Shown: in pieces, positions 1 through 64,000 of the stretch
Layout of the letters: each line of letters starts with the position of its first letter
How positions within the stretch are numbered: the first letter of the stretch is position 1
Origin: Salinibacter ruber DSM 13855
Lineage (GTDB): Bacteria > Bacteroidota > Rhodothermia > Rhodothermales > Salinibacteraceae
Direction of reading: 5' to 3'
Assembly: GCF_000013045.1 (NCBI RefSeq)
Contig: NC_007677.1
Location: 3,392,001 to 3,456,000, forward strand
DNA: 64,000 bases
Made by a program: the position numbers and the translations under genes
Notes under the pieces: model-generated
Told to the model about the DNA's origin: nothing
The model's database searches: none
What the model saw: only the letters and a program-made list of their open reading frames with translations

Positions 1-1
1 A

Positions 2-1111
2 GACATGCGGGTCGTCCTGGACGGCGTCTTTAACCATGCGAGTCGCGGCTTCTGGCCGTTTCACCACGTCCTCGAAAACGGGCCCGACTCGCCCTACGTC
101 GACTGGTTCAAGATTGAGGACTGGCCGCTCCGTCCCTACGCCTCCGACCAGCCTCACAACTACGCGGCCTGGTACGACATTCCTGCCCTGCCCGAGCTCA
201 ACACCGACCACCCGCCGGTACAGGATTTTCTCCTGGACGTGGCTCGGCACTGGATTGCGTTCGGGATCGACGGGTGGCGCCTCGACGTGCCCCGCGAGAT
301 TGAGACGGATGGCTTCTGGGAAGCCTTCCGCACGGTCGTGAAGGACGCCAATCCTGAGGCCTACCTCGTGGGCGAAATCTGGGACGAGGCCCCGGCCTGG
401 CTCCAGGGCGACCGGTTCGACGGCCTCATGAACTACCCGTTGCTCGACGCCACCCTCGGCTTTTTTGGGGCCGGGTCGCTGCGCGACTACTCGAAGGCCC
501 ACCTCACGTTCGACCCGATCGACGCCCCGGCCTTCGCCGACGAACTGGACCGGCTCCTGGCGCTCTACGAGTGGGAGGCCACCTGTGCCCAGCTCAATCT
601 GCTCGACAGCCACGACATGGCCCGGGCGCAGTGGATTCTGAACAACAACCCCGCCGCGTTCCGCCAGGCCGTCCTCTTTCTCATGACGATGCCCGGCGCC
701 CCCTGCATCTACTACGGCGACGAGATTGGGCTCTCGGCCGCGGGAGACCCCCACTGCCGCGAGGCGTTTCCGCGCGACGACGCAGACTGGGACACGGACC
801 TGCTCTCGTTCTACCAGGCGGCCACCGCCCTGCGCCACCGACACGAGGTGCTGCGCACGGGCCGCATCGAGGTGCTGCATGCCAGCGGGCGGACGCTCGT
901 GCTCCGGCGAACACTGGCCGACGCGACGGCCCTCGTTGCCTTCAACGCCGGCGCCGACGCGGTGCAGGTCGCCCTTGAGGCGGCCGCCCTGCCCACAAAA
1001 CCCCTCTCGTCCGCCTGGCCGCCCTCCGCCAACGCACCGCTTTCGGCGTCCTCGTCCCCCCTGCCCCTGTCCCTGCCGCCGCGCGCGACCCGCGTGTGGA
1101 CGACGGACTGA
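2..1111 (+). CDS. GH13 alpha-amylase-family glycoside hydrolase, 5' end outside window
   Basis: The frame is open to the window edge, so the true start is upstream and the ATG at 5 is an internal Met. Counting from that Met, all four GH13 signature regions are visible: DGVFNH (6-11), GWRLDVPREI with nucleophile Asp94, VGEIWDE with acid/base Glu124, and LLDSHD with Asp204. The rest is the end of the catalytic barrel and a short beta-sandwich tail. The pattern resembles neopullulanase/cyclomaltodextrinase-type enzymes that cut alpha-glucans, but the exact substrate cannot be decided from this fragment. No signal peptide can be judged because the N-terminus is missing. It converges with the next gene, leaving 11 bp between the stops. 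Confidence 0.9.
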   Translation, partial: DMRVVLDGVFNHASRGFWPFHHVLENGPDSPYVDWFKIEDWPLRPYASDQPHNYAAWYDIPALPELNTDHPPVQDFLLDVARHWIAFGIDGWRLDVPREIETDGFWEAFRTVVKDANPEAYLVGEIWDEAPAWLQGDRFDGLMNYPLLDATLGFFGAGSLRDYSKAHLTFDPIDAPAFADELDRLLALYEWEATCAQLNLLDSHDMARAQWILNNNPAAFRQAVLFLMTMPGAPCIYYGDEIGLSAAGDPHCREAFPRDDADWDTDLLSFYQAATALRHRHEVLRTGRIEVLHASGRTLVLRRTLADATALVAFNAGADAVQVALEAAALPTKPLSSAWPPSANAPLSASSSPLPLSLPPRATRVWTTD

Positions 1112-1122
1112 CCCCGCCGACG

Positions 1123-1578
1123 CTACCGCCGCGGCGGGGACCGGTCTGGGGACGCGTCCGTTCCGGCCTGCTCGTTGTCCGGCGACGATGTCCCACCGGA
1201 AAGCAGGTGAGCGACGGCCTGAAGCAAATCGGCCCGGGTAAAGGGATGCCGGAGGGCCGCGTCGGCCCATTCGGGCGACGGATGCGTCACCCAGAGCGTC
1301 AACGTCGCGGGCGCCTCGGGGCCCTGAAGGTCCGCCTCCAGGGCCTCCCGTGCCGCCCTGCCGGACGCCCTTCCGGCAACGAGGGCCCGCGGGGAGCAGC
1401 GGCGCAGGTGCATCGCTCCTTCCGCCCCGGTCGACGCCGTGGCGACGCGGCATCGCCCCTGCAGGCTCCTCTGCAGGAACAGGCGACGGTCGGGGCTCCG
1501 GTTCACGACGAGCACCAATGGGCGAGTCTGCAGCTCGGGCGGTGGATCGGCGAGTGGAGGAAGAAGCCCTGCATTCAT
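1123..1578 (-). CDS. Degenerate response-regulator receiver-like protein
   Basis: A 151-residue protein whose middle follows the CheY fold: a first strand LVLVVNRSPDRR, a helix, a strand RVATASTGAEGA, a strand ALVAGRASG where the phospho-accepting Asp is normally found, a strand TLTLWVTH, and the end motif HPFTRADLLQAVAHLL that resembles the KPF...eLl..v..lL end of receivers. The acidic pair is replaced by Asn-Arg and the phosphorylation Asp is absent, so phosphotransfer is unlikely. There is no output domain. I read it as a stand-alone pseudo-receiver. The fold assignment is my inference from pattern alone. It lies tail to tail with the GH13 gene, and the overlapping plus-strand frame has no recognisable pattern. 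Confidence 0.5.
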   Translation of the reverse strand: MNAGLLPPLADPPPELQTRPLVLVVNRSPDRRLFLQRSLQGRCRVATASTGAEGAMHLRRCSPRALVAGRASGRAAREALEADLQGPEAPATLTLWVTHPSPEWADAALRHPFTRADLLQAVAHLLSGGTSSPDNEQAGTDASPDRSPPRR

Positions 1579-1683
1579 TGTGCCGGCCTGGACGTGTCGT
1601 GATCAACTCACGCCTCACGGCCGCTCTCTCCAGGCCGCATCGCGCGTCGAAGTGCACCAGTCAGTCGCATAGGGGCGACGTCC

Positions 1684-3291
1684 TCACCCACCCGGCGGAG
1701 GGGGCGGTCCCAGCGCCTTCACCGTAATCGTGACCGTGGTTTCGCCGGAGGTCCATCCGTCCTGATCGGCCACCGTGTAGGTGTACTCGTCCGTCCCGGT
1801 AAAGCCCGGCTCGGGCGTGTAGGTCACCTCGCCGGTCGACTCGTCGACGCGCACCGTTCCGTGGGCCGGCGTGCGCCGCACCCGCACCGTCGAGGCGTCG
1901 AGGCCCCCATCCGCGTCCGTGTCGTTGGCCAGAACCGCCGTCGTCGTCGCCTCTCGCTCGGTCGTCTCGTCGCGGTCGGCAGACGCCGCGGGCAGTTGGT
2001 GCCCCCCGCGTCCGCAGCCCTCCGTCGTGCCCATCTTCAGCGCCCCCACTTCCCCGTCCCCACCGGCGGCGTAGACGTGACAGCCGACGCCCACCACCTG
2101 ACGGATCGGGGCCTCCATCTCCGCCAGTCTCGCAAGGTCAATGGTCCCGACGATGCGGAGCCCGGTGCTCACATCGTCCGTGTCGAGCCCCTGATCGCCG
2201 ATCCGGTACACGTCGAGGCGGCCGTCCGGGCGGGCGGCGTATACGAACCCGGACGGTTCGTTCGGCACCGCCGGGTCGTTCTCGTGCAGGGAGACACTGG
2301 TGTAGGCCGGGCCCGACCGGCGGAACAGCGCGTCGCCGCTCTCCGCGTCGAGGACGGCCAGCCCGCGGGGCCCGCGCGCCAGAAACAAGCGCCCCCCGTT
2401 CAGGGCCGATCCGCTGCGCGCCCGCAACTGCTCCACACGCCCGTCGCCGAGGCCGGCCACCTCCGCGAAGGATCCACCCTCCGCAGTCGGGCCCGCGTAG
2501 ACCCCTCCCTCCCGGTCGGCCGCGAACACCGCGCTCGGCGTGGCGGCCACCGATTCGAGCGCCGTGCCAGCGGCTTCCCGCCGCGTCGCGTTGCTCAGGG
2601 CAGCGTCGAATCGGGACAGTGTCTCCTCCCCCGACGTGGCGTAGACGTCGTGCTCGCGGTCTCTCTCCGGCGCAGTGGCGACGCCGGTCCCGACGGGTCC
2701 GGGCAGTCCCGCCACGGTCGCCCGCGGAGCCGCGATGCCGTCGACCGTGAGCAACGCGGCCGGGGTGCCCCGCAGACCCCCGTTGTACGCGGAGGGGCGC
2801 AGCCCCCCGGTCACGTACAATGCCTCTTCCCCGCCGTCGTACGTCACGTCCTCCACGTCGATCACGTCGCTGCCAAGGCTGCTCGGGGCAAGGAGCGCGG
2901 TCGGATCGCTCGCGTCGAGGCGGTCGATGCCGCCTCCGAAGGCCGCCCCCGGCGTCTTGTATCCGATGTATATCGTGCCGTCCGCGTGGGTGAGGGCGCC
3001 GACCCGCATCGTATCGCGGGGCGGGGCCGCCCGGGTCACACTGGCCAGCGCGACGCGCGCCGGGCCGTCCGTCGAAGACGGTTCGGGGGACGCCGCACGG
3101 GTCAGCGAGGCGGCCTTGCCGAGGCCGGTCATCCGCGCTCCCAGGTCGCTCGTGCGTTGGAAAAGCGACGAGGCGTCCTCCTCGTCCGCGTCCGGCCCCA
3201 CGGGGGCCGCCGCGTCGCAGCCGCCGAGCACAAGGCCCAACGCGAGGACCGGGAGGAGCAGACAAACCGCGTTCGACACGCGAGCAGGCAT
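1684..3291 (-). CDS. Surface lipoprotein with propeller-like region and C-terminal Ig/cadherin-like repeat
   Basis: Starting at the ATG whose last base is 3291 gives a 535-residue protein opening with a lipoprotein signal peptide (MPARVSNAV, a hydrophobic stretch, then the lipobox LGGC). The long middle has repeated short beta segments with GGIDRLDAS- and VYAGPTA-like turns, as in beta-propeller or LVIVD-type repeats. Near the C-terminus an NDTDADGG...TYTPEPGFTGTDEYTYTVADQDG segment matches the Big_9/VCBS cadherin-like domains of large secreted adhesins, ending in a Pro/Gly-rich tail. It is probably exported and anchored in the outer membrane. A more upstream in-frame start at 3363 would place 24 residues before the signal peptide and is less likely. 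Ligand unknown. Confidence 0.75.
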   Translation of the reverse strand: MPARVSNAVCLLLPVLALGLVLGGCDAAAPVGPDADEEDASSLFQRTSDLGARMTGLGKAASLTRAASPEPSSTDGPARVALASVTRAAPPRDTMRVGALTHADGTIYIGYKTPGAAFGGGIDRLDASDPTALLAPSSLGSDVIDVEDVTYDGGEEALYVTGGLRPSAYNGGLRGTPAALLTVDGIAAPRATVAGLPGPVGTGVATAPERDREHDVYATSGEETLSRFDAALSNATRREAAGTALESVAATPSAVFAADREGGVYAGPTAEGGSFAEVAGLGDGRVEQLRARSGSALNGGRLFLARGPRGLAVLDAESGDALFRRSGPAYTSVSLHENDPAVPNEPSGFVYAARPDGRLDVYRIGDQGLDTDDVSTGLRIVGTIDLARLAEMEAPIRQVVGVGCHVYAAGGDGEVGALKMGTTEGCGRGGHQLPAASADRDETTEREATTTAVLANDTDADGGLDASTVRVRRTPAHGTVRVDESTGEVTYTPEPGFTGTDEYTYTVADQDGWTSGETTVTITVKALGPPPPPGG

Positions 3292-3477
3292 GGCACGGGA
3301 CGGGGCGTTTTGGACCAGCGGAACGAGAGTGCTGCGCCTCTTCGGCCCCGTTCGCATCGCCACAGGGCCCCTTCAGAGACGCCCCTATAGGATGCCGAAT
3401 CCACGACAAAGGTGCTGGTAGATATTGCGCAAACCCATGCATAGATCTGGCGCTGTTGTGTCCGGCCTTTGCACAGA

Positions 3478-3509
3478 TCGTGCACGGGTTTGACGGTTTC
3501 GTGCACGGG
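3478..3509. repeat. Pair of 11-bp direct repeats, 21 bp apart
   Basis: TCGTGCACGGG occurs at 3478-3488 and again at 3499-3509. The centre-to-centre distance of 21 bp is two helical turns, and each copy contains the palindrome GTGCAC. They lie between the end of priA and the start of the lipoprotein gene, upstream of the latter, where a regulator could bind the same DNA face. No regulator can be named. Confidence 0.45.
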
Positions 3510-3528
3510 CGTCCTCGGCTCAATGGGG

Positions 3529-6006
3529 CTACAGCACGTCCTGCGTGTCCACGTCGACCGCGACGTGGTAGCCATTGGGCGGGGCGCCGTGGGCGTCGCG
3601 CGTCCGGCGCAGGGCCGTCTGGAGGGGGCCTGGACTGCCGCCCCGCACCTTCAGGAGGGTGCGGTACCGGTGCTGTTTCTTCACGCGCTGAATGAAGGCG
3701 GGCTCGGGCCCCATCACCCCGGCCGGCCCCGCGTGCTGCCGCAGCTGCTCGGTCCAGTTCTCCGCGAGGCGCTCCACCCGGTCCTCGTCCGGCCCCCGAA
3801 ACTCGACGGTCGCCACGTGCCCGAAGGGCGGGTAGCCCAGCTCGCGACGCTCGGCGAGGGCCTCCTCCGCGAAGCCCTCGTAGTCGTGCTCCTGCGCGTA
3901 GCGGAGGGCCATGTGGTCCGGGTTGCGGGTCTGGAGAATTACCTCCCCGGCCAGCTCACGGGTCCGGCCCGCCCGCCCGGCCACCTGGGTGAGGAGTTGA
4001 AACGTGCGCTCCTCCGCCCGGAAGTCGGGAAAGAGGAGCCCCACGTCCGCGTCGACCACCCCCACCAGCGTCACCCGACTGAAGTCGAGCCCCTTCGCGA
4101 TCATCTGCGTGCCCAGGAGGATGTCGGCGCCGTTTTCGAATCGGCGGAGGAGGTCGTGGTGGCCGTGCTTCTCGCGGGTGGTGTCGCGGTCCATGCGGAG
4201 GATCGTCGCGTCGGGGACGACCTCCTCCAGCTCCGCCTCCACCCGCTGGGTGCCCGTGCCGATCTGGTGGATGTCCCGCCCGCCGCACTCCGGGCACTGA
4301 CGCGGGACGCGGGCGGCGTAGCCGCAGTAGTGACACCGGAGCTGCTCCCCCCCATCGTGTCGGTGCAGCGTGAGGCTCACCGAACAGCTCTGGCACTCGG
4401 GCGCCCAGCCGCAGTCCTCGCACTCCAGGACCGGCGCGTAGCCCCGACGGTTTTGGAGCAGAATCGTCTGCTCGCCCCGATCCACCCGGGTGCGGATGGC
4501 CTCCCGGAGCGGATCGGCCAGGGCGCCGTCCAGCTGATGCTTCTTGCGCTGCAGGGCAAGGTCGAGGACGCGAACGTCGGGGAGCGCGGCGGTCTTTCCC
4601 GAGGCGTCGGGCACGCGCTCCGGCAGTTCGAGCCGCTCGTACTTGCCCCAGCGCGCGTTCATGGTGCTCTCCAGACTGGGCGTGGCCGAGCCGAGGATGC
4701 AGACCGCGTCGGCGCGGTGGGCGCGCATCACCGCCACGTCCCGGGCGTGGTAGCGCGGGGCGGGATCGAACTGCTTGTAGGAGGCTTCGTGCTCCTCGTC
4801 CACCACGATGAGGCCCAGGTCCTCCAGCGGCGCGAGGACGGCCGAGCGCGGGCCAATGGCGATGGCGGCCTCTCCCGTGCGCAGCCGGCGCCACGCGTCG
4901 TAGCGCTCGCCCATGTTCATCTGGGAGTGGAGGACGGCAATCTCGTCGCCGAAGTGCGCCCGGAAGCGCTGGACGGTCTGGGGCGTGAGGGCGATCTCGG
5001 GCACGAGGATAATGCCGGTGCGCCCTCGCGCCCGAACGGCCTGGAGGGCCCGGATGTACACCTCCGTCTTGCCGCTGCCCGTGATGCCGTGGAGCAGAAA
5101 GGTGCCGTAGCGGTGCGCGTCGACCGCGTCGGTGACGGCGTCGAGGGCGTCCTGCTGGGCCGGAAGCAGGTCGTGGTCCGGCGGCGGGTCGGGCGCGGGC
5201 AGGTCATCGAGGGGCGAGCGCATCACCTCCTTCTCCACCAGTTCCAGCATGCCCTTCTCCACGAGGCTGCGGACGGTGGAGTACGACGCGTCGGCCCGCT
5301 CCATCACGTCGGTCCGGCGCGGCTCGGGCGTGCCCTCCGCCCGGAAGCCCGCCAGCGCCCGGACCACGGCCCGCTGCTTGTTGCCGCGGAGCTGCTCGAT
5401 CAGGTCGTCCGGGGCGTCCTTGTGCTGAAACGCGGGGGCGAAGCGGAGGTGCGTTTCCGTCTTGGGGGCCACCCGCTCGTCGGAGAGGGTCGTCTCCACC
5501 GCCACGACATCGTCGGCGGCCATGCGGCGGATGAGGGCGAGCGGCACGGCGGGCCCCACACGCTTGCGGACCGCCGCGAGGGTCGTCTCGCCGTGCGCCG
5601 CCAGGTCCTCAAGGACGGTCCGTCCCACCTCGTGGTCGGCCCAGGCGTCCGGGGCGGCATCGGTGCGGGTCAGGCGGTGCTCCGTCTCGACCGTGGTGCC
5701 GGCCGGAAGCACCGCCTTCAGCGCCTCCCCCCAGGGACAGACGTAGTAGTCGGCAATCCACTTCGTGAGGTCGAGGAGCCCTTCCGTGCATACCGGCACG
5801 TCGTCGAGCACGTCCAGGACCGCCTTCACGTCAAAGTCGAGCGTCTCGGCCGCCGGCCCCTCGCCCACGATGATGCCGGTCAGGCGCCGGTTGCGGAACG
5901 GCACCAGCACCCGGGCCCCCGCCTGGGCCGCCCCGACGAGGGCCTCCGGCACGCGGTACGTGTAGGCCTGATCGAGCGGAAGGGGCAGGACGACATTGAC
6001 GGTCAC
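3529..6006 (-). CDS. priA: Primosomal protein N' (replication restart helicase PriA)
   Basis: An 825-residue protein of normal PriA length. It has the N-terminal DNA-binding region, then the SF2 helicase core with Walker A GITGSGKTEVY, Walker B DEEH, and motif LGSATPS. Between the helicase lobes is the typical zinc module with paired cysteines in CEDCGWAPECQSC and CHYCGYAARVPRQCPEC. The C-terminal helicase lobe has GTQMIAKGLDF and QVAGRAGR. PriA recognises collapsed replication forks and reloads the replicative helicase in the cytoplasm. Start at the ATG ending at 6006. The neighbouring NusG-like gene lies 105 bp upstream on the same strand. A very long opposite-strand frame over this gene is a high-GC shadow. 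Confidence 0.97.
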   Translation of the reverse strand: MTVNVVLPLPLDQAYTYRVPEALVGAAQAGARVLVPFRNRRLTGIIVGEGPAAETLDFDVKAVLDVLDDVPVCTEGLLDLTKWIADYYVCPWGEALKAVLPAGTTVETEHRLTRTDAAPDAWADHEVGRTVLEDLAAHGETTLAAVRKRVGPAVPLALIRRMAADDVVAVETTLSDERVAPKTETHLRFAPAFQHKDAPDDLIEQLRGNKQRAVVRALAGFRAEGTPEPRRTDVMERADASYSTVRSLVEKGMLELVEKEVMRSPLDDLPAPDPPPDHDLLPAQQDALDAVTDAVDAHRYGTFLLHGITGSGKTEVYIRALQAVRARGRTGIILVPEIALTPQTVQRFRAHFGDEIAVLHSQMNMGERYDAWRRLRTGEAAIAIGPRSAVLAPLEDLGLIVVDEEHEASYKQFDPAPRYHARDVAVMRAHRADAVCILGSATPSLESTMNARWGKYERLELPERVPDASGKTAALPDVRVLDLALQRKKHQLDGALADPLREAIRTRVDRGEQTILLQNRRGYAPVLECEDCGWAPECQSCSVSLTLHRHDGGEQLRCHYCGYAARVPRQCPECGGRDIHQIGTGTQRVEAELEEVVPDATILRMDRDTTREKHGHHDLLRRFENGADILLGTQMIAKGLDFSRVTLVGVVDADVGLLFPDFRAEERTFQLLTQVAGRAGRTRELAGEVILQTRNPDHMALRYAQEHDYEGFAEEALAERRELGYPPFGHVATVEFRGPDEDRVERLAENWTEQLRQHAGPAGVMGPEPAFIQRVKKQHRYRTLLKVRGGSPGPLQTALRRTRDAHGAPPNGYHVAVDVDTQDVL

Positions 6007-6111
6007 CGGGACGGGCAGCGCTGTTTTTGATACGACTCCGTCCCCCGTACGGACCGTCGTCGCGTGGGTGCCGGGGCGGCCTCGATCGCCCGGCGCCCCC
6101 AGGCCCCATCG

Positions 6112-6639
6112 CTACGTGTTGGACGTTGTCTGCACCCAGTCCGCCGCGACCTCGATCTTGACGGCCTGTCGCACGGCTCGGACCTGCACCAGCAGGTAGG
6201 TCTGCCCCCGGTGCTGCAGCACCTTGCCCGTCAGGCCCTGCAGGCGCTCGGGGCCGCCCGTGATCGTGACGGTCTCGCCCACTGCCGGGCGGAGGTCCGC
6301 CGTCGAGAGCCGCTCGGGCACCGCCTGGGCCTTCTGGAGCCGATCGACCGTCTCCTCGCGGAGGCGGGCCGGCTCGCCGTCGAAGTGCACGCAGCGCACG
6401 ATGCCGTTCGTGCGGAGCACGCGCAGGCGATCTTTTTCGTCGACCCGGGCGAAGAGGTAGTTGCGGAAGAGCGGCTCGGTGATCTCCTTCGTGCGGTCGG
6501 ACCACTGCCGCACCTCCGTCTTCTTCGGCACCATCACGTCGATGCGCCGCTCGTCGAGGCGGGTTTCGCACTTCTTTTCGGCCCGGGCCCGGGTGTAGAA
6601 AACGCGCCAGACGCGGTTGTCGTCGGGGGAGGTGCTCAT
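6112..6639 (-). CDS. UpxY/RfaH-type NusG paralog (transcription antiterminator)
   Basis: Start chosen at the ATG ending at 6639 (MSTSPDDNRVWRVFYTRARA), giving 175 residues, the size of NusG paralogs. The N-terminal NGN domain is recognisable from WRVFYTRARAEKKCETRL, the PLFRNYLFARVD strand and the following VRCVHFDG. The C-terminal KOW domain shows GETVTITGGPERLQGLTGKVLQHRG. Such proteins bind RNA polymerase and reduce pausing or termination in chosen operons. In Bacteroides, UpxY genes head capsule operons, but here it sits between hrpB and priA with no polysaccharide genes in reach. It is unlikely to be housekeeping NusG, which is normally next to ribosomal protein genes. Longer in-frame upstream starts add low-complexity Arg-rich sequence and are not believed. 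Confidence 0.85.
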   Translation of the reverse strand: MSTSPDDNRVWRVFYTRARAEKKCETRLDERRIDVMVPKKTEVRQWSDRTKEITEPLFRNYLFARVDEKDRLRVLRTNGIVRCVHFDGEPARLREETVDRLQKAQAVPERLSTADLRPAVGETVTITGGPERLQGLTGKVLQHRGQTYLLVQVRAVRQAVKIEVAADWVQTTSNT

Positions 6640-6747
6640 GACGCGGGCGACCGTTGGGGCTAGAATTCGGGAGTCGGCGGGCGTGCACGAACGGCGCGGT
6701 TGCCCTCGCGCCGAGGCGCGTACAGCGGTGTCTTTCGTGCCCTCTTC

Positions 6748-6769
6748 GTCCCCATCGTGGCATGGGGAC
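6748..6769. other. Perfect 8-bp hairpin in the hrpB/UpxY gap
   Basis: GTCCCCAT at 6748-6755 and ATGGGGAC at 6762-6769 form a perfect 8-bp stem with a six-base loop. It lies downstream of hrpB and about 110 bp before the NusG-like start on the minus strand. There is no U-run in either direction, so it may be a leader structure or a weak terminator for hrpB. Confidence 0.35.
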
Positions 6770-6904
6770 AATCGTTCCCGCCCCGGCCGCCGGCGACAGC
6801 ATCGTGCCCACGCCTCTTCGACCGCAACCGCCAGCGACACCCGGGCTTCGTGGGCCGCCGCACCGGCGCGGGACGGAAGTGAAAAATGACGGGGTACTTC
6901 CCCA

Positions 6905-9469
6905 TTACGCGTCCGCGTCCATTCGTGCCTTCGTAGTGTGGGTCGCGGGGGCATCGATCGGGTCCTCAGGCCAGTAGTGCTTCGGGTAGCGCCCCCGCAT
7001 GTCCTTCCGGACCTCGTGGTAGGTGCCCCGCCAGAACCCTTCGAGGTCCTGCGTGATCTGGACCGGGCGCTGGGCCGGCGACAGGAGATGAAGGGTTAGG
7101 GGCACGCGCCCGTCGGCAATGCGCGGGGTCTCGGTGCGCCCGAACAGTTCCTGGAGGCGCACCGCGAGGACGGGCGCCTCGGGATCGGAGTAGTCGATGG
7201 CCCGGTCAAACCCGCTGGGCACCGTGACGTGGGTGGGGGCCCACTCCTCCAGGCGGTCGCGCTGGTCGTAGGAGAGCGGATCGCGCAGGATTTGGGGGAG
7301 ATTGAGCTGCTGGAGGTCGTCGGCCCGCTTCAGGCCGTACAGGTGAGGGAGGAGCCAGTCCTCCAGCGTATCGAGCAGCGCCTCGTCGTGTGCGTCGGGC
7401 CAGTCGTCGCCGAGGTGGTGGTGCAGAAACTGAATGCGGTGCTGGAGCTGACGGGCGTGGTCGGTCCACGGCAACAGGCCCAGCCCCGCCTCCCGGATGC
7501 CCTCCACCAGCGCCTCGGCCACCGCCGTCGGGTCGGGCGCCTCGACGGGTCCCTCCGTGAGCGTGAGGGCGCCGAGCTGCTCGCGGCGCCGGGCCCGCAC
7601 CCGTTCCCGCTCGGCGTCCCACGCCACCCTCATTTCGGTCTCGATCTGGTCGCCGAAGTAGTCGACGATCTCGTCTTCCGAGAGGGGCGCGGCCAGGAAG
7701 ATGCGGTTCTCCTGCCGGCGGGCGTCCACGTGGGCCGCCACGAGGTAGTCGGCATCCGACAGCAGCTGGGGCCGCGGCAGCGTGGCGGCACGGCCGGTGC
7801 GGAGCCGGAAGCGCCCGCTCTGCCCCTCGCGCCGTTGCGCGAGGCGGTCCGGGTAGGCGAAGGCGGTCAGCAGGCCCGCCACCTCCACGTTGCCCTCAGC
7901 CTCCCGATCGACCCCGAGCTTCGCCCGCCAGTGGTCGGCCACCTTGCGGACGTGGCCGACGGCGCCGTAGGGGACCACGTAGCTGCGGGCGTGATTGGGG
8001 GTGGGCCGTTCGCCCCGGCGCAGGCGGTGGAGCGCCTCCAGTCGCAATCGGAGGTCCACGTCCGGCGCCTCGCCCTGCCCCTTGAAGATGTCGCGCTCGC
8101 TGAGCAGGGCCGCGAGGTCGCACGCCACGGCCCCGTGGCCCAGTGCCTGCGCATTGAGGAGCATGTGGGCGAGGCGGGGATGCAGCCCGAGCTCGGCCAT
8201 CTCGCGGCCGTGGTCGGTAATTGTGCCGTCGCGGTCGACGGCCCCGAGGCGTTGCAGGAGGGCCTGTGCCTGCTCGTAGGTGTCGTCGGGCGGCGGGTCG
8301 AGCCAGCGGAGCGCCGACGGGTCGGGCGTGCCCCACTTTGCCAGCTCCAGGGCGAGGGGCGCGAGGTCGGCGTTCTCGATCTCCGGCGCGGTGTGCGGGT
8401 CGAGGTGGTGCTGCGTGCGCTTCGTCCAGAGCCGGTAGCACGTGCCGGGGGCCACGCGCCCGGCCCGCCCCGTGCGCTGGTCGGCGGAGGCCTGCGAGAC
8501 GCGAACCGTCTCCAGGCGCGTCATGCCGGTCGTGGCATCGAACCGGGGCGCGCGGCGGAGGCCGCTGTCCACGACCACCCGGACGCCCTCGATGGTGAGG
8601 CTCGTCTCGGCGATGTCGGTGGCCAGGACGACCTTGCGCTCCCCGTCCGGGCTCGGCGCGATGGCCGCGTCCTGCTCGCCCGGCGGGAGGTTGCCGAAGA
8701 GGGGGTGCAGGGTCACGTCGCCGGGCACGTCGCCCTCCAGACGCGACTCGGTGCGCCGAATCTCGCCCGCGCCGGGCAGAAAGACGAGCACGTCCCCCTC
8801 GGTGTCACGGAGCACCTCTTGAACCATCGCCGCCACAGGGGGCGCGAGGCGGTCGCCCGGGCTGATCGGTTGGTCGGCGTAGTGCACCTCCACCGGGTAG
8901 CTGCGGCCCTCGCTCTGAATCAGGGGGGCATCGTCGACGAGGCCCGCGATGGGCCCGGTGTCGAGCGTGGCGCTCATGACGAGCACGCGCAGGTCGGGCC
9001 GGAAGACCTCGCGGGCCTGGAGCGCGAGGGCGAGCCCGAGGTCGGCCTGCAGGTTGCGCTCGTGGAACTCGTCGAACAGCACCGCCCCCACGCCCTCTAG
9101 CGCCGGATCGTCCTGCAGCATGCGCGTGAGCACCCCTTCCGTGACGACCTCAATGCGGGTCTGGGCGCTTACCCGTGTGTCCATACGCACCCGGTACCCC
9201 ACCGTCTCCCCGGCATCCTCGCCGAGCTGCCGGGCCATGTACTGCGCGGCGGAGCGGGCCGCCAGCCGCCGCGGCTCTAGCATGAGGAGCCGGTCGTCCC
9301 CGAGCCACGGCTCCCCCAGCAGGGCCAGCGGCACGCGAGTCGTCTTGCCCGCGCCCGTCGGGGCTTGAAGCACCGCCTCCGTCCGCTCACGGAGAGCGGC
9401 CGTCAGGTTCGGCAGCACATCGTCGATCGGAAGGTCCGGCATTCGCGTCCAGGGCGCCCGTTCAGACAT
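6905..9469 (-). CDS. hrpB: ATP-dependent RNA helicase HrpB (DEAH-box family)
   Basis: 854 residues, the usual HrpB length. It has Walker A PTGAGKTTRVPLALL near residue 43, the DEAH-type Walker B as DEFHER, motif III SATLDT, and C-terminal motif VI QRTGRAGRVAPGTCYRLW. The HrpB-specific C-terminal domain follows and ends with the conserved LLSPAQRPVQITQDLEGFW and YPKHYWPEDP. HrpB proteins are cytoplasmic RNA-dependent NTPases whose precise cellular role is poorly defined. The gene is alone on its strand, with a 265-bp gap before the downstream NusG-like gene. Start at the ATG ending at 9469; a second in-frame Met is ten codons further in. Confidence 0.95.
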   Translation of the reverse strand: MSERAPWTRMPDLPIDDVLPNLTAALRERTEAVLQAPTGAGKTTRVPLALLGEPWLGDDRLLMLEPRRLAARSAAQYMARQLGEDAGETVGYRVRMDTRVSAQTRIEVVTEGVLTRMLQDDPALEGVGAVLFDEFHERNLQADLGLALALQAREVFRPDLRVLVMSATLDTGPIAGLVDDAPLIQSEGRSYPVEVHYADQPISPGDRLAPPVAAMVQEVLRDTEGDVLVFLPGAGEIRRTESRLEGDVPGDVTLHPLFGNLPPGEQDAAIAPSPDGERKVVLATDIAETSLTIEGVRVVVDSGLRRAPRFDATTGMTRLETVRVSQASADQRTGRAGRVAPGTCYRLWTKRTQHHLDPHTAPEIENADLAPLALELAKWGTPDPSALRWLDPPPDDTYEQAQALLQRLGAVDRDGTITDHGREMAELGLHPRLAHMLLNAQALGHGAVACDLAALLSERDIFKGQGEAPDVDLRLRLEALHRLRRGERPTPNHARSYVVPYGAVGHVRKVADHWRAKLGVDREAEGNVEVAGLLTAFAYPDRLAQRREGQSGRFRLRTGRAATLPRPQLLSDADYLVAAHVDARRQENRIFLAAPLSEDEIVDYFGDQIETEMRVAWDAERERVRARRREQLGALTLTEGPVEAPDPTAVAEALVEGIREAGLGLLPWTDHARQLQHRIQFLHHHLGDDWPDAHDEALLDTLEDWLLPHLYGLKRADDLQQLNLPQILRDPLSYDQRDRLEEWAPTHVTVPSGFDRAIDYSDPEAPVLAVRLQELFGRTETPRIADGRVPLTLHLLSPAQRPVQITQDLEGFWRGTYHEVRKDMRGRYPKHYWPEDPIDAPATHTTKARMDADA

Positions 9470-9679
9470 TTACCGCAGGGCTTGTAGCCGCGGGCCGAGC
9501 GGCGGGTTTCAGCCCACGTGTCGTCCACGCGCTTCCGAAGAACGACATTTTCCCGCCTCGTGCCCGGCCCACGCAGCGGAACGAGGACGAGCCCCCGCCC
9601 GACGGAGCGGTTGCAGACTGGGAGAGACGCCCTCGCCTCCGCCTGTCACGCCTCCCGAAGCAGGGGGGTGGCTCGCCCC

Positions 9680-10339
9680 TCACGCCTGCTCCTCGTGCTG
9701 CCAATCCACGCGGAGCCCGGCTTCCTCGGCACGCACGTCAAGCGCCTCGACGTGGGGGATCACCGCCGTGGCCGCCGCGAGGGCATTGGGGGACGTTGAG
9801 GTTGACACCCCGAGGACCGAGGCGCCGGCTCGACGGGCCGACGCCACCCCCGCCGGGGCGTCTTCCAGCACGACGCAGCGCCCGGGATCGATGCCCAGCC
9901 CTGTCGCGGCCTGCTGGTACGGCTCGGGAGCCGGCTTGCCCTGCTCCACGTCGTCGGCCGTCACAAACACCTCCGGCTCCGGGAGGCCGACGTGCGTCAT
10001 CCGCGCAGTGGCCGTGCGGTGGCGCCCACTGGTCGCAATGGCCCACCGGTCCTCCGGCAGGCGGTCGAGGAGCGCCTTCGCCCCGTCGAATGCCTCCACT
10101 CCCTCCGTATCGGCGGCCATCTCGTCCCCCAGCCGGTCGATCTCGGCCTCGGGATCGAGGTGGGGGGCCACCTCTTCGATCACCTCGATCGCCGGGCGCC
10201 CCGTCTGGACGGCCTCGACCTCCTCGAACGGGATGCCCCGCTCCTCCGCCCAGCGCTTCCACCGCCGCGTGATGACCGCGTCGGAGTCGACGAGCACACC
10301 GTCGAGATCAAAAATGATGGCGTCACACAAGAGGGCCAT
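9680..10339 (-). CDS. HAD-superfamily phosphatase/phosphoglucomutase-like protein
   Basis: 219 residues from the ATG ending at 10339, which puts the catalytic motif I DLDGVLVDS right at the N-terminus (IIFDLDGVL). Motif II is IATSGR, motif III is the Lys in EQGKPAPEPY, and motif IV is VVLEDAPAGV. The cap is the small helical subfamily I type. These features match beta-phosphoglucomutase/phosphoglycolate-phosphatase-like enzymes (HAD IA, variant 3), which hydrolyse or transfer phosphate on small sugars. The substrate cannot be assigned. It is divergent from the metalloprotease gene. An upstream in-frame start would add 18 residues without pattern. Confidence 0.85.
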   Translation of the reverse strand: MALLCDAIIFDLDGVLVDSDAVITRRWKRWAEERGIPFEEVEAVQTGRPAIEVIEEVAPHLDPEAEIDRLGDEMAADTEGVEAFDGAKALLDRLPEDRWAIATSGRHRTATARMTHVGLPEPEVFVTADDVEQGKPAPEPYQQAATGLGIDPGRCVVLEDAPAGVASARRAGASVLGVSTSTSPNALAAATAVIPHVEALDVRAEEAGLRVDWQHEEQA

Positions 10340-10689
10340 GGGACCGGCGGCGTTGGAGGGACAATTGACATCTGCGGGCACGAGTGGCAGCAAGTTTTCA
10401 AACTCCGTCTGTGGGGCCGGGTTCAGTTTGGGGCGGGCTGAAAGGGCTTTCTACGAGCGCACTTCACAGGCGCTTTGCCCGCCCCTTTTGCGCCGCTCGA
10501 CACGGTCCCCGTTCCCACTCATCCCTCCTGCGTGCGATTCACGGCAGCGCACCGCTCGGCGTTTGCTTTCGTCGGCTGAGAGTCGCTTTATGTGATCGGC
10601 TCAGGTCGTTCTTCAACGAGCCGGGGCCGCCACCTCGGAACGACGGCCCTTCGTTTTCTCTGTACGCCCTTCCTCCCCCCTGTAGCGCC
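10340..10689. promoter_or_regulatory. Divergent intergenic region with large inverted repeat
   Basis: This 350-bp gap separates two divergent genes and should hold both promoters. I see no coding pattern. A 9-bp perfect inverted repeat, GGGGCGGGC at 10430-10438 and GCCCGCCCC at 10477-10485, encloses a second stem, AGCGC 10456-10460 with GCGCT 10470-10474. The right arm is followed by TTTT on the plus strand. It could be a structured leader or a terminator-like block between the two transcription units. Confidence 0.4.
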
Positions 10690-13203
10690 ATGTCTTCCAC
10701 ATTCTCCGCCCGCGGCCCACTGCTCACCGCCGCGGTCCTGCTGGTCGGCCTCCTCGCAGGCTGCGCAAGCTCTCAGTCCGCGACCGCTCCCTCCCCGGAC
10801 GACTCGGGACAGGCCCAATCGCCGGCCCAGAACGAGACGGGGGAAAACGGCCTCAAACCCTTCGGCGACGTCGTCCCCGATACGGCCCGGACCGACCCCG
10901 GATTGCTCACGACGCACCGCTTCGACGGCAAGCTGTACGTCGAGATTCCCGACTCGCTGATCGGGCGGGAGCTGCTCATGGTCTCGCGGGCGGCCCAGAC
11001 ACCCGACGGCTTCGGCTACGGGGGGGAGAAGACCGCCACCCAGGTGCTGCGCTGGCAGCGCCGTGGCGACCAGCTCTACCTGCGGGTCGTGAGCCACGAG
11101 GACATGGCCCAGGAGGACGACCCTGTCTACCAGGCCGTCCAGAACTCGAACCTGGAGCCCATCATCCAGTCGTTCTCCATCGAGGCCCTCAACGAGGATT
11201 CGACCGGGGTCGTGGCGGAGGTCACGGACCTGTTCACCTCCGACGTACCCTCCCTGGGCATTCCGAGCGCGGCGCGGGAGGAATATCGGGTCCGCCGGCT
11301 CGACGGGGATCGGACCTACATCAAGGGCGTCGAGAGCTTCCCGGAAAACACGGACATCGAGGCCGTCCTGACGTACCAGGCCGAAAACCCTCCGTCCAAC
11401 GCCTCGACGAAAACCCTGACGGTGTCGATGAACCACTCGATGGTGCTGCTGCCGAAGGAGCCGATGCAGCCCCGTCTCTGTGACGACCGGGTGGGGTACT
11501 TCAGCGTCGAGCGGGTCAACTACAGCTCCGACGAACAGCGGGCGACCGAGGCATGCTTCATCACGCGCTGGAAGCTGGAGCCGAAGGACCCGGAGGCGTA
11601 CGCCCGCGGCGAGCTCGTGGAGCCGAAAGAGCCGATCGTGTACTACATCGATCCGGCAACCCCCAAGAAGTGGCGCCCCTACCTCAAGCAGGGGGTGGAG
11701 GCCTGGCAGTCGACCTTCCGCGAGGCCGGCTTCAAGAACGCAATCATCGCGAAGGACCCGCCGAGTGCCGAGGAGGACTCCACCTTCGACCCGGACGACA
11801 TTCGCTACTCCACGATTCGCTACTTCGCCTCGGAGGTCCAGAACGCATACGGACCGCACGTGCACGACCCCCGCTCCGGGGAGATCCTGGAGAGCGACAT
11901 CGGCTGGTACCACAACGTGATGAACCTGCTGCGCAACTGGTACTTCGTGCAGACGGCAGCGGTCAACCCGGAGGCGCGGAAGCCGGTGTTCTCGACGGAG
12001 GTCATGGGGAAGCTTGTGCGCTTCGTCGCGGCCCACGAGGTGGGCCACACGCTGGGCCTGCCCCACAACATGGGCTCCAGCAACGCCGTCCCGGTCGACT
12101 CCCTCCGCTCGCCCTCCTACACGGCGGACCACGGCACCGCCCCCTCCATCATGGACTACGCCCGGTTCAACTACGTGGCCCAGCCGGGCGACGGCGTGGA
12201 GAATTTCCTGCCCCGGATTGGCACCTATGACGAGTGGGCCGTGCGGTGGGGCTATACGAAACGCCCGACGGGCTCGCCCGAGGAACAGGCCCAGACGCTC
12301 GACGAGATGATTCTGGAGCACACCGACGACCCGCGCTACTTCTTCGGGGCCTCCGGCTCCATCGACCCGCGCTCCCAGTCCGAAGACCTGGGCCGAGACG
12401 CAATGGAGGCCAGTCGGCTCGGCATCGCGAACCTGAAGCGCATCCTCCCCAACCTCATCCAGTGGACGAGTCGGGACGGGGAGGGCTACGCCACCCTGGA
12501 AGAGCTGTACGGGGCGGTGGTGAACCAGTGGCGCCGCTACATGGGCCACGTCAGTCAGCATCTCGGCGGTGTGCACGAGACGCCGAAGACGTACGGACAG
12601 GAGGGGCCGGTGTACGAGCCCGTCTCGGCCACGGATCAGGAACGGGCGGTGGACTTCCTCCTGACCCACGCGTTCGAGACGCCCACGTGGATGGTGGAGG
12701 CCGACGTGCTGCGTCGCATCGAGCACGCCGGGGCGCTGGAGCGCGTGCGGGAGGCGCAGGTGGGCGTCCTCGACGGCGTGCTCGACCCGGAGCGCATGGC
12801 CCGCATGCTGGAGGCGGAGGCCATGAGCGAGGACGACGTCTACGGCGTCGGCGACCTGTTCGGGGACCTGCGGGGCGGCGTCTGGGCCGAGCTCGAATCC
12901 GGCTCCGTCATCGACCCGTACCGCCGCAACCTGCAGCGCGGCTACCTGGAGCGGCTCGATTACCTCATGACCGCGGAGGTGGAGGCCCCGCCGCCCGAAT
13001 ACCAGCAGTACATCGACTACACGCCGGTCGACGTGAGCCAGTCGGACATCCGGCCGTACGTCCGGGCGGAGCTTAAGACGCTGCGGGACGACGTCCAGCA
13101 GGGCCTCCGCCGCACGACCGACGAGACGACCGAAATGCACCTGCAGGACGTGCTCGCCCGGATCGACCAGACCCTCAACGGAACCGAGGACGCCGACGCA
13201 TAG
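10690..13203 (+). CDS. Zinc-dependent metalloprotease lipoprotein (DUF5117/DUF5118 type)
   Basis: 837 residues from the ATG at 10690, chosen because it opens a lipoprotein signal peptide (MSSTFSARG, hydrophobic run, lipobox LLAGC). The N-terminal half has the DUF5118/DUF5117 arrangement (LLTTHRFDGKLYVEIPDSLIGRELLMVSRAA). The catalytic motif HEVGHTLGLPHN is a metzincin-like HExxHxxG zinc site, followed by SIMDYARFNYVAQPGD with the Met-turn. A DUF4953-like C-terminal region follows. It is probably a periplasm- or surface-facing peptidase anchored by lipid; its substrate is unknown. Bacteroidota carry many paralogs. Transcribed alone, convergent with the MlaC-like gene and separated from it by a hairpin. 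Confidence 0.9.
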   Translation: MSSTFSARGPLLTAAVLLVGLLAGCASSQSATAPSPDDSGQAQSPAQNETGENGLKPFGDVVPDTARTDPGLLTTHRFDGKLYVEIPDSLIGRELLMVSRAAQTPDGFGYGGEKTATQVLRWQRRGDQLYLRVVSHEDMAQEDDPVYQAVQNSNLEPIIQSFSIEALNEDSTGVVAEVTDLFTSDVPSLGIPSAAREEYRVRRLDGDRTYIKGVESFPENTDIEAVLTYQAENPPSNASTKTLTVSMNHSMVLLPKEPMQPRLCDDRVGYFSVERVNYSSDEQRATEACFITRWKLEPKDPEAYARGELVEPKEPIVYYIDPATPKKWRPYLKQGVEAWQSTFREAGFKNAIIAKDPPSAEEDSTFDPDDIRYSTIRYFASEVQNAYGPHVHDPRSGEILESDIGWYHNVMNLLRNWYFVQTAAVNPEARKPVFSTEVMGKLVRFVAAHEVGHTLGLPHNMGSSNAVPVDSLRSPSYTADHGTAPSIMDYARFNYVAQPGDGVENFLPRIGTYDEWAVRWGYTKRPTGSPEEQAQTLDEMILEHTDDPRYFFGASGSIDPRSQSEDLGRDAMEASRLGIANLKRILPNLIQWTSRDGEGYATLEELYGAVVNQWRRYMGHVSQHLGGVHETPKTYGQEGPVYEPVSATDQERAVDFLLTHAFETPTWMVEADVLRRIEHAGALERVREAQVGVLDGVLDPERMARMLEAEAMSEDDVYGVGDLFGDLRGGVWAELESGSVIDPYRRNLQRGYLERLDYLMTAEVEAPPPEYQQYIDYTPVDVSQSDIRPYVRAELKTLRDDVQQGLRRTTDETTEMHLQDVLARIDQTLNGTEDADA

Positions 13204-13215
13204 CCCCTGCGCAGA

Positions 13216-13261
13216 GCCACGCCCGGCGCGCCCCGACCGTCGCCTCCGCGCCCGGCGTGGC
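13216..13261. terminator. Hairpin between convergent genes, possible bidirectional terminator
   Basis: A 15-bp stem with one mismatch is formed by GCCACGCCCGGCGCG (13216-13230) and CGCGCCCGGCGTGGC (13247-13261), with a 16-base loop. It lies between the stop of the metalloprotease and the stop of the MlaC-like gene. No U-run is present on either strand, so termination by the stem alone is uncertain. Confidence 0.5.
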
Positions 13262-13278
13262 GCTCGGGGCCGTTGGGG

Positions 13279-13914
13279 CTAGCGCCCGGTCTCAGAGGTG
13301 TCGGTCACTTCGTCGCGCTTCTTGCGGAGGCTTTTCATGAGGGAGTCGAAGCCCCGCTTCCGGACGACCGTCTGGAACGAGCGGGCGTAGCCCTCCACGG
13401 TGCTCACCCCGTCGATGATGATGTCCTCCGCCCGCCACTCGTCCTCGCGGCGCTCCAGCACGTACTCGACGGCCGTGGTGCGGCCTTCATACGTCGTTTG
13501 GGTGCGCACGAAGGCACTGTCGCGCTGTACGTCAATCTGGTCGTAGGTGACCGCGGAATTGTACACTCCGAGGTCGCCCATCGATTGCGCGCGCACCACC
13601 TCGCGAAAGACGGAGACGAACTCGTCCCGCTGGTCCTCCCCTAGGTCCTCCCAGTGTGGCCCGAGGGCCCGCTGGCCCATCACCCGAAAGTCGATCACGC
13701 CGTTGACCAGCTCCTTCAGCTGGGCGCGCTGCTCGGCGGTATAGTCGTCCGTCTCGCCGAGGATGGACTTGATTTCTTGGTCGCGTTGCTCCAGCATTTG
13801 CCGAATCTCGGCCGCTGTGGCGCTTTCCCCCTGCCCGAACGCCGTCGGGGCGCCCCCGCTCAGAAGCAGCAGGACGGTAAACAGGACGGAGAGGGATCGG
13901 CGAAGACGTGTCAT
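13279..13914 (-). CDS. MlaC/Ttg2D-like periplasmic phospholipid-binding protein
   Basis: 211 residues with a cleavable signal peptide (MTRLRRSLSVLFTVLLLLSGGAPTAFGQ cut by eye after FGQ). The mature part matches the MlaC fold: YTAEQRAQLKELVNGVIDFRVMGQRALGPHW, then DEFVSVFREVVRAQ, VEYVLERREDEWRAEDIIIDGVS and the C-terminal FQTVVRKRGFDSLMKSLRKKRDE. MlaC proteins carry phospholipids between the outer-membrane and inner-membrane parts of the Mla transporter. No mlaBDEF genes are present here. It lies 108 bp downstream of the TolC-type gene on the same strand, so the two are probably co-transcribed and may serve one envelope transport system. Confidence 0.85.
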   Translation of the reverse strand: MTRLRRSLSVLFTVLLLLSGGAPTAFGQGESATAAEIRQMLEQRDQEIKSILGETDDYTAEQRAQLKELVNGVIDFRVMGQRALGPHWEDLGEDQRDEFVSVFREVVRAQSMGDLGVYNSAVTYDQIDVQRDSAFVRTQTTYEGRTTAVEYVLERREDEWRAEDIIIDGVSTVEGYARSFQTVVRKRGFDSLMKSLRKKRDEVTDTSETGR

Positions 13915-14022
13915 GGCGTAGCGTCGATGATGGATAGAACTGTGCGACGAAACCCTATGTGCGTTCGTGGGGAGCGGGTGCGGTGGATCGCTGGGACGGC
14001 TCGTGCACCGGTCCGGTCCCGG

Positions 14023-15489
14023 CTATTCCCGATCATCTCTGGTCTCAAGAAGCGTACCGCTCCGCGCCCGGTCGGCGAGCGTGCCGGTGGCGCGCAGGAG
14101 ATCGAGCACGGCCACGTTGTACCGCCGCACCGCCCGGAGGTACTGTGCCTGCGCCTGCAGGTCGGCCCGCACGGCCTTCACCAGGTCCTCGGTGTTTCCC
14201 AGGTCGAGGTCGAAGTTGACCTGCTCGGTCCGGAGCCACTCGCCGGCGATGGTGGTGGAACGGTCGCGGGACTCGACGGCCGCCTTGGCGGTGAGGAGCG
14301 AGCGGTAGGCCTCCTCCACCTCGAACCGCACGAGCTGCTCGGCCGCGGTGCGCTGGTACTGCACCGCGTCGAGCTCCGCCTCCGCCTGCTCCACCCGGGC
14401 CCGCGTCTGCCCGAAGTTGAGGTTCTGCTGGATGCCGATGCCGCTGCGCGTGCCCGTCCCCATGAACGAGTCGCCCACGAAGGCGTTGTCGGGGTTCGGT
14501 CGCTCCGGGAGGGTGATGCTCTGGGACAGGGTGGCCTGCACGCCGATCGTGGGGTAGTAGTCGGACCGGGCCACGTCTACGAGCGCCCGGCGCGCCTCCA
14601 CGCCCGCCTCGGCCTGCTCCACCTCCGGGCGGTTCTGCAGGGCCCGCCCGATGTAGTAGTCGAGCGAGTCGGGGTGGATGGCGAACGAGAGGGGCTGCAG
14701 CTCGTCGGCTGCCGGCTCCACCCACATCCGATCCGAGAGGAAGAGCTGGCGCCGCAGGGCCGAGCGGGCCGTCTTCTGATTCTGCTCGATCTCGACGATG
14801 CGGCGCTTGGTTTCCTCCTCGGTCAGGCGCGTCTGGAAGAGGTCCGACTGGCTCACGCCCTCGTCCCCTTCGTCGAGCAGGCGGTTGATCTCCCGCTTCG
14901 CCCGGTCGATGACCTCCTGGGTCCGGTCGGCGAGGCGGTCGAGGGCCTCCGTGAGAATCAACCCGTAGTAGGTTTCGCCCGCCCGGACCGCCACCTCCAG
15001 GGCCTTCTGCTCCACACGGGCGGCCTCCACGTCGACCCCGCGCCGGGCCGCCTCGATGGAGCCCGACAGCTCGCCCCAGGTCCAGAGGGGCTGCTGGACC
15101 GCAATCTCAAACCGACTGAACGGGCGGAGGGCGCCGGGCGACCAGTCGTTGGTCACGCCGGGCTGCAGGTACAGCCGGTCCCCCGAAACCCCGTCGGGGA
15201 CGTTGTCCAGTCCCGGCGCGAACGAGTGGGCCGTGCTCAGCGAGACGTCGGTCAGGAACCGGTTGGCACGGGCCTCCTCGCTCCGGGCCGTGGCGAACTG
15301 CTTCTGGGCCTGGCGCTGGTCCACCTCCGGGCTCTCCTCCAGGGCGCGGACGACCGTTTCCGTGAGGCCCACCTCCACGGTGTCCATGGGGGCGGGGGGG
15401 CCGGGCTGGGCCGCGGCGGGCCCGGCTCCAGGCAGGAACCCGGCGAGGGCGACGGCCCCGAGCAAACGAGCAAAGACGGACACGGTCAT
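14023..15489 (-). CDS. TolC-family outer-membrane efflux protein
   Basis: 488 residues from the ATG ending at 15489, which opens a signal peptide (MTVSVFARLLGAVALAGFLPG...AQP). Two repeated halves carry the long heptad helices and beta strands of outer-membrane efflux proteins (PF02321), for example LYLQPGVTNDWSPGALRPFSRFEIAVQQPLW cut between the strands, and the second-half start NRPEVEQAEAGVEARRALV. The trimer forms an outer-membrane barrel and periplasmic tunnel for a type I or RND pump. No inner-membrane pump or adaptor is beside it; the MlaC-like gene follows. An in-frame start 50 codons upstream adds a region with no signal-peptide logic. Confidence 0.88.
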   Translation of the reverse strand: MTVSVFARLLGAVALAGFLPGAGPAAAQPGPPAPMDTVEVGLTETVVRALEESPEVDQRQAQKQFATARSEEARANRFLTDVSLSTAHSFAPGLDNVPDGVSGDRLYLQPGVTNDWSPGALRPFSRFEIAVQQPLWTWGELSGSIEAARRGVDVEAARVEQKALEVAVRAGETYYGLILTEALDRLADRTQEVIDRAKREINRLLDEGDEGVSQSDLFQTRLTEEETKRRIVEIEQNQKTARSALRRQLFLSDRMWVEPAADELQPLSFAIHPDSLDYYIGRALQNRPEVEQAEAGVEARRALVDVARSDYYPTIGVQATLSQSITLPERPNPDNAFVGDSFMGTGTRSGIGIQQNLNFGQTRARVEQAEAELDAVQYQRTAAEQLVRFEVEEAYRSLLTAKAAVESRDRSTTIAGEWLRTEQVNFDLDLGNTEDLVKAVRADLQAQAQYLRAVRRYNVAVLDLLRATGTLADRARSGTLLETRDDRE

Positions 15490-15667
15490 TCCGGAGGGAC
15501 CAGGGTTGCGTGCGGGAGAACACCGATCATGTAGGCGACGAGCCTTGACGACAACAGGGCCGCCCGCTGCCGGACGAAGGTAACGCCCCGGCGGCCCCGG
15601 CACACGATGACACGCCCGGCGTAGGAGAGACAAACTCACACTCCCCCCTGATTATTTCGCCGTCCCC

Positions 15668-15958
15668 ATGCCCGCCGACGGCCCCCGGCCCCTCGGAGAG
15701 GTTCTCAAGGAAGTCATCGACGAGCTCGGCGTTCAGGAGGAGGTCGACGAGGCCCGCGTCGTCGAGACGTGGGCGAGCCTCGCGGGGGAGAAGATCAACA
15801 GCGTGACCGAGTCGGCCTGGATGAAGGGCTCGACGCTGTACGTGAAGATCACCTCGGCCGCCTGGCGTCAAGAGTTGCACATGAACCGGCGCAAGTGGCG
15901 CGATCGCCTCAACGGCGCGCTCGAGGCCGAACTGGTCGACGAGATCGTGTTCCGGTGA
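15668..15958 (+). CDS. DUF721/DciA-like protein
   Basis: 96 residues, starting MPADGPRPLGEVLKEVIDELGV, matching the DUF721 domain: helix with LGEVLKE, then VVETWASLAGEKINSVTESAWMKG, TLYVKITSAAWRQELHMNR and the end strand LVDEIVFR. DUF721 members include DciA, the loader or partner of replicative helicase DnaB in many bacteria that lack DnaC. The single-domain short form here is typical of Bacteroidota. It is convergent with fabF, 21 bp apart. Confidence 0.85.
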   Translation: MPADGPRPLGEVLKEVIDELGVQEEVDEARVVETWASLAGEKINSVTESAWMKGSTLYVKITSAAWRQELHMNRRKWRDRLNGALEAELVDEIVFR

Positions 15959-15979
15959 GGGGCCCGACTGCCCCCGTCG

Positions 15980-17239
15980 TCACTCGTCGTAGGCGCGGAG
16001 GGCGAGGGAGGTGTTGTGCCCGCCGAAGCCAAAAGCGTTGGACAGGGCCACGCTCACGGGCCGCTCCTCGGCCTCGTTGAACGTGTAGTCCAGGTCGCAC
16101 GCCGGGTCGGCCTCGTCGAAGTTGATGGTCGGCGGCACCACGTCGTGCCGGAGGGCCTGGATGGCGGCGATGGCCTCGATGGCGCCCGCGGCCCCGAGGA
16201 GGTGGCCCGTCATGCTCTTCGTCGAGGACACGTTCAGGTCGTACGCGTGGTCGTCGAACACCTTTTTGAGCGCCTTCGTCTCGGCCTCGTCGCCGAGGGG
16301 GGTCGACGTGCCGTGGGCGTTGATGTAGTCGACGTCAGTCGGCTCCAGGCCGGCGTTGTCGAGCACGCGGTTGAGCGCGAGGCACACGCCGCCGCCCTCC
16401 GGATCGGGGGCCGTCAGGTGGTGGGCATCGGCGGACATGCCAATGCCTTCAATCTCCGCGTAGATGGTAGCGCCCCGGGCCCGGGCCCGCTCCAGGTCTT
16501 CGATGAAGAGCGCGCCGGCCCCTTCGCCCATCACGAAGCCGTCCCGGTGGGCGTCGAACGGCCGCGACGCCCGGGCCGGGTCGTCGTTGCGCGTCGAGAG
16601 GGCCCGCATGCTCGCAAAGCCCGCAATGCCGAGCCGCGTCACGCAGGCGTCGGTGCCGCCGCAGAGGGCGGCATCCATGTCGCCCCGCTGGATCATGCGG
16701 TAGGCGTCCCCGATGTTGTGGTTGCCCGTGGCGCAGGCCGAGACCATGGCGTGATTTGGCCCCCGAAAGCCGTGCGCCATGGCAATCTGGCCGGCCGCAA
16801 TGTCGGGAATCAATGTCGGGATGAAGAAGGGCGACGTGCGCTTCTCGCCCCCCTCGATGAACTCTTCGGCCTGGTCCCGGAAGGTTTTGATGCCCCCAAT
16901 GCCGGTGCCGTAGACGACCCCGATACGGTCCTTTTCGTCCTGGGACATCCCGTCGGGGTCGAGGCCGGCGTCGGCCACCGCCTGGTCGGCGGTGACGAGG
17001 GCGTACTGGCTAAACGGGTCGACGCGCCGGGCCTGCTTGGCAGGCAGGTGGTCCTCCGGGTCGAAGCCGTCGAGTTCGCAGGCAAAGGTCACCCGAAGGC
17101 CCTCCGGATCGAAGGACTCGATCGTGGCGGCGCCACTCTCCCCCTCCACGAGCCCCCGCCAGTACTCCTCCACCGAGAGCCCGAGGGGGGTAAGCGCCCC
17201 CATGCCTGTAACGACGACGCGACGTGACGTGCCTGCCAT
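15980..17239 (-). CDS. fabF: 3-oxoacyl-[acyl-carrier-protein] synthase II
   Basis: 419 residues with the thiolase-fold condensing-enzyme motifs in order: N-terminal RRVVVTGMGALTPLG, nucleophilic Cys in VSACATGNHNIGDAYRM, first catalytic His in INAHGTSTPLGDEAET, second in KSMTGHLLGAAGAIEAI, and the C-terminal NAFGFGGHNTSL. It elongates acyl-ACP with malonyl-ACP in fatty acid synthesis in the cytoplasm. It follows acpP on the same strand after 136 bp, the conserved acpP-fabF order. Confidence 0.97.
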   Translation of the reverse strand: MAGTSRRVVVTGMGALTPLGLSVEEYWRGLVEGESGAATIESFDPEGLRVTFACELDGFDPEDHLPAKQARRVDPFSQYALVTADQAVADAGLDPDGMSQDEKDRIGVVYGTGIGGIKTFRDQAEEFIEGGEKRTSPFFIPTLIPDIAAGQIAMAHGFRGPNHAMVSACATGNHNIGDAYRMIQRGDMDAALCGGTDACVTRLGIAGFASMRALSTRNDDPARASRPFDAHRDGFVMGEGAGALFIEDLERARARGATIYAEIEGIGMSADAHHLTAPDPEGGGVCLALNRVLDNAGLEPTDVDYINAHGTSTPLGDEAETKALKKVFDDHAYDLNVSSTKSMTGHLLGAAGAIEAIAAIQALRHDVVPPTINFDEADPACDLDYTFNEAEERPVSVALSNAFGFGGHNTSLALRAYDE

Positions 17240-17375
17240 GCTTCGTGTGGTTGCGACTGCCTATACAGTGTACGCGGCCCGCGCCCAATCCGACCCCGTG
17301 TCCCAATATACAAACGCCCGGCGAGCCGTCCGGCCCTTCCGGGACGGCGCTCACCGGAACGCAGGAGCAGGGGGA

Positions 17376-17612
17376 CTACGCCTTCTCCTCAAGGTACCCT
17401 ACGGCGTCGCCGACCGTCGCAATCTCTTCGGCCTCCTCGTCCGGGATCGTCAGGTCGAACTCCTTCTCAAACTCCATAATGAGCTCGACGGTGTCGAGCG
17501 AGTCCGCGCCCAGGTCGTTCGTAAAGGAAGCGTCCGACGTCACGTCGTCTTCGTCGACGCCCAGTTTGTCGACAATGATCGACTTGACCGTCTCTTCGAT
17601 GTCGCTGGCCAT
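17376..17612 (-). CDS. acpP: Acyl carrier protein
   Basis: 78 residues, a strongly acidic four-helix ACP. The phosphopantetheine attachment serine lies in [18 protein letters not shown] (Ser38 by count, DSL motif). Upstream helix [22 protein letters not shown] and downstream [22 protein letters not shown] are typical. It carries growing acyl chains for fabF, the next gene. ATG ends at 17612; promoter expected in the 386-bp gap shared with metK. Confidence 0.97.
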
Positions 17613-17998
17613 GGTTGGCAGTTTCGTTGGTGAGAAGTAGGCAGATGAGTGAATACGCGATTCACCGCCCCGAACGACGCGTACTCCCGTCGGGAGGACC
17701 CGAGCCCAAAATCGCCTCGGGCTCGCCGGGGCAAGGGGTATTCAGCCACGCTAAACTACAACGGGACCCGTGGAGAAGCAACGTTTGATGCAAGCTTCGC
17801 ACTCGCGGAACCCGGCCGTGGACCGTGTTGGGCGTGTCTTTACAATCCAACATTGGCAATAACGCCCCCGGGTCTTATGTTATCGGTCGATTTCGAAACT
17901 TTCCTTTCGCCTCCGCTTAGGGCGTAGTCGTTTGCTCCTTCTTCGGAGCGGAGCCGTTTTTAAGGCGGCGCGTTTTTCTCACGGACCGATTGTTGTTC
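17613..17998. promoter_or_regulatory. Divergent acpP/metK intergenic region
   Basis: A 386-bp region between the two divergent starts, holding both promoters. I see no open frame with coding pattern. Around 17698-17726 there are two mutually exclusive stems, CCCGAG with CTCGGG and CGAGCCC with GGGCTCG. I looked for a SAM-binding riboswitch before metK and found no match to a known consensus. Confidence 0.4.
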
Positions 17999-19159
<1,161 letters not shown>

Positions 19160-19169
19160 CCGACCGGCC

Positions 19170-19191
19170 GCCCGCTCGTCGCTGAGCGGGC
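19170..19191 (+). other. Hairpin just after metK
   Basis: GCCCGCTC (19170-19177) pairs perfectly with GAGCGGGC (19184-19191) around a six-base loop. It precedes the U-tract terminator and lacks its own U-run, so it may protect the 3' end of the metK message. Confidence 0.4.
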
Positions 19192-19207
19192 CCATTCTGT
19201 CCTCCCG

Positions 19208-19241
19208 GCCCTCGTCGCCTCTGGCGGCGAGGGCTTTTTTG
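19208..19241 (+). terminator. Intrinsic terminator of metK
   Basis: A 12-bp stem (19208-19219 with 19223-19234, one G-T pair) closed by a three-base loop is followed directly by six T at 19235-19240. It lies 49 bp after the metK stop and fits a rho-independent terminator very well. Confidence 0.92.
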
Positions 19242-19424
19242 TTGTCTGGGGCGGCCTGCGGTACGCCCCCTCTTCTACATATTTTCTTCATTTCTTTTCC
19301 CTGTAACCCTGCCCGGGTCGGCTCGTCCACTGTCCGCATTACACCGATACCTCCCGCGCCAAGCGGGAGCTCGATGTCGGCCCCTACCAGCTGTACCCAC
19401 TCGACCATAGCAAATTGCCCCACC

Positions 19425-20057
19425 ATGAAACGTCTTTCATTTGTCACGCTCGTTGCTCTCACTACGTTCGGATTCCTGTTCGCGACGGGATGCGATTCAA
19501 CCGGATCGGTCACGGACCCGGAAGACGGCACACTGTCCCTGAGCATGAGCGACGGCTCGACGACCAAGTCGTTGAGAACACATTCCGGACCGAACAGCGC
19601 CCCCGACGGCATCACGGAAGCCCTGGTGACCATTGATGCGGTTTCGGTTGTGCCTGTCGAGGACACAAGTGATGGAGACGCCACTGAAGCCGGCGTCTCT
19701 GTCCTTCGCGACGCGAACTTTGAGGTCGACCTCAAAGAGCTTCAGACCGGCCTCGATACGACACTCGCCGAACTGGAACTGCCAGCGGGGGAGTACGGAC
19801 AAATCCGTCTCGTCACGGCCGACATGGCCAGCGTGACCTTTCAGGACGGCACGCAGACGGACGTGATGATTGCCAGCGGCCAACAGACTGGCCTTAAGGT
19901 CAACTTCGATCCGTTTACGATTGCCTCCGCCGACGACCGCGTGGAAGTGACCCTGAACTGGGACGTAAAGGAGGCCCTGAAGGGCAACCCGCAGGGCCGG
20001 TTCGTAATCACACCGGCAATCGCCGCAACCGTCGACACCAGCAGTGTCGGCCAGTAA
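19425..20057 (+). CDS. DUF4382-type lipoprotein
   Basis: 210 residues from the ATG at 19425, which opens a lipoprotein signal peptide (MKRLSFVTLVALTTFGFLFATGC, lipobox ATGC at residue 23). The mature protein has the DUF4382 pattern: GTLSLSMSDGST near the N-terminus, ALVTIDAVSVVPVE, then LPAGEYGQIRLVTADMASVTFQDG, GQQTGLKVNFDPFTI and GRFVITPAI. DUF4382 domains are beta-rich extracytoplasmic modules of unknown function in Bacteroidota and halophiles. Single gene preceded by the metK terminator. An in-frame upstream start at 19239 would bury the signal peptide. Confidence 0.85.
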   Translation: MKRLSFVTLVALTTFGFLFATGCDSTGSVTDPEDGTLSLSMSDGSTTKSLRTHSGPNSAPDGITEALVTIDAVSVVPVEDTSDGDATEAGVSVLRDANFEVDLKELQTGLDTTLAELELPAGEYGQIRLVTADMASVTFQDGTQTDVMIASGQQTGLKVNFDPFTIASADDRVEVTLNWDVKEALKGNPQGRFVITPAIAATVDTSSVGQ

Positions 20058-20336
20058 GGAACGCGGTCGGTGTGTCCGAACCACAGCGCTGAAGTGGGGC
20101 GCACGCCGGCGCTTGGGCGTCGTCCCTAGAGATTTCTTCCGCCACTACATGCTCGGGGCCCCACTGCCAGGGGGTCGATTCTGCCGTACCCAGAGAGGGC
20201 ACGGCCCCGCAGACGACGAATCATACGACAGCCGCTTGTCGCAAATGTGGCATATATTCTGCGATATGCTCCGTGATTGGCATGTGCGCCGAGTGGAGAC
20301 GCTTTCGTCTGTTGTTTCGCCCGACCCGCGTTTCGC

Positions 20337-20909
20337 ATGTCCCACGACGCCCCGGACGGCACCTACGCCCGTCGCGTTCAGGACGGGGACCGGTCGGCTT
20401 TCCGTATGCTCGTCGAGCGGTACGAGGGCATGGTGTTCGATCTTGCGCACCAGTACACCGATGGCCCCGAGGCCGCCGAAGACCTGGCCCAGGACGTCTT
20501 CCTCACGGCCTACCACCGGATCGACGACCTTCAGGACCCGGACCGGTTTGCGTCGTGGCTCTACGGCATTGCGCTCAACCGCGGGCGCGACTATGCGAAG
20601 AACGTCCGGCGGGACACCTACCCGTTCAGCCGCTCGGAGCAAGAGGGGACGCACATCCGAGACAATGGGGCGGCGCAGGACGATCAGCTCGTCGCCGACG
20701 AGAGGGGCGACCAATTGTGGAACGCCCTCGACGAGCTCGCCCCCACGTACGCGACTCCGTTTCTCCTCAAGTACCGGAACGGCCTCACGTACAAGGCCAT
20801 GTCAAAGCGGCTCGATGTCTCGGTGAGTGCCCTAAAAGTGCGCGTGCACCGCGCCCGCAAAAAACTCCGTACCTTGTTGGCCCCGTACCATGAAAAATCT
20901 CGATCCTGA
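20337..20909 (+). CDS. ECF RNA polymerase sigma factor (E-set operon)
   Basis: 190 residues from the ATG at 20337 (MSHDAPDGTYARRVQDGDRSAF). Sigma region 2 is visible as YEGMVFDLAHQYTDGPEAAEDLAQDVFLTAYHRI with FASWLYGIALNRGRDYAK, and region 4 as FLLKYRNGLTYKAMSKRLDVSVSALKVRVHRARKKLR. There is no extra C-terminal domain. It directs RNA polymerase to an envelope-related regulon, unknown in detail. Its end overlaps the anti-sigma gene by 20 bp, so the two are translationally coupled, as is normal for ECF sigma and anti-sigma pairs. An in-frame start at 20277 adds 20 residues without pattern. Confidence 0.92.
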   Translation: MSHDAPDGTYARRVQDGDRSAFRMLVERYEGMVFDLAHQYTDGPEAAEDLAQDVFLTAYHRIDDLQDPDRFASWLYGIALNRGRDYAKNVRRDTYPFSRSEQEGTHIRDNGAAQDDQLVADERGDQLWNALDELAPTYATPFLLKYRNGLTYKAMSKRLDVSVSALKVRVHRARKKLRTLLAPYHEKSRS

Positions 20910-21588
20910 CACGATCGTCCGGCAGTTTATCGATGGGGATCTCTCCGACGAGGAGGTGCGGGCGGCCCTGCACCACATCGCCGACGACCCGGAGGCCCGC
21001 TCCCTGCTCCAGTTTGAGCTCCAAATGACGCAGGACCTGGCCGCCTCTCGGGCCCCGCAGCCCGCGTCGGATTTCGCGGCCCGCACGGTCGAGCAGCTGG
21101 ACGAGGCAGAGGCCCCGGCCCCGTCCGTCGCCGACCGTCTTCACGACTGGTGGGAGGCCCTCGTCACCATCCCTGTGCGCCCCGTCCACGCGGTTGCCAT
21201 CCTTGCTCTCGTCGCTGCAGTCGGGTGGCTGGCCGGGCCGTTGGGGCCGAGCCCCGGTTCTCCGGAGTCGAGAACAGGATCGTCCGCATCGGTCCAGCCC
21301 ACCGCGACCGCCTCGTCCCGGGCCGGGACCGTGTTGACGCGGTTCGTTTATACGAACGACACGGCCGACTCGGTGGCCGTGGCGGGCGACTTCAACGACT
21401 GGACTCCCGTTCCCCTCTCCCCGCACACCGTCAACGGCGAGACGGTCTGGACCGGCCTGGTGCCGGTGCCCCGCGGCGAGCACGAGTACCAGTTCGTCAT
21501 CAACGGCGAACGGTGGGTCACCGACCCGCTCGCTCCGGTGCAACAGGATGACGGATTCGGCGCGAAGAACGCGGTTCTCAAGCTTTAG
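20890..21588 (+). CDS. Membrane anti-sigma factor fused to an isoamylase-N/AMPK-like glycogen-binding domain
   Basis: 232 residues. The N-terminal part (about 1-90) is acidic and helical, LDPDTIVRQFIDGDLSDEEVRAALHHI, as in anti-sigma domains that hold ECF factors. A membrane segment follows at about 100-117 (HAVAILALVAAVGWLAGP). The C-terminal part, about 150-232, is an early-set (E-set) beta-sandwich like CBM48 and AMPK beta: DSVAVAGDFNDWTPVPLSP and GEHEYQFVINGERW. Here the E-set would sit in the periplasm. Family knowledge links such domains to alpha-glucan binding; ligand and regulation are inferred. It overlaps the sigma gene by 20 bp and is followed 45 bp later by a barrel with the same type of domain. 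Confidence 0.8.
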   Translation: MKNLDPDTIVRQFIDGDLSDEEVRAALHHIADDPEARSLLQFELQMTQDLAASRAPQPASDFAARTVEQLDEAEAPAPSVADRLHDWWEALVTIPVRPVHAVAILALVAAVGWLAGPLGPSPGSPESRTGSSASVQPTATASSRAGTVLTRFVYTNDTADSVAVAGDFNDWTPVPLSPHTVNGETVWTGLVPVPRGEHEYQFVINGERWVTDPLAPVQQDDGFGAKNAVLKL

Positions 21589-21633
21589 CGTGCCGTGCTG
21601 CCGCACGCTCCTCCATTTGACGTTGCTCGTTCC

Positions 21634-22827
21634 ATGTGGCGGATTCTTCTCGGACTTTCGTGCCTCTTGGGGCTGCTGCCCCAGTCGGGCTCGGCCCAGC
21701 AGTGGACCGGCACCGCACGCCTCGCCCTCACCGGCGGCTACCAAACCAACACCTACCTCGATCCTGTGCTTCGTTCCTGGCAGGACCGGTCGTCCACCCC
21801 GGGCCTCGCGGCCCTAACACCGCAGGTGGGGATTGCGCGCAAGGCACGCCGCACGCGTCTTGCCGCCGCGGTCCGGACGCGACTGTACCCGCGTCGGGCC
21901 GATGCGCCCCAGTTTGTACAGGGCCACGCCCAGGCGCGATACCGCTTGTCCCCGTCGTGGTCGGTGGGCGCCAGCGGCGGGGGGACGCGGCTCCGCCTCG
22001 GCTCGTCGGAGGAGAGCTGGTGGGGCCTGCCCTCTGTGCGATGGACGCCCACCTCCAGCACGGCCGTCACGGCACGCGGGGGCCTCACCCAACGCTACGT
22101 CGCGACCGGTCAGGGGACCACTGTTCGTCAGGACAGCAGGCTTGCCATGCTGAACATGGCATTCTGGCCGACCGATCGCGTCCGCACAGAAGGACGCGCG
22201 TACTGGAGCGACGGACGGACAAACGCCACGGGCACCGCCTTCGGAGGCACCGGCGTGTCTGTGCGTGGGGTGTACTGGCCCACCAATCAGTGGTCCGTCG
22301 AGGCCGACGTAGGGGTCGAGCAGGTGCAGTACGAGGCGCGAACCACCCGCACCCGCCTCGGCCGGGGCGGCCTCAAAGTGGCGTGGCATCCCCGCACAGC
22401 AGTCACGGCCTTCGTCCAGACCCGAGCGTCCACGGCACGCCTCGTCGACGGGTCGAGTACAGACACACACGTCGCGGTCGGGGTTCGCCTCCGAGTCCGG
22501 CGCGTGCTGAGCGGAACGGCCCCTTCGCCGCCACGCCGCCGCGTCTGTCGGGCGGTCGAAAATGGGGTGCAGATCCAGGTTCCCTACGACGGCCCCGGGG
22601 TGCCCCACGTGACGGGCGACTTCAACGGCTGGTCGTTGCCCGGGACGTCCCTCACGCAGACCGACGACGGCACCTGGACGACGACCCTGTCGGTGCCGTC
22701 TGGCGAATACGCGTACCGGGTCCGAATCGTCGACGGCGACGAGCGGCGGTGGCTCAGCCTTCCCTCCTACGCAGACACCGCCGACGATGCATTCGGTGGC
22801 ACAAACGGCGTATGCACAGTTCCCTAG
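21634..22827 (+). CDS. Outer-membrane beta-barrel-like protein with C-terminal E-set domain
   Basis: 397 residues from the ATG at 21634, which opens a signal peptide (MWRILLGLSCLLGLLPQSGSAQQ). Residues about 24-300 alternate hydrophobic and polar residues in short strands ending in aromatic residues (RLALTGGYQTNTYL, RLAAAVRTRLYPRR, WSVGASGGGTRLRLGS, VRTEGRAYWSDGRT), as in outer-membrane barrels. Residues about 310-397 are an E-set/glycogen-binding-like domain with VPHVTGDFNGWSLPGTSLT and SGEYAYRVRIVDGDERRW, the same type as in the anti-sigma factor just upstream. I infer an outer-membrane glucan-binding or structural partner. The barrel call is by eye. Confidence 0.6.
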   Translation: MWRILLGLSCLLGLLPQSGSAQQWTGTARLALTGGYQTNTYLDPVLRSWQDRSSTPGLAALTPQVGIARKARRTRLAAAVRTRLYPRRADAPQFVQGHAQARYRLSPSWSVGASGGGTRLRLGSSEESWWGLPSVRWTPTSSTAVTARGGLTQRYVATGQGTTVRQDSRLAMLNMAFWPTDRVRTEGRAYWSDGRTNATGTAFGGTGVSVRGVYWPTNQWSVEADVGVEQVQYEARTTRTRLGRGGLKVAWHPRTAVTAFVQTRASTARLVDGSSTDTHVAVGVRLRVRRVLSGTAPSPPRRRVCRAVENGVQIQVPYDGPGVPHVTGDFNGWSLPGTSLTQTDDGTWTTTLSVPSGEYAYRVRIVDGDERRWLSLPSYADTADDAFGGTNGVCTVP

Positions 22828-22831
22828 CCCC

Positions 22832-23860
22832 ATGATTCGCCTCCACGGCTTCATACAAGCGCTCCGCGGCCTCCGCCCCGGGCTCGGCCTCGTTCTCCTG
22901 GTCGCCCTGATCGGGGGCGGTGCGCCCCTCCAGGGCGCATTCGGGCAGCCGACCAACGTGCAGGCCGTCCTCGACCAGGGAGCTGCCGCCGGAGCCAATG
23001 TCGAGCAGATGCGCACCGTGGCCGAGCGGGCCCGACAGGCCGGACTGAGTGAGGGCGCGGTGGCGTCGCTGCTGGAGCCGGCCGTCGCGCTCGCGGAGCA
23101 GGATCTCCCAACGGATCCCTTGCTCTCCAAAACGCTTGAGGGCCTCGCCAAGCAGGTCCCTGCGTCTCGCATGCAACCGGTGCTCCAGCAGTATCGCGCC
23201 CGCACCGAGCAGGCCGGGGCGGTCGTCACTCGGTGGGCACAGCGTGACGCGGTGCAACAGCTTCTCGGCGCCGAAAACGCCGCCTCCGAGGCTGCCCCGC
23301 AGACGAATGATCGGGCCTCGCTGGTCGCCGCGATTGCAGAGGCGCGGCAGCAGGGAGTGGCCGCCACGCACATTGAGTCGTTTCTGGCGGGGCTTCCCGA
23401 CGGGGTGGAGCGCCGGCCCGTGCCGATGAGCGACGTGGCGGCGGCTGTCAACGTGCTTCCGGACCTTCCGGACAACGGAGCATCTCCGGAAACGGCGACG
23501 CAACTGGTTACCGCCGCCCTAAATGCCGGGTACAGCCCCGAGTCGCTTCGCCAGCTGCCCTCCGCCCTACGGAGCGCCCGTCAGAACAGCAACCGCCCCG
23601 TCGACGTCCTCGCACAGGGCACCGCGCAGGCGATCACGAAGGGAGCGCCCGCCGCATCGGTGCTGCAAAGCCTCTTTCAGGGCTCGTTTCCCGGCGGCGG
23701 TCCCCCCCCCGGCGTCGGCAACGGCCCCCCTGGCAACGGGCCTCCCGGCACCGGCCCCGACACCGGCAATCCCCCCGGAACGGGCCCGCCCGACAACCCG
23801 CCCGACGACCCCCCCGGCGGCAATGGTCCGCCCGGGAATTCAGGCGGCGGAGGGCCGTAG
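22832..23860 (+). CDS. Secreted helical protein with Gly/Pro-rich tail
   Basis: 342 residues, starting 4 bp after the previous stop, so surely in the same operon. A signal peptide is visible near the start (LGLVLLVALIGGG...AFGQ). Residues about 40-270 are Ala/Gln/Glu-rich helices with repeated patterns such as AAGANVEQMRTVAERARQ and ARQQGVAATHIESFLAGL. The last 60 or so residues are made almost only of Gly, Pro, Asn and Asp (GNGPPGNGPPGTGPDTGNP), a flexible extended tail. No family was recognised. Its place after two E-set proteins suggests a role in the same envelope structure. Confidence 0.7.
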   Translation: MIRLHGFIQALRGLRPGLGLVLLVALIGGGAPLQGAFGQPTNVQAVLDQGAAAGANVEQMRTVAERARQAGLSEGAVASLLEPAVALAEQDLPTDPLLSKTLEGLAKQVPASRMQPVLQQYRARTEQAGAVVTRWAQRDAVQQLLGAENAASEAAPQTNDRASLVAAIAEARQQGVAATHIESFLAGLPDGVERRPVPMSDVAAAVNVLPDLPDNGASPETATQLVTAALNAGYSPESLRQLPSALRSARQNSNRPVDVLAQGTAQAITKGAPAASVLQSLFQGSFPGGGPPPGVGNGPPGNGPPGTGPDTGNPPGTGPPDNPPDDPPGGNGPPGNSGGGGP

Positions 23861-23879
23861 CGTTCTCCGACCCTGCCCG

Positions 23880-24914
23880 TCACTCTTCGGCCGCCGCGTC
23901 GAAGATCCGGACCGCCGTGGTGCCGTCCGGAGCGACGTAGGCCCGAAACATGCCGCCGGTGCTGAAGGGCGTGGCGATGTTGCCGTCGCGGTCGAGGGCA
24001 ATGACGCCCCCCACCCCGCCAAGCTCCTCAATCTCGTCGATCGTGCGCTGCGCCGCCTCGCCGAGCGGACGGTCCCCGAACCGCATGCGCGAGGCCACGC
24101 TGTGGGCCGCCACGCCGCGAATGAAGAACTCGCCCTGTCCCGTGGCCGAGACCGCGCACGACGCATTGTGGGCGTACGTCCCGGCCCCAACGATTGGGGA
24201 GTCGCCCACGCGCCCAAACTCCTTGTCCGAGATGCCCCCTGTGGAGGTCCCCGCCGCCAAGTTGCCCGCCGCGTCGAGCGCAACGGCCCCCACCGTGCCG
24301 TACTTCTCGTCCTCCTCCTGTGCCGCGGGCGGGTCGGCGGGCGCCTTTTCCTCCCCGGAGCGACGCGCGGCCGTGATGAAGTACTCGTTCTCCACGAGCT
24401 CAAGCCCCTGCTGCTCCGCAAAGGCCTCCGCCCCCTCCTGAGCAAACATCACGTGGTAGGAGTCCTCCATGATGGCCCGGGCGAGCCGAATCGGATGCTT
24501 CACCGTCTGTACCCCCGTAAGTGCACCGGCGTTTCGGGTGGCCCCGTCCATGATGGCGGCGTCGAGCTCCACCGCGCCCTCACTCGTGCGAACCGCCCCC
24601 CGGGCCGCGTTGAAGAGCGTGTCGGCCTCCATGGTCGTGATGGCGGCCTGGACGGCATCAAGCGCACTGCCGCCGTCCCGGAGCACTGCGTTGCCCTCCT
24701 GGAGCGCGGTGCGGAGGGCCAACCGGTACGCCTCCTCCCGGTCGTCACTCATCTCGTCGGCGCTCAGCGACCCGGCCCCCCCGTGAATGACGAGGGCCGT
24801 TTCCGAGGATGGACCGTCCTGCCCCTGCACCGTAACAGGAAGCAGGCACACCCAACCCAAAAGGGTCCCCACAATGAGAAGAGCACGATGGACTCGCACC
24901 GGAACGTCGCACAT
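23880..24914 (-). CDS. Isoaspartyl peptidase/L-asparaginase (Ntn hydrolase), exported
   Basis: 344 residues from the ATG ending at 24914 (MCDVPVRVHRALLIVG), which opens a signal peptide ending near VQGQ. The opening ALVIHGGAGSLS is the conserved HGGAG of plant-type asparaginases. The autoproteolytic nucleophile is the Thr in YGTVGAVALDAAGNLAAGTSTGG, the canonical GTVGAVALD motif with substrate-binding TSTGG. Family knowledge: the precursor cleaves itself before that Thr into alpha and beta chains and removes beta-aspartyl residues from peptides. The signal peptide suggests a periplasmic enzyme, probably for recycling damaged or scavenged peptides. Convergent with the previous gene, 19 bp apart. 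Confidence 0.93.
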   Translation of the reverse strand: MCDVPVRVHRALLIVGTLLGWVCLLPVTVQGQDGPSSETALVIHGGAGSLSADEMSDDREEAYRLALRTALQEGNAVLRDGGSALDAVQAAITTMEADTLFNAARGAVRTSEGAVELDAAIMDGATRNAGALTGVQTVKHPIRLARAIMEDSYHVMFAQEGAEAFAEQQGLELVENEYFITAARRSGEEKAPADPPAAQEEDEKYGTVGAVALDAAGNLAAGTSTGGISDKEFGRVGDSPIVGAGTYAHNASCAVSATGQGEFFIRGVAAHSVASRMRFGDRPLGEAAQRTIDEIEELGGVGGVIALDRDGNIATPFSTGGMFRAYVAPDGTTAVRIFDAAAEE

Positions 24915-25317
24915 GGTGGTGTACAAAGGACATGTGTGTTGAATAATTTGCGCGGAGGCCCCATAAATAGGAAAACAAAACAGAGAATCTCCACCCGGAT
25001 TCCGCCCGGATTCCGCCCGACGCCCCGACGAATCGACACACGCATCGCTCGTCTCTTGCTCCTTCCCCTGCCGTTGTGGCGGAAGTTGCATGACCTTCAC
25101 ACAATCTTAGGGGCTACTTCCCAAAAAACCCCCGCCTGGATCGCATTTTGCTGGACAATAATGTCCCGATGTTACGCGTTTGGGAACACGCCCCTACATA
25201 GCTGATTTGTAGCATTTTCCGCTTGCGACTCAGCGGAATCCTTTCCACATTATATCTTCCAGGAAGCAATCTCCTGGCGTTCGGCACTCCTCCTACACAG
25301 AACGATCCCCCACATAC
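24915..25317. promoter_or_regulatory. Divergent intergenic region before the second ECF sigma gene
   Basis: A 403-bp gap with no coding pattern, holding the promoters of the peptidase and the sigma gene. It is AT-richer than its surroundings. An 11-bp unit, CCCGGATTCCG, is repeated directly at 24994-25004 and 25005-25015. I did not find a convincing promoter consensus. Confidence 0.4.
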
Positions 25318-25983
25318 ATGGCGAAGGACAAGGCAGAAGTCGTCACCAAAAAGACCGCCTCGAAGGACAAGAATGCCTTCAACCAGCATGAGGCCCTCCA
25401 GGAGATGAGCGACGAGGACCTCATGTCTCAGTTCCAAGCCGGGACCGTGGAGGCCTTCAACATCCTCGTGGAACGGTATTCCGATCGCTTGATGCAGTAC
25501 CTCTACCGCTTCTTGGGCGACAAGAAGCGGTGCGAGGACTTGCTGCAGGAGACGTTCCTGCGCGTCCACCGGAATCGTCACTCCTACCGGCGCATTGCCA
25601 AGTTCTCGACGTGGCTCTACACCATCGCCGGAAACCTCGCGCGCTCCGAGTACCGGAAGCGGAAGCGACGGCGTATGCAGTCGATCCAGTCCGTCAACCG
25701 CGACAACGAGGAGTACGAGATGGAGATTCCGGACGAGTCGTTCTCGCCGGACAAGCACGCGGAGAGCACCATCCAGGACCACTACATTCAGGAGGCCATG
25801 AACGAAATTCCGCCGGCCTTCCGCGAGGTCGTGGTGCTGCGCGACATCCAGCAGCTCGCGTACGACGAGATTGCGGAGATCACGGGCCTGCCGATGGGCA
25901 CCGTCAAGAGCCGCATCAACCGCGGGCGGACGAAGCTGCAGGCACTGCTTCAGGACGTATACCCGTTCCAGGAAGAGGAGTAG
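25318..25983 (+). CDS. ECF RNA polymerase sigma factor
   Basis: 221 residues starting MAKDKAEVVTKKTASKDKNAFN, an unusual Lys-rich N-terminal extension of about 35 residues before the sigma part. Region 2 is MSQFQAGTVEAFNILVERYSDRLMQYLYRF and CEDLLQETFLRVHRNRHSYRRIAKFSTWLYTIAGNLARSEYRKRKRRR in consecutive pieces; region 4 is PPAFREVVVLRDIQQLAYDEIAEITGLPMGTVKSRINRGRTKLQ. It resembles the RpoE/SigW-like single sigma factors of Rhodothermota that have no neighbouring anti-sigma gene. A strong terminator follows, so it is a single-gene unit, and no anti-sigma gene is seen. Confidence 0.93.
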   Translation: MAKDKAEVVTKKTASKDKNAFNQHEALQEMSDEDLMSQFQAGTVEAFNILVERYSDRLMQYLYRFLGDKKRCEDLLQETFLRVHRNRHSYRRIAKFSTWLYTIAGNLARSEYRKRKRRRMQSIQSVNRDNEEYEMEIPDESFSPDKHAESTIQDHYIQEAMNEIPPAFREVVVLRDIQQLAYDEIAEITGLPMGTVKSRINRGRTKLQALLQDVYPFQEEE

Positions 25984-26041
25984 TGGCCGCCTCGGCCGCA
26001 CGATCCACGAGGTTGACTTGCCGATCGCACTGGGCGATGCC

Positions 26042-26076
26042 ACGCCGGATCCCTACAGGGGTCCGGCGTTTTTATT
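26042..26076 (+). terminator. Intrinsic terminator after the sigma gene
   Basis: ACGCCGGA (26042-26049) pairs with TCCGGCGT (26062-26069); the inner CCC/GGG extends the stem around TACA. The stem runs straight into TTTTTATTT. It ends the sigma transcript about 60 bp after its stop. Confidence 0.92.
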
Positions 26077-26125
26077 TGGCTCCGCCCCGCCGTCTCTTCC
26101 CCGCACGCAATCGGTTCCGTCCCGA

Positions 26126-26449
26126 ATGAACACGCCCGAGCCGAGCCGGCTCCAGGTTGACACGAAGGCCCAAACACTCACCGTGGACTGGGCAGACGGA
26201 CACACGTCCGTCTTTCCCCTCTCGCGCCTCCGGGCCGCCTGCCCGTGTGCCGAATGCCAGGGCGACGCGATCGACCGGATCGACCCGCCCGCCCCCGACG
26301 CCGGGCCGTCCGACGCCCCCCCGCAATGGACGGACCTCGAAATCGAGCCCGCCGGGAGCGTCGGCATCCGCATCACGTGGGACGACGGCCACAACGCCGG
26401 CATTTTTCGGTGGGACCGACTTTGGGACCTCCAACCGCCCAGCGCGTGA
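26126..26449 (+). CDS. DUF971-domain protein
   Basis: 107 residues from the ATG at 26126. It has the DUF971 pattern seen alone or at the N-terminus of gamma-butyrobetaine hydroxylases: LTVDWADGHTSVFPLSRLRAACPCAECQG, then WTDLEIEPAGSVGIRITWDDGHNAGIFRWDRLW. The two cysteines CPCAEC, with two conserved His, may bind a metal. A role in iron-sulfur or metal handling is proposed for the family, not shown here. It starts after the sigma terminator and so probably has its own promoter. Confidence 0.85.
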   Translation: MNTPEPSRLQVDTKAQTLTVDWADGHTSVFPLSRLRAACPCAECQGDAIDRIDPPAPDAGPSDAPPQWTDLEIEPAGSVGIRITWDDGHNAGIFRWDRLWDLQPPSA

Positions 26450-26476
26450 ACGGGCAGTTCCATCGCCCCTCCGTTC

Positions 26477-26572
26477 TCATCCGGTGACCTGGGCGATGGC
26501 GACGAACAGGAGAATGATGCCGGCGAAGACCCCGAGGGCAATCAGGATCTGACGCACCACACGACGATTCAT
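26477..26572 (-). CDS. Candidate 31-residue membrane peptide
   Basis: A short frame starting at the ATG that ends at 26572 encodes MNRRVVRQILIALG followed by VFAGIILLFVAIAQVTG and a stop. Three Arg in the first seven residues followed by a single hydrophobic helix fit a small inner-membrane peptide with the N-terminus inside. It lies between the convergent DUF971 and helicase genes. No clear Shine-Dalgarno is present, which is normal for this phylum. Support is only composition and position, so it is a hypothesis. Confidence 0.4.
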   Translation of the reverse strand: MNRRVVRQILIALGVFAGIILLFVAIAQVTG

Positions 26573-26700
26573 GGCAAATGGGGGAAAGACGGGGGGCTGG
26601 CGAGATTGTACGGCGCGGACGGATCGGGCCTCCTCACCCGCAATGTCCACCCGTACTTGTTAAGATCGGCTAAACCACCCGTCTTTGTCAAGGCCGGCGC

Positions 26701-28446
26701 CTACACGAGCCGCTTGCTCCGAAGGCACCGCTTCAGCCATTTCTTCTTGCGCTTCAGCAATTTCAGGCTCATGTCGGACTGGGCCTTGCGGAAGCGATCC
26801 TTGGCCTTGGCGTGCACGTCGCGCATGTGGACATCCATTCCGCGGTTCTGCAGCGCGTAGGCCACCCGCGTCGCGAGTTCCGAGCATTCCTGACGGAGCT
26901 CCTCCTCCTGCGCCGAGAGGTCGAGCGTATCGGAGCCCGACTCCTCAAAGGGCTGGCGCTGCACCTGGAGGTTGGAGTCCCGTCCGTTGTCTTCCAACTC
27001 CAGCCGGTGGGTCTCGATTTCCCCCTCGTTGACGCCCGTCAGGGCCCACTCGGAGCGGTCGTCGGTCTGCTCGGACTTTTCCGGCGAGGTGCCCTCTTCC
27101 GTGCGCCGGCGGAGGCCCTCCTGCACCTCCCGCGTCATCCAGGCCAGCGTTTCGGAGAGGCCCAGGTCGCCGGACGTGAACACGTCGCACACGTTGGCGT
27201 CCTCGTCCCATGCGTCGTAGTACCGCATGCCCCGAAAGATCTGCTGCAGCGTCTTGGAGCGGGCGCTCACGAGGTCGAGCTTGGCGATGACGCTGATGGT
27301 TTTGATGTCGGTGCCCTCCCCAATCATGTCCACCTGCACCATCACGTCCACCTCGCCCTGGCGATAGGCCTCCAGGCGCTCCTCCCGCTCGTCGCGCGGC
27401 ACGTCCTGCCCGATGCGGGTGGCGCTGAGCCAGCCGTAGCGCCGCTCCATAAAGTCGAGCACGTCGGCGGCGTGGCGGTTGCTCATGCAGGTGACGAGCA
27501 TCTGGTGGTTGCGTCCGTCCTCGGCACCGATCTGGCCGGCTCGCTTCTTCTGGAGGCGCCCCACGGCCGGGCCCAGCAGCGTGTCGAGGTAGACGTCGTG
27601 GAAGCGAAGGCTGCGGCGGGCGAAGTAGCGGTCCAGGTGCGACGTGTCTCGTCCCACCTCGTCTTTGAGCTCCCCAAGCGAGACCTCCACCTCCTCGCCG
27701 GTGTCCTCCTCCACCATCGTAATGTTGTAGTCGATCACGTGCGCCTCGATGCGCTTCAGGATCTGCCCCTCGGCGTGGGCGTCGCGCAGGCTCACCTCGT
27801 GGAGGGCGCGGTAGTGGAGTTGCTCCCGGCCGTCGTCGCCCGTCACCACGTCGTGCGGCACGCCGAAGAGGGGCTGGCCGTCGCTGCGGAGGGGCGTGCC
27901 GGAGAGGCCGATGAGCGAGTCGTAGGGCAGGCGCCCCACGGCCTGCGACCAGGTGCCCTCCTCCGGCAGGTGGTGAATCTCGTCGAGCACGAAGAGTGGC
28001 GCCCCCTGGTTGCAGTAGCGCTGCAGGTCGCGGTTGCCCGACTCCCCACAGGCGTACTGGTAGGTGGCGATGACGATGGGGATCTCCGGGTTCTTGACGA
28101 ACACGCGGTCCGCGTCGGCCACGCAGAAGGGCATGCGCGGCGCCCCAATCCAGCGCAGCATGCGCGCCATCTCGTCCGCGTCGGCGTACTGCTCCTGCAG
28201 GTTGCTCCGCGGCACGAACACGACAAGCGTGTCGCTCACGCCCATTGCCCGCGCCACGGCGAAGGAGGCAAGGGCCGTCAGTGTCTTGCCGTAGCCGGGG
28301 ACGAAGACGCCGAGGTGGTCGGTGCGGCCCTCCTGGTACGCCCTGGCCAGCTTGGCGAGGAAGGCGAGTTGGCCGTCGCGGAACGAAAAGTCCTCGGCCG
28401 GGTCGAGGCCGGGCAGGTCGGCGGCGGAGACGGACGACACAGACAT
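26701..28446 (-). CDS. DEAD/DEAH-type SF2 helicase, orphan
   Basis: 581 residues from the ATG ending at 28446 (MSVSSVSAADLPGLDPAEDFSFRDGQLAFL). Lobe 1 has Q-rich start FRDGQLAFLAKL, Walker A VPGYGKTLTAL, Walker B VLDEIHH and motif III SGTPLRSDG. Lobe 2 has MLVTCMSNRHAADVLDFM, VDMIGEGTDIKTI and arginine-finger motif LQQIFRGMRYY. The C-terminal 130 residues are first acidic, with TEEGTSPEKSEQTDDRSEW, then strongly basic (KRKKKWLKRCLRSKRLV). It resembles the helicase parts of restriction and repair enzymes (DEAD/ResIII), but no nuclease or methylase gene is adjacent. Function is not assigned; DNA repair or defence are possible. Confidence 0.8.
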   Translation of the reverse strand: MSVSSVSAADLPGLDPAEDFSFRDGQLAFLAKLARAYQEGRTDHLGVFVPGYGKTLTALASFAVARAMGVSDTLVVFVPRSNLQEQYADADEMARMLRWIGAPRMPFCVADADRVFVKNPEIPIVIATYQYACGESGNRDLQRYCNQGAPLFVLDEIHHLPEEGTWSQAVGRLPYDSLIGLSGTPLRSDGQPLFGVPHDVVTGDDGREQLHYRALHEVSLRDAHAEGQILKRIEAHVIDYNITMVEEDTGEEVEVSLGELKDEVGRDTSHLDRYFARRSLRFHDVYLDTLLGPAVGRLQKKRAGQIGAEDGRNHQMLVTCMSNRHAADVLDFMERRYGWLSATRIGQDVPRDEREERLEAYRQGEVDVMVQVDMIGEGTDIKTISVIAKLDLVSARSKTLQQIFRGMRYYDAWDEDANVCDVFTSGDLGLSETLAWMTREVQEGLRRRTEEGTSPEKSEQTDDRSEWALTGVNEGEIETHRLELEDNGRDSNLQVQRQPFEESGSDTLDLSAQEEELRQECSELATRVAYALQNRGMDVHMRDVHAKAKDRFRKAQSDMSLKLLKRKKKWLKRCLRSKRLV

Positions 28447-28656
28447 AAGGGGGGCTGCGAGACAACAGATACTGCGGCGGGGCGACCGGGGCGACGGCCC
28501 CGGTACAGACACCGCACCCAACGTACAGGTCACGGCCCGGAGGGGAAAGGCCTTCAGCCAGAGTTAGTCGTGCCGGGCCCCGCCGGATCTACTTTCGGGG
28601 CGCCGCACCAATAAGGCCTGGGGAGATGGCCCCCGTTTCGCCTCGCCTCCCGGTCG

Positions 28657-31308
28657 TTAGGGCCGCTCACTGGCCGGGGTCTCTTGCTGGAGGGGCGCCA
28701 CGTTCGGACGGTCCCGGCCGTCGCTCAGCAGATGCTCGGCGAAGTACTCGGCCCGGAGCCAGAACCAGTAGTCGTCCATGCTGCCATAGCCGTGCCGCTG
28801 GCCCGGAAAGACGAAGAGGTCGAACCGCTTGCCGGCCTCGATCAGCGCCTTGGCCATTCGATAGGTGTTGGCCGGGTGCACGTTGTTGTCGATCGTGCCC
28901 GTCGTCAGCAGAAGGTCCCCCTCCAGGTTGCCGGCAAGCTCCGAGTTTTTGCCGATGGAGAAGTCGAAGGAGACCTCCCCGGAGTCGTTCTCGGTCGGCT
29001 CCACGCCGTGGTGCGTCTCCGCCCACCAGCGGTTGTACACGTTGTTTTCGTGGTTGCCGGAAGAGGCGACGCCCACGTCGAATACGTCCGGGTACTGCAG
29101 GAGGGACGCCGTCGTTAAAAAACCGCCGCCGGAGTGCCCGTAGATGCCCACGCGATCTCCGTCGATGAAGTCGTGGCGGGCCGCGAGCTGCTCGATCGTG
29201 GCCTTCTTGTCCGCAAGCGGATAGTCCCGCAGGTTGCCGTAGCCGTAGGTGTGGTACCACCGCGAGCGATCGGGATGGCCGCCCCGATGCCCCGCCACCA
29301 CCACGATGAATCCCAGCTGGGCGAGGCCCACCTCGTCCCCGCTCGGGGCGAAGGCCTTCGGCACCGCCTCCGTCTGCGGGCCCGGATAGACGTAGGTGAT
29401 GACCGGATACTCCTTCTCCGGATCGAAGTCGAACGGCTTGTACATCACGCCGTGGAGGTCCGTTACCCCGTCGGCCGCCGTCACCTCGAAGGGCTCCGGC
29501 ATCTGCCAGCCCGCCTCGTTCAGGCTGCTCAGATCGGCCGTCTGCAGCTCCGTCACCACCTCGCCCTCGGCGTTTCGGAGGACGGCCCGGGGGACGGTAT
29601 CCACCCGGCTGTGGTTGTCGACGAAGAACCGGGCCGACTCGTTCATCGTTGCGCTGTGGTCGGCGTCGCCGGGGTTCAGGAGCTCGACCCCCGACCCGTC
29701 GAGTTGGACCCGGTAGAGGTGGTCGTAGTACGGGTCTTCGCCCGCTTCCCGGCCGTTGCCGGAGACGTAAGCAACGCCCTCCTCCTCGTCAACCGCCTTC
29801 ACCGCGTCGACGTGCCAGTCGCCCTCGGTGAGCTGGGCCTCCACCGTGCCGTCCGACCCGTAGCGGTACAGGTGCGACCATCCGTCGCGCTCAGAGAGCC
29901 AGAGCACGTCGCCGTTCGACAACAGCTCCGGGCGCTGGGTGTGGAAGTACTTGTTGAACCGCTCCTCCACGACCGTTCGCTCGATCTCCCCAGTCTCGGC
30001 GTCGGCCACCACCAGATCCGCCTTCGTCCGGTCGCGGCTGTGCCGCTCGTACCAGAGGGCGTCGGACCCCTCCGAGAGCCAAACCCGACGGCGCGGCGCC
30101 TCGGAGCCGGGATAGCGAAACTGCCGGTCGTCGAGGATCGAGAGGCTCTGATCCGTCCAACCCGTGTCCGCGACCCGGGTCTTCTCCATCGCCTCCAGGT
30201 CGTAGATCCAGAGCTCGTCGCGCCCGACGCTGTCCTCGCCGGGCATCGGGTACTTGAAGGTCTCCAGCTCGGGCCGGTCGTTGCCGGTCGCGTGCACGAC
30301 CCACAGCTCCTCGACGTCGCGCAGGTCCGACCGGACGAGCGCAAAGCGACGCGAGTCCTTCGCCCAGGAGATGTCGACCGCCTTGCGCTCCCCTTTCTCC
30401 TCCTGCTTCTTCGTGTCTGTTTTCCCCCGTCCATCATTGTTGGCCGCGTAGCTGTAGTACTTTTCGCCGTCTTCCGTCAGTCGCGTCTCCTCCAGGTCGA
30501 GCTCCTCGACGGCTTCTTCCGCGTCCTCCCCATCCTCGCCTCGGCGGGCATCGAGCACCTTCTCGTACGCCGCCCCATCCATCATCCAGAGGTCGTAGTT
30601 GCGGGCAAAAACGACCGTCTCGCCGTCCGGGGAGACGTTGGCCCAGTCGGGATGATCGTCCGGCTCTTCGTAGTCTTCGAGCTCGCGGAGGGTCTGCGTC
30701 GTGACGTCGTACTCGAAGTGGAAGACCTTCTGCTCGGTCTCCTCGTCGGCCCCGGCGCCTTCTTTGTCCTGTTTTTGCTGCTCCTCCTCCACGTCCTCCA
30801 CATCCTCGTCCTTCACCTCCTGCGAGGAGGTCACGTCGAACTGAAGCGTATTCTCGTCGACGAAGCGGATGTTCTCGATGGGCAGGTGTTTGGCGTCCCA
30901 CGGGTCCTGCGTGATGCGCGTGAGCTCGGACGCCAGGCGCTCACGGTCGAACAGCTCGCGCTGCGTGCCGTCTTCGGGGTCGACGATCCAGTAGCGCGTG
31001 CCCTCGGCGGTTTCGAAGTCGTACCAGAAGCCCTCCCGGCCCTCGATCCACTGCAGATCGACGGTCAGGTCGTATGCCATGTCCTCAACCTTGTACGGGG
31101 CGAAGCGCTCGGCAAGCTCGTAGTTGGCCGCCCCCGGGCCGCCGACGCGTCCCTCTTCGTCGGCGGCCTCCTGCCCAAACGCGGGCGCCGCGGGCCGACC
31201 CACGACCACGGCCATCAACACCGCGCCAACGAGGAGCAACGGGCACGTGGATACACGAGTGGATGAACAACGGGATACGAAGGAGCTTCGGACGAACGAG
31301 AGGTGCAT
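28657..31308 (-). CDS. S9B dipeptidyl-peptidase IV-like prolyl peptidase, exported
   Basis: 883 residues from the ATG ending at 31308 (MHLSFVRSSFVSRC), with a signal peptide ending near AFGQ. The N-terminal half is a beta-propeller-like DPP4 N domain (AKDSRRFALVRSDLRDVEELWVV, DDRQFRYPGSEAPRRRVWLSE). The C-terminal alpha/beta hydrolase has nucleophile Ser in GIYGHSGGGFLTTA near residue 725, Asp in TGTIDNNVHPANTY and His in GQRHGYG. It removes dipeptides, often after Pro or Ala, outside the cytoplasm. Odd feature: a highly acidic insertion around residue 165-200 (EVKDEDVEDVEEEQQKQD...), possibly a salt adaptation. A more upstream start at 31476 is not needed. Confidence 0.93.
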   Translation of the reverse strand: MHLSFVRSSFVSRCSSTRVSTCPLLLVGAVLMAVVVGRPAAPAFGQEAADEEGRVGGPGAANYELAERFAPYKVEDMAYDLTVDLQWIEGREGFWYDFETAEGTRYWIVDPEDGTQRELFDRERLASELTRITQDPWDAKHLPIENIRFVDENTLQFDVTSSQEVKDEDVEDVEEEQQKQDKEGAGADEETEQKVFHFEYDVTTQTLRELEDYEEPDDHPDWANVSPDGETVVFARNYDLWMMDGAAYEKVLDARRGEDGEDAEEAVEELDLEETRLTEDGEKYYSYAANNDGRGKTDTKKQEEKGERKAVDISWAKDSRRFALVRSDLRDVEELWVVHATGNDRPELETFKYPMPGEDSVGRDELWIYDLEAMEKTRVADTGWTDQSLSILDDRQFRYPGSEAPRRRVWLSEGSDALWYERHSRDRTKADLVVADAETGEIERTVVEERFNKYFHTQRPELLSNGDVLWLSERDGWSHLYRYGSDGTVEAQLTEGDWHVDAVKAVDEEEGVAYVSGNGREAGEDPYYDHLYRVQLDGSGVELLNPGDADHSATMNESARFFVDNHSRVDTVPRAVLRNAEGEVVTELQTADLSSLNEAGWQMPEPFEVTAADGVTDLHGVMYKPFDFDPEKEYPVITYVYPGPQTEAVPKAFAPSGDEVGLAQLGFIVVVAGHRGGHPDRSRWYHTYGYGNLRDYPLADKKATIEQLAARHDFIDGDRVGIYGHSGGGFLTTASLLQYPDVFDVGVASSGNHENNVYNRWWAETHHGVEPTENDSGEVSFDFSIGKNSELAGNLEGDLLLTTGTIDNNVHPANTYRMAKALIEAGKRFDLFVFPGQRHGYGSMDDYWFWLRAEYFAEHLLSDGRDRPNVAPLQQETPASERP

Positions 31309-31562
31309 CGACGACAACTTAGAACTGACGGGAAGACGCGAGGACGGGATGTGAGGTGAAAACCAAACACAAGCTACATCAGAGCCCCCCTCGAACGCAA
31401 CCGCCAGCGGGCTCCATCCATGAATTGCATCCCGGCCCGAATCAGCCGCACCAGCGGACCGTGGGGACGAACCCACCGTCCGCCCCCCGCATTCCGACAG
31501 TCATGGTGCCCGGCAGCATCACTGCGCGTTTGCCCTCGTGCCCGTGCACCATGGTGCCCTTC

Positions 31563-32456
<894 letters not shown>

Positions 32457-32525
32457 GCGAGACTGTAGGGGTTGTGCAAGGGAGAGTGTATCGGGCGGCC
32501 CCGTTGCCGGCCGCCGCGAGGTCGC

Positions 32526-33623
32526 CTACGACTGTGAGGGCGCCGCGCCCGTGAACCAACGGCGCAGGACGCGTTCGGCGGGCTTGCCCTGCGGGGTGAA
32601 GGCGGTCGGCCCCTCCACCTCGGCCGGCGGGTGCCACTTCCAGATGATGCCGCCCTTCAGCCAGGGCGCCCGGCCCACGGTGGACAGGAAGGCCCGGTAG
32701 CAGCGGGCCTGGAGGGCCGCGTCGGGCGTCGCGCCGTCGTCGCGCTCCGGCCATTCCCAGGGCCGCGCCGCCGCCCCTTCGGCACTCCGGTAGCCGACCT
32801 CTGTCAGGAGCACGGGGCGCCCGGTGCGCTCGTGGATCTCTGCCAGGGCCGCCCGGTGCGGGCCCCAGCCCGTCCGGAGGGCCGCGAGCGACGGGTCCGT
32901 GGCGTCCGTAAGGGGAAAGTAGGCCTGCACGCCGACGTAGTCGAGCGCGTCCCAGAACTGGATGCTGTCATACGCCTTGTGCCAGTTGGCCGCGTAGGTG
33001 AGGTTGCCGTCGTAGACGGTGCGGGCCGCCTCGGCGAGGCCGCGCCAGAAATCCGGCCGCTCGGTGGCCGACCGGGTCAACTCGGTCCCCAGCACGAGCG
33101 CGTCGGCGTCCACCTCCGCGGCGAGGCGCGCGTAGAGCATGAGGAAGCGGCGGTAGTCGGCCTCCCACGCCGCCCAGTCGGCCTCGGTGTCGAAGCCGAT
33201 GTCGCTCCGGTCCTGGGCCTCGTCGTACCCGCCCACCCACAGGTGCGGCTTCAGGATGACGCCCATCCCCAACGCGTCGGCCTGGCGGGCGAGGGCGCGG
33301 ACGCCCCGGTGCGACTCGCTGTACCAGCCGTCGCCCGTGTCGGCCCGGACGGTCGGCACGTCGGGCGCCTTCTGCCACCCGAACGCGACCAGGGTGAGGT
33401 GCGTCACGCCGAGGTCGCGGAGCCGCACGAGCAGGCTGGAGTCGGGGCGGTTGCGGGCATCGAGCGTCACGGAGCGCACGTCGAAGATGGGCTCCGACGG
33501 CGCAAGTGTGTCGGCGGCCGCCGGCGGCGCCCCGTCGGTCTTTCCGCACCCGGCCCCGGCGACGAAAAGCACGCCGAGGGCGAGCCCAGTCGCGAGACAC
33601 AGACAGTGGAGCGGCTGGCGCAC
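32526..33623 (-). CDS. GH113-like glycoside hydrolase lipoprotein
   Basis: 365 residues starting with a lipoprotein signal (MRQPLHCLCLATGLALGVLFV, lipobox AGAGC). The TIM barrel is visible as LGVTHLTLVAFGWQKAP, LGMGVILKPHLWVGGYDEAQD and LDYVGVQAYFPLT. The catalytic acid/base Glu is likely the one in ALVLGTELTRS and the nucleophile the one in RPVLLTEVGYRS, as in clan GH-A glycosidases of the GH113 type. GH113 enzymes cut beta-mannan, but the sequence alone does not prove the sugar. Probably outer-membrane anchored. Located 69 bp upstream of menB on the same strand. Confidence 0.75.
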   Translation of the reverse strand: MRQPLHCLCLATGLALGVLFVAGAGCGKTDGAPPAAADTLAPSEPIFDVRSVTLDARNRPDSSLLVRLRDLGVTHLTLVAFGWQKAPDVPTVRADTGDGWYSESHRGVRALARQADALGMGVILKPHLWVGGYDEAQDRSDIGFDTEADWAAWEADYRRFLMLYARLAAEVDADALVLGTELTRSATERPDFWRGLAEAARTVYDGNLTYAANWHKAYDSIQFWDALDYVGVQAYFPLTDATDPSLAALRTGWGPHRAALAEIHERTGRPVLLTEVGYRSAEGAAARPWEWPERDDGATPDAALQARCYRAFLSTVGRAPWLKGGIIWKWHPPAEVEGPTAFTPQGKPAERVLRRWFTGAAPSQS

Positions 33624-33845
33624 GGGACTGGGGACACTAGTGTAAGGACGCGTCGCCTAAACTCTGCGCGGGCTCGGGTGTTGCCTCTCTGGCGCCCCCC
33701 CGTCGCCCCTCCCGGCAGACCGGTGGGCACTCGTCGCGCGGCGCCACGCACTTTTCAGTGTGCGTCGTCTTTGTACCTTAAGGCCCACGTCCCTGGAGCC
33801 TTTCGGGACGCCTCGCGGTCTTTGCACTGGATCGATCATTGCTGT

Positions 33846-35084
33846 ATGCCAACTTACGACGTTGCCATCATTGGGGGCGGAATTGTGGGCCTCGCCACGG
33901 CCTACCGTCTCACCGAGCAGTACCCCGACGCCGCCGTCGCCGTATTGGAGAAGGAGGACCGGGTGGGAGCCCACCAGACGAGCCACAACTCCGGGGTCAT
34001 TCACTCGGGCATCTTCTATGAACCCGGCTCGCTGAAGGCGGAGAACTGCCGGACGGGCAAGCGCGCCCTCGTCGAGTTTTGCGAGCGTGAGGACGTCGAC
34101 TACGAGATGTGCGGCAAGGTCATCGTGGCCGCCGACGAGAGCGAGGTCCCCGAGCTGGAGCGGATCGAGGCCAAAGGCCGCCAGAACCAGGTGGACTGTA
34201 CCCGCATCGGCCCGGAGCGCCTGCACGAGTTGGAACCCCACGTGCAGGGCGTGGCGGGGCTCCACGTGCCGGCGGCCGGCATCGTCGACTACGAGGCGGC
34301 GGCCGAGGCCCTGGCCGATCGCGTGGAAGACCGCGGGCACCCGATTCGGACCGGGGCCGCCGTGCGCGACCTGCACGTCACCCCGAACCACGTGACGGTC
34401 GACACCACGGCCGGCGCCGTGCAGGCCCGCCATGCCGTCAACTGCGCCGGCCTCTACGCCGACCGCATCGCCGAGATGAGCGGCCAGGACCTGAACACGA
34501 AGATCGTGCCGTTTCGCGGCGAGTACTACGAGCTCGTGCCGGAGCGGCGGTCCCTCTGCGAGCGCCTCGTCTATCCGGTGCCCGACCCGGCCTTCCCCTT
34601 CCTGGGGGTCCACTTTACCCCGACGGTGGACGGGCGCGTGGAGTGCGGGCCGACCGCCGTCCTCGCATTTGCCCGCGAAGGGTACGGCCTCACAAACATT
34701 GACTGGGGGGAGCTCCTGGAAATTCTCACGTATCCGGGCGTCCAGAAACTGTCTGTCCGCCACTGGCAAAAGGGCCTCCGCGAGCTGCTCCAGTCGATGA
34801 GCAAGCGGGTCTACCTGCGGGCCGCCCGCCAGCTGATCCCCGAGGTGCAACTGGACGATTTCACGAAGCCGTGGGCCGGGGTGCGGGCCCAGGCCCTCCG
34901 GCGCGACGGCACCCTGGTCGACGACTTCCTCATCCGCGAGACCGACCGGGTCGTGAACGTCATCAACGCGGCCTCGCCCGCCGCCACCTCGGCGCTCAAC
35001 ATCGGCTCGCTGATCGTAGAAAACCACCTGCGCGACCGGCTGGCTGACCTTCAGGTGTCGACTGGGGCCCTGGGGGAGGGATAG
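33846..35084 (+). CDS. lhgO: L-2-hydroxyglutarate oxidase
   Basis: 412 residues from the ATG at 33846 (MPTYDVAIIGGGIVGLATAYRL). The FAD-binding Rossmann motif is GGGIVGLATA, followed by the family-specific HQTSHNSGVIHSGIFYEPGSLKAENC and FRGEYYELVPER. The C-terminus SPAATSALNIGSLIVENHL is typical. DAO/LhgO proteins oxidise L-2-hydroxyglutarate, a metabolic by-product of Lys and 2-oxoglutarate metabolism, and pass electrons to the membrane. An upstream start in the same frame would include hundreds of residues of antisense sequence and is excluded. Confidence 0.92.
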   Translation: MPTYDVAIIGGGIVGLATAYRLTEQYPDAAVAVLEKEDRVGAHQTSHNSGVIHSGIFYEPGSLKAENCRTGKRALVEFCEREDVDYEMCGKVIVAADESEVPELERIEAKGRQNQVDCTRIGPERLHELEPHVQGVAGLHVPAAGIVDYEAAAEALADRVEDRGHPIRTGAAVRDLHVTPNHVTVDTTAGAVQARHAVNCAGLYADRIAEMSGQDLNTKIVPFRGEYYELVPERRSLCERLVYPVPDPAFPFLGVHFTPTVDGRVECGPTAVLAFAREGYGLTNIDWGELLEILTYPGVQKLSVRHWQKGLRELLQSMSKRVYLRAARQLIPEVQLDDFTKPWAGVRAQALRRDGTLVDDFLIRETDRVVNVINAASPAATSALNIGSLIVENHLRDRLADLQVSTGALGEG

Positions 35085-35101
35085 GCCTCGCTCCTCCCGC
35101 C

Positions 35102-35124
35102 CGGCGCCCCGGCACGGGGCGCCG
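35102..35124 (+). terminator. GC-rich hairpin after lhgO
   Basis: CGGCGCCCC (35102-35110) pairs perfectly with GGGGCGCCG (35116-35124) around GGCAC. It lies 17 bp after the lhgO stop and before the next gene. There is no U-run, so it is only a possible terminator. Confidence 0.4.
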
Positions 35125-35192
35125 TAACTGCAGAGCCGTAGCCGGCACACAGAGACCCGCGCGCCCACTCATCGCCCCACACACAGCCTCAT

Positions 35193-35753
35193 ATGGCCTG
35201 GATCGACGTCATCGACCCCGACGACGCCACCGGCGACCTCAAAGAGCTCTACGACACGATCGCCGAACAGCGGGGCAAGGTCTCCAACGTTTTGACGGTG
35301 CACAGCCAAAACCCCGCGGCGCTGAAGGAGCACCTCGACCTCTACGACGCCGTCCTGTTTGGGGCCTCCCCCCTGAGCCGGGCCGACCGCGAGGCGATTG
35401 CCGTCGTCGTCTCCGCCGCCAACGAGTGCGACTACTGCGTCCGCCACCACGCCGAGGCGCTCCAGGCCTACTGGCAGGACGAGGATCGCGTACACCAGTT
35501 GGCCGACGACTACACCAAGCTCGACGCCCTCGACGATCGGCTCCGCACGGCGTGCGCCGTGGCCGAGAAGCTGACGGCCGCCCCCGGCGCCATGGCCGAG
35601 GCGGACGTGCATGCCCTGCGCGACGCCGGCTGGTCGGACCGTGCCGTGCTCGACATCGTGCTCGTGACCTCCTACTTCAACTTCGTGAACCGCATCACCA
35701 ACGGCCTCGGCGTGGAGGCGACCGAGGAGGAGGCGGCCGGCTACAACTACTAA
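35193..35753 (+). CDS. AhpD/carboxymuconolactone decarboxylase-like peroxidase
   Basis: 186 residues. The redox motif CDYCVRHH is CxxCxxxH as in AhpD-like alkylhydroperoxidases, set in the helical bundle LSRADREAIAVVVSAANECDYCVRHHAEAL. The C-terminal LDIVLVTSYFNFVNRITNGLGV is typical of the peroxidase-related subgroup (uncharacterised peroxidase-related domain). It probably detoxifies organic peroxides with a thiol reductant in the cytoplasm. A second protein of the same fold occurs at 40.6 kb. Confidence 0.88.
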   Translation: MAWIDVIDPDDATGDLKELYDTIAEQRGKVSNVLTVHSQNPAALKEHLDLYDAVLFGASPLSRADREAIAVVVSAANECDYCVRHHAEALQAYWQDEDRVHQLADDYTKLDALDDRLRTACAVAEKLTAAPGAMAEADVHALRDAGWSDRAVLDIVLVTSYFNFVNRITNGLGVEATEEEAAGYNY

Positions 35754-35902
35754 CCCTGCCCGCCCCCTCTTGACAGCCCATGGCGCGCGTCCGCTTCGGG
35801 GACCGTTTTGAGAGTCAGTTCGGGGCCGTGTAACACGCTCCTCCAACCGCCCTACGTAGGGGCGCTTCGCCGAGCTCTACTCTGGACTCGCTCCCCACCC
35901 AC

Positions 35903-36778
35903 ATGTGCCGACTCTACGGCCTTCAGGCCACCCACCCGACCCGCTCCGCCTGCGAGCTGCTCGACGCCCAGAACGCGATGATCCAACAGAGCCGCGAGGA
36001 CGCCCGTGGCCTCTCCAACCCGCACGGCTGGGGGATGGGGCAGGTCACCGACGGCACCACGTCGTGCTTCCGACAGGTGAAGCCCGCTTCGGAAAGCGAG
36101 TCGTACCGAGAAAAGGCCCTCCAAACTGAGGGCACCACCGTGCTGGCCCACGTCCGGCGGGCCACAGTCGGCGGCCCGTCGCACGCCAACACCCACCCGT
36201 TCCGGCACGGCCCCGCGCTCCTCATCCACAACGGGCACATTCCCGCCTTCGACGCCGTGCGGCCCCACCTGCTCGACACACTCTCCGACGAGCGGGCCCG
36301 CTACGTTCGGGGCACGACCGACAGCGAGCACGTGCTCGCGCTTCTGCTCCAGCTGCGCGACGAGGCGCCCGACGCCCCGCTGCACGCGGTGACCCGGGCG
36401 GCCCTCCAGCAGGTCCAGTCGTGGGTGGCGGCGGAGGCCCCCGACGCGGAGCCCGCTCCGACCGACGCCGACACGCAGGCCCTCTCCCACGACGAGCTGG
36501 AGCACATCCTCGCCCTGAACCTGCTGTGGACCGACGGCACCACCCTGGCCGGCTCCCGCCTCAACCGCACCCTCTGGACGCTCGACCGGCCTGCCGTCCG
36601 GGCCTGCCCGCTCTGCGGCGACGACCACGCCAGTCCCCCCGCCGACGCCGACTACCACGCCACCGCCGTCGCCTCCGAGCGCATCACCGATGAGGACTGG
36701 ACCGAGGTGCCCAACGGCTCCGTCTTCTCGACTTCAGACAATGCCACCCTCCACCTCGAATCCCTCACCTCGACCTGA
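35903..36778 (+). CDS. Class II glutamine amidotransferase
   Basis: 291 residues. The nucleophilic Cys is residue 2 (MCRLYGLQA), exposed after Met removal as in Ntn amidotransferases. Further active-site motifs are SNPHGWGMGQV, AHVRRATVGGPSHANTHPF and LLIHNGHIPAF. The fold matches the YafJ/GAT_4 family, whose members hydrolyse Gln or related gamma-glutamyl compounds; the acceptor domain is absent. About 60 C-terminal residues beyond the GAT domain contain CPLCGDDHA, possibly metal binding. Biological role not assigned. Upstream gap of 149 bp after the AhpD-like gene. Confidence 0.87.
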   Translation: MCRLYGLQATHPTRSACELLDAQNAMIQQSREDARGLSNPHGWGMGQVTDGTTSCFRQVKPASESESYREKALQTEGTTVLAHVRRATVGGPSHANTHPFRHGPALLIHNGHIPAFDAVRPHLLDTLSDERARYVRGTTDSEHVLALLLQLRDEAPDAPLHAVTRAALQQVQSWVAAEAPDAEPAPTDADTQALSHDELEHILALNLLWTDGTTLAGSRLNRTLWTLDRPAVRACPLCGDDHASPPADADYHATAVASERITDEDWTEVPNGSVFSTSDNATLHLESLTST

Positions 36779-36831
36779 TACGCCCCCCACCTCCCGACGC
36801 TCAACCCTCAACACCCAACCCTCAACGCAAA

Positions 36832-37590
36832 ATGTCCCTCAACGACACACAGCAGGCCCTCTGCGACGACTCCGACACCGATTTTTCGGCCCTCAGCGCC
36901 CTCTTTATCAACTGTACGCTCAAGCCCTCACCCCAGTCGTCCCACACGCGGACCCTCATGGACACGTCCGCCGCCATCATGCGGGAAAACGACGTGGACG
37001 TCGACATCGTGCGGCCCGTCGACCTCGACCTCGCACCCGGGGTCTACGGCGACATGACCGAGCACGGCGCCGATGCCGACGACTGGCCGGCCCTCTACCA
37101 GAAGGTCCTGGGCGCCAACATTCTGGTGCTGGGCTCCCCCATCTGGCTTGGCGAGAAATCCTCCGTCTGCCAGCGCGTGATCGAGCGGCTCTACGGCAAC
37201 AGCGGCGACCTCAACGAGGACGGCCAGTACGCCTACTACGGCCGCGCCGCCGGCTGCCTCATTACCGGCAACGAGGACGGGATTAAGCAGTGCGCGATGG
37301 GCATCCTCTACGCCCTCCAGCACCTCGGCTACACGATTCCGCCGCAGGCCGACGCCGGCTGGATCGGCCCGGCCGGCCCCGGCCCCAGCTACGGCGATAA
37401 GCGGGAGGACGGCTCCCGCGTGGGCGTCGACAACGACTTTACCCAGCGCAACACCACGTTCATGACGTGGAACCTGATGCACACCGCCCTCCGGCTCCAC
37501 GAGGCTGGGGGCGTCCCCGCCCACGGCAACCAGCGCTCGGAGTGGGAGGCCGGCTGCCGCTTCGATCACCCCAACCCGGAGCATCGATGA
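36832..37590 (+). CDS. NADPH-dependent FMN reductase/flavodoxin-family protein
   Basis: 252 residues. The flavodoxin fold begins ALSALFINCTLKPSPQSSHTRTLMDTS, with the phosphate-binding loop residues Lys-Pro-Ser-Pro-Gln-Ser-Ser after the first strand. ANILVLGSPIWLGEKSSVCQRVIER is the second flavin-contacting loop, and AAGCLITGNEDGIKQCAMGILYALQHLG the third. These match the NAD(P)H-dependent oxidoreductase family (PF03358). The extra C-terminal 70 residues (TFMTWNLMHTALRLHEAGGVP) are less typical. Likely a cytoplasmic quinone or azo-type reductase; substrate unknown. Confidence 0.88.
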   Translation: MSLNDTQQALCDDSDTDFSALSALFINCTLKPSPQSSHTRTLMDTSAAIMRENDVDVDIVRPVDLDLAPGVYGDMTEHGADADDWPALYQKVLGANILVLGSPIWLGEKSSVCQRVIERLYGNSGDLNEDGQYAYYGRAAGCLITGNEDGIKQCAMGILYALQHLGYTIPPQADAGWIGPAGPGPSYGDKREDGSRVGVDNDFTQRNTTFMTWNLMHTALRLHEAGGVPAHGNQRSEWEAGCRFDHPNPEHR

Positions 37591-37685
37591 CTGAGGGATC
37601 CCCAGTCGTATCTCGTCGTGTCTACAGGCACATTTCCGGGCCATCCATCAGACACACGGGCATCCAACCAGACGGAGCACCGATC

Positions 37686-38360
37686 ATGAAGGGCCGTTCG
37701 GGACCTTTCGTCGTCACACTCCTCGTGATGGTCTGCGGGGGACCGCTCTCCCTCTTCGGTCAGGACGTCCCCGCGTATCTTCCCGAAACGATCCGCTCCG
37801 ACTTCGACGCGTACACCCAGCAGGCGCCGAATCGCGCCTTTGCCCTGGGTCGTGGCGGATGGGGAAGCGCCCACGGACAGCCGTCTCTCCAGAACGCCCG
37901 AGCCACTGCCCTCTCCAACTGCCGAGAGTTTGCGGAGCAGTGCGTCGTGATCGCTAAGAACGACGAAATTGTACGCCCCGAGGATCCGTTCCCCGACGCC
38001 TCCGACCGTTCCTCCGCCCCGGAGTCTGCGACGAAGTGGTCCGGGAGAACTGCCCTCCTCCTCGCCATGGTCGGCCTCGCAGTGCTTATGGGCGGCACCG
38101 TTGTTGCCGAGCGGTACCCATTGTATCTGTTCTCAACCGGCCTCTCCGATACCCTGAGGATCCGGCTGAACTACGCCGTCGTCCTGGTCGGCTTTGTCTA
38201 CTTTCTGTGTATGATGCCGGTCTTTTCTCGGGTGGCCCAGTGGGATTTTTCGACCCTGCTCGCCTGGATCGTCTTTTCGGCCCCGATTCTTCCGGTTGTC
38301 CTGAGCGTCTTGTACCTCCAATGGTGCGGGCAGCTCACTGACCGTTTCGAGGTCAACTGA
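37686..38360 (+). CDS. Predicted membrane protein with signal peptide and three or more TM helices
   Basis: 224 residues from the ATG at 37686. It begins with a signal-like helix (MKGRSGPFVVTLLVMVCGGPLSLFGQ), then an extracytoplasmic segment with NCREFAEQCVVIAKND, whose two Cys and Ala/Asn spacing recall DUF4189-type repeats. Three hydrophobic segments follow near residues 120-140, 158-178 and 190-212 (LLLAMVGLAVLMGGTVV, YAVVLVGFVYFLCMMPV, LLAWIVFSAPILPVVLSVLYL). The last 12 residues are polar. I do not recognise the family. It is the last gene before the IS110 element and has a lower G+C than its neighbours. Confidence 0.7.
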   Translation: MKGRSGPFVVTLLVMVCGGPLSLFGQDVPAYLPETIRSDFDAYTQQAPNRAFALGRGGWGSAHGQPSLQNARATALSNCREFAEQCVVIAKNDEIVRPEDPFPDASDRSSAPESATKWSGRTALLLAMVGLAVLMGGTVVAERYPLYLFSTGLSDTLRIRLNYAVVLVGFVYFLCMMPVFSRVAQWDFSTLLAWIVFSAPILPVVLSVLYLQWCGQLTDRFEVN

Positions 38361-38484
38361 GGGAGCACGGGCCCTGACAGGCCTTACATCCTGACGCCCG
38401 GAAGGCAGTCCTCCACGTGTCTCTTTGAGTGGGCGACACATTGAGAAGCTGGTATGTTGATTTTCCCTCGTGAGAGGGGCACCT

Positions 38485-38690
38485 TCCCGGAATAGTCGGG
38501 AGAAATCCGAGGACGCTCGGACGGGAGGCGGGACCCCTGGTGAGAAGCTTTGGCCCCGATGCTTCGAGCATCGGTGAGCCCGTCAAACAGAATCAGGTCC
38601 TGCTTCCCATTTCGGTGCGTTCGACTCCGAACAGCATCATAGGGCATCGAGCCTACTTAGGACATAGATCCTGCATTTACCAGCATGGAA
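38485..38690 (+). ncRNA. Candidate IS110 bridge RNA
   Basis: The leader folds by eye into consecutive stem-loops: TCCCG/CGGGA at 38485-38501; an outer stem GACGGG (38520-38525) with CCCGTC (38579-38584) enclosing the 8-bp hairpin CCGATGCT/AGCATCGG (38556-38574); a second stem TGCT/AGCA with TTCGG/CCGAA (38601-38636); and AGGA/TCCT (38659-38672). An extra hairpin CCCTC-GTGA-GAGGG sits at 38465-38478. Within the first large loop, TGAGAAGCT (38541-38549) repeats exactly the sequence 38442-38450 at the left junction, ending in CT, and TACCAG (38678-38683) is complementary to CTGGTA (38449-38454). Both meet at the same CT. That is what a left target guide and a right donor guide should do in the IS621 model. 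Size, near 180-200 nt, also fits. Confidence 0.5.
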
Positions 38691-39689
38691 GAGGCACCGA
38701 GCAGTTCGAGCAACTTGGCGTTTTCTCTGGGAATCGATGTCGGCAAGGAGGCTTTGGAGGTCGCCTTGCGCGGCGAGGAAGGAGCCATCGCAAGAGCAAC
38801 GGTGGCGAACGATTCAGATGGTCACGATGAGCTTTTGCGCTGGCTTTCAGGCCGTGGAGCGGGGCCTGAAGAAACTAGCGTATGTATGGAGGCTAGCGGC
38901 GACTTCGAAAAGGTCATTGCCCAGCGTCTCTACGAGGAAGATTACCGAGTTAGCGTCGTCAATCCGAGGCGGATCAAGGGATACGCTTCGAGCCAGCTGC
39001 AACGTACGAAGACTGATTCTGCCGATGCGGCCCTAATTGCACGCTTCGGCTGGCGGGAAACCCCTCGGCCGTGGGAGCCGCCTACAGCAGCGGAGAGCCG
39101 GCTTCAAGAACTCACGCGAGCCCGGCAGGCCCTGAAGAAGGAGAAAACACGGACGCAAAACCGGTTGGATGAGGCAGAGGATGAGGCGGTTCGCCGTGCG
39201 CACCGCGGCCTCCTTGAAGAGATCGAACGCCAGATCGAAGATTTAGAGGAAGAAATCGAAGAGCATGTCGAGGAAAATCCGAAGCTGGAGCGACAGTGCT
39301 CGCTGTTGGAGACGATTCCAGGGGTTGGGCTTCAAACTGCTGCGATCGTCGCAGGTGAACTCGGATCTCCCGAGCGTTTCGAAAGCGCGCGCCAGGCGGC
39401 TGCTTACGCAGGCCTTGTGCCCCGTCACCGAAAGTCCGGCACCTCCGTCCGCGGCAGTCCACAGATGTCGAAGGTTGGCAACGGACGGCTGCGCCGAGCG
39501 ATGTACTTTCCGGCGATGACGGCCCTTCGGTTCAACTCAGCAGTGAAGGCATTCGGAGAACGTCTCAAGAAGCGGGGAAAGAAGAAGATGGTCGTCATTG
39601 GGGCCGCGATGCGGAAGCTTTTGCACATCTGCTATGGCGTGCTGAAGTCCGGTCGTCCCTTCGACCCGTCGCTGCATCCAGGAACCTGA
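38685..39689 (+). CDS. IS110-family DEDD transposase
   Basis: 334 residues, full length for this family. The N-terminal RuvC-like DEDD domain shows AFSLGIDVGKEALEVAL (first Asp), TSVCMEASGDFEKVIAQ (Glu) and RIKGYASSQLQRTKTDSADAALIARFG (the two Asp). A coiled-coil linker is seen at LLEEIERQIEDLEEEIEEHVEEN. The C-terminal Transposase_20 domain has LLETIPGVGLQTAAIVAGELG and the catalytic-serine region YAGLVPRHRKSGTSVRG, with GNGRLRRAMYFPAM. The gene appears intact, so the element could be active. Codon use is less GC-rich than that of the flanking genes, consistent with mobility. Confidence 0.95.
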   Translation: MEEAPSSSSNLAFSLGIDVGKEALEVALRGEEGAIARATVANDSDGHDELLRWLSGRGAGPEETSVCMEASGDFEKVIAQRLYEEDYRVSVVNPRRIKGYASSQLQRTKTDSADAALIARFGWRETPRPWEPPTAAESRLQELTRARQALKKEKTRTQNRLDEAEDEAVRRAHRGLLEEIERQIEDLEEEIEEHVEENPKLERQCSLLETIPGVGLQTAAIVAGELGSPERFESARQAAAYAGLVPRHRKSGTSVRGSPQMSKVGNGRLRRAMYFPAMTALRFNSAVKAFGERLKKRGKKKMVVIGAAMRKLLHICYGVLKSGRPFDPSLHPGT

Positions 39690-39836
39690 TATGCTTGACA
39701 TTCACCACAGCATCTGTTTGGGAGGCACACGCTCCTCCGACGCCCTGCGGACGGTCTCAGTCCCCCCAATCGTTGGAACCGTGCCCACCACTGCACGTCC
39801 ACTGCCGTGGGACTTACTGACTGGTACATCAAGACC

Positions 39837-40439
39837 ATGGTCGGCATGCAGACCTCGTCCGGCTCGCCTACAGAATCCGATACCACGGCCAATCAGATCC
39901 TGGACGTGGCCGAGGCCCACATTCAGCGGCGCGGCTACAACGCCGTCAGCTACGGGGACCTCGCCGACGAGCTGGACCTCACCACGACGGCCATTCACTA
40001 CCACTTTCCTGCCAAGGCCGACCTCGGGCAGGCACTGGTGCGCCGGTACCGGCGGCAGAGCAGCCAGACACGGGCGGCCCTCGTAGACCAGCACGAGACC
40101 CTCCGCGAACGGCTCGTGCAGTACGTCGAGCTCTTTTCGGGGATTCTGGAGGACGGTGGGCTCTGCCTCTGTGGAATCCTCGCGGCCGACGCGGAAACGC
40201 TCCCGGACAAGGTGCAACGGGAGACCCAGCGGTTTTTCGCCGAGCAGGAGGACTGGCTCACCACGATCATCGGGGCCGACTCGTCCGGGGGTGCGGGCCT
40301 GCAGGGCTGCCCCTCTCCGCGGGACACCGCCCGGGTGCTCCTGGCCGCGGTCGAAGGCGCCATGCTCACGACGCCACATCGGGATCCGGAGACGTACACC
40401 GACACGCTTCGCCGCCTCATTGACTCGATTGTAACGTAG
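39837..40439 (+). CDS. TetR-family transcriptional regulator
   Basis: 200 residues from the ATG at 39837; a GTG at 39807 and an ATG at 39846 are alternatives. The N-terminal helix-turn-helix reads ANQILDVAEAHIQRRGYNAVSYGDLADELDLTTTAIHYHFPAKADLGQALV, matching TetR_N with the recognition helix TTTAIHYHF. The C-terminal ligand domain is similar to TetR proteins of the AcuR/YxaF kind (FFAEQEDWLTTII). It lies 134 bp upstream of an AhpD-like gene and a palindrome lies between, so it likely controls that gene and perhaps itself. Confidence 0.88.
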   Translation: MVGMQTSSGSPTESDTTANQILDVAEAHIQRRGYNAVSYGDLADELDLTTTAIHYHFPAKADLGQALVRRYRRQSSQTRAALVDQHETLRERLVQYVELFSGILEDGGLCLCGILAADAETLPDKVQRETQRFFAEQEDWLTTIIGADSSGGAGLQGCPSPRDTARVLLAAVEGAMLTTPHRDPETYTDTLRRLIDSIVT

Positions 40440-40461
40440 CCGGCAGCTCTTCCACAGAGAG

Positions 40462-40485
40462 ACAGCAGAAGGAACTCCCTGCTGT
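40462..40485 (+). other. Hairpin after the TetR gene
   Basis: ACAGCAG (40462-40468) pairs with CTGCTGT (40479-40485), with a ten-base loop. It lies 22 bp after the TetR stop and could be a weak terminator or an operator. No U-run follows. Confidence 0.35.
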
Positions 40486-40495
40486 TCTGTATGTG

Positions 40496-40511
40496 CTTAC
40501 CTATTGGTAAG
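40496..40511. promoter_or_regulatory. Candidate TetR operator before the AhpD-like gene
   Basis: CTTACC (40496-40501), spacer TATT, GGTAAG (40506-40511) is a perfect 16-bp palindrome 62 bp before the start at 40574. TetR proteins bind such short palindromes, and the regulator gene ends just 56 bp upstream. Confidence 0.55.
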
Positions 40512-40573
40512 TAAATTGGCAGGACAGCCCTAATCCTCACTCACCCCCACGCATTCATTCCTTCGACCTCGTT

Positions 40574-41098
40574 ATGGCTACGACCACCGCTGAAGAGACC
40601 GCTGCCGAGCAGGTACACGAGAAGGCCGAGCAGGCCCTCGGCTTCGTGCCCAACCTCATCACGGAAATTACGGATGAGAACCCTGCCGTCGCGGACGCCT
40701 ACCTCACATCGCAGGCGCTCGTGGAGGAGGGCGGCGTGCTCTCCGCGGCCGAGCAGCAGGCCGTTATTCTCGCCGTCTCCAGCTACAACGACTGCCACTA
40801 CTGCACGAAGGCTCACGCCGTCGCCGGACAACAGGCCGGGCTCGACGCCGAGACCGTCGAGACGATTAACGAAGGCGGTCTTCCGTCCGACGATCGCCTG
40901 AAAAGCCTCGTGCGGGCCACGCGCCGCATTTTCGGCAAGCGCGGCTGGCTCTCCGACGTCGACGAGGCGGAGTTTGCGGACCTCGGCCTGGAGCGGCCGG
41001 AACTCTACGAGATTGTTGCGCTCGCCGGCATCAAGACGATCAGCAACTACGTAAACCACATTGCCGATACGGAAGTCGACGAGCCATTCCAGACGTAG
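40574..41098 (+). CDS. AhpD-like carboxymuconolactone decarboxylase-family peroxidase
   Basis: 174 residues with the CxxCxxxH motif CHYCTKAH in LAVSSYNDCHYCTKAHAVAG, the AhpD-like redox centre. The C-terminal YEIVALAGIKTISNYVNHIADTEVD completes the helical fold. It likely reduces peroxides, or takes part in a thiol redox relay. Regulated by the adjacent TetR gene by inference. This is the second such protein in the window (see 35.2 kb); the two share only the motif and general fold. Confidence 0.88.
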   Translation: MATTTAEETAAEQVHEKAEQALGFVPNLITEITDENPAVADAYLTSQALVEEGGVLSAAEQQAVILAVSSYNDCHYCTKAHAVAGQQAGLDAETVETINEGGLPSDDRLKSLVRATRRIFGKRGWLSDVDEAEFADLGLERPELYEIVALAGIKTISNYVNHIADTEVDEPFQT

Positions 41099-41110
41099 GG
41101 TCTGGCCCTT

Positions 41111-41138
41111 CATGTCGGAAACTGCATGTCGGAAACTG
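41111..41138. repeat. 14-bp tandem duplication
   Basis: CATGTCGGAAACTG is repeated exactly and without spacer at 41111-41124 and 41125-41138, directly after the AhpD-like stop and before the hairpins of the msrA-like leader. Confidence 0.7.
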
Positions 41139-41158
41139 CTTGACGCCCCCACCAAGAC

Positions 41159-41178
41159 GGCGGCGATGAATCGCCGCC
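41159..41178 (+). promoter_or_regulatory. Hairpin overlapping the terminator arm
   Basis: GGCGGCGAT (41159-41167) pairs with ATCGCCGCC (41170-41178). Its right arm shares four bases with the left arm of the terminator that follows, so the two stems exclude each other. Confidence 0.5.
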
Positions 41179-41226
41179 GACCGAGTGCGCCGGCCTCCCC
41201 CCTCGGGGGACGGTCGGCGTTTTTTG
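41175..41226 (+). terminator. Intrinsic terminator or attenuator before the MsrA-like genes
   Basis: CGCCGACCG (41175-41183) pairs perfectly with CGGTCGGCG (41211-41219), followed by six T at 41220-41225. It may simply end the AhpD-like transcript. With the overlapping upstream hairpin it could also attenuate transcription into the first MsrA-like gene, whose start is about 100 bp further on. Confidence 0.85.
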
Positions 41227-41324
41227 TTGGGGCGACGCCCCGTTCCTCCGGGCCGGAGCCCACCCGACCGGACTGCGCAATCAACGTCCCCGTCCGCACG
41301 TTCGACGAGCACCCCGCCGCCCCG

Positions 41325-42035
41325 ATGGCGCCCCCGACCGACGCAGCGATGCAGCCGCCCCCAATGGACCAGACCGCTCCGACCGACCTCGAGGCCGCCG
41401 TCGTGGCCCTCGGGTGTTTCTGGAACGTGGAGGCAGCCTTTGGGGCGCTGGACGGCGTGGTCCGCACCACAGTCGGCTATGCCGGCGGACAGGCTCCCGA
41501 TCCCGCGTACGCCACGCTTGGGGACCACGCCGAGGCGGTACGGGTCGAGTACGCCCCGGCCCGGCTCCGCTACACCGCCCTCCTGGATCGCTTCTGGTCC
41601 CTGTTCGATCCGACCCTGACGCCCGCCAAGCGCCGGTACCAGCCCCTGCTCGTGCCCCAGAACGCAGAGCAGGCGGAACAGGCGCGGGCCGCGTGGGCCG
41701 ACGCCGTCGCGCAGGACGAGCGGGCCGAGCGTGTTGAGATCGTTGGCGACGGCAACTTTTGCGCCGCCGCGCTCCGACACCAGAAGCACCTGCTCCGGCG
41801 CCACGACGACGTGACGGCCGCCCTCCAGGCCCGGCTCCCGGACGCACGAGCGCTGGCCCGGTCCCCCGCGGCCACGCTCGCCACCGGCTACCTCGGCGGC
41901 CACCGCCATCCCTCCCGCCTCGCCGACGACCAAGACCGACTCGGACTTCCCGCCGACGCCCTCTCGACGCTCCGTGCGGCGGCCCGACGGCACGGAAGCT
42001 GGAACGCCTTCGTACAGGCGGGACGATCCACGTAG
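41325..42035 (+). CDS. MsrA-like protein, non-canonical (first of tandem pair)
   Basis: 236 residues from the ATG at 41325; two further in-frame Mets at 41349 and 41364 are possible. It aligns by eye with peptide methionine sulfoxide reductase A: GCFWNVEAAFGALDGVVRTTVGYAGG, GDHAEAVRVEYAP and RHQKHLLRRH. The catalytic Cys-Phe-Trp and the Glu of HAEAV are kept. The Gly after FW is Asn, and the usual D-x-G-x-QYRS segment is missing (AKRRYQPLLVP). No second, resolving Cys is seen near the C-terminus. Canonical MsrA reduces S-methionine sulfoxide. Activity here is uncertain. Followed 106 bp later by a paralog. Confidence 0.75.
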   Translation: MAPPTDAAMQPPPMDQTAPTDLEAAVVALGCFWNVEAAFGALDGVVRTTVGYAGGQAPDPAYATLGDHAEAVRVEYAPARLRYTALLDRFWSLFDPTLTPAKRRYQPLLVPQNAEQAEQARAAWADAVAQDERAERVEIVGDGNFCAAALRHQKHLLRRHDDVTAALQARLPDARALARSPAATLATGYLGGHRHPSRLADDQDRLGLPADALSTLRAAARRHGSWNAFVQAGRST

Positions 42036-42141
42036 CGTCGAGGCTTCTTTTTGTTTTTTGTCCCCTCCGTGGACCCGCCGAACGCTCACCGGGGCCACCC
42101 GGGACTTTTCGTGTCCACCCTTCCATGCCTCCTTCCTCCCT

Positions 42142-42834
42142 ATGCCCTCTTCCTCGACGCCCCCCGCCGACGCCTCGATGGACATGCCGCCCATGGACCG
42201 CCGTGCCCCGGCCGACCTGTCCCACGCCGCCTTCGGGCTGTGGTGCTTCTGGGGCCCGGACGCCCTCTTCGGCGCCCAGGAGGGAGTGGTGCGCACCACG
42301 GTGGGATACGCCGGCGGCGGGACGCCCGCCCCCACCTACGAGGACATTGGCGACCACATCGAGACCGTCCGCGTGGCGTACGACCCGGATCAGATTTCGT
42401 ACGCCGACCTGCTGGCCCTCTTCTGGACCGCCCACGACCCCACGCGGGCGCCGCTCAAGCGGCAGTACCAGTCAGCCCTCTTCCCGGCCACGCCCGAACA
42501 GGCCGAACAGGCCCGTGCGTCGAGATCCGATGTCGCTGCCGCCCACGACGGGGCGCTCAGTACCGAAATCATTGCGGACGCCCCCTTCACCCGCGCCGAG
42601 CCCTACCACCAGAAGCACAAGCTCCGCCGCCACTCCGCGGTCGCCGACCCGCTTCGGGCCGTGTACCCGGCGGATCGGGCCTTTGCCGATTCGCCCGCCG
42701 CGGCCCTCGCAAACGGATACGTCGGCGGCCACCGCTCCCCGACCCGGCTCACGGACGACGCGGCCCGCCTCGGCCTGCCCACGACGGCGACGGAGGCCCT
42801 CCGCACGATCGCGGCGGATCGCCATCGGGCGTGA
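42142..42834 (+). CDS. MsrA-like protein, non-canonical (second of tandem pair)
   Basis: 230 residues from the ATG at 42142. It parallels the upstream gene: LWCFWGPDALFGAQEGVVRTTVGYAGG, GDHIETVRVAYDP, FWTAHDPTRAPLKRQYQSALFP, EPYHQKHKLRRH. The Cys-Phe-Trp-Gly motif is preceded by Trp instead of Gly, the Glu is kept, and again the D-x-G-x-QYRS Asp is missing. C-terminal parts of both proteins share YxGGHR(H/S)P. The two look like an old duplication that diverged, and probably are co-transcribed. Salt- or chlorine-stress repair of methionine is a reasonable but unproved role. Confidence 0.78.
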   Translation: MPSSSTPPADASMDMPPMDRRAPADLSHAAFGLWCFWGPDALFGAQEGVVRTTVGYAGGGTPAPTYEDIGDHIETVRVAYDPDQISYADLLALFWTAHDPTRAPLKRQYQSALFPATPEQAEQARASRSDVAAAHDGALSTEIIADAPFTRAEPYHQKHKLRRHSAVADPLRAVYPADRAFADSPAAALANGYVGGHRSPTRLTDDAARLGLPTTATEALRTIAADRHRA

Positions 42835-42857
42835 GCGAGGCGTCGTCGCCGCGGGAA

Positions 42858-44291
42858 TCATCCGGCGAGCAGGCCCGCCACCACGAACGCGACGGCGGCC
42901 AGCCCGGCCTGCACGAGCGCGTAGGGCATCTGCGTGTTGACGTGGTCCACGTGGTCGGACGCCGCCGCCATCGACGAGATGATGGAGGTGTCGGAGAGCG
43001 GCGAGGTGTGGTCCCCGAAGATGCCCCCGGACAGCACAGCCCCCAGCATGAGGGAGGACGGGAGCGCCACCTCGACCGCCAGCGGCATCACCACGGGGAT
43101 GAGAATGGCAAAGGCGGTCCACGACGACCCGAGCGTGAACGCCACGAAGCTCGTCACCGCAAACACGAGCACGGGCATCCACCAGGCCGGGCCCTGCTCG
43201 CCGACGAGCTGCACCACGTAGTCGCCCATCTCGAGCGCCTGGGAGACCTGCCCGAGCGCGAACGCGAGCACAAGCAGCAGCGTGACGGGCACGAGGCCGG
43301 ACGCGCCCTTCACGACCCAGTCCATCGACGTGCCCAGCGTCAGGGTGGCGCGCCCCTCTCGGAGCGGACGCGGGATGGCGTAGAGCAGCAGCGCCGCCCC
43401 CAAGGCCGTCCCCACAGCCCACAGCACGGCCGTCGAGCCGCTTCCCTCCATGAGATTGCCCCCGCCGGTGACGTACAGCCCGACGAAGATCATCGCGACC
43501 ATGACGGCGACGGGAAGCAGCAGGTTGCGTGCCTGCGGCGCCACATGGTCGGGCGGCTCGATGCGGGCCACATCGTCCTCAATCATCGGCTGGGCGTCGG
43601 GGCGCAGGACCTGCCCGGTGTCCGCCGCCCGCTTCTCCGCTCGTCGCATGGCCCCGAAGCCCCAGCCCGTCAGCGCCAGCACGAGCGAGAAGCCGATTGC
43701 GAACAGGGCGAAGAAATTGAAGAGCACCGCCTCGGCCAGCACGGCCACGGCGTTCTGCGACAGCTCTTGGGCCCCGACCAGGCCCAGGACGAAGGCGCCC
43801 CACCCGTTGAGCGGGACCGACATGCAGACGGGCGCGCAGGTGGCGTCGCAGTAGTAGGCCAGCTTCTCGCGGGGCAGGCTGAGGCGGTCGAACAGCGGGC
43901 GGCTCACCGCCCCAACGGTCAGGGATGAAATGTTCGACTCGACGAAGAGAACCACCCCGATGCCCCACGCCAATAGCTCGGCCCCGCGCCGGCTCTCCCC
44001 CCAGCCGCGGGCCCGCGCCCACTTGATAAAGCCCTGCACCCCGCCCGAGGCCTGGACCAGCGCCACGAGCCCGCCCACCAGCAGACAGAACACGAGGATG
44101 CGGGCGTTGCTCTCGGTCGTGAAGACCGTCACGATCTGGTCGGCCAGCTCGCGGAGGCCGAGCACCGGATTGCCCCCCGCCAGGATGGTGGTACCCAGCC
44201 AGAGCCCGGCAAAGAGCGACAGGTAGATCTGCCGGGTCCACATCGCAAGTCCAATCGCCACGACGGGCGGCAGCAAAACGATCCAGTCCAT
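42858..44291 (-). CDS. NhaC-type Na+/H+ antiporter
   Basis: 477 residues with about 11 hydrophobic helices. NhaC-family marks are ILVFCLLVGGLVALVQASGGVQGF, VVLFVESNISSLTVGAVSRPLFDRL and the C-terminal SLMLGAVLSGGIFGDHTSPLSDTSIISSMAAASDH, containing the conserved GDHxSPxSDT. It exchanges Na+ for H+ across the inner membrane, keeping cytoplasmic Na+ low, which suits a halophile. Only the first helix precedes the ATG-side polar residues, so the N-terminus MDWIVLLPPVVAIGL looks right. It is convergent with the second MsrA-like gene (23-bp gap), and 87 bp upstream of it lies the SDR gene on the same strand. Confidence 0.93.
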   Translation of the reverse strand: MDWIVLLPPVVAIGLAMWTRQIYLSLFAGLWLGTTILAGGNPVLGLRELADQIVTVFTTESNARILVFCLLVGGLVALVQASGGVQGFIKWARARGWGESRRGAELLAWGIGVVLFVESNISSLTVGAVSRPLFDRLSLPREKLAYYCDATCAPVCMSVPLNGWGAFVLGLVGAQELSQNAVAVLAEAVLFNFFALFAIGFSLVLALTGWGFGAMRRAEKRAADTGQVLRPDAQPMIEDDVARIEPPDHVAPQARNLLLPVAVMVAMIFVGLYVTGGGNLMEGSGSTAVLWAVGTALGAALLLYAIPRPLREGRATLTLGTSMDWVVKGASGLVPVTLLLVLAFALGQVSQALEMGDYVVQLVGEQGPAWWMPVLVFAVTSFVAFTLGSSWTAFAILIPVVMPLAVEVALPSSLMLGAVLSGGIFGDHTSPLSDTSIISSMAAASDHVDHVNTQMPYALVQAGLAAVAFVVAGLLAG

Positions 44292-44378
44292 TCAAACACT
44301 ACGTCCCTGGAGGAGTCCCGCCGACGAGGCCGGCGCCGCCGGGTTCACCGAAAAGGAGGATGACCGTCACGGGAGGCA

Positions 44379-45065
44379 CTACGACATCGCGCGGACCTTC
44401 AGCTCCGGCACGTGGCCGCGCGGGCTGCGAGTGGCGGCGTAGAGCATCGCGTCGGCCAGTTCGCGCGGGTCAACCCAGGTGGACGGGTCGGCGTCCGGCA
44501 TCGCCGCGCGGTTGTCCGGCGTGTCGACGACGCCCATCGGGTAGAGGACCGTCGTGCGCAGGCCCGCGCCCTGTTCTTCGAGCCCCAGGGACTTGACGTA
44601 AGACGCCACGGCGGCCTTCGACGCCCCATAGAGGCCGGCCTCGGCCTGGCCCTCTAGTGCCGCCGGTGCGGACACGCCGAGCAGAAAGCTACTGTCCGCC
44701 CGCGTGAGGAAGGGCACCGCCGCACGGGCCGTGTTGAAGAGGGTGCGGAAGTTAAGCTCCATCATGCGGGCGTAGTCGTCGGCCGTCGACTCGACGGCCT
44801 GCTGCATCGCAAAACCGCCCGCAATGCCGAGGACGGCGTCGAGCGCCCCCTGCTCCTCCCAGACATCCGCGAACGTCTCCATGGTGGCGTCCGCGTCGGT
44901 CAGGTCGACGTCAAAGACCTGCGCGTCGGGAAAGGAGGCCTCCAGGGTGGCACGGTTCTCGCCCCCGATGTCGATGAGGGCAAGGTCCCAGCCCGCGTCG
45001 TCGAAGACCTCGGCGGTCACGGAGCCGATGACGCCGGCGGCCCCAGTGATGGCTACGGTGGGCAT
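44379..45065 (-). CDS. Short-chain dehydrogenase/reductase
   Basis: 228 residues of the classical SDR fold. The cofactor motif is AITGAAGVIGSV, a slightly changed TGxxxGxG. A VLGIAGGFAM segment replaces the usual NNAG. The catalytic Tyr-Lys pair is in LYGASKAAVASY, with the Ser in SFLLGVSAPAAL. NAD(P) preference cannot be judged with confidence, although the Asp in ALIDIGG after the second strand favours NAD. Substrate unknown. It lies 87 bp upstream of the antiporter gene. Confidence 0.88.
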   Translation of the reverse strand: MPTVAITGAAGVIGSVTAEVFDDAGWDLALIDIGGENRATLEASFPDAQVFDVDLTDADATMETFADVWEEQGALDAVLGIAGGFAMQQAVESTADDYARMMELNFRTLFNTARAAVPFLTRADSSFLLGVSAPAALEGQAEAGLYGASKAAVASYVKSLGLEEQGAGLRTTVLYPMGVVDTPDNRAAMPDADPSTWVDPRELADAMLYAATRSPRGHVPELKVRAMS

Positions 45066-45462
45066 AGCGGTCGAAGCATTGATCTGTGGGCAGTGCGTGT
45101 GCCCCCAACGTATCGACTGGAACGGTTCGGGTCAACGAGCCGGGGCGTCGGGCGCACCGAAAACGTCGGGGCAGAGCGGTTGCCCACAGGAGAACGTTGT
45201 GCCTCCCCACAACGCCACACGGCATTCCTCTGTGCTGAGCCCCCATTCCCTCACTTCATATTCACACCTGTATGAGGGTCTGTAACAATCCGGAATATGG
45301 ACGGCAGATCGCCCAAAACGGTGGCGACTCGTCGAACGAACCTATACGTTTGGTCGTGGTCTTGCGGGCACAAAGGCACCACAAGCGCCGTCGGACCGTG
45401 CATGCCGGACCGCGAGCAGTCGTGCGGCACGGGCTCTCTTCCACCACACCGATTCTCAAGGG
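45066..45462. promoter_or_regulatory. Divergent intergenic region before the symporter gene
   Basis: A 397-bp non-coding region with promoters for the SDR gene and for the symporter-rhodopsin side. I see only one match to the Bacteroidota -7 pattern (TACGTTTG at 45345-45352) and no matching -33 element. No repeats or RNA motif were recognised. Confidence 0.35.
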
Positions 45463-47091
45463 ATGAGTGAACTAGCGATTTACTGGGTCTTCGCGGGGGC
45501 GTTCTTGGCAAGCATGGTCGCCATCGGCGCCTACCAGTTTATTGGCCTCCGGACGGTGGACGACCGGGGGGAACGGGCCTTCGATTTCTGGATCGGCGAA
45601 GGGACGGTGCCGGGCTGGTGGACGGCGGCCTCCCTGGCGGCCGGCTGGCTTTTGCTCGGCTGGATGACGTGGCAGATGTACCTCTGGTACGCCTACGGCC
45701 TCGGGGCCATCTGGATCTTCACGATTCCCTGGCTCCTGTGCACCGTCGGGCTCCTGTTCGTGCCCAAGCTGTTCCGGCGGTTTCCGGGCGTCTCGATCCC
45801 CGAGATCCTCCGCTTCCGCTTCAACCGCATGACGCAGACGCTCCTGGGGCCCGTGCAGAGCTTTGCGTACCTCACGTGGCTGGCCGCCGAAATCTACGTG
45901 CTGAGCGCCGTGCTGTCAAAGCCGCTGGAGGTCGGCATCGTGACGATGGCCATTATCGTGAGCATCACGTTCGGCATCTACGTGACCATGGGCGGCTTCC
46001 GCTCCGTCCTGCGCACGGACCTGATCCAGTTCGTCTGCGCGGCGATCATGCTCGTGGCCCTCTCGGTGTTCGGCATCATGGAGGCCGCAGCCCTCTCGGG
46101 CGGCTTCGGACAGATCGTCGCTCAGATCAACGAGACGCCGCCCGTCTACGCCGATCACTTCTGGGACTGGGACTCGCCGGGCTACTCCTACATGTTTGCA
46201 TCGCTCCTTATCTACACGCCCGGCTTCATCACCCTGCAGGGCGCATGGCAGCGCGTGATGGCGACCTCCACCGAGACGGAGGCCCAGAAGGGCATGTGGT
46301 GGAACGTCACGTTCAACGTCATCATCGTGGTCCTCATGCCCACCCTCATCGCCGTGGCGGCGCTGGTCGTCTTTCCGCCCGTCGGCGGCGAGATTCCGAG
46401 CGAGGTCGGCAGCTTCGGCTACTTCATCTTCTCGTCGATGATCACGGAGCTGTTCAGCAACCCGATCGTCGCCGGGGCGCTCATCGTGGCGCTCATGGGG
46501 ATGGCGCTCTCGTCGGTCGACACGTACGTGAACGTCTGTGCCATGAACCTGACGAAGGACGTGCTGGAGCCGCTCGTATTCGAGCGATACGACGTGAGCG
46601 GACAGGCTCGACTGAACACCGGCCGCGCCGTGACGGCCGGCTTCATCGGCATCTCGCTCCTGTGGGCGTTCGAGTTTCCGGGTCTGTTCGACATGTACTT
46701 CCTGTCGAGTGCGCTCATCTCGGCGACGACGGCCGTCGCCACGTTTAGCGCGTTTTCCAAGAAGCCGACGACGCTCTCGGCCTACCTGGCCATCATCTTC
46801 GGCACCGTCGGCATCTTCCTGTTCTTCTTCCTCGGCAAGTACGAGATGCTGGGCTGGCTGCCAACGTGGCTCACCAACTCGGGCCTGGCCTACGGCGTGA
46901 TCGGACTCGCCCTTTCCATCATCGGCATCTTCGTGGGCATCGCCTTCGGCACGCCCCCGAGCGACCGGGTGCTCGCCCGCTACGACGGGAGCTACTACTC
47001 GGGGCGCCGCGAGATGTACGAGCTGAATCAGCAGCTGAAGCAGGAGGAGAAGGAGGAACGGGAGGAGGCCGCGGCGGCCCCCTCCGCGTAG
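45463..47091 (+). CDS. Sodium:solute symporter (SSS family)
   Basis: 542 residues with about 13 hydrophobic helices. SSS features are the N-terminal ERAFDFWIGEGTVPGWWTAASLAAGWLL (unwound first helix), VTMGGFRSVLRTDLIQF, which matches the SSS signature (gGl.av..td..q), and VALMGMALSSVDTYVNVCAMNLTKDV with Ser-Ser in the sodium-site helix. The C-terminus is a charged tail, EEKEEREEAAAAPSA. It imports a solute with Na+; the substrate is not clear, and family members carry sugars, proline, carboxylates or choline. Halorhodopsin follows 147 bp downstream on the same strand. Confidence 0.92.
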   Translation: MSELAIYWVFAGAFLASMVAIGAYQFIGLRTVDDRGERAFDFWIGEGTVPGWWTAASLAAGWLLLGWMTWQMYLWYAYGLGAIWIFTIPWLLCTVGLLFVPKLFRRFPGVSIPEILRFRFNRMTQTLLGPVQSFAYLTWLAAEIYVLSAVLSKPLEVGIVTMAIIVSITFGIYVTMGGFRSVLRTDLIQFVCAAIMLVALSVFGIMEAAALSGGFGQIVAQINETPPVYADHFWDWDSPGYSYMFASLLIYTPGFITLQGAWQRVMATSTETEAQKGMWWNVTFNVIIVVLMPTLIAVAALVVFPPVGGEIPSEVGSFGYFIFSSMITELFSNPIVAGALIVALMGMALSSVDTYVNVCAMNLTKDVLEPLVFERYDVSGQARLNTGRAVTAGFIGISLLWAFEFPGLFDMYFLSSALISATTAVATFSAFSKKPTTLSAYLAIIFGTVGIFLFFFLGKYEMLGWLPTWLTNSGLAYGVIGLALSIIGIFVGIAFGTPPSDRVLARYDGSYYSGRREMYELNQQLKQEEKEEREEAAAAPSA

Positions 47092-47238
47092 GCGTTCGGC
47101 GATGCGGGGCTGTTCGGCCCCGAGTGCCCCTGCACCTCGGTAGAACCGTCCCCCACGCCCCCCGTTGGGTTATCGTCAGCGTCTTCTGGCTCGCACGCGT
47201 CTCTTCGCCGGCCCCCTTCCCAACAGATCTCTCCCTGA

Positions 47239-47988
47239 ATGTTTGAAGCAGTTCTGGATAACGCTGCTCTCGCCTCCTCCATCTACGTCAACATTGCGCT
47301 TGCCGGGCTCACCATCATCGTGATCGCGGTGATGTCACGGAGCATCCACGACTCCAGGGCGAAGCTGATCACGATGTCGACCCTGATGATCTCGGTGGTG
47401 TCCATCTCCAGCTACATGGGACTGGCCTCGGGCCTCACCATCGATCCCCTGGTCATGCCCGAGGGCCATCCCCTCGCCGGCCAGGAAGTCCTCTCCCTGT
47501 GGGGACGGTACCTGACCTGGGCCTTCTCGACGCCGTTCATTCTGCTGGCACTAGGCCTGCTGGCCCGCAGCACCACCGATAAGATTTTCTCGGCCATTGT
47601 CCTCGACGTGTTCATGTGCCTGACGGGCCTGGCCGCCGCGCTCACCACGAGCAGCCACGCCATGCGCTGGCTCTGGTACGCCCTCAGTACCGCGTTTTTC
47701 GTCGGGGTTCTGTACTACCTGCTCGTCGAGTGGCCCGCCGAGGCCGACGAGGCAGGGACCGCCGACATCTTCTCCACGCTGCAGTGGATGACCATCGTCT
47801 TGTGGATCGGGTACCCGGTCGTCTGGGCCCTCGGGAATGAGGGCCTCGCCCTCCTCGAAGTGGGCGCGACCTCGTGGGCCTACAGCGGGCTCGACATCTT
47901 CGCCAAGTACGCCTTCACCATCATTCTCGTGCTGTACGTCAGCGACGAGCCGGACGCGGTCGTCTCGACCTCACCGGCGACGGCGTAG
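47239..47988 (+). CDS. hop: Halorhodopsin (light-driven chloride pump)
   Basis: 249 residues with seven hydrophobic helices, matching microbial rhodopsins. The retinal Schiff-base Lys is Lys223 in LDIFAKYAF, with Asp219 at the place of BR Asp212 and Arg90 at that of BR Arg82. In helix C, WGRYLTWAFSTPFILLALGLL, the BR proton acceptor Asp85 is Thr93 and the donor Asp96 is Ala104. The Thr-Ser-Ala set is that of halorhodopsin, so the likely cargo is Cl- moving inward. Retinal-pocket residues Trp94, Trp189, Tyr192, Pro193 and Trp196 are present. This family is best known from haloarchaea, so transfer is likely. Chloride import fits a salt-in cell. Start ATG at 47239. Confidence 0.93.
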   Translation: MFEAVLDNAALASSIYVNIALAGLTIIVIAVMSRSIHDSRAKLITMSTLMISVVSISSYMGLASGLTIDPLVMPEGHPLAGQEVLSLWGRYLTWAFSTPFILLALGLLARSTTDKIFSAIVLDVFMCLTGLAAALTTSSHAMRWLWYALSTAFFVGVLYYLLVEWPAEADEAGTADIFSTLQWMTIVLWIGYPVVWALGNEGLALLEVGATSWAYSGLDIFAKYAFTIILVLYVSDEPDAVVSTSPATA

Positions 47989-48114
47989 TGCCCCTCCGGC
48001 CCCGGCAAGTGGCGCCCTGGGGACGCGCTACTCACCACTGAAATTCCTGTCTCTGGTTTCTCCTTCGGGACAGGCCCGACGCGTTTCCAATCACGACTCG
48101 TACCGACTCCCTCC

Positions 48115-48864
48115 ATGACCGACCTCACGGGAACATCCGCCATCGTCACCGGTGCCTCAAGCGGCATTGGCGAAGCCACCGCGCACCGTCTTGCTCAGGA
48201 CGGCGTGTCCGTGGCGCTCGCCGCCCGTCGCGAGGAGCGCCTCAACGCCCTCCGCGACGACATCGACGCCGAGGGCGGCACCGCCATCGTCTGCCCCACC
48301 GACGTGACCGACCGGGACCAGGTGCAGGCCCTCGCCGACGCCACCCTCGACGCGTTTGGGAGCATCGACATTCTGGTCAACAACGCCGGCATCATGCCGC
48401 TCTCCCTCATGGAAAACCTCCACGAGGGCGAGTGGGAGCAGATGGTGGACGTGAACGTGAAGGGGGTACTCCACGCCGTGGGGGCCGTGCTGCCCGCGAT
48501 GATGGAGCAGGAGCAGGGACACATCGTCAACATTTCTTCCGTGGCCGGGCGCCGCACCTTTCCCGGCAGCGCCGTGTATTCGGGCACCAAGTTCTTCGTC
48601 CGCGCCCTCTCGGAGCGGATGCGCAACGAGCTGGCGCCCTCCCACAACATCCGGGTCACCTCCATTGAGCCCGGCGCCGTGGACACGGAGCTGCCCAACA
48701 CCATCACCGACGAGGACATCCTGGCGGGAATGGGCGACATGCAGGACGAGATGCAGATGATGGAGTCCGCGGACATCGCGGACACGATCCACTACGCCCT
48801 CACGGCCCCCGAGCACGTGGACGTGGAGGAGCTCCTCGTGATGCCGACCGACCAGCAGGGGTAG
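48115..48864 (+). CDS. NADP-type short-chain dehydrogenase/reductase (YdfG-like)
   Basis: 249 residues of classical SDR. Motifs are [15 protein letters not shown] (cofactor), [19 protein letters not shown] with the catalytic Ser, and the Tyr-Lys pair in [14 protein letters not shown]. The end [18 protein letters not shown] is typical of the YdfG/serine dehydrogenase group. The Arg-Arg in AARREERL after the second strand suggests NADP(H). Substrate unknown; 3-hydroxy acids or alcohols are typical. It lies 126 bp after halorhodopsin on the same strand, and no terminator was recognised between them. Confidence 0.9.
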
Positions 48865-48899
48865 TCGCGTCGACGCTTCCAGGTGCCCCGATCGGCCCG

Positions 48900-49268
48900 T
48901 CACGTCCTTATTCGGAGCCCAAGGGCCCAGTAGATCCAGCCGACGAGGGCGACCTGGAGCGGCAGGCGCAGGTAGAGCGCCCACGCCGGGATGCCTTCGA
49001 AGTCGGCCGGGTGGAGCGCCATGTGCACGTTGGCGGGGAAGACCGCCAACGCGAGCAGGATGAGGCCCCACCCGGCATACCTGCGTAGGCCGGGCACCAG
49101 CACACCCAGGGCGCCCAGCAGCTCAGCGGCCCCGCTCACGTACACCAGCGCGTAGGGGGCCGGCAGGTACGGCGGGACGATGCGCGCAAAGGCCGACGGC
49201 CGTACGAAGTGCGCCGTGCCCGCCGCGGCAAAGAGCAGGGCAATGAGGTACACGGAGAAACGGTGCAT
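48900..49268 (-). CDS. DoxX-family membrane protein
   Basis: 122 residues with four hydrophobic helices (LIALLFAAAGTAHFVRP, YVSGAAELLGALGVLVPGLR, WGLILLALAVFPANVHMAL, LYLRLPLQVALVGWIYWAL). The first helix end with GTAHF and the AELLGALGVL pattern match DoxX-like proteins. Family members are membrane redox partners in several contexts; the role here is unknown. It is convergent with the SDR gene and 35 bp away. Confidence 0.87.
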   Translation of the reverse strand: MHRFSVYLIALLFAAAGTAHFVRPSAFARIVPPYLPAPYALVYVSGAAELLGALGVLVPGLRRYAGWGLILLALAVFPANVHMALHPADFEGIPAWALYLRLPLQVALVGWIYWALGLRIRT

Positions 49269-49562
49269 GGGGGCGGATCAAATGAACGTGAGAGCACAGG
49301 GGCAGGGGCGAGCCCTGGGGCTAGAGGATCGTACCCGCGTGGCCATGGTGCGTGCCCAATCCGGGCAGGGGGCCGATGCCCCGATGTAGATTTGCTCAGG
49401 CCGGCACACAGCGCCTTGACACTCCGTCAACCGAGAGCGCTCCGCATCCCTCTGTTTGCCTGATCGTTTCGTAACGAAGCAATCCGGCGGCCCCCGCGTT
49501 TGTAGGGGGTCCGAGTATACACTCACTCCTCCGCCGCGCTTTTCTCCGACCCGCTTCGTTTC

Positions 49563-51056
49563 ATGGACGCCACCGATTCCTCCCGGGGCCTCTTCTGCAA
49601 CCGTACCCTCAACCTGCGGGGCATTCAGGCCATCGGGTACGACATGGACTACACGCTCATCCACTACCACATGCGCAAGTGGGAAAAGCGCGCCTACACG
49701 TTCATCCGGGAGGGCCTCCAGGCGAAGGGCTGGCCGGTGGACGATCTGCAGTTTGACCCGGAGCTGGCCATTCGCGGCCTCGTGATCGACGTTGAGCGCG
49801 GCAACGTGGTAAAGGCCAACCGCTTCGGGTACGTCAAGCGAGCCTTCCACGGCACCACCCCCCTCGGCTACGAGCGACAACGCGACGAGTATCAGCGCAC
49901 GCTCGTAGACCTCGGGGAGGACCGCTGGCACTTCCTCAACACGCTTTTCTCCATCTCGTCGGCCTGCATGTACATGCAGTTGGTGGACCTGCTCGACGCC
50001 GACGCGCTGGAGGGCTCCATGGGCTACACCGATCTCTGGGAGCGCGTACAGCATACGCTCGACGAGGCCCACATGGAGGGGCGGCTCAAGGAGGCCATCG
50101 TCCAGCACCCAGAGCGGTTCGTGGACCTCGACCCGCAGATGCCCCTCACCCTTCTTGATCAGAAGCGCGCCGGGAAGAAGCTGCTGCTGATTACCAACTC
50201 CGAGTGGAGCTACGCCCAGCCCATGCTGGCGTACGCCTTCAACGGCTTCCTCCCCGACGACATGACGTGGCGGGACCTCTTCGACCTCTCCATCGTGGGG
50301 GCGCGGAAGCCGGACTTCTTTTCGGTCGACATGCCGGCCTTCCGCATCGAGCGCGACGACGGCCTGTTGCGGGAGCACAAAAACGGCCCGCTGGAGGAGG
50401 ACAGCGTGTATGTGGGCGGCAACGCCCCCCTCGTGGAACGGACGCTCGGGCTGCGGGGGGAGGAGATCCTGTACGTGGGCGACCACCTGTTCGTGGACGT
50501 CAACGTCTCGAAGAAGGTGCTGCGGTGGCGCACGGCCCTCGTGGTGCGGGAGCTGGAGCAGGAGATCGAGGCATTCCGGTCGTTCGCCGACCGGCAGGCC
50601 CACCTCTCGCGGCTGATGGAGCAGAAGGAGCAGCTGGAGGCGGAGTTCTCGGCCAAGCGCCTGCAGCGTCAGCGCCTGGACGAGAACTACGGCGAGACGG
50701 ACGGCCACGAGATCGAGGCCCTCGAACAGGAGATGTCGGCCCTCCGCACGCGCCTCACCGCCCTCGACGAGGACATCGCCCCCCTCGCCAAGGCCTCCAG
50801 CCAGCTCGTGAACGAGAACTGGGGGCCCCTCATGCGCACCGGCAAGGACAAGAGCCTCTTCGCCCGGCAGGTGGAGCGCTACGCCGACGTCTATACCGGG
50901 CGTGTCTCCAACTTTCTCCACCACACTCCCTTCACGTACCTGCGCTCCCACCGGGGCAGCCTGCCGCACGACGAGGCCGCCGAGCGGGACCCGCAGTACG
51001 AGTCACTGACCTCGGGCTATGAGTGGGACGAAACGACCGCCAAAGAGCGCGGGTGA
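49563..51056 (+). CDS. Cytosolic 5'-nucleotidase, IMP/GMP-type (HAD-IG family)
   Basis: 497 residues. The HAD catalytic motif is GYDMDYTLIHY (DxDxT) near residue 26. Further family marks are KLLLITNSEWSYAQPMLAYAF (motif II), ARKPDFFS (motif III Lys) and GEEILYVGDHLFVDVNVSKK (motif IV). These match the eukaryotic NT5C2 type, which is rare in bacteria but common in Bacteroidota relatives. A coiled coil of about 90 residues follows the catalytic core (LSRLMEQKEQLEAEFSAKR). It dephosphorylates purine monophosphates. Start ATG at 49563, with an upstream 294-bp gap. Confidence 0.93.
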   Translation: MDATDSSRGLFCNRTLNLRGIQAIGYDMDYTLIHYHMRKWEKRAYTFIREGLQAKGWPVDDLQFDPELAIRGLVIDVERGNVVKANRFGYVKRAFHGTTPLGYERQRDEYQRTLVDLGEDRWHFLNTLFSISSACMYMQLVDLLDADALEGSMGYTDLWERVQHTLDEAHMEGRLKEAIVQHPERFVDLDPQMPLTLLDQKRAGKKLLLITNSEWSYAQPMLAYAFNGFLPDDMTWRDLFDLSIVGARKPDFFSVDMPAFRIERDDGLLREHKNGPLEEDSVYVGGNAPLVERTLGLRGEEILYVGDHLFVDVNVSKKVLRWRTALVVRELEQEIEAFRSFADRQAHLSRLMEQKEQLEAEFSAKRLQRQRLDENYGETDGHEIEALEQEMSALRTRLTALDEDIAPLAKASSQLVNENWGPLMRTGKDKSLFARQVERYADVYTGRVSNFLHHTPFTYLRSHRGSLPHDEAAERDPQYESLTSGYEWDETTAKERG

Positions 51057-51201
51057 TGAGGGCGTGGAAGGGCGGGAGTGTAAAGGAGCGGGAGAAAGAG
51101 AGAACGGGCTTGGGGAGGACGGAGCGGCGACAGCCCCACCGGCCTCGGCCCAAGCGTTCAACCTTCCAACGCAAAACGCCCAACCCCCACCCCCCAAAGC
51201 G

Positions 51202-52239
51202 CTACAGCCCGACCGCCCCGAAGAGGACGACGCCGAGGGCGATCAGAATGGCGTTCGCGAGGGCAATGGGCAGCAGGTACTTCCAGCCCACCTTCATGAG
51301 CTGGTTGTACTTGAAGCGGGGGAACGTCCACCGCACCCAGATGAAGACGAAGGAGAAGAAGCTGACCTTCAGCATCAGGCTCACGAACTGGAGCAGGGCG
51401 AGCAGGGTCGAGCCCTCCAGCGCCGGAAAGAGGGCAATCAGCTGCGGCTCAAGCGGCACCAGGTAGCCCCCGAAGAAGAGCGTCACGATGAAGAAGGAGG
51501 CGATGAACCAGTTCACGTACTCGGCAAGAAAGAACATGCCGAACTTCATCCCGCTGTACTCGGTGTGGTAGCCGGCCACCAGCTCCTCCTCCGCCTCCGG
51601 CAGGTCGAAGGGCGCGCGGTTGGTTTCGGCGAAGGCGGTCACGATGAAAATGAGACAGCCGATGGGGTTGCGCACCGCGTTCCAGCCCAGCAGCGCCCCG
51701 CCCGAACTCTGATGCTCCACGATCTCCATAAAGTTGAGCGACCCGGCGATGAGGACGACAGAGATGACCGCCAGTCCCATCGAGAGCTCGTAGGACACCA
51801 TCTGCGCCGCCGACCGCAGCCCGCCGAGCAGCGAGAACTTGCTGTTGGAGCTCCAGCCCGCCAGCGTCACGCCGTAGACGCTGATGGAGGTGAGCGCCAG
51901 GAGCATGATGACCCCCACGTTTAGGTCGGCCACGACTACCCCTTCGGCGAACGGAATGAGCGACGCGGTGGTCATGGCGATGACGACCATGACGACGGGC
52001 GCCATCGAGTGAATAAACTTGTTGGACTGCGCGGGCTGCACGTCCTCCTTCAGCACGAACTTGAGCACGTCGGCGAACGGCTGCAGGAGGCCGAGGGGCC
52101 CCACCCGGTTCGGCCCCGGGCGGTTCTGAATGAAGGCCGAGACGCGTCGCTCCGCAAAGACCAGCAGCGACGCCGAAAGCAGCATCGCATTGATGACGAG
52201 GAAGGCGCCGAGGGCCGTCCAAACCATTGAAGGGATCAT
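51202..52239 (-). CDS. nuoH: NADH-quinone oxidoreductase subunit H
   Basis: 345 residues from the ATG ending at 52239 (MIPSMVWTALGAFL). It is a polytopic protein of about eight helices. NuoH signatures are FIQNRPGPNRVGPLGLLQPFADVLK and FAETNRAPFDLPEAEEELVAGYHTEYSG, both nearly invariant and forming the quinone site. NuoH is the membrane-arm subunit touching the peripheral arm of complex I. The other nuo genes are absent here, so it stands alone. An in-frame upstream start, 62 codons earlier, lacks logic. Confidence 0.95.
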   Translation of the reverse strand: MIPSMVWTALGAFLVINAMLLSASLLVFAERRVSAFIQNRPGPNRVGPLGLLQPFADVLKFVLKEDVQPAQSNKFIHSMAPVVMVVIAMTTASLIPFAEGVVVADLNVGVIMLLALTSISVYGVTLAGWSSNSKFSLLGGLRSAAQMVSYELSMGLAVISVVLIAGSLNFMEIVEHQSSGGALLGWNAVRNPIGCLIFIVTAFAETNRAPFDLPEAEEELVAGYHTEYSGMKFGMFFLAEYVNWFIASFFIVTLFFGGYLVPLEPQLIALFPALEGSTLLALLQFVSLMLKVSFFSFVFIWVRWTFPRFKYNQLMKVGWKYLLPIALANAILIALGVVLFGAVGL

Positions 52240-52425
52240 GTCCGCACGGTTGAGTTCGGGGGACGCGGGCGAGGGGGTACAGGGATACCGTTTGAAACGT
52301 ACTCGTTGCCGGCGACGGGCGCAAGCAATCCGGCAGCATCCGCTCCTGGAATGCTGCGGGGCCCCCGCCATTTTTGGGGAGAGTTCACGGCCCGCCTCTC
52401 GACGTCCTTGCCTCCCTTCTCCCAT

Positions 52426-52974
52426 TCACTCGTCCGTGAAGACGATCGTGGTTTCAACCGTATCCTTTACGGCGGCGCCGTCGATTCGCCAGCTCAGCGC
52501 AGCCCGGGCCGCGTAGGCACCGGGCGAAATCGGGGCGGCATTGCTTGACGCGCGGGCCGCCTGAAGGTCGTATTGGCGCGTCCGCACGCCCGGCATCACC
52601 GAGATCTCCGTCTGAACCGCCGCGCAGACCCGCCCTGCTCCTTCGACGGGCACCGTTTCGTCGCCCTCGTATATTCCGAAGCGGTACATGCAGGCACTCC
52701 CAGAAATGACAGAAACGGGGTGCCCGGTGGGGTTTTCGGTCTGGAGTTGCATCCGGAACGAATCGCCGAGCGCGACGGTGTCGGGCGTCCGAAGTGTGAT
52801 CTGAAGCCCCGGCCCCACGACGGTGCTGTCGGCCGTCCGCAGGGGGTGGGGCTCGGAATTCGGAGGGGGCCCGTCAAGGCCAAACGCATCGCACCCGACG
52901 AGGAGCCCCAAGAGAAGCACTGCACCACAGATCGACGTTGCCTGCGAGGAGAGAAACGAGAACGTGTGCTGCAT
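52426..52974 (-). CDS. Hypothetical lipoprotein
   Basis: 182 residues from the ATG ending at 52974, which opens a lipoprotein signal (MQHTFSFLSSQATSICGAVLLLGLLVGC, lipobox LVGC). The mature part looks like one immunoglobulin-like beta sandwich: LQITLRTPDTVALGDSFRMQLQTENPTGHPVSV and a second half with APISPGAYAARAALSWRI. Two Cys (SACMYRF and RVCAAVQ) may form a disulfide. The family is not recognised. It follows the TetR gene on the same strand after a 338-bp gap containing a TetR-like palindrome, so it could be its target. Confidence 0.7.
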   Translation of the reverse strand: MQHTFSFLSSQATSICGAVLLLGLLVGCDAFGLDGPPPNSEPHPLRTADSTVVGPGLQITLRTPDTVALGDSFRMQLQTENPTGHPVSVISGSACMYRFGIYEGDETVPVEGAGRVCAAVQTEISVMPGVRTRQYDLQAARASSNAAPISPGAYAARAALSWRIDGAAVKDTVETTIVFTDE

Positions 52975-53312
52975 CGGATAGAATACGAAGTCAGGATGAG
53001 TAGAATGCGTCCATCCGAGGTACACGTCTCTGGACTGCAGAACCCAACCCCACCTCCTCCTCGACTCTTGACACACTGTCATTTCAAACCATAGACCCGG
53101 TCCTCCAGAGCTTCCCGCCCGGTGCCTGTCTCCACGGCAACCACTCCCGCAGGCCCCGAATCAACGATTCGCCAAACGTTGCGACGTTGATTGACGGTGT
53201 GGACAACGGCCAACCGTGCGCGCTCAAATCATTCCCTGTGCTTCCCTCCGCCCGTATCGAATTGACCCCAGAGACGTGACGATGCATCGGGTATGCTCTG
53301 TTTTACACTTCG
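52975..53312. promoter_or_regulatory. Upstream region of the hypothetical lipoprotein
   Basis: A 338-bp gap without a gene. At 53069-53081 is the palindrome TGACA-CAC-TGTCA, and a related site, TGACG-AAG-TGTAA on the minus strand, lies at 53304-53316. They resemble sites near the start of the adjacent TetR gene and are candidate operators. Confidence 0.4.
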
Positions 53313-53960
53313 TCAAGAGCCGTCTTGATCGGCGAGGGCCCGGCCGAGGAAGTCAAGCCCGTTGTTGACGAGAGAGCCGGGATCCAGGTTGTATCGTTTT
53401 TCGAGGCCGCTCCCCTTGTTGGCAGCAAGCTGGATAAGCCCATGCGTGGCCCCCCAGAGCGTCACGGCCGTCTGCCGCGGGTCAAGGTCCTGGCGGATCG
53501 AGCCATCGTCAATGCCGGCCCGGATGGCGGTGCTTATGACCTGCAGCCCCCGATCCGCCTCGGCCAGGCACCGGCGCACCCGCTCGGAGGACTCGTCAGG
53601 GTCGGCGGCACGGGACTCAAACTGGGCGACGAGCCGGAAGAGGGTCGGCTTTTCTCGGGAAAACCGGACGTACGCGTCGCCAACCGCTCGAATCTGGGCC
53701 CGTCCCGTGTCGTGTTGCTGCGCGGCCGCCTCGAATCGTTCCCGCATTGCCCGGAAGCCCCGGTGCGTGACTGCGAGCACGATGTCGGCCATGTTTTCGA
53801 AGTACACGTAGAGCAGACTTCGGCTTACCTCCGCCTCGTCGGCGATGTCGGCCATTGTCATTGCGTCACGGCCCTTCTCGTCGAGAACGGTTTCCGCGGC
53901 GTCAACGATGGTGCGGCGGCGCTGGCGTTTTTCTTCGCGCTGTCGGTCATCAACGGACAT
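53313..53960 (-). CDS. TetR-family transcriptional regulator
   Basis: 215 residues from the ATG ending at 53960 (MSVDDRQREEKRQRRRTIVDAAETVLDEKG). The DNA-binding part reads TMADIADEAEVSRSLLYVYFENMADIVLAV, the TetR_N helix-turn-helix. The C-terminal part, with FSREKPTLFRLVAQFESRA, resembles the TetR_C group that senses fatty acids or drugs. The 825-bp region upstream and the lipoprotein gene downstream carry similar inverted repeats, so both are likely targets. An in-frame start 14 codons earlier is possible but has less support. Confidence 0.88.
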   Translation of the reverse strand: MSVDDRQREEKRQRRRTIVDAAETVLDEKGRDAMTMADIADEAEVSRSLLYVYFENMADIVLAVTHRGFRAMRERFEAAAQQHDTGRAQIRAVGDAYVRFSREKPTLFRLVAQFESRAADPDESSERVRRCLAEADRGLQVISTAIRAGIDDGSIRQDLDPRQTAVTLWGATHGLIQLAANKGSGLEKRYNLDPGSLVNNGLDFLGRALADQDGS

Positions 53961-54784
53961 GGGAAGGGGGATGGCAGTGAACATGGTGCGCTGGAACTGC
54001 ACAACACGCCGTCAACGTGAAGATGTTCTGACGCGTCGGCCCGGACCGGACGCCCTCCCCCCTCGCCTTAACACTCCGACACGCCCTCCGAATGGGCTTG
54101 AAAGGGCAATTCAGCCCTCCTCCCAAGGCCGCCCTACACGCATGACAGTTCGTCAATCGACCTTCGGACGGTCCCTCAGTCGCAATAATCAGAGAAGCCC
54201 GTGCCCGAATCGGGGTCCCACGTTGAAGACGACGCCCCTACGCCTCCACACGCCCCCGAACACGCAGGCGGTTTGACGAAACGTGTTGGGGACCGACGTC
54301 CCCTCCTCGCCGCACGCGTTCCGACCATTCTCTAGGCGGCCACGCCCCGCCCACGTTTTGACAATTCGTGAAAACAGCCTCTTCTGATACATTGTCAAAA
54401 AAGGACCTGCATCACACACCGTTCATCTTATTCGCCACCACGACGGCCGGGGGAGGTTCATTGGTCGGGGACGACCGCCCGTGGTGGATCCCGGGACCGG
54501 TCGAGGGCCGGCGTGGGCCCTGGGCAGCAATCTCGGGGCGAGGGGGGGGGCGCTGGCGGGAGTCCGCGTGCGGGCTCGATGAGCGGGAGGCAACGGCAAG
54601 GCCCCATCAGAATCTCGGGGACAGTTTTCCAAGAGCGTACTCGCCCCCACCGGGGTCTCCGCCCGCCTCTGTCCCGCGTCCGGGCGAATGCCTCCCGAAA
54701 TCAGCGAGGGGACCGAACATGAAGGAGGCCGACCGGTCCAATTCGCAGCATTTCGTCGTTTTCCTGTTCACTTCGTTCTCCTCT
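53961..54784. promoter_or_regulatory. 824-bp intergenic region with repeated operator-like sites
   Basis: No convincing coding sequence is seen. It holds several sites of the form TGACR-N3-CGTSA: TGACAGTTCGTCA at 54143-54155, TGACGAAACGTGT near 54271-54283 and TGACAATTCGTGA at 54359-54371. A 10-bp perfect inverted repeat, TTTTGACAAT (54356-54365) and ATTGTCAAAA (54391-54400), is separated by 25 bp. The 3' part (54440-54780) is very G-rich and leads to the cysteine-synthase-like gene. It could be a long 5' UTR. Confidence 0.45.
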
Positions 54785-55768
54785 ATGCCGACCGACGCGA
54801 CCCTCCGCTCCGCACAGCCCGACACCCTACCGTCGTCTCCATTTCCCACCGACGATCCCATCTTGGGCCAGATCGGCGGCACGCCCATGCTCCCCTATCC
54901 CGGGGCGGAGGACGGGCGACTGCTCTGCAAGATGGAGTCGGCGAACCCGACCCGTTCGATGAAGGACCGGATCGCCATGGGCATCCTGACGGAGGCCCTG
55001 CAGAATGGGGAGTACGACCGGGTCGTGGAGGCCAGCTCCGGCAACACGGCCGGCGCCGTGGCCCTCGTTGCGAACCGGCTGGGGGTTCCCTGCACGCTGA
55101 CGTGTCCGGAAGGGACGAGCCCGCACAAGATCGGCTACATGAAGGCATTCGGCGCGGAGGTGCGAACGTGTCCCGACGTGGACTCGGACCATCCCGACCA
55201 CTACCGGGCGGTCGCTCAGCGCATCGCCGAGGACACCGGGGCGTTTTTGGTGGACCAGTATCACAATCAGTCCAATCCGGGGGTCCACTACCAGTGGACG
55301 GGGCCCGAAATTTGGGCACAGGCCGGCGCCGATATGACCCACCTCGTCAGCGCGATGGGCACGGGCGGACTCGTCAGTGGCACGGCCCGGCACGTCAAGG
55401 AACAGGCCGCGGACGCGGGACGAGACGTAACCGTCGTGGGGGTCGATGCCGAGCACTCCAACATTTCTACCTCGTTTTACGGCGCCGACGCGGTTCCCTA
55501 CGACACCTGCGTGGAGGGGCTGGGCAAAGGGGGGGAGCTTCCCACCATGTGGTTCGATCACGTCGACGAGATGCGCGACGTGGCCGACGAAGAGGCGTTC
55601 CGACAGGCCCGCGAGGCCGCTCAGACCCACGGGATGCCCGTTGGGCCAAGCGCCGGGGCCGCCCTTTCCGTCGCCCGGGACATTCACGCCGAGCAGCCGG
55701 ACGCGACGGTCGTCATGATCGTCTGTGACGGCGGCGAGCAGTACTTCGACACGCTGTTCGACGTGTAG
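54785..55768 (+). CDS. Cysteine synthase/cystathionine beta-synthase-family PLP enzyme
   Basis: 327 residues from the ATG at 54785 (MPTDATLRSAQPDTLPSS). The PLP Lys is in NPTRSMKDRIAMGI, the substrate loop in EASSGNTAGAVALVANRLG, and the phosphate loop in VSAMGTGGLVSGTARHVK. PVGPSAGAALSVARDI and IVCDGGEQYFDTLF close the protein. These are type-II fold O-acetylserine sulfhydrylase motifs with TA in place of the usual TG after SGN. Substrate choice (O-acetylserine, O-phosphoserine or another) is not decided. A 139-codon in-frame extension upstream has low-complexity composition and is rejected. Confidence 0.9.
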   Translation: MPTDATLRSAQPDTLPSSPFPTDDPILGQIGGTPMLPYPGAEDGRLLCKMESANPTRSMKDRIAMGILTEALQNGEYDRVVEASSGNTAGAVALVANRLGVPCTLTCPEGTSPHKIGYMKAFGAEVRTCPDVDSDHPDHYRAVAQRIAEDTGAFLVDQYHNQSNPGVHYQWTGPEIWAQAGADMTHLVSAMGTGGLVSGTARHVKEQAADAGRDVTVVGVDAEHSNISTSFYGADAVPYDTCVEGLGKGGELPTMWFDHVDEMRDVADEEAFRQAREAAQTHGMPVGPSAGAALSVARDIHAEQPDATVVMIVCDGGEQYFDTLFDV

Positions 55769-55953
55769 TCGTCCACTTCTGGACCCGGGCGACGTGCGAT
55801 GAATCTGTAGGAGGGGGGCGGGACGGGGCAGGGTGGTGAGCTGCCCTAGCCCCCGAATCCACTGCGCACCCCCGTGGAGGAGCCCCCTCCTTGAAAGAGG
55901 ACTACGGGCGCCCCACGGGCACGTCGGCGCGGCACAGACCGAAGCCACGGGGG

Positions 55954-56643
55954 CTATTCCGTGTCTGTCTGCTCGCGCGTTCCCTGCTCCACCCACTGCA
56001 CGGCGTGCCGCAACAGGTCCTCCACGGTCTCGTGGCCGAGTTTTTCCTTCGCACGCCGCCGGTATGTCTCAATCGTCTTCCGGTTCAGGTCGAGCTGGTC
56101 GGCAATCTGGCGCACGCTGTGTCCCTCCCCGATTTTTCGGAAGACAGTCAGCTCGCGATCGGTGAGCTTTTCGAGCGGCGATGTCTCCGTGTCGCCGCTG
56201 CCGCGCACCAGCCGGCTCAGGATGCGGGACGAGACGTGCCGACTCAGAAACACCTGCCCTTCACTGACGAGCTCGATGGCCCGCATCACCTCCTCGGTGG
56301 GCTTCGTCTTCATGACGTACCCGGAGGCCCCCGCCTCGACGGCGCGCTCCGCATACAGGTCCTCGTTGTACTTCGAGAAGACGAGAATGCGGACCTCCGG
56401 CACCGTGGACCGAATTTCCTGGATGAGCGTCAGGCCGTCGGCGTCGCCCAGTGAGATTTCGACCACCACCACGTCGGGGTCGTGCTGCTCGACGAGGGCG
56501 AGGGCATCCTCCGAATTCGCGGATTCCGCTTCCAACTCCATCTCTGGACGGCCCTCAATCCGGGACCGCAGAACCTCCCGGATGGCCGGATGCTTGTCGA
56601 CGACGACAATCTGCGTCTTATCGCGAACCGCTTCGGAGCTCAT
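55954..56643 (-). CDS. LuxR-type response regulator with Glu at the phosphorylation site
   Basis: 229 residues: receiver domain (about 10-125) and LuxR helix-turn-helix (about 155-215, LTDRELTVFRKIGEGHSVRQIADQLDLNRKTIETYRRRAKEKL). The receiver keeps the Ser/Thr (Ser90) and Lys112, but the phospho-acceptor is Glu62 in DVVVVEISLGDADG, where Asp is usual, and the acidic pair is Asp16-Lys17. Phosphorylation is therefore unlikely, and Glu may mimic an activated state. Its paralog at 57275-58036 has the canonical Asp. It would bind DNA constitutively or be controlled by other means. The long gap upstream contains its promoter. Confidence 0.92.
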   Translation of the reverse strand: MSSEAVRDKTQIVVVDKHPAIREVLRSRIEGRPEMELEAESANSEDALALVEQHDPDVVVVEISLGDADGLTLIQEIRSTVPEVRILVFSKYNEDLYAERAVEAGASGYVMKTKPTEEVMRAIELVSEGQVFLSRHVSSRILSRLVRGSGDTETSPLEKLTDRELTVFRKIGEGHSVRQIADQLDLNRKTIETYRRRAKEKLGHETVEDLLRHAVQWVEQGTREQTDTE

Positions 56644-57274
56644 TCGCCTAGAATTGAGATGGCTGGTGGTGTGGAGATCTCAGATTGGGACCGACGCCTC
56701 AGTGGCATCGTCCCGAGTGACCGCGAGAGCAGGCAGCGCCGAATGGCCCGCACGCAGGATCGGTGAGCGACGGGATGTCCGTCGACGCCGCTCCGCCTCG
56801 CGTGCATTTTCTTGACACAACCTGTTCACGTCTTGCCCGCGCCGCGCGGTCTCGCCCAAACGGACCTGCACGGGCCTTGTGGAAGGACGACTGGCTCGCC
56901 TGGTGGGGCCCAGAATGTTTTTTCTTTGGCACGCAAAGAAGGCGGGTCATCGTCTCGTGAACGCCACCGTTCATCCAACGGCGTCACCTTTGCCAAAAGA
57001 CCGTGCCAAAATTTGCGGTCCGGTGCGCTTTCAGGACGATACACCGAACACACTCTTTAATCACAGAGACGCGCGCTTCGGCAGCCTACCACATCAGCGC
57101 ATGCACACGGTGGGGAAACGGATCATATTTACGTAATCTGGCAGAGCACTATTTTTCGATTTGACGCACCACTCCTGTCGCCTTGGTGAAGTGGCGATCG
57201 CAGAAAATCGGCTTCAGAGTTGCCCTGCCGGCTTCTCTTCAGCAGCCCCCGCCCGCCCAATCGGGGCCCCGAAC
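56644..57274. promoter_or_regulatory. 631-bp gap between two response-regulator genes
   Basis: No frame with coding pattern was found on either strand. It is AT-richer than the genes and contains the promoter of the Glu62 regulator. No recognisable repeats, terminators or RNA motif were found. Confidence 0.4.
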
Positions 57275-58036
57275 CTATTCATCGGTGTTCTCCTCCTCGC
57301 CTTCGCCCGAAGCCTTCCCGTCGGCCGATACCTCGGCGTCCCCATCGGGCATTCCCGAGACCTTTTTGCCAGCCCCCGGCGCGGACGCCCACTGCACCGC
57401 AAACTGGAGCAGCTTCGACACGGAGTCAAACCCCAACTTTTCCTTCGCCCGCCGCCGGTACGTCTCTACGGTCTTCCGCGCCAGGTTCAGCCGGTCTTGG
57501 ATTTCTTCGATGCTGCACCCCTCCCCGAGCATCTGAAAGACGGCCAGCTCCCGGTCGGTAAACTCCTCGATGGGGAAGCTCGGCTCGGAGGACTCCCCAC
57601 GGGCAACCTTGTTCAGGATCTGTGAGGCCATCTCTCGGCTCAGGAAGACCTCCCCCCCGTCCACCACTCGGATCGCCTCGATGAGATCTTCGGTGGGCTG
57701 GTCTTTCATCAGATAGCCGGACGCCCCCGCCTGGATGGCCCGCTCCGCGTAGACCATCTCGTCGTACATCGAATACACCACGACCTGCACCTCCGGACAC
57801 TGCGACTGGAGGTTTTGCACGAGGTCCAACCCATGGGCGTCCTCCAGGGAGATGTCAACGACGGCGGTATCCGGCTCCATGTCTTCGATCTTTCGGAACG
57901 CCTCGTCCGAGGATGTTGCCATTCCGCACACCTCCACGTCGAGGGTGTCGTCGATGCGATTGCGAATCGCCTCCAAAATCGCCGGGTGGTCGTCGACGAG
58001 AAAAGTCCGAATGTGGGTGGTAGACTGATCCGGCAT
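57275..58036 (-). CDS. LuxR-type response regulator (canonical receiver)
   Basis: 253 residues from the ATG ending at 58036 (MPDQSTTHIRTFLVDDHPAIL). The receiver has the acidic pair Asp15-Asp16, phospho-acceptor Asp61 in DTAVVDISLEDAHG, and Lys111. The LuxR domain reads FTDRELAVFQMLGEGCSIEEIQDRLNLARKTVETYRRRAKEKL. A 40-residue acidic tail (GDAEVSADGKASGEGEEEN) follows. It is close in sequence to the neighbouring regulator, so one arose by duplication. The histidine kinase gene lies 157 bp upstream on the same strand, so this is the likely partner. Confidence 0.93.
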   Translation of the reverse strand: MPDQSTTHIRTFLVDDHPAILEAIRNRIDDTLDVEVCGMATSSDEAFRKIEDMEPDTAVVDISLEDAHGLDLVQNLQSQCPEVQVVVYSMYDEMVYAERAIQAGASGYLMKDQPTEDLIEAIRVVDGGEVFLSREMASQILNKVARGESSEPSFPIEEFTDRELAVFQMLGEGCSIEEIQDRLNLARKTVETYRRRAKEKLGFDSVSKLLQFAVQWASAPGAGKKVSGMPDGDAEVSADGKASGEGEEENTDE

Positions 58037-58193
58037 GTGGATCGCGGAGACAATGAAAGAGACAACGCGGACAGAATACGAGCGCCCGGCCTTCGCGACT
58101 ACGGACAAGAGTTGTACGTTTTCCTAAATGTATACATGGGCGCGCACGGCTACAACCCTGATGTGGAAAGGCGCCGGGCACGCCACCGCCCCC

Positions 58194-58895
58194 CTACTGA
58201 TGATTTGCGGATACGGACGCCGCCGGGAGGATGAGGGTGAAAATGCTCCCCCTTCCCTTCTCCGTTTCGACGTCCACCTCTCCGTCGTGACGACTGATGA
58301 TCTCGCTCACGAGGTAGAGCCCCAACCCCAGCGACACCTCTCCGTCTGTGGGCTGCTGCCCGAGGCGCTGGAATGGCTTAAACAGCCGATCCAGGTCGTC
58401 CTCGCTGAGGCCGGGCCCGCTGTCGGACACAGAAAAGCGCACCTCCGCCTCGGTCTTCTGGACCTGCACATCGACCGTCTCGCCGCGGGGCGAGTACTTG
58501 AGGGCGTTGTTCACAATGTTCTTCATGGCCTCCAGGAGGCGCACCTCGTCCCCAACCACCATGGCCTCGTCGGCAAACTCGGCCCGTCGCAGCGTCTGGT
58601 CCTTGTACTCGGCGTGGGGCTGGAAGCTCTCGACCACCCGCTCGGCCAGGGCCGACACGTCAACCGGGGCGAAGGAGAAGTCGTCGGCAAGGACCGGCGG
58701 GGAGGAAAAGTCCAAATCCTCTAGATAACTGGACGCCTCCTTCGCCGACGTATGGATCAACTCAATCTTGCGTTTGGTATCGCTGGAAAAATCCTGGTCG
58801 TTCTCGAGCAGAATGTCGGACAGACGCTCGATGGCCAGGATGGGGTTCTTCAACTCATGCAGTACGGCGGAGAGCTGTCTCGAATCGTTGCTCAT
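58194..58895 (-). CDS. Soluble sensor histidine kinase
   Basis: 233 residues with no membrane segment and no sensor domain. The phospho-acceptor His13 is in VLHELKNPILAIE (HisKA), then the N box MKNIVNNALKYSPRG, G1 VSDSGPGLSEDDLDRLF and G2 SLGLGLYLVSEII of the ATPase domain. The short N-terminus means that signal input must come from another protein or from the cell interior. It precedes the canonical LuxR regulator gene; both probably form one phosphorelay. Confidence 0.92.
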   Translation of the reverse strand: MSNDSRQLSAVLHELKNPILAIERLSDILLENDQDFSSDTKRKIELIHTSAKEASSYLEDLDFSSPPVLADDFSFAPVDVSALAERVVESFQPHAEYKDQTLRRAEFADEAMVVGDEVRLLEAMKNIVNNALKYSPRGETVDVQVQKTEAEVRFSVSDSGPGLSEDDLDRLFKPFQRLGQQPTDGEVSLGLGLYLVSEIISRHDGEVDVETEKGRGSIFTLILPAASVSANHQ

Positions 58896-59403
58896 CGCAC
58901 TCCCTCAAGTTAGAAACCGTCAATGTCTACAGCCTGCGCGCGCCTTTCGCCGTGCCCCGAATGTCTCGATTCCGTCAACGGAACCGGCCAAACAACAATT
59001 GCGCGCTTCTGCTCGGCAGACAAGCGCCGGATGCCCGCCCACAATCAGACCTGAAAACAACGTGCCACAAATGCCCACCCGGGCCGATGTGATTGGTTCT
59101 CGTGTAAGCCCCCCCTCCGAGCCGACCGGCTTTCGGGGCTCCGCCCTCTTTCCCTTCCTGGATGGAACCTCAACGGGTCTTTGGATGCCTAGTGGCCACG
59201 ACGCGATGGGCTACACACGAACTTGTCGTAAAGTACCGTGTAAACTTTTCGATTTCAAGGTACGAGTTTTCGGATAACGCCTCCTTAATTCATCCGGAGC
59301 TCGGGCCCGTTGCCGGGACGTGAGGGCGTTCCTCGCCCCGAGCGGGCGGCCGTTGGGGCAAATCCTCCCCTTTCCCAGGGATGGACGAGAACTTTTTAAA
59401 CGC
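58896..59403. other. 508-bp gap between kinase and coaE
   Basis: No gene recognised. The region has the promoter of the kinase operon and the 3' end of the coaE transcript. Short GC-rich stems occur, but no U-tract terminator and no known RNA motif was found by eye. Confidence 0.35.
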
Positions 59404-60003
59404 TTATTGGCCGCCCGTGACGGCCCAGTACAGCTCTGCGCTTTTCCGACGCAGGTCGTTGAGCGTTCCGTCGTTTTCGAGCACGTGGTCGGCCCGCTCG
59501 CGGAGTTCCTCCTGAGAGAGTTGATGCTGCATGCGCGCCCGGACCTGCCCCGAAGACACGTCGTCGCGGGCCGTAACCCACGCAATGCGGTCGGCCTCCG
59601 GGGCCACCACCGCGGCCGTAATGTCGACGTGCTCGTCGCCGCCTGCCTCGAAGAGAAGCGCCGCCTCGTGGACGAGCAGGGACACCCCTTCGTCCGCCGC
59701 CCGCTCTTTTGCCGCCTCGAACGCGTCGAAGACGTGCGGGTGGACAATGCCGTTTAGCCGCTCCACACGCCCGGCCTCGCCGAATACCTGTTCGGCGAGG
59801 TACTCCCGGTTCAGGGTGTCGTCCTCGTGGTAGGCCGCGGCCCCGAAGGCCTCGACGATGGCGGCCCGCACGTCGGCATTCTCCTGCATGAGCCGCTTCG
59901 CCTCAAGGTCGGCGTAGAAGACGCGAGCCCCTTTTTCTTCCAGGAATCCGCAGACCGTCGTCTTTCCACTTCCAATGCCTCCTGTTACGCCCAGCGTGGT
60001 CAC
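59404..60003 (-). CDS. coaE: Dephospho-CoA kinase
   Basis: 199 residues from a GTG ending at 60003 (GTG-ACC-ACG-CTG, read MTTLGVTGGIGSGKTT). There is no in-frame ATG close by; the GTG start places the P-loop GGIGSGKTT properly at the N-terminus. Further marks are YADLEAKRLM, LNGIVHPHVFDAFE and ARDDVSSGQVRARMQHQLSQEEL, the last containing the Arg-rich lid and CoA site. It performs the final step of CoA synthesis, ATP-dependent 3'-phosphorylation of dephospho-CoA. It is followed by a gap and preceded by the HIT gene. Confidence 0.92.
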   Translation of the reverse strand: MTTLGVTGGIGSGKTTVCGFLEEKGARVFYADLEAKRLMQENADVRAAIVEAFGAAAYHEDDTLNREYLAEQVFGEAGRVERLNGIVHPHVFDAFEAAKERAADEGVSLLVHEAALLFEAGGDEHVDITAAVVAPEADRIAWVTARDDVSSGQVRARMQHQLSQEELRERADHVLENDGTLNDLRRKSAELYWAVTGGQ

Positions 60004-60099
60004 GGCGACGAAGCAGAAATGCAAAACAAAGACATTGCCCCCGGCGACAGACGGCCGCCCCCTACTCGCAACGTGTCCTCGCAACGTGTCGGCGCTCAA

Positions 60100-60444
60100 T
60101 CATCCCGGGGGCCAGCTCATGCGGCGCCCCCCGAGAAGATGGAGGTGGAGGTGCCACACCGACTGTCCGCCGTCGTCTCCACAGTTAATGACGGTACGGT
60201 AGCCGTCACGCAGCCCTTCCTCCTGGGCCAGTTCCCGGGCCACCACGAAGAGGTGGCCGACCAGGTCTTTGTCTTCCGTATCCAGGTCGTCGAGCGACGG
60301 GATCGGCTTTCGGGGCACGATGAGAATGTGGGTAGGCGCCTCCGGGTTGATGTCCCGGAAGGCCACGCACCGGTCGTCCTCGTGGAGGATGTCGGCGTCT
60401 TCTTCACCGTCGATGATGCGTTGGAAGATGGTCTTCTCGGACAT
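60100..60444 (-). CDS. HIT-family nucleotide-binding protein
   Basis: 114 residues from the ATG ending at 60444 (MSEKTIFQRIIDGEEDADILHEDDRCVAFRD). The catalytic triad motif is SVWHLHLHLLGGR (HxHxHxx), and PEAPTHILIVPRKPI is the conserved purine-binding strand. Hint-type proteins hydrolyse AMP-lysine and similar adenosine phosphoramidates. It lies 97 bp upstream of coaE on the same strand. A GTG- or ATG-based longer start adds 16 residues without pattern. Confidence 0.94.
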   Translation of the reverse strand: MSEKTIFQRIIDGEEDADILHEDDRCVAFRDINPEAPTHILIVPRKPIPSLDDLDTEDKDLVGHLFVVARELAQEEGLRDGYRTVINCGDDGGQSVWHLHLHLLGGRRMSWPPG

Positions 60445-60702
60445 GGGATCAGTCCACAGTCCGTGAGCGGAATCGAGCGGACGGTCCTGCATGTAGGGAC
60501 CGTGCCTTCACAATATAGATGCGGCGGACGAATCACAAGGGCCCTACCGGCCCGGAACGGCCCGTTTCACGACGCCTCCGATACATGTGCGAACAGACTG
60601 ACAACTATGTGGCCGTTTATTCCTGCTAAACAACATCGATCGGAGTGATCGGTACCTACGGGCATAGTAACTGCCTTCGGTTTCTTCGAGCGTCATTCTG
60701 CC

Positions 60703-61116
60703 ATGTCCACCGTTTACATCACCCGCAAGGTTCACTTCAACGCCGCCCATCGGCTCCACAACCCCAACAAGTCGGATGCGTGGAACGAGGACACCTACGG
60801 AAAGGATAACAACCCGAACTGGCACGGACACAACTACGAGCTGGAGGTGACGGTGGCCGGCGAGCCCGACCCCGAGACCGGGTACGTGGTGGACCTGGGT
60901 GTCCTGAAGGACATCCTCCACGACCGGGTGCTCGACAAGGTGGACCATAAGAACCTGAACCTGGAGGTCGATTTTATGGACGGGGTCATTCCGTCGAGCG
61001 AGAACTTTGCGATCGCCATCTGGAACGAAATCGAAGACGCACTGCCCAACGGGGAGCTCCACTGCGTACGACTGTACGAAACCCCTCGCAATTTCGTGGA
61101 ATACCGGGGCGAGTAG
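60703..61116 (+). CDS. 6-pyruvoyltetrahydropterin synthase/QueD-family protein lacking the catalytic Cys
   Basis: 137 residues. Zinc His residues are His16 in FNAAHRL and His41/His43 in [13 protein letters not shown]; CoA-independent active-site His/Glu part is [12 protein letters not shown] and [14 protein letters not shown]. In mammalian-type enzymes and many bacterial relatives the motif is CNNPNxHGH, with the Cys as catalytic base. Here the position is Asp35 ([10 protein letters not shown]). The reaction is therefore uncertain: 6-carboxytetrahydropterin or another pterin product is possible. It precedes folE by 52 bp and the two form a probable operon, so it likely acts on dihydroneopterin triphosphate. 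Confidence 0.88.
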
Positions 61117-61168
61117 CCGCTCCGGCCGTTCGCTTCCATACGCTGTCTCACCGCCCTCATCTTCTGTA

Positions 61169-61825
61169 ATGGCTGAGAAAAAGATCCAATCGAGCGGGCT
61201 GCGCACCAACGGCTCCGCCGACGGCATGCCGCCGAAACTCTACGAGCGGCGCGACATCTACGACGAAGAGACCTCCGAGGCCCTCAGCGAGCACATCGAG
61301 GCCATCCTCGACATCCTGGGCGAAGACGCAGACCGGGAGGGGCTCGCCGACACCCCCGAGCGCGTCGCCCGCGCCTATCAGTTTTTGATGCACGGGTACG
61401 CCCTCGACCCGAAGGACATCCTGCGCCAGGCCCTCTTCGAAGAGGCCTACGACGAGATGATTCTCGTCAAGGACATCGAGGTGTACTCGATGTGCGAGCA
61501 CCACATGCTGCCGTTTTACGGCAAGGCCCACGTGGCCTACATCCCGGACGGCCAGATTGTGGGACTCAGCAAAATCCCGCGGACGGTCGAGGTCTTCGCC
61601 CGGCGCCTGCAGGTGCAGGAGCGCCTTACGCTCCAGATCCGAAACGCCATCGACGAGGTGGTCGACCCCATGGGCACGGCTGTCGTCATCGAGGCGAAGC
61701 ACCTCTGCATGATGATGCGGGGGGCCGAAAAGCAGAACTCGGCGACCACCACCAGCTCGGTGAGCGGCGAGTTTAACAATCACGCCACCCGGGACGAGTT
61801 CATGCGCTTGATCGACGCCGAGTAG
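61169..61825 (+). CDS. folE: GTP cyclohydrolase I
   Basis: 218 residues from the ATG at 61169 ([15 protein letters not shown]). Motifs in order: the zinc ligands Cys and His in [23 protein letters not shown], the substrate segment [23 protein letters not shown], and the second zinc Cys in [17 protein letters not shown]. It converts GTP to dihydroneopterin triphosphate and feeds folate, queuosine or tetrahydropterin synthesis. It follows the PTPS-like gene closely, a common pairing. Confidence 0.96.
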
Positions 61826-61881
61826 CCCCGGATCGAGCAGGGGGAGCGGGGCCGCCTGCCCAAACGACTCACCCCTCGTAA

Positions 61882-61907
61882 ATTGCTCTTCGAGATTGCT
61901 CTTCGAG
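61882..61907. repeat. 13-bp tandem duplication before the SDR start
   Basis: ATTGCTCTTCGAG is repeated without spacer at 61882-61894 and 61895-61907; the ATG of the next gene begins one base later, at 61909. It may change leader structure or duplicate a binding site. Confidence 0.7.
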
Positions 61908-61908
61908 A

Positions 61909-62607
61909 ATGATCGTCGTCGTCACGGGCGCGAGCCAGGGCATCGGCCAGGCCATCGCGGAGGCGTTCGCTGCGGAATACGATGCACGGGTGGCCCTGGC
62001 AGCGCGGACCCGCACCGCCCTGGAGCAGACCGCCGATGCCTGCCGGACGCGGGGCGGCACGCCGCTCGTGCTCCCCACCGACGTGACCGACGACGCGGCG
62101 GTGGCCGACCTGGCGGCGGCCGTGCATGAGGAGTGGGGCCCGCCGGACGTGCTGGTCAACAACGCCGGGGCGTTCACCGACACGCCCCTCGACGAGCTGA
62201 CCCTGGAGGGCTTCCGCGACCAGATCGACGTCAACCTCACGAGCGCCTTCGCCGTGACGACGGCGTTTCTGCCCGCGATGCGCGAACGGGGCGAGGGGCA
62301 CCTTTTCTTCATGGGCTCGGTGGCGTCCCTGATGGCCTACCCCGGCAACGCCGGCTACTGTGCCGCCAAGCACGGCCTCCGCGGGCTCGCCCGGACCGTC
62401 CGTGCGGAGACGAAGGACGAGGGCCTCCGCGTGACCACGGTGCTGCCCGGCGCCACCGACACGCCCACCTGGGACGGGGCTGGCGTTGCGGAGGAGCGGC
62501 TCATGGCCCCGGAGGACGTGGCCCAGTCCGTGGTGGACGCCTACCGCCTCTCCGACCGCACGGTGCTCGAGGAGCTGCTCCTCCGGCCGCAGGAAGGGGA
62601 CGTGTGA
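61909..62607 (+). CDS. Short-chain dehydrogenase/reductase
   Basis: 232 residues of the classical SDR family. Motifs are VVVTGASQGIGQAIA, VLVNNAGAFTDTP, FFMGSVASLM with the catalytic Ser, and Tyr-Lys in GYCAAKHGLRGLAR. The C-terminal VTTVLPGATDTPTWDG is typical. It resembles 3-oxoacyl-ACP reductase-like enzymes, but no substrate can be assigned. It is convergent with the hotdog gene at 62615, with 7 bp between stops. Confidence 0.9.
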   Translation: MIVVVTGASQGIGQAIAEAFAAEYDARVALAARTRTALEQTADACRTRGGTPLVLPTDVTDDAAVADLAAAVHEEWGPPDVLVNNAGAFTDTPLDELTLEGFRDQIDVNLTSAFAVTTAFLPAMRERGEGHLFFMGSVASLMAYPGNAGYCAAKHGLRGLARTVRAETKDEGLRVTTVLPGATDTPTWDGAGVAEERLMAPEDVAQSVVDAYRLSDRTVLEELLLRPQEGDV

Positions 62608-62614
62608 CCCATCG

Positions 62615-63130
62615 TCAGCGCTCGCCCTCGTCCACGAGCCGCGCCTCCGGGACCCACGCCCACGTCAGCGTGCCGGCGACGAGCGTCGTGTCGTCGTCCG
62701 GGGCCGTAAGCGCCACGTCCACCGCAATCTGGCCCAGGGGCCGGGAGCGGACCTGGCTCGTTTCGGCGTCGGTGAGGGTGGCCTCCGCCTGCACGGCGTC
62801 CCGCGCGAAATTCTCGAACGAGATGTCCATCGTGCGCAGCAGGGGCGAGGAGCCGTCCGGCACGTTGAGGGCCACGACGAGCCCGGTCGCGGTTTCGGCC
62901 AGGAGGGCGAGGGCCGCGGCGTGGAGCCCGCCGAGGTGGTTGTGGAGGCGCTCCTCGTTGTCGAGGCGGACGGCGACGCGGCGCGGGGTGTACGCCTCGA
63001 CGAAGCATCCGGCGGTGTCGACGAACGGGATCACCTCGCCCACGGCCTGGGTGACGAGGGGCGGCCGCAGGCGTGGGGGCGTCCCGTCGTATCGGTCGGC
63101 GATGCGGGCGAACGGATTGGCGTTGGCCAT
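62615..63130 (-). CDS. Hotdog-fold thioesterase-like protein (DUF4442 type)
   Basis: 171 residues. The hotdog fold is suggested by the ARIADRYDGTPPRLRPPLV region, the helix LHNHLGGLHAAALALLAETATGLVVAL and the strands ISFENFARDAVQAEATLTD and AVDVALTAPDDDTTLVAGTLTWAW. The helix followed by NHxGGxHAAAL matches DUF4442/PaaI-like thioesterases. It would hydrolyse acyl-CoA or acyl-ACP compounds. It is divergent from the second hotdog gene, with 251 bp between starts. Confidence 0.8.
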   Translation of the reverse strand: MANANPFARIADRYDGTPPRLRPPLVTQAVGEVIPFVDTAGCFVEAYTPRRVAVRLDNEERLHNHLGGLHAAALALLAETATGLVVALNVPDGSSPLLRTMDISFENFARDAVQAEATLTDAETSQVRSRPLGQIAVDVALTAPDDDTTLVAGTLTWAWVPEARLVDEGER

Positions 63131-63381
63131 CGGACAAGGATCTGCTTGTGAGAATCAGGAGGGGGCCACCGGCCGAACGCTGCCAGGGGCCGCACAGAAA
63201 AGGCGCGACTCGTTTCTTGCTTTGGTAACGTATGGGTTCTTTGTCCCTTCACCCGTCGAACCCCCGCGGTTTTCCCGAATAGATTCGACACGACGGCGAA
63301 CGTGTCCCCCCTCGGCTCGTAAAGAGACTCCGTCTGTCTTAACTTGCTCTCCGGACCCTCGCCTCGCAGGTTGTTCGCGTC

Positions 63382-63933
63382 ATGCCCAACCCGTCGCTCA
63401 AAGATACCGCTCTCGACGAACTGGAGCGCCTCATCACCGAGAAGATGCCCATCACGGAGCATCTCGAGTTCGAGCTTGCCGCGGACGAGCAGGGCCGCCT
63501 GCGCGCCTCCGCCCCCCTGAAACCGAATGCCAACCACATGGGCAGCGCGTTCGGGGGCAGCCTCAGCATGCTGGCCACGGTCACCGGCTGGGCGATGATG
63601 CACCAGCTCGTGCAGGACGCGATGCACGACGCGATGGAGGACATGCGGGAACGGGTGGAGGTCATGATCCAGGAAAGCGACATCGAGTACCTGCAGCCCG
63701 TCTACGAAAACATCTCGGTGGTCTGCGAGCCCCCGGACGAGGACGCTCAGGAGCGGTTTCAGGAAATGCTGGACCGCTGGGGACGAGCACGGATCGAGTT
63801 GGAGTGCAAAATCAACGAGGCGGGGGAGCGGGCCGTCACCTTCATCGGCCAGTACGTGGCCCTCGACCGGGGCGAAGAGCAAGGCGACGGGGCCCCGTTC
63901 CACATGGAGAGCTGCGACCCCGCGGACCTGTAG
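63382..63933 (+). CDS. YiiD-C-type hotdog thioesterase-like protein
   Basis: 183 residues. PITEHLEFELAADEQGRLRASAPLKPNANHMGSAFGGSLSMLATVTGWAMM contains the NHMGSAFGGS helix start typical of the YiiD C-terminal thioesterase domain (PF09500). The strands IEYLQPVYENISVVCEPP and IELECKINEAGERAVTFIGQYVAL follow. An unusual Met/Glu-rich insertion (MHDAMEDMRERVEVMIQES) lies between them. Substrate unknown. Confidence 0.8.
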   Translation: MPNPSLKDTALDELERLITEKMPITEHLEFELAADEQGRLRASAPLKPNANHMGSAFGGSLSMLATVTGWAMMHQLVQDAMHDAMEDMRERVEVMIQESDIEYLQPVYENISVVCEPPDEDAQERFQEMLDRWGRARIELECKINEAGERAVTFIGQYVALDRGEEQGDGAPFHMESCDPADL

Positions 63934-63936
63934 CCG

Positions 63937-64000
63937 CTACAGCATCTCTTCGTACATCCGGTACGGCGGCTCATTCATCCCCAGTGTCTCGTACGCCGCC
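63937..64000 (-). CDS. C-terminus of a probable GNAT acetyltransferase, cut by window edge
   Basis: A minus-strand frame ends at the TAG complement 63937-63939 and gives the 20-residue end AAYETLGMNEPPYRMYEEML. The AxxxYExLGM start and the M/L-rich ending are typical of GNAT N-acetyltransferase C-termini. Only 64 bp are visible, so the assignment is tentative. It converges with the thioesterase gene, stops 3 bp apart. Confidence 0.45.
   Translation of the reverse strand, partial: AAYETLGMNEPPYRMYEEML

What the first reader, a model, noticed from the sequence alone, without database searches (positions are those of the whole stretch)
38442..38690. IS110 leader with guide-like matches that meet at the element's own left junction
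Upstream of the intact DEDD transposase is a 236-bp structured leader with four or five stem-loops, including an 8-bp hairpin inside a 6-bp outer stem. A 9-nt sequence in the first large loop (TGAGAAGCT, 38541-38549) is identical to 38442-38450 just outside and across a CT dinucleotide. A 6-nt sequence near the transposase start (TACCAG, 38678-38683) is complementary to CTGGTA at 38449-38454. Both matches meet at the same CT. In the published IS621 bridge-RNA model, the left target guide and right donor guide would do this. Chance repeats of this size are possible in 250 bp, so this is suggestive only. The predicted right junction would read CT followed by CACC; the nearest sequence I see is TTCACC at 39701-39706, which is a mismatch.
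Basis: partly seen in the sequence, partly recalled or inferred. Interest (0 to 1): 0.75.

Follow-up and report, generated by a model that had tools for sequence, protein, structure and literature searches.

The report
Jumping gene with RNA address label
This is a complete IS110-family mobile element of a salt-loving bacterium whose built-in "bridge RNA" carries readable guides for both its insertion site and its own ends; it belongs to a recently discovered class, and its relatives' guides are aimed mainly at the tips of other, smaller transposons.

Summary
The element is 1,267 bp, 38449-39715, bounded by CT dinucleotides. The right junction is CT at 39714-39715 followed by GTTTG, not the TTCACC at 39701.

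Twelve copies from related genomes of the same genus, family and order keep the RNA architecture, with compensatory changes, while the target guides change with the insertion flanks (permutation P about 1e-5). The right donor guide changes with the left end through three states. A paralogous empty site in the same genome fixes the boundaries to the base: one CT empty, two CTs filled. A strong promoter (TTGACA-N17-TATGTT) would form only in the excised circle.

Beyond the finding, the target of this lineage is a terminal inverted repeat of abundant MITEs and IS5-like elements of Salinibacteraceae: 182 genomic matches against 1 for a control pattern.

This is a new, well-supported member of a known kind (IS110/IS621 bridge recombinases). 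Targeting of other transposons' inverted repeats also has precedents.

The parts
38442..38448 (+). left target (LT) flank TGAGAAG, immediately before the core
   Evidence: identical to LTG 38541-38547
38449..38450 (+). left core dinucleotide CT = left end of element
   Evidence: same boundary in seven group-1 copies; empty-site comparison of paralogue L032/L031
38449..38456 (+). right donor (RD) sequence CTGGTATG at left end of the element
   Evidence: complementary to RDG; changes to CTAATA / CTAGTA in other groups together with RDG
38453..38458 (+). -10-like TATGTT; pairs with TTGACA of the right end only in the excised circle (spacer 17)
   Evidence: sequence; conserved in copies; activity inferred
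38465..38502 (+). two extra 5' hairpins (CCCTC/GAGGG; CTTCCCG/CGGGAG) of this subgroup
   Evidence: group 1 only
38506..38521 (+). 5' stem-loop TCCGAG-GACG-CTCGGA of the bridge RNA
   Evidence: 6 pairs, 3 with changes on both sides
38523..38608 (+). target-binding loop (TBL): outer stem 38523-38535/38596-38608, inner stem-loop 38552-38583
   Evidence: 11 pairs counted, 6 with changes on both sides
38541..38549 (+). left target guide (LTG) TGAGAAGCT
   Evidence: identical to LT+core 38442-38450; covaries with flank in 12 copies
38584..38590 (+). right target guide (RTG) CAAACAG
   Evidence: reverse complement of CTGTTTG 39714-39720; fixed register in all 12 copies
38612..38700 (+). donor-binding loop (DBL): outer stem 38612-38618/38694-38700, which runs into the transposase start
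   Evidence: 4 of 7 pairs with changes on both sides, 96% of cells paired
38631..38638 (+). left donor guide (LDG) ACAGCATC
   Evidence: identical to right end 39707-39714; LDG and right end share ACAGCATC in all 12 copies
38678..38683 (+). right donor guide (RDG) TACCAG
   Evidence: reverse complement of CTGGTA 38449-38454; three covarying states across copies
38685..39689 (+). IS110 DEDD/serine transposase, 334 aa; D18, E69, D111, D114, S251
   Evidence: PF01548 4e-28 and PF02371 2e-26; IS621 8wt6 E 1e-70; residue positions
39695..39700 (+). -35-like TTGACA in the right end
   Evidence: sequence; near-conserved in copies
39707..39715 (+). left donor (LD) + right core, ACAGCATCT = right end of element (CT 39714-39715)
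   Evidence: all copies end here
39716..39720 (+). right target (RT) flank GTTTG
   Evidence: complementary to RTG

Best explanation
A complete IS621-type IS110 insertion sequence (38449-39715) encodes a bridge RNA in its left end and a DEDD/serine recombinase after it. After scarless excision, the joined ends place TTGACA 17 bp from TATGTT, so the circle transcribes the leader (inferred). The RNA's first loop pairs with the target TGAGAAG-CT-GTTTG through LTG and RTG. The second loop pairs with the joined ends ACAGCAT-CT-GGTA through LDG and RDG. The recombinase exchanges strands at the CT shared by target and donor, leaving one CT at each side. Shown here: boundaries, guides, their covariation, RNA helices, empty site and protein family. 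Inferred by homology: transcription, RNA binding and catalysis.
For: Boundaries shared by copies with unrelated flanks. Paralogous empty site with one CT against two CTs when filled. Guide-flank covariation in 12 copies: LTG sum 77 against 56.2 +/- 3.0 permuted, RTG 55 against 41.7 +/- 2.1, none of 100,000 permutations as high. RDG and left end covary through TACCAG/CTGGTA, CATTAG/CTAATA and CACTAG/CTAGTA. RNA helices: 13 of 24 pairs with two-sided changes, 98.6% of cells paired, no shuffle and no slid control close. Protein. The published IS621 model has the same order and pairing (PMC11208160). An IS621 copy read with the same procedure gives a clear left match and a weak right one (P 0.018 and 0.17).
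Against: No expression data. The 136-position RNA model does not hit the IS621 RNA, so homology of the RNAs rests on architecture. L034 matches its left flank poorly (5 of 7, P 0.33) and L041 its right flank (P 0.31). The truncated copies L047 and L090 do not match their left flanks convincingly. The syntenic site in the nearest species lacks the 28 bp holding the target, so the window's own empty site was not recovered.
Confidence: 0.96

Rival explanations
1. The leader is only a structured 5' untranslated region (attenuator) that controls transposase translation; the matches to the flanks are chance repeats.
For: The donor-loop outer stem overlaps the start codon region, so an added effect on translation is plausible. 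Single matches of this size are not rare (P about 0.005 each).
Against: The guides change with both flanks over 12 copies and with the ends over three donor types. An attenuator predicts none of this.
Confidence: 0.02
2. The element is a decayed, immobile relic whose guides record an old insertion.
For: The exact target occurs nowhere else in the host genome, and the copies in this genome are only about 80-84% alike, so there is no sign of recent bursts.
Against: The ORF, catalytic residues, both ends, all four guides and the promoter halves are intact. Two identical copies exist in relative G009. The target is frequent in congeners.
Confidence: 0.15

Closest known systems
IS621 (IS110 group, E. 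coli) and its bridge RNA (Durrant 2024 PMC11208160; Hiraizumi 2024 PMC11208158)
   Same: Protein family (E 1e-70), RNA upstream of the transposase, order 5' stem-loop - target loop - donor loop, guide polarity, CT core, nearly the same donor left sequence (ACAGCATCT against ACAGTATCT), promoter split over the ends
   Different: Two extra 5' hairpins; RNA sequence too far apart for the model built here to recognise; donor-loop stem enters the transposase start region, whereas in IS621 it ends just before ATG; targets transposon inverted repeats, not REP
seekRNA of IS1111/IS110 elements (Siddiquee 2024 PMC11187229)
   Same: Non-coding region gives an RNA with a stretch complementary to each target strand; natural reprogramming between relatives reported there too
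   Different: Mainly IS1111 types with the RNA downstream of the gene; here it is upstream
IS1383 into the IS1384 inverted repeats; IS4321/IS5075 into Tn21-family inverted repeats (cited in PMC11208160, reference titles only)
   Same: IS110/IS1111-type element inserting into the terminal inverted repeats of another transposon
   Different: Here the guides can be read and follow variants of the inverted repeat; hosts are halophilic Rhodothermota and the victims are MITEs and IS5-like elements

Membership tests
IS110 family, IS110 group (IS621 type) | DEDD RuvC-like domain PF01548 plus PF02371 with conserved serine | tested here: met
   D18, E69, D111, D114, S251 align with IS621
IS110 family, IS110 group (IS621 type) | long non-coding left end, short right end | tested here: met
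   left end 236 bp, right end 26 bp
IS110 family, IS110 group (IS621 type) | recombination at a short core shared by donor and target, no extra duplication | tested here: met
   paralogue L032 filled against empty L031: one CT becomes two
bridge RNA | 5' stem-loop, target-binding loop and donor-binding loop in that order | tested here: met
bridge RNA | LTG and RTG complementary to opposite strands of the target, core included | tested here: met
   exceptions L034 left and L041 right
bridge RNA | LDG and RDG complementary to the element's own joined ends | tested here: met
   ACAGCATC and TACCAG; three covarying donor types
bridge RNA | promoter reconstituted in the circle | tested here: inconclusive
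   sequence TTGACA-N17-TATGTT present; activity not measured
bridge RNA | match to a covariance model of IS621-like RNAs | tested here: inconclusive
   no Rfam match; own model R1 does not hit the IS621 RNA; published model not on hand
bridge RNA | RNA is expressed and bound by the recombinase | not testable with these tools
   needs small-RNA sequencing and a binding assay
IS1111 group | RNA region downstream of the transposase, sub-terminal inverted repeats of 7-17 bp | tested here: not met
   right end only 26 bp, RNA upstream; sub-terminal repeats were not searched for separately

The most novel reading that the evidence does not exclude
A bridge-RNA lineage of Salinibacteraceae has specialised on the terminal inverted repeats of MITEs and IS5-like transposons. 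Its target guides follow sequence variants of those repeats, so one RNA-guided transposon uses other transposons as landing pads and may silence them by splitting their ends.
Probability: 0.55. Interest if true: 0.5.

Novelty: new member of a known kind. Interest (0 to 1): 0.4.

Why it matters
It is a clean natural case in which all four guides, both junctions, a base-exact empty site (of a paralogous copy) and a series of reprogrammed relatives can be read from sequence alone, in an extreme halophile far from IS621. It supplies recombinases and guide variants that may work at high salt. It also links bridge-RNA guides to an ecological target, the tips of other transposons.

Tried and rejected
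Rfam search of 37000-41000 gave nothing. The genome-contig scan returned three relatives, apparently copies already found by the genome search. A phylum-wide model search added no element type. Orphan bridge RNAs were suspected at G008:C6, G008:C14, G009:C4 and G009:C5. The two in G008 proved to be truncated remnants; the two weak ones in G009 were not resolved. The direct empty site of the window copy was sought: the nearest species has the neighbours without the element but lacks the 28 bp with the target. The idea that the window's copy itself sits in a MITE was not supported, because no mate repeat lies nearby. The idea that the start-codon overlap of the donor loop is new was dropped, since in IS621 the stem already abuts the ATG. 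Structure prediction was not run because the sequence match to solved IS621 structures suffices.

Full report
What was checked. The window lies on a 3,551,823-bp chromosome (G000:C1:3392001-3456000). I take it to be Salinibacter ruber DSM 13855 from that length, which is my own knowledge; named relatives are Salinivenus iranica and Longimonas halophila. The ORF 38685-39689 is an IS110 transposase (PF01548, PF02371), related to the solved IS621 recombinase at E = 1e-70. The catalytic residues D18, E69, D111, D114 and S251 are kept.

Ends. Fourteen loci, the window and its relatives, were compared. In seven copies (group 1: window, L031 and L032 from the same genome, L033, L034, L035, L036) homology starts at CTGGTATGTTGA after unrelated flanks and stops at ACAGCATCT before unrelated flanks. 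In the window these are CT 38449-38450 and CT 39714-39715. The strongest proof is inside the same genome: L032 is inserted in a TnpB-like gene, and an uninterrupted paralogue lies next to L031. The 40 bp on the left are identical, the empty site has one CT, and the filled site has one CT at each side. Two identical 1,300-bp copies in G009 (L038, L039) begin and end at the same target sequence, with different DNA beyond.

Guides. With the right junction corrected, all four guides of the IS621 model are present: LTG TGAGAAGCT 38541-38549 (identical to 38442-38450), RTG CAAACAG 38584-38590 (reverse complement of CTGTTTG 39714-39720), LDG ACAGCATC 38631-38638 (identical to 39707-39714) and RDG TACCAG 38678-38683 (reverse complement of CTGGTA 38449-38454). 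[quoted passage not shown] These fit.

Covariation test. For 12 non-identical copies I scored the seven left and five right flank letters (core left out) against the matching loop, counting G-U as one half. The own-flank sums were 77.0 (left) and 55.0 (right), against permuted means of 56.2 +/- 3.0 and 41.7 +/- 2.1. None of 100,000 permutations reached the observed value, nor without L033, which shares the window's target. The right guide sat in the same register in every copy. Exceptions are L034 (left, 5/7) and L041 (right, 3.5/5). Truncated remnants do not fit well: L047 on a plasmid of S. ruber M1, and L090. The right donor guide changes with the left end through three states: TACCAG/CTGGTA, CATTAG/CTAATA and CACTAG/CTAGTA. 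A natural IS621 copy put through the same scoring gave 6.5/7 on the left (P 0.018) and 4/5 on the right (P 0.17).

RNA structure. The leader folds with z = -4.65. A structure of three helices was counted on the 12-copy alignment: the 5' stem-loop, the outer stem of the target loop and the outer stem of the donor loop. Of all cells 98.6% are paired, 13 of 24 pairs have changes on both sides, and no shuffle comes close; sliding the partners by one column drops pairing to about 50%. The donor stem 38612-38618/38694-38700 closes over the transposase start codon (38685-38687). In groups 2 and 3 its 3' arm contains an ATG that may be the start. Translation of the transposase and folding of the RNA may therefore exclude each other (inference). 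IS621 is close to this, its stem ending directly before ATG, so I do not claim it as new.

Promoter. In the circle TTGACA (39695-39700) would stand 17 bp from TATGTT (38453-38458). Copies keep both halves nearly unchanged. Circle-made promoters are known for this family. Activity here is inferred.

Where these elements go. The best other matches to the window's target in its own genome, with one mismatch, are all in terminal inverted repeats of MITEs of 166 or 269 bp. Similar inverted repeats bound about 900-bp IS5-like elements (DUF4096/DDE_Tnp_1). L033 and L031 sit in such repeats, with the mate repeat 59 and about 140 bp further on. Across 14 Salinibacteraceae genomes TNAGARNCTGTTTGG occurs 182 times, against 1 for the reversed control. 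Many hits form convergent pairs 150-340 bp apart, and the exact window target TGAGAAGCTGTTTGG is a common variant in congeners. LTGs of other copies (TTAGAAGCT, TTAGAGCCT, TTAGAGGCT) fit the same repeat family, differing at its variable positions. For the window copy itself no mate repeat was found, and the syntenic locus in the nearest species lacks the target stretch. Insertion into inverted repeats of other transposons has precedents (IS1383/IS1384, IS4321/IS5075; reference titles in PMC11208160).

Verdict. It is a new member of a known kind, with unusually complete sequence evidence, and its target class makes it moderately interesting.

Noticed in passing
L059 1501-1666, L067 1501-1666, L068 1501-1769 (own genome): 166- and 269-bp MITEs with TIR T.AGAR.CTGTTTGG; related sequences recur genus-wide in convergent pairs and serve as targets of this IS110 lineage.
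   Followed up: partly
L056 1501-2401; L061 1501-2406 (own genome): About 900-bp IS5-like elements with related inverted repeats, possible autonomous partners of the MITEs.
   Followed up: partly
L090 about 1440-1730 (G008:C6): Truncated bridge-RNA remnant without transposase; its left end is preceded by ACACGCAGCAT, like an element's right end, as if left by a head-to-tail joint of two elements.
   Followed up: no
L098 about 1454-1630 (G008:C14): Left end and target loop of an IS110 copy cut off after the left donor guide; a whole target loop remains without its transposase.
   Followed up: no
L100, L101 (G009:C4:2309388-2309526, G009:C5:256629-256748): Two weak matches to the bridge-RNA model with no close transposase found nearby.
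   Followed up: no
L032, insertion in a TnpB-like ORF; paralogue at L031 3198-3869: IS110 copy splits a TnpB-like gene; the uninterrupted paralogue elsewhere in the same genome serves as empty site.
   Followed up: yes
L047 2501-3018 (plasmid pSR66 of S. ruber M1): Truncated IS110 left half annotated as a helix-turn-helix regulator; its left target guide does not fit its flank.
   Followed up: partly

Follow-up and report, generated by a model that had tools for sequence, protein, structure and literature searches.

Why the chromosome of a bacterium, Salinibacter ruber DSM 13855, should carry a gene with the active-site pattern of a haloarchaeal halorhodopsin (HR), and how the product of that gene would handle chloride, are the questions raised by this locus. 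The gene lies in the window, i.e. the whole stretch of 64,000 nucleotides that was analysed, between a symporter gene and a dehydrogenase gene:

45463..47091, + strand: left neighbour, sodium:solute symporter (SSF) gene (Pfam)
47239..47988, + strand: halorhodopsin gene (SrHR, the Salinibacter ruber HR), 249 aa (open reading frame, Pfam, PDB matches and fold)
48115..48864, + strand: right neighbour, short-chain dehydrogenase (SDR) gene (Pfam)

The best explanation as a whole, to which a probability of about 93% is assigned, is that this is the published halorhodopsin of S. ruber, haloarchaeal in type and presumably a light-driven chloride pump. As judged from its sequence, the gene in the window is the known halorhodopsin of S. 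ruber M31/DSM 13855, with no difference. The identification is firm because residues 93-104 (TWAFSTPFILLA) match the row for the M31 HR in Table 1 of PMC5877348. Moreover, a 2025 resequencing of M31 (PMC12613981) reports four rhodopsins, namely a halorhodopsin, a xanthorhodopsin and two sensory rhodopsins I, and the same number was found in this genome. Both the gene and its origin in haloarchaea were published as early as 2005 (Mongodin et al., cited in PMC5877348 and PMC1885257), so that the finding itself is already known, and the name SrHR is used in PMC4585134, PMC5118547, PMC5974397 and PMC7714340. The gene is a classic example of archaeal-bacterial gene transfer in brine and calls for no new claim. 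In the open-licence PMC literature, neither a functional or transport study of SrHR nor a description of its Gln182/Asp170 departure was found. What is apparently new about SrHR is this pair of residues, set in an E-F segment without Lys or Arg, together with the HR-free loci of sibling genomes.

The gene product and its retinal and chloride site

The open reading frame is intact and encodes a seven-helix rhodopsin of 249 residues, the start codon of which is unambiguous because an in-frame TGA immediately precedes the ATG. The product matches the Pfam family Bac_rhodopsin with an E-value of 1.3e-45 (156 bits, cut-off 24.6). In a sequence search of the PDB, the HRs of N. pharaonis (NpHR, E 5.7e-88) and H. 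salinarum (HsHR, 6.7e-80) came first, and the next rhodopsin followed only at 7e-26. An AlphaFold2 model built on 32 aligned sequences has seven long helices and a pLDDT of 93.8, and the best ten PDB matches in a fold search with this model were halorhodopsins without exception (10/10). No promoter-like site was found for SrHR alone, and the one terminator-like match falls within the gene and is not above shuffled-sequence level. Compositional foreignness was considered and set aside, the GC3 of 0.884 vs 0.916-0.922 in three neighbour genes being judged uninformative.

Residue columns were assigned by alignment with 55 haloarchaeal HRs, which places the following codons:

47506..47508, + strand: Arg90 (BR Arg82, HsHR Arg108)
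47515..47517, + strand: Thr93 (BR Asp85)
47527..47529, + strand: Ser97 (BR Thr89)
47548..47550, + strand: Ala104 (BR Asp96)
47893..47895, + strand: Asp219 (BR Asp212)
47905..47907, + strand: Lys223, retinal Schiff base (column of BR 216)

The preliminary description of this DNA had put Thr93, Ser97 and Ala104 in the columns of BR 85, 89 and 96 and had named Lys223 for retinal, and the alignment agrees on all four residues. SrHR thus combines the TSA motif and the retinal lysine, and it keeps Arg90 and Asp219, which belong to the Schiff base region that binds chloride. TSA occurs in 50/55 of the aligned archaeal HRs and in 160/179 of a wider census; in that census of distinct halorhodopsins, TSV stands in its place in 11/179 and TSS in 7/179. 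SrHR has neither the NTQ motif of the NTQ chloride pumps (ClR) nor the DTE motif of the xanthorhodopsins, nor does it lie in the xanthorhodopsin clade. Its identity to 79 archaeal HRs is 52-65%. The haloarchaeal halorhodopsin type proposed for SrHR from its motif is supported by the best PDB matches, the fold, the TSA motif and the tree described below.

On isomerisation of retinal, the chloride bound by the protonated Schiff base, close to Thr93 and Ser97, would cross from the outer half of the protein to the cytoplasmic one. With Ala104 there is no proton donor; given this and the direction of the chloride movement, light would therefore drive inward chloride transport, as inferred from the HR family. 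BCD-type oxygenases, the genes of which are at other sites of the genome, would supply the retinal. It had been remarked that neither a retinal-forming oxygenase nor a carotenoid gene is nearby, and that retinal must come from elsewhere. This holds in the sense that both BCD genes of this genome (C1:2740707 and C1:953791) are outside the window, as are a weak lycopene-cyclase match and two matches to phytoene/squalene synthase. A doubled weak lycopene-cyclase match, below cut-off (L366 and L367, G000:C1:1868836-1869507), directly adjoins the xanthorhodopsin gene (C1:1867775-1868476).

The cytoplasmic side of the protein

Two further positions concern the exit of chloride to the cytoplasm:

47746..47748, + strand: Asp170 codon, at the place of NpHR Lys203 (alignment)
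47782..47784, + strand: Gln182 codon CAG, at the place of NpHR Lys215 and HsHR Arg200 (ungapped alignment)

The number of the HsHR residue, which we take to be Arg200, is consistent with counting back from Lys242. In NpHR, chloride site III lies between Lys203 and Lys215 and is abolished in the K203A/K215Q double mutant; the same source states that Lys or Arg at NpHR 215 is kept in all other HRs (PMC11421326). Cyanobacterial HRs are described as having Val or Leu at NpHR 215, but Arg at 199 and 212 (PMC12538430).

Lys or Arg at this place, a trait common in HRs but not defining for them, is replaced by Gln182 in SrHR. Among the 79 archaeal HRs compared first, 48 have Lys and 31 Arg at position 182, and none has Gln; the three bacterial homologues L088, L089 and L090 have Lys. 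On this set Gln182 had looked unique to SrHR, which a broader comparison of 179 distinct archaeal HRs (114 Lys, 63 Arg, 2 Gln) showed not to be so. Gln182 is consequently no bar to HR membership; both archaeal Gln182 proteins (L272 and L323) carry Arg at the position equivalent to NpHR 212. What singles SrHR out is the segment of residues 163-186, in which it alone among 183 HRs has no Lys or Arg, at least one being present in 179/179 archaeal and 3/3 other bacterial HRs. In the distantly related TSA and TTD rhodopsins of the class, position 182 is Val and several Lys or Arg are nearby. Gln182 is known from one S. ruber genome, and its codon CAG is one base off a Lys codon; since this single genome was examined, the residue could be strain-specific.

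With Asp170 and Gln182 in place of Lys203 and Lys215 of NpHR, SrHR is predicted to lack the surface site III at the cytoplasmic exit, so that chloride would depart from its site above the Schiff base with no stop at the surface. It is conceivable, if somewhat doubtful, that SrHR is a natural HR without cytoplasmic site III, in which chloride is freed directly during O formation. As the NpHR K215Q mutant continues to release chloride (PMC11421326) and K215L merely has a slower photocycle (PMC12538430), the loss of site III may alter kinetics only. If the absence of the site were true, SrHR would reveal the purpose of site III, which is perhaps dispensable in near-saturated salt.

The same charges bear on a more radical alternative, namely that SrHR is an HR by descent which no longer pumps chloride efficiently, having decayed or shifted to a sensor or to another anion. 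Cytoplasmic positive charge is indeed lost with Gln182 and Asp170, the net charge of -5 over residues 163-186 is the most negative of 83 HRs (tied with two others), and 12/13 genomes of the genus lack an HR. However, SrHR departs at just 2 of the 81 columns conserved at 95% or more in archaeal HRs, which lies inside the range of 0 to 5 departures shown by the archaeal HRs themselves in a leave-one-out count over the same columns. Furthermore, the reading frame is intact and the Schiff-base residues are retained, as are Phe178, Leu181, Thr185 and Trp189, the counterparts of the first two being termed critical in PMC12538430. As for a sensor, no transducer gene directly adjoins SrHR, its neighbours being the SSF and SDR genes. 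Such a decay or shift is regarded as very improbable.

Descent of the gene and history of the locus

Descent was followed in a first tree of 100 rhodopsins and in two careful trees of 67 and 62 rows rooted with haloarchaeal BR-like proteins. SrHR falls in the HR clade, with an SH-aLRT value of 100 in the 100-rhodopsin tree and support of 100/100 in both careful trees. In the former it forms one clade inside the halorhodopsins with L088, L089 and L090, which are Rhodothermia proteins of 75-77% identity; in both careful trees this four-member bacterial clade (support 100/100) sits inside archaeal splits marked with a star, and Halorutilus and the Natronomonas/Halovenus group are close to it. A transfer from one member of the Rhodothermia to another, as read from branch order, was dropped because this order differed between the two careful trees and because holding SrHR together with L089 was not rejected by an AU test (p 0.28).

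Lateral transfer from haloarchaea, already published for SrHR (PMC5877348, PMC1885257) and suggested again by the preliminary description, is supported by these trees: in each of the two careful analyses, the archaeal HRs formed one side in 0/200 bootstrap trees, the bacterial clade being nested in all 200. The reverse course, in which bacteria had the HR clade first and passed it to haloarchaea, gains from the AU tests, since trees with the archaeal HRs forced to one clade were not rejected (p 0.063, 0.463 and 0.054, the value of 0.463 deriving from a quick tree with just four outgroup rows). Against it stand the nesting in the free trees, the haloarchaeal BR that is the closest outgroup in the 100-rhodopsin tree, and the distribution of the gene, present in 208/391 haloarchaeal genomes vs 4/244 in the class (identity of at least 75%). 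This reverse course is given very little credence. Transfer of HR from archaea to bacteria, into Rhodothermia, is favoured as the most likely direction, also because HR is widespread in haloarchaea and rare in the class; the direction is not quite settled, as the AU tests fall short of formally excluding a basal bacterial branch. A haloarchaeal HR would then have entered Rhodothermia laterally.

Within the genus, HR was found in 1/13 genomes, that of S. ruber. SSF and SDR genes are adjacent without an HR, 151-764 bp apart, in five siblings (G192, G193, G196, G202 and G203), which shows that HR is patchy inside one genus; in four others (G199, G200, G194 and G195) the symporter was found and the SDR gene was not, within the stretch read. 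The spacer measures 151 bp in the closest sibling, G196, the symporter of which is 99% identical, vs 1026 bp in S. ruber, and its ends align to 33 bp and about 70 bp of the S. ruber spacer. This delimits the following stretch:

47122..48039, no strand assigned: HR-bearing stretch without counterpart in G196, edges approximate (spacer comparison)

No HR remnants were found in the nine sibling loci, except for one 17-base chance match in G193. The HR of S. ruber would be a single-gene insert, with the SSF symporter on one side and the SDR gene on the other, and both a recent single-gene gain and clean losses would fit this history. A neighbourhood common to the four Rhodothermia HRs was sought and rejected: HR is the sole match to the window in L186 and L187, and L188 has, besides HR, one weak 26% match that is distant from HR in the window. 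Elsewhere in the window, two slightly overlapping peptide methionine sulfoxide reductase (PMSR) frames (41061-42035 and 41974-42834) form an apparent tandem pair.

A position among the xanthorhodopsins, the outcome that the preliminary description had named as contrary to its own proposal, was checked, and the xanthorhodopsin of this genome (L003, DTE) belongs to a different deep group. Since two distant rhodopsins of the same class, L091 and L092, also carry TSA, the motif by itself is no proof of HR, but convergence of an NTQ- or xanthorhodopsin-type bacterial pump on TSA has a negligible chance of being correct: it is refuted by the 100-rhodopsin tree, in which xanthorhodopsins and NDQ rhodopsins are set apart, and the HR clade support of 100/100 and the identity to archaeal HRs given above also speak against it.

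The remaining two rhodopsins of the genome (L002 and L004, DTY) group in the 100-rhodopsin tree with three haloarchaeal DTY/DTF proteins, taken for sensory rhodopsins, and away from SrHR. Genes with HAMP and MCP-signal domains (L189:2128-3705 and L190:647-2764, the latter on the minus strand) adjoin these DTY rhodopsins, as expected for sensory rhodopsins with transducers. In G202, of the same genus, a rhodopsin of 235 aa (L126:1456-2163) has an odd DGN motif at BR 85/89/96 and a very long branch; it adjoins an Rrf2-type regulator gene, and its best PDB match is 6kfq (E 1.5e-24). Halorutilus salinus (G245) has a rhodopsin frame with one internal TGA (L153) and five further rhodopsin matches in a 2.1-Mb genome.

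Comparison with known halorhodopsins

An inward chloride pump has been demonstrated by experiment in the same bacterial family, namely RmHR of Rubricoccus marinus, which has the TSA motif and the pump class in common with SrHR (PMC5877348). L091 and L092, the Rhodothermia TSA rhodopsins taken as being of the RmHR kind, are only 34-37% identical to SrHR and fall outside the HR clade that holds it, in a separate clade. HsHR (PDB 1e12) is 58% identical to SrHR with a TM of 0.93, and NpHR (PDB 3a7k) is 59-60% identical in the fold alignment with a TM of 0.94, TSA being present in all three proteins. The difference lies on the cytoplasmic side, where HsHR has Arg200 and SrHR Gln182, and where Lys203 and Lys215 of NpHR are Asp170 and Gln182. 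SrHR may be regarded as a naturally occurring analogue of the NpHR K203A/K215Q mutant, through which the proposed cytoplasmic site becomes testable in a wild-type pump.
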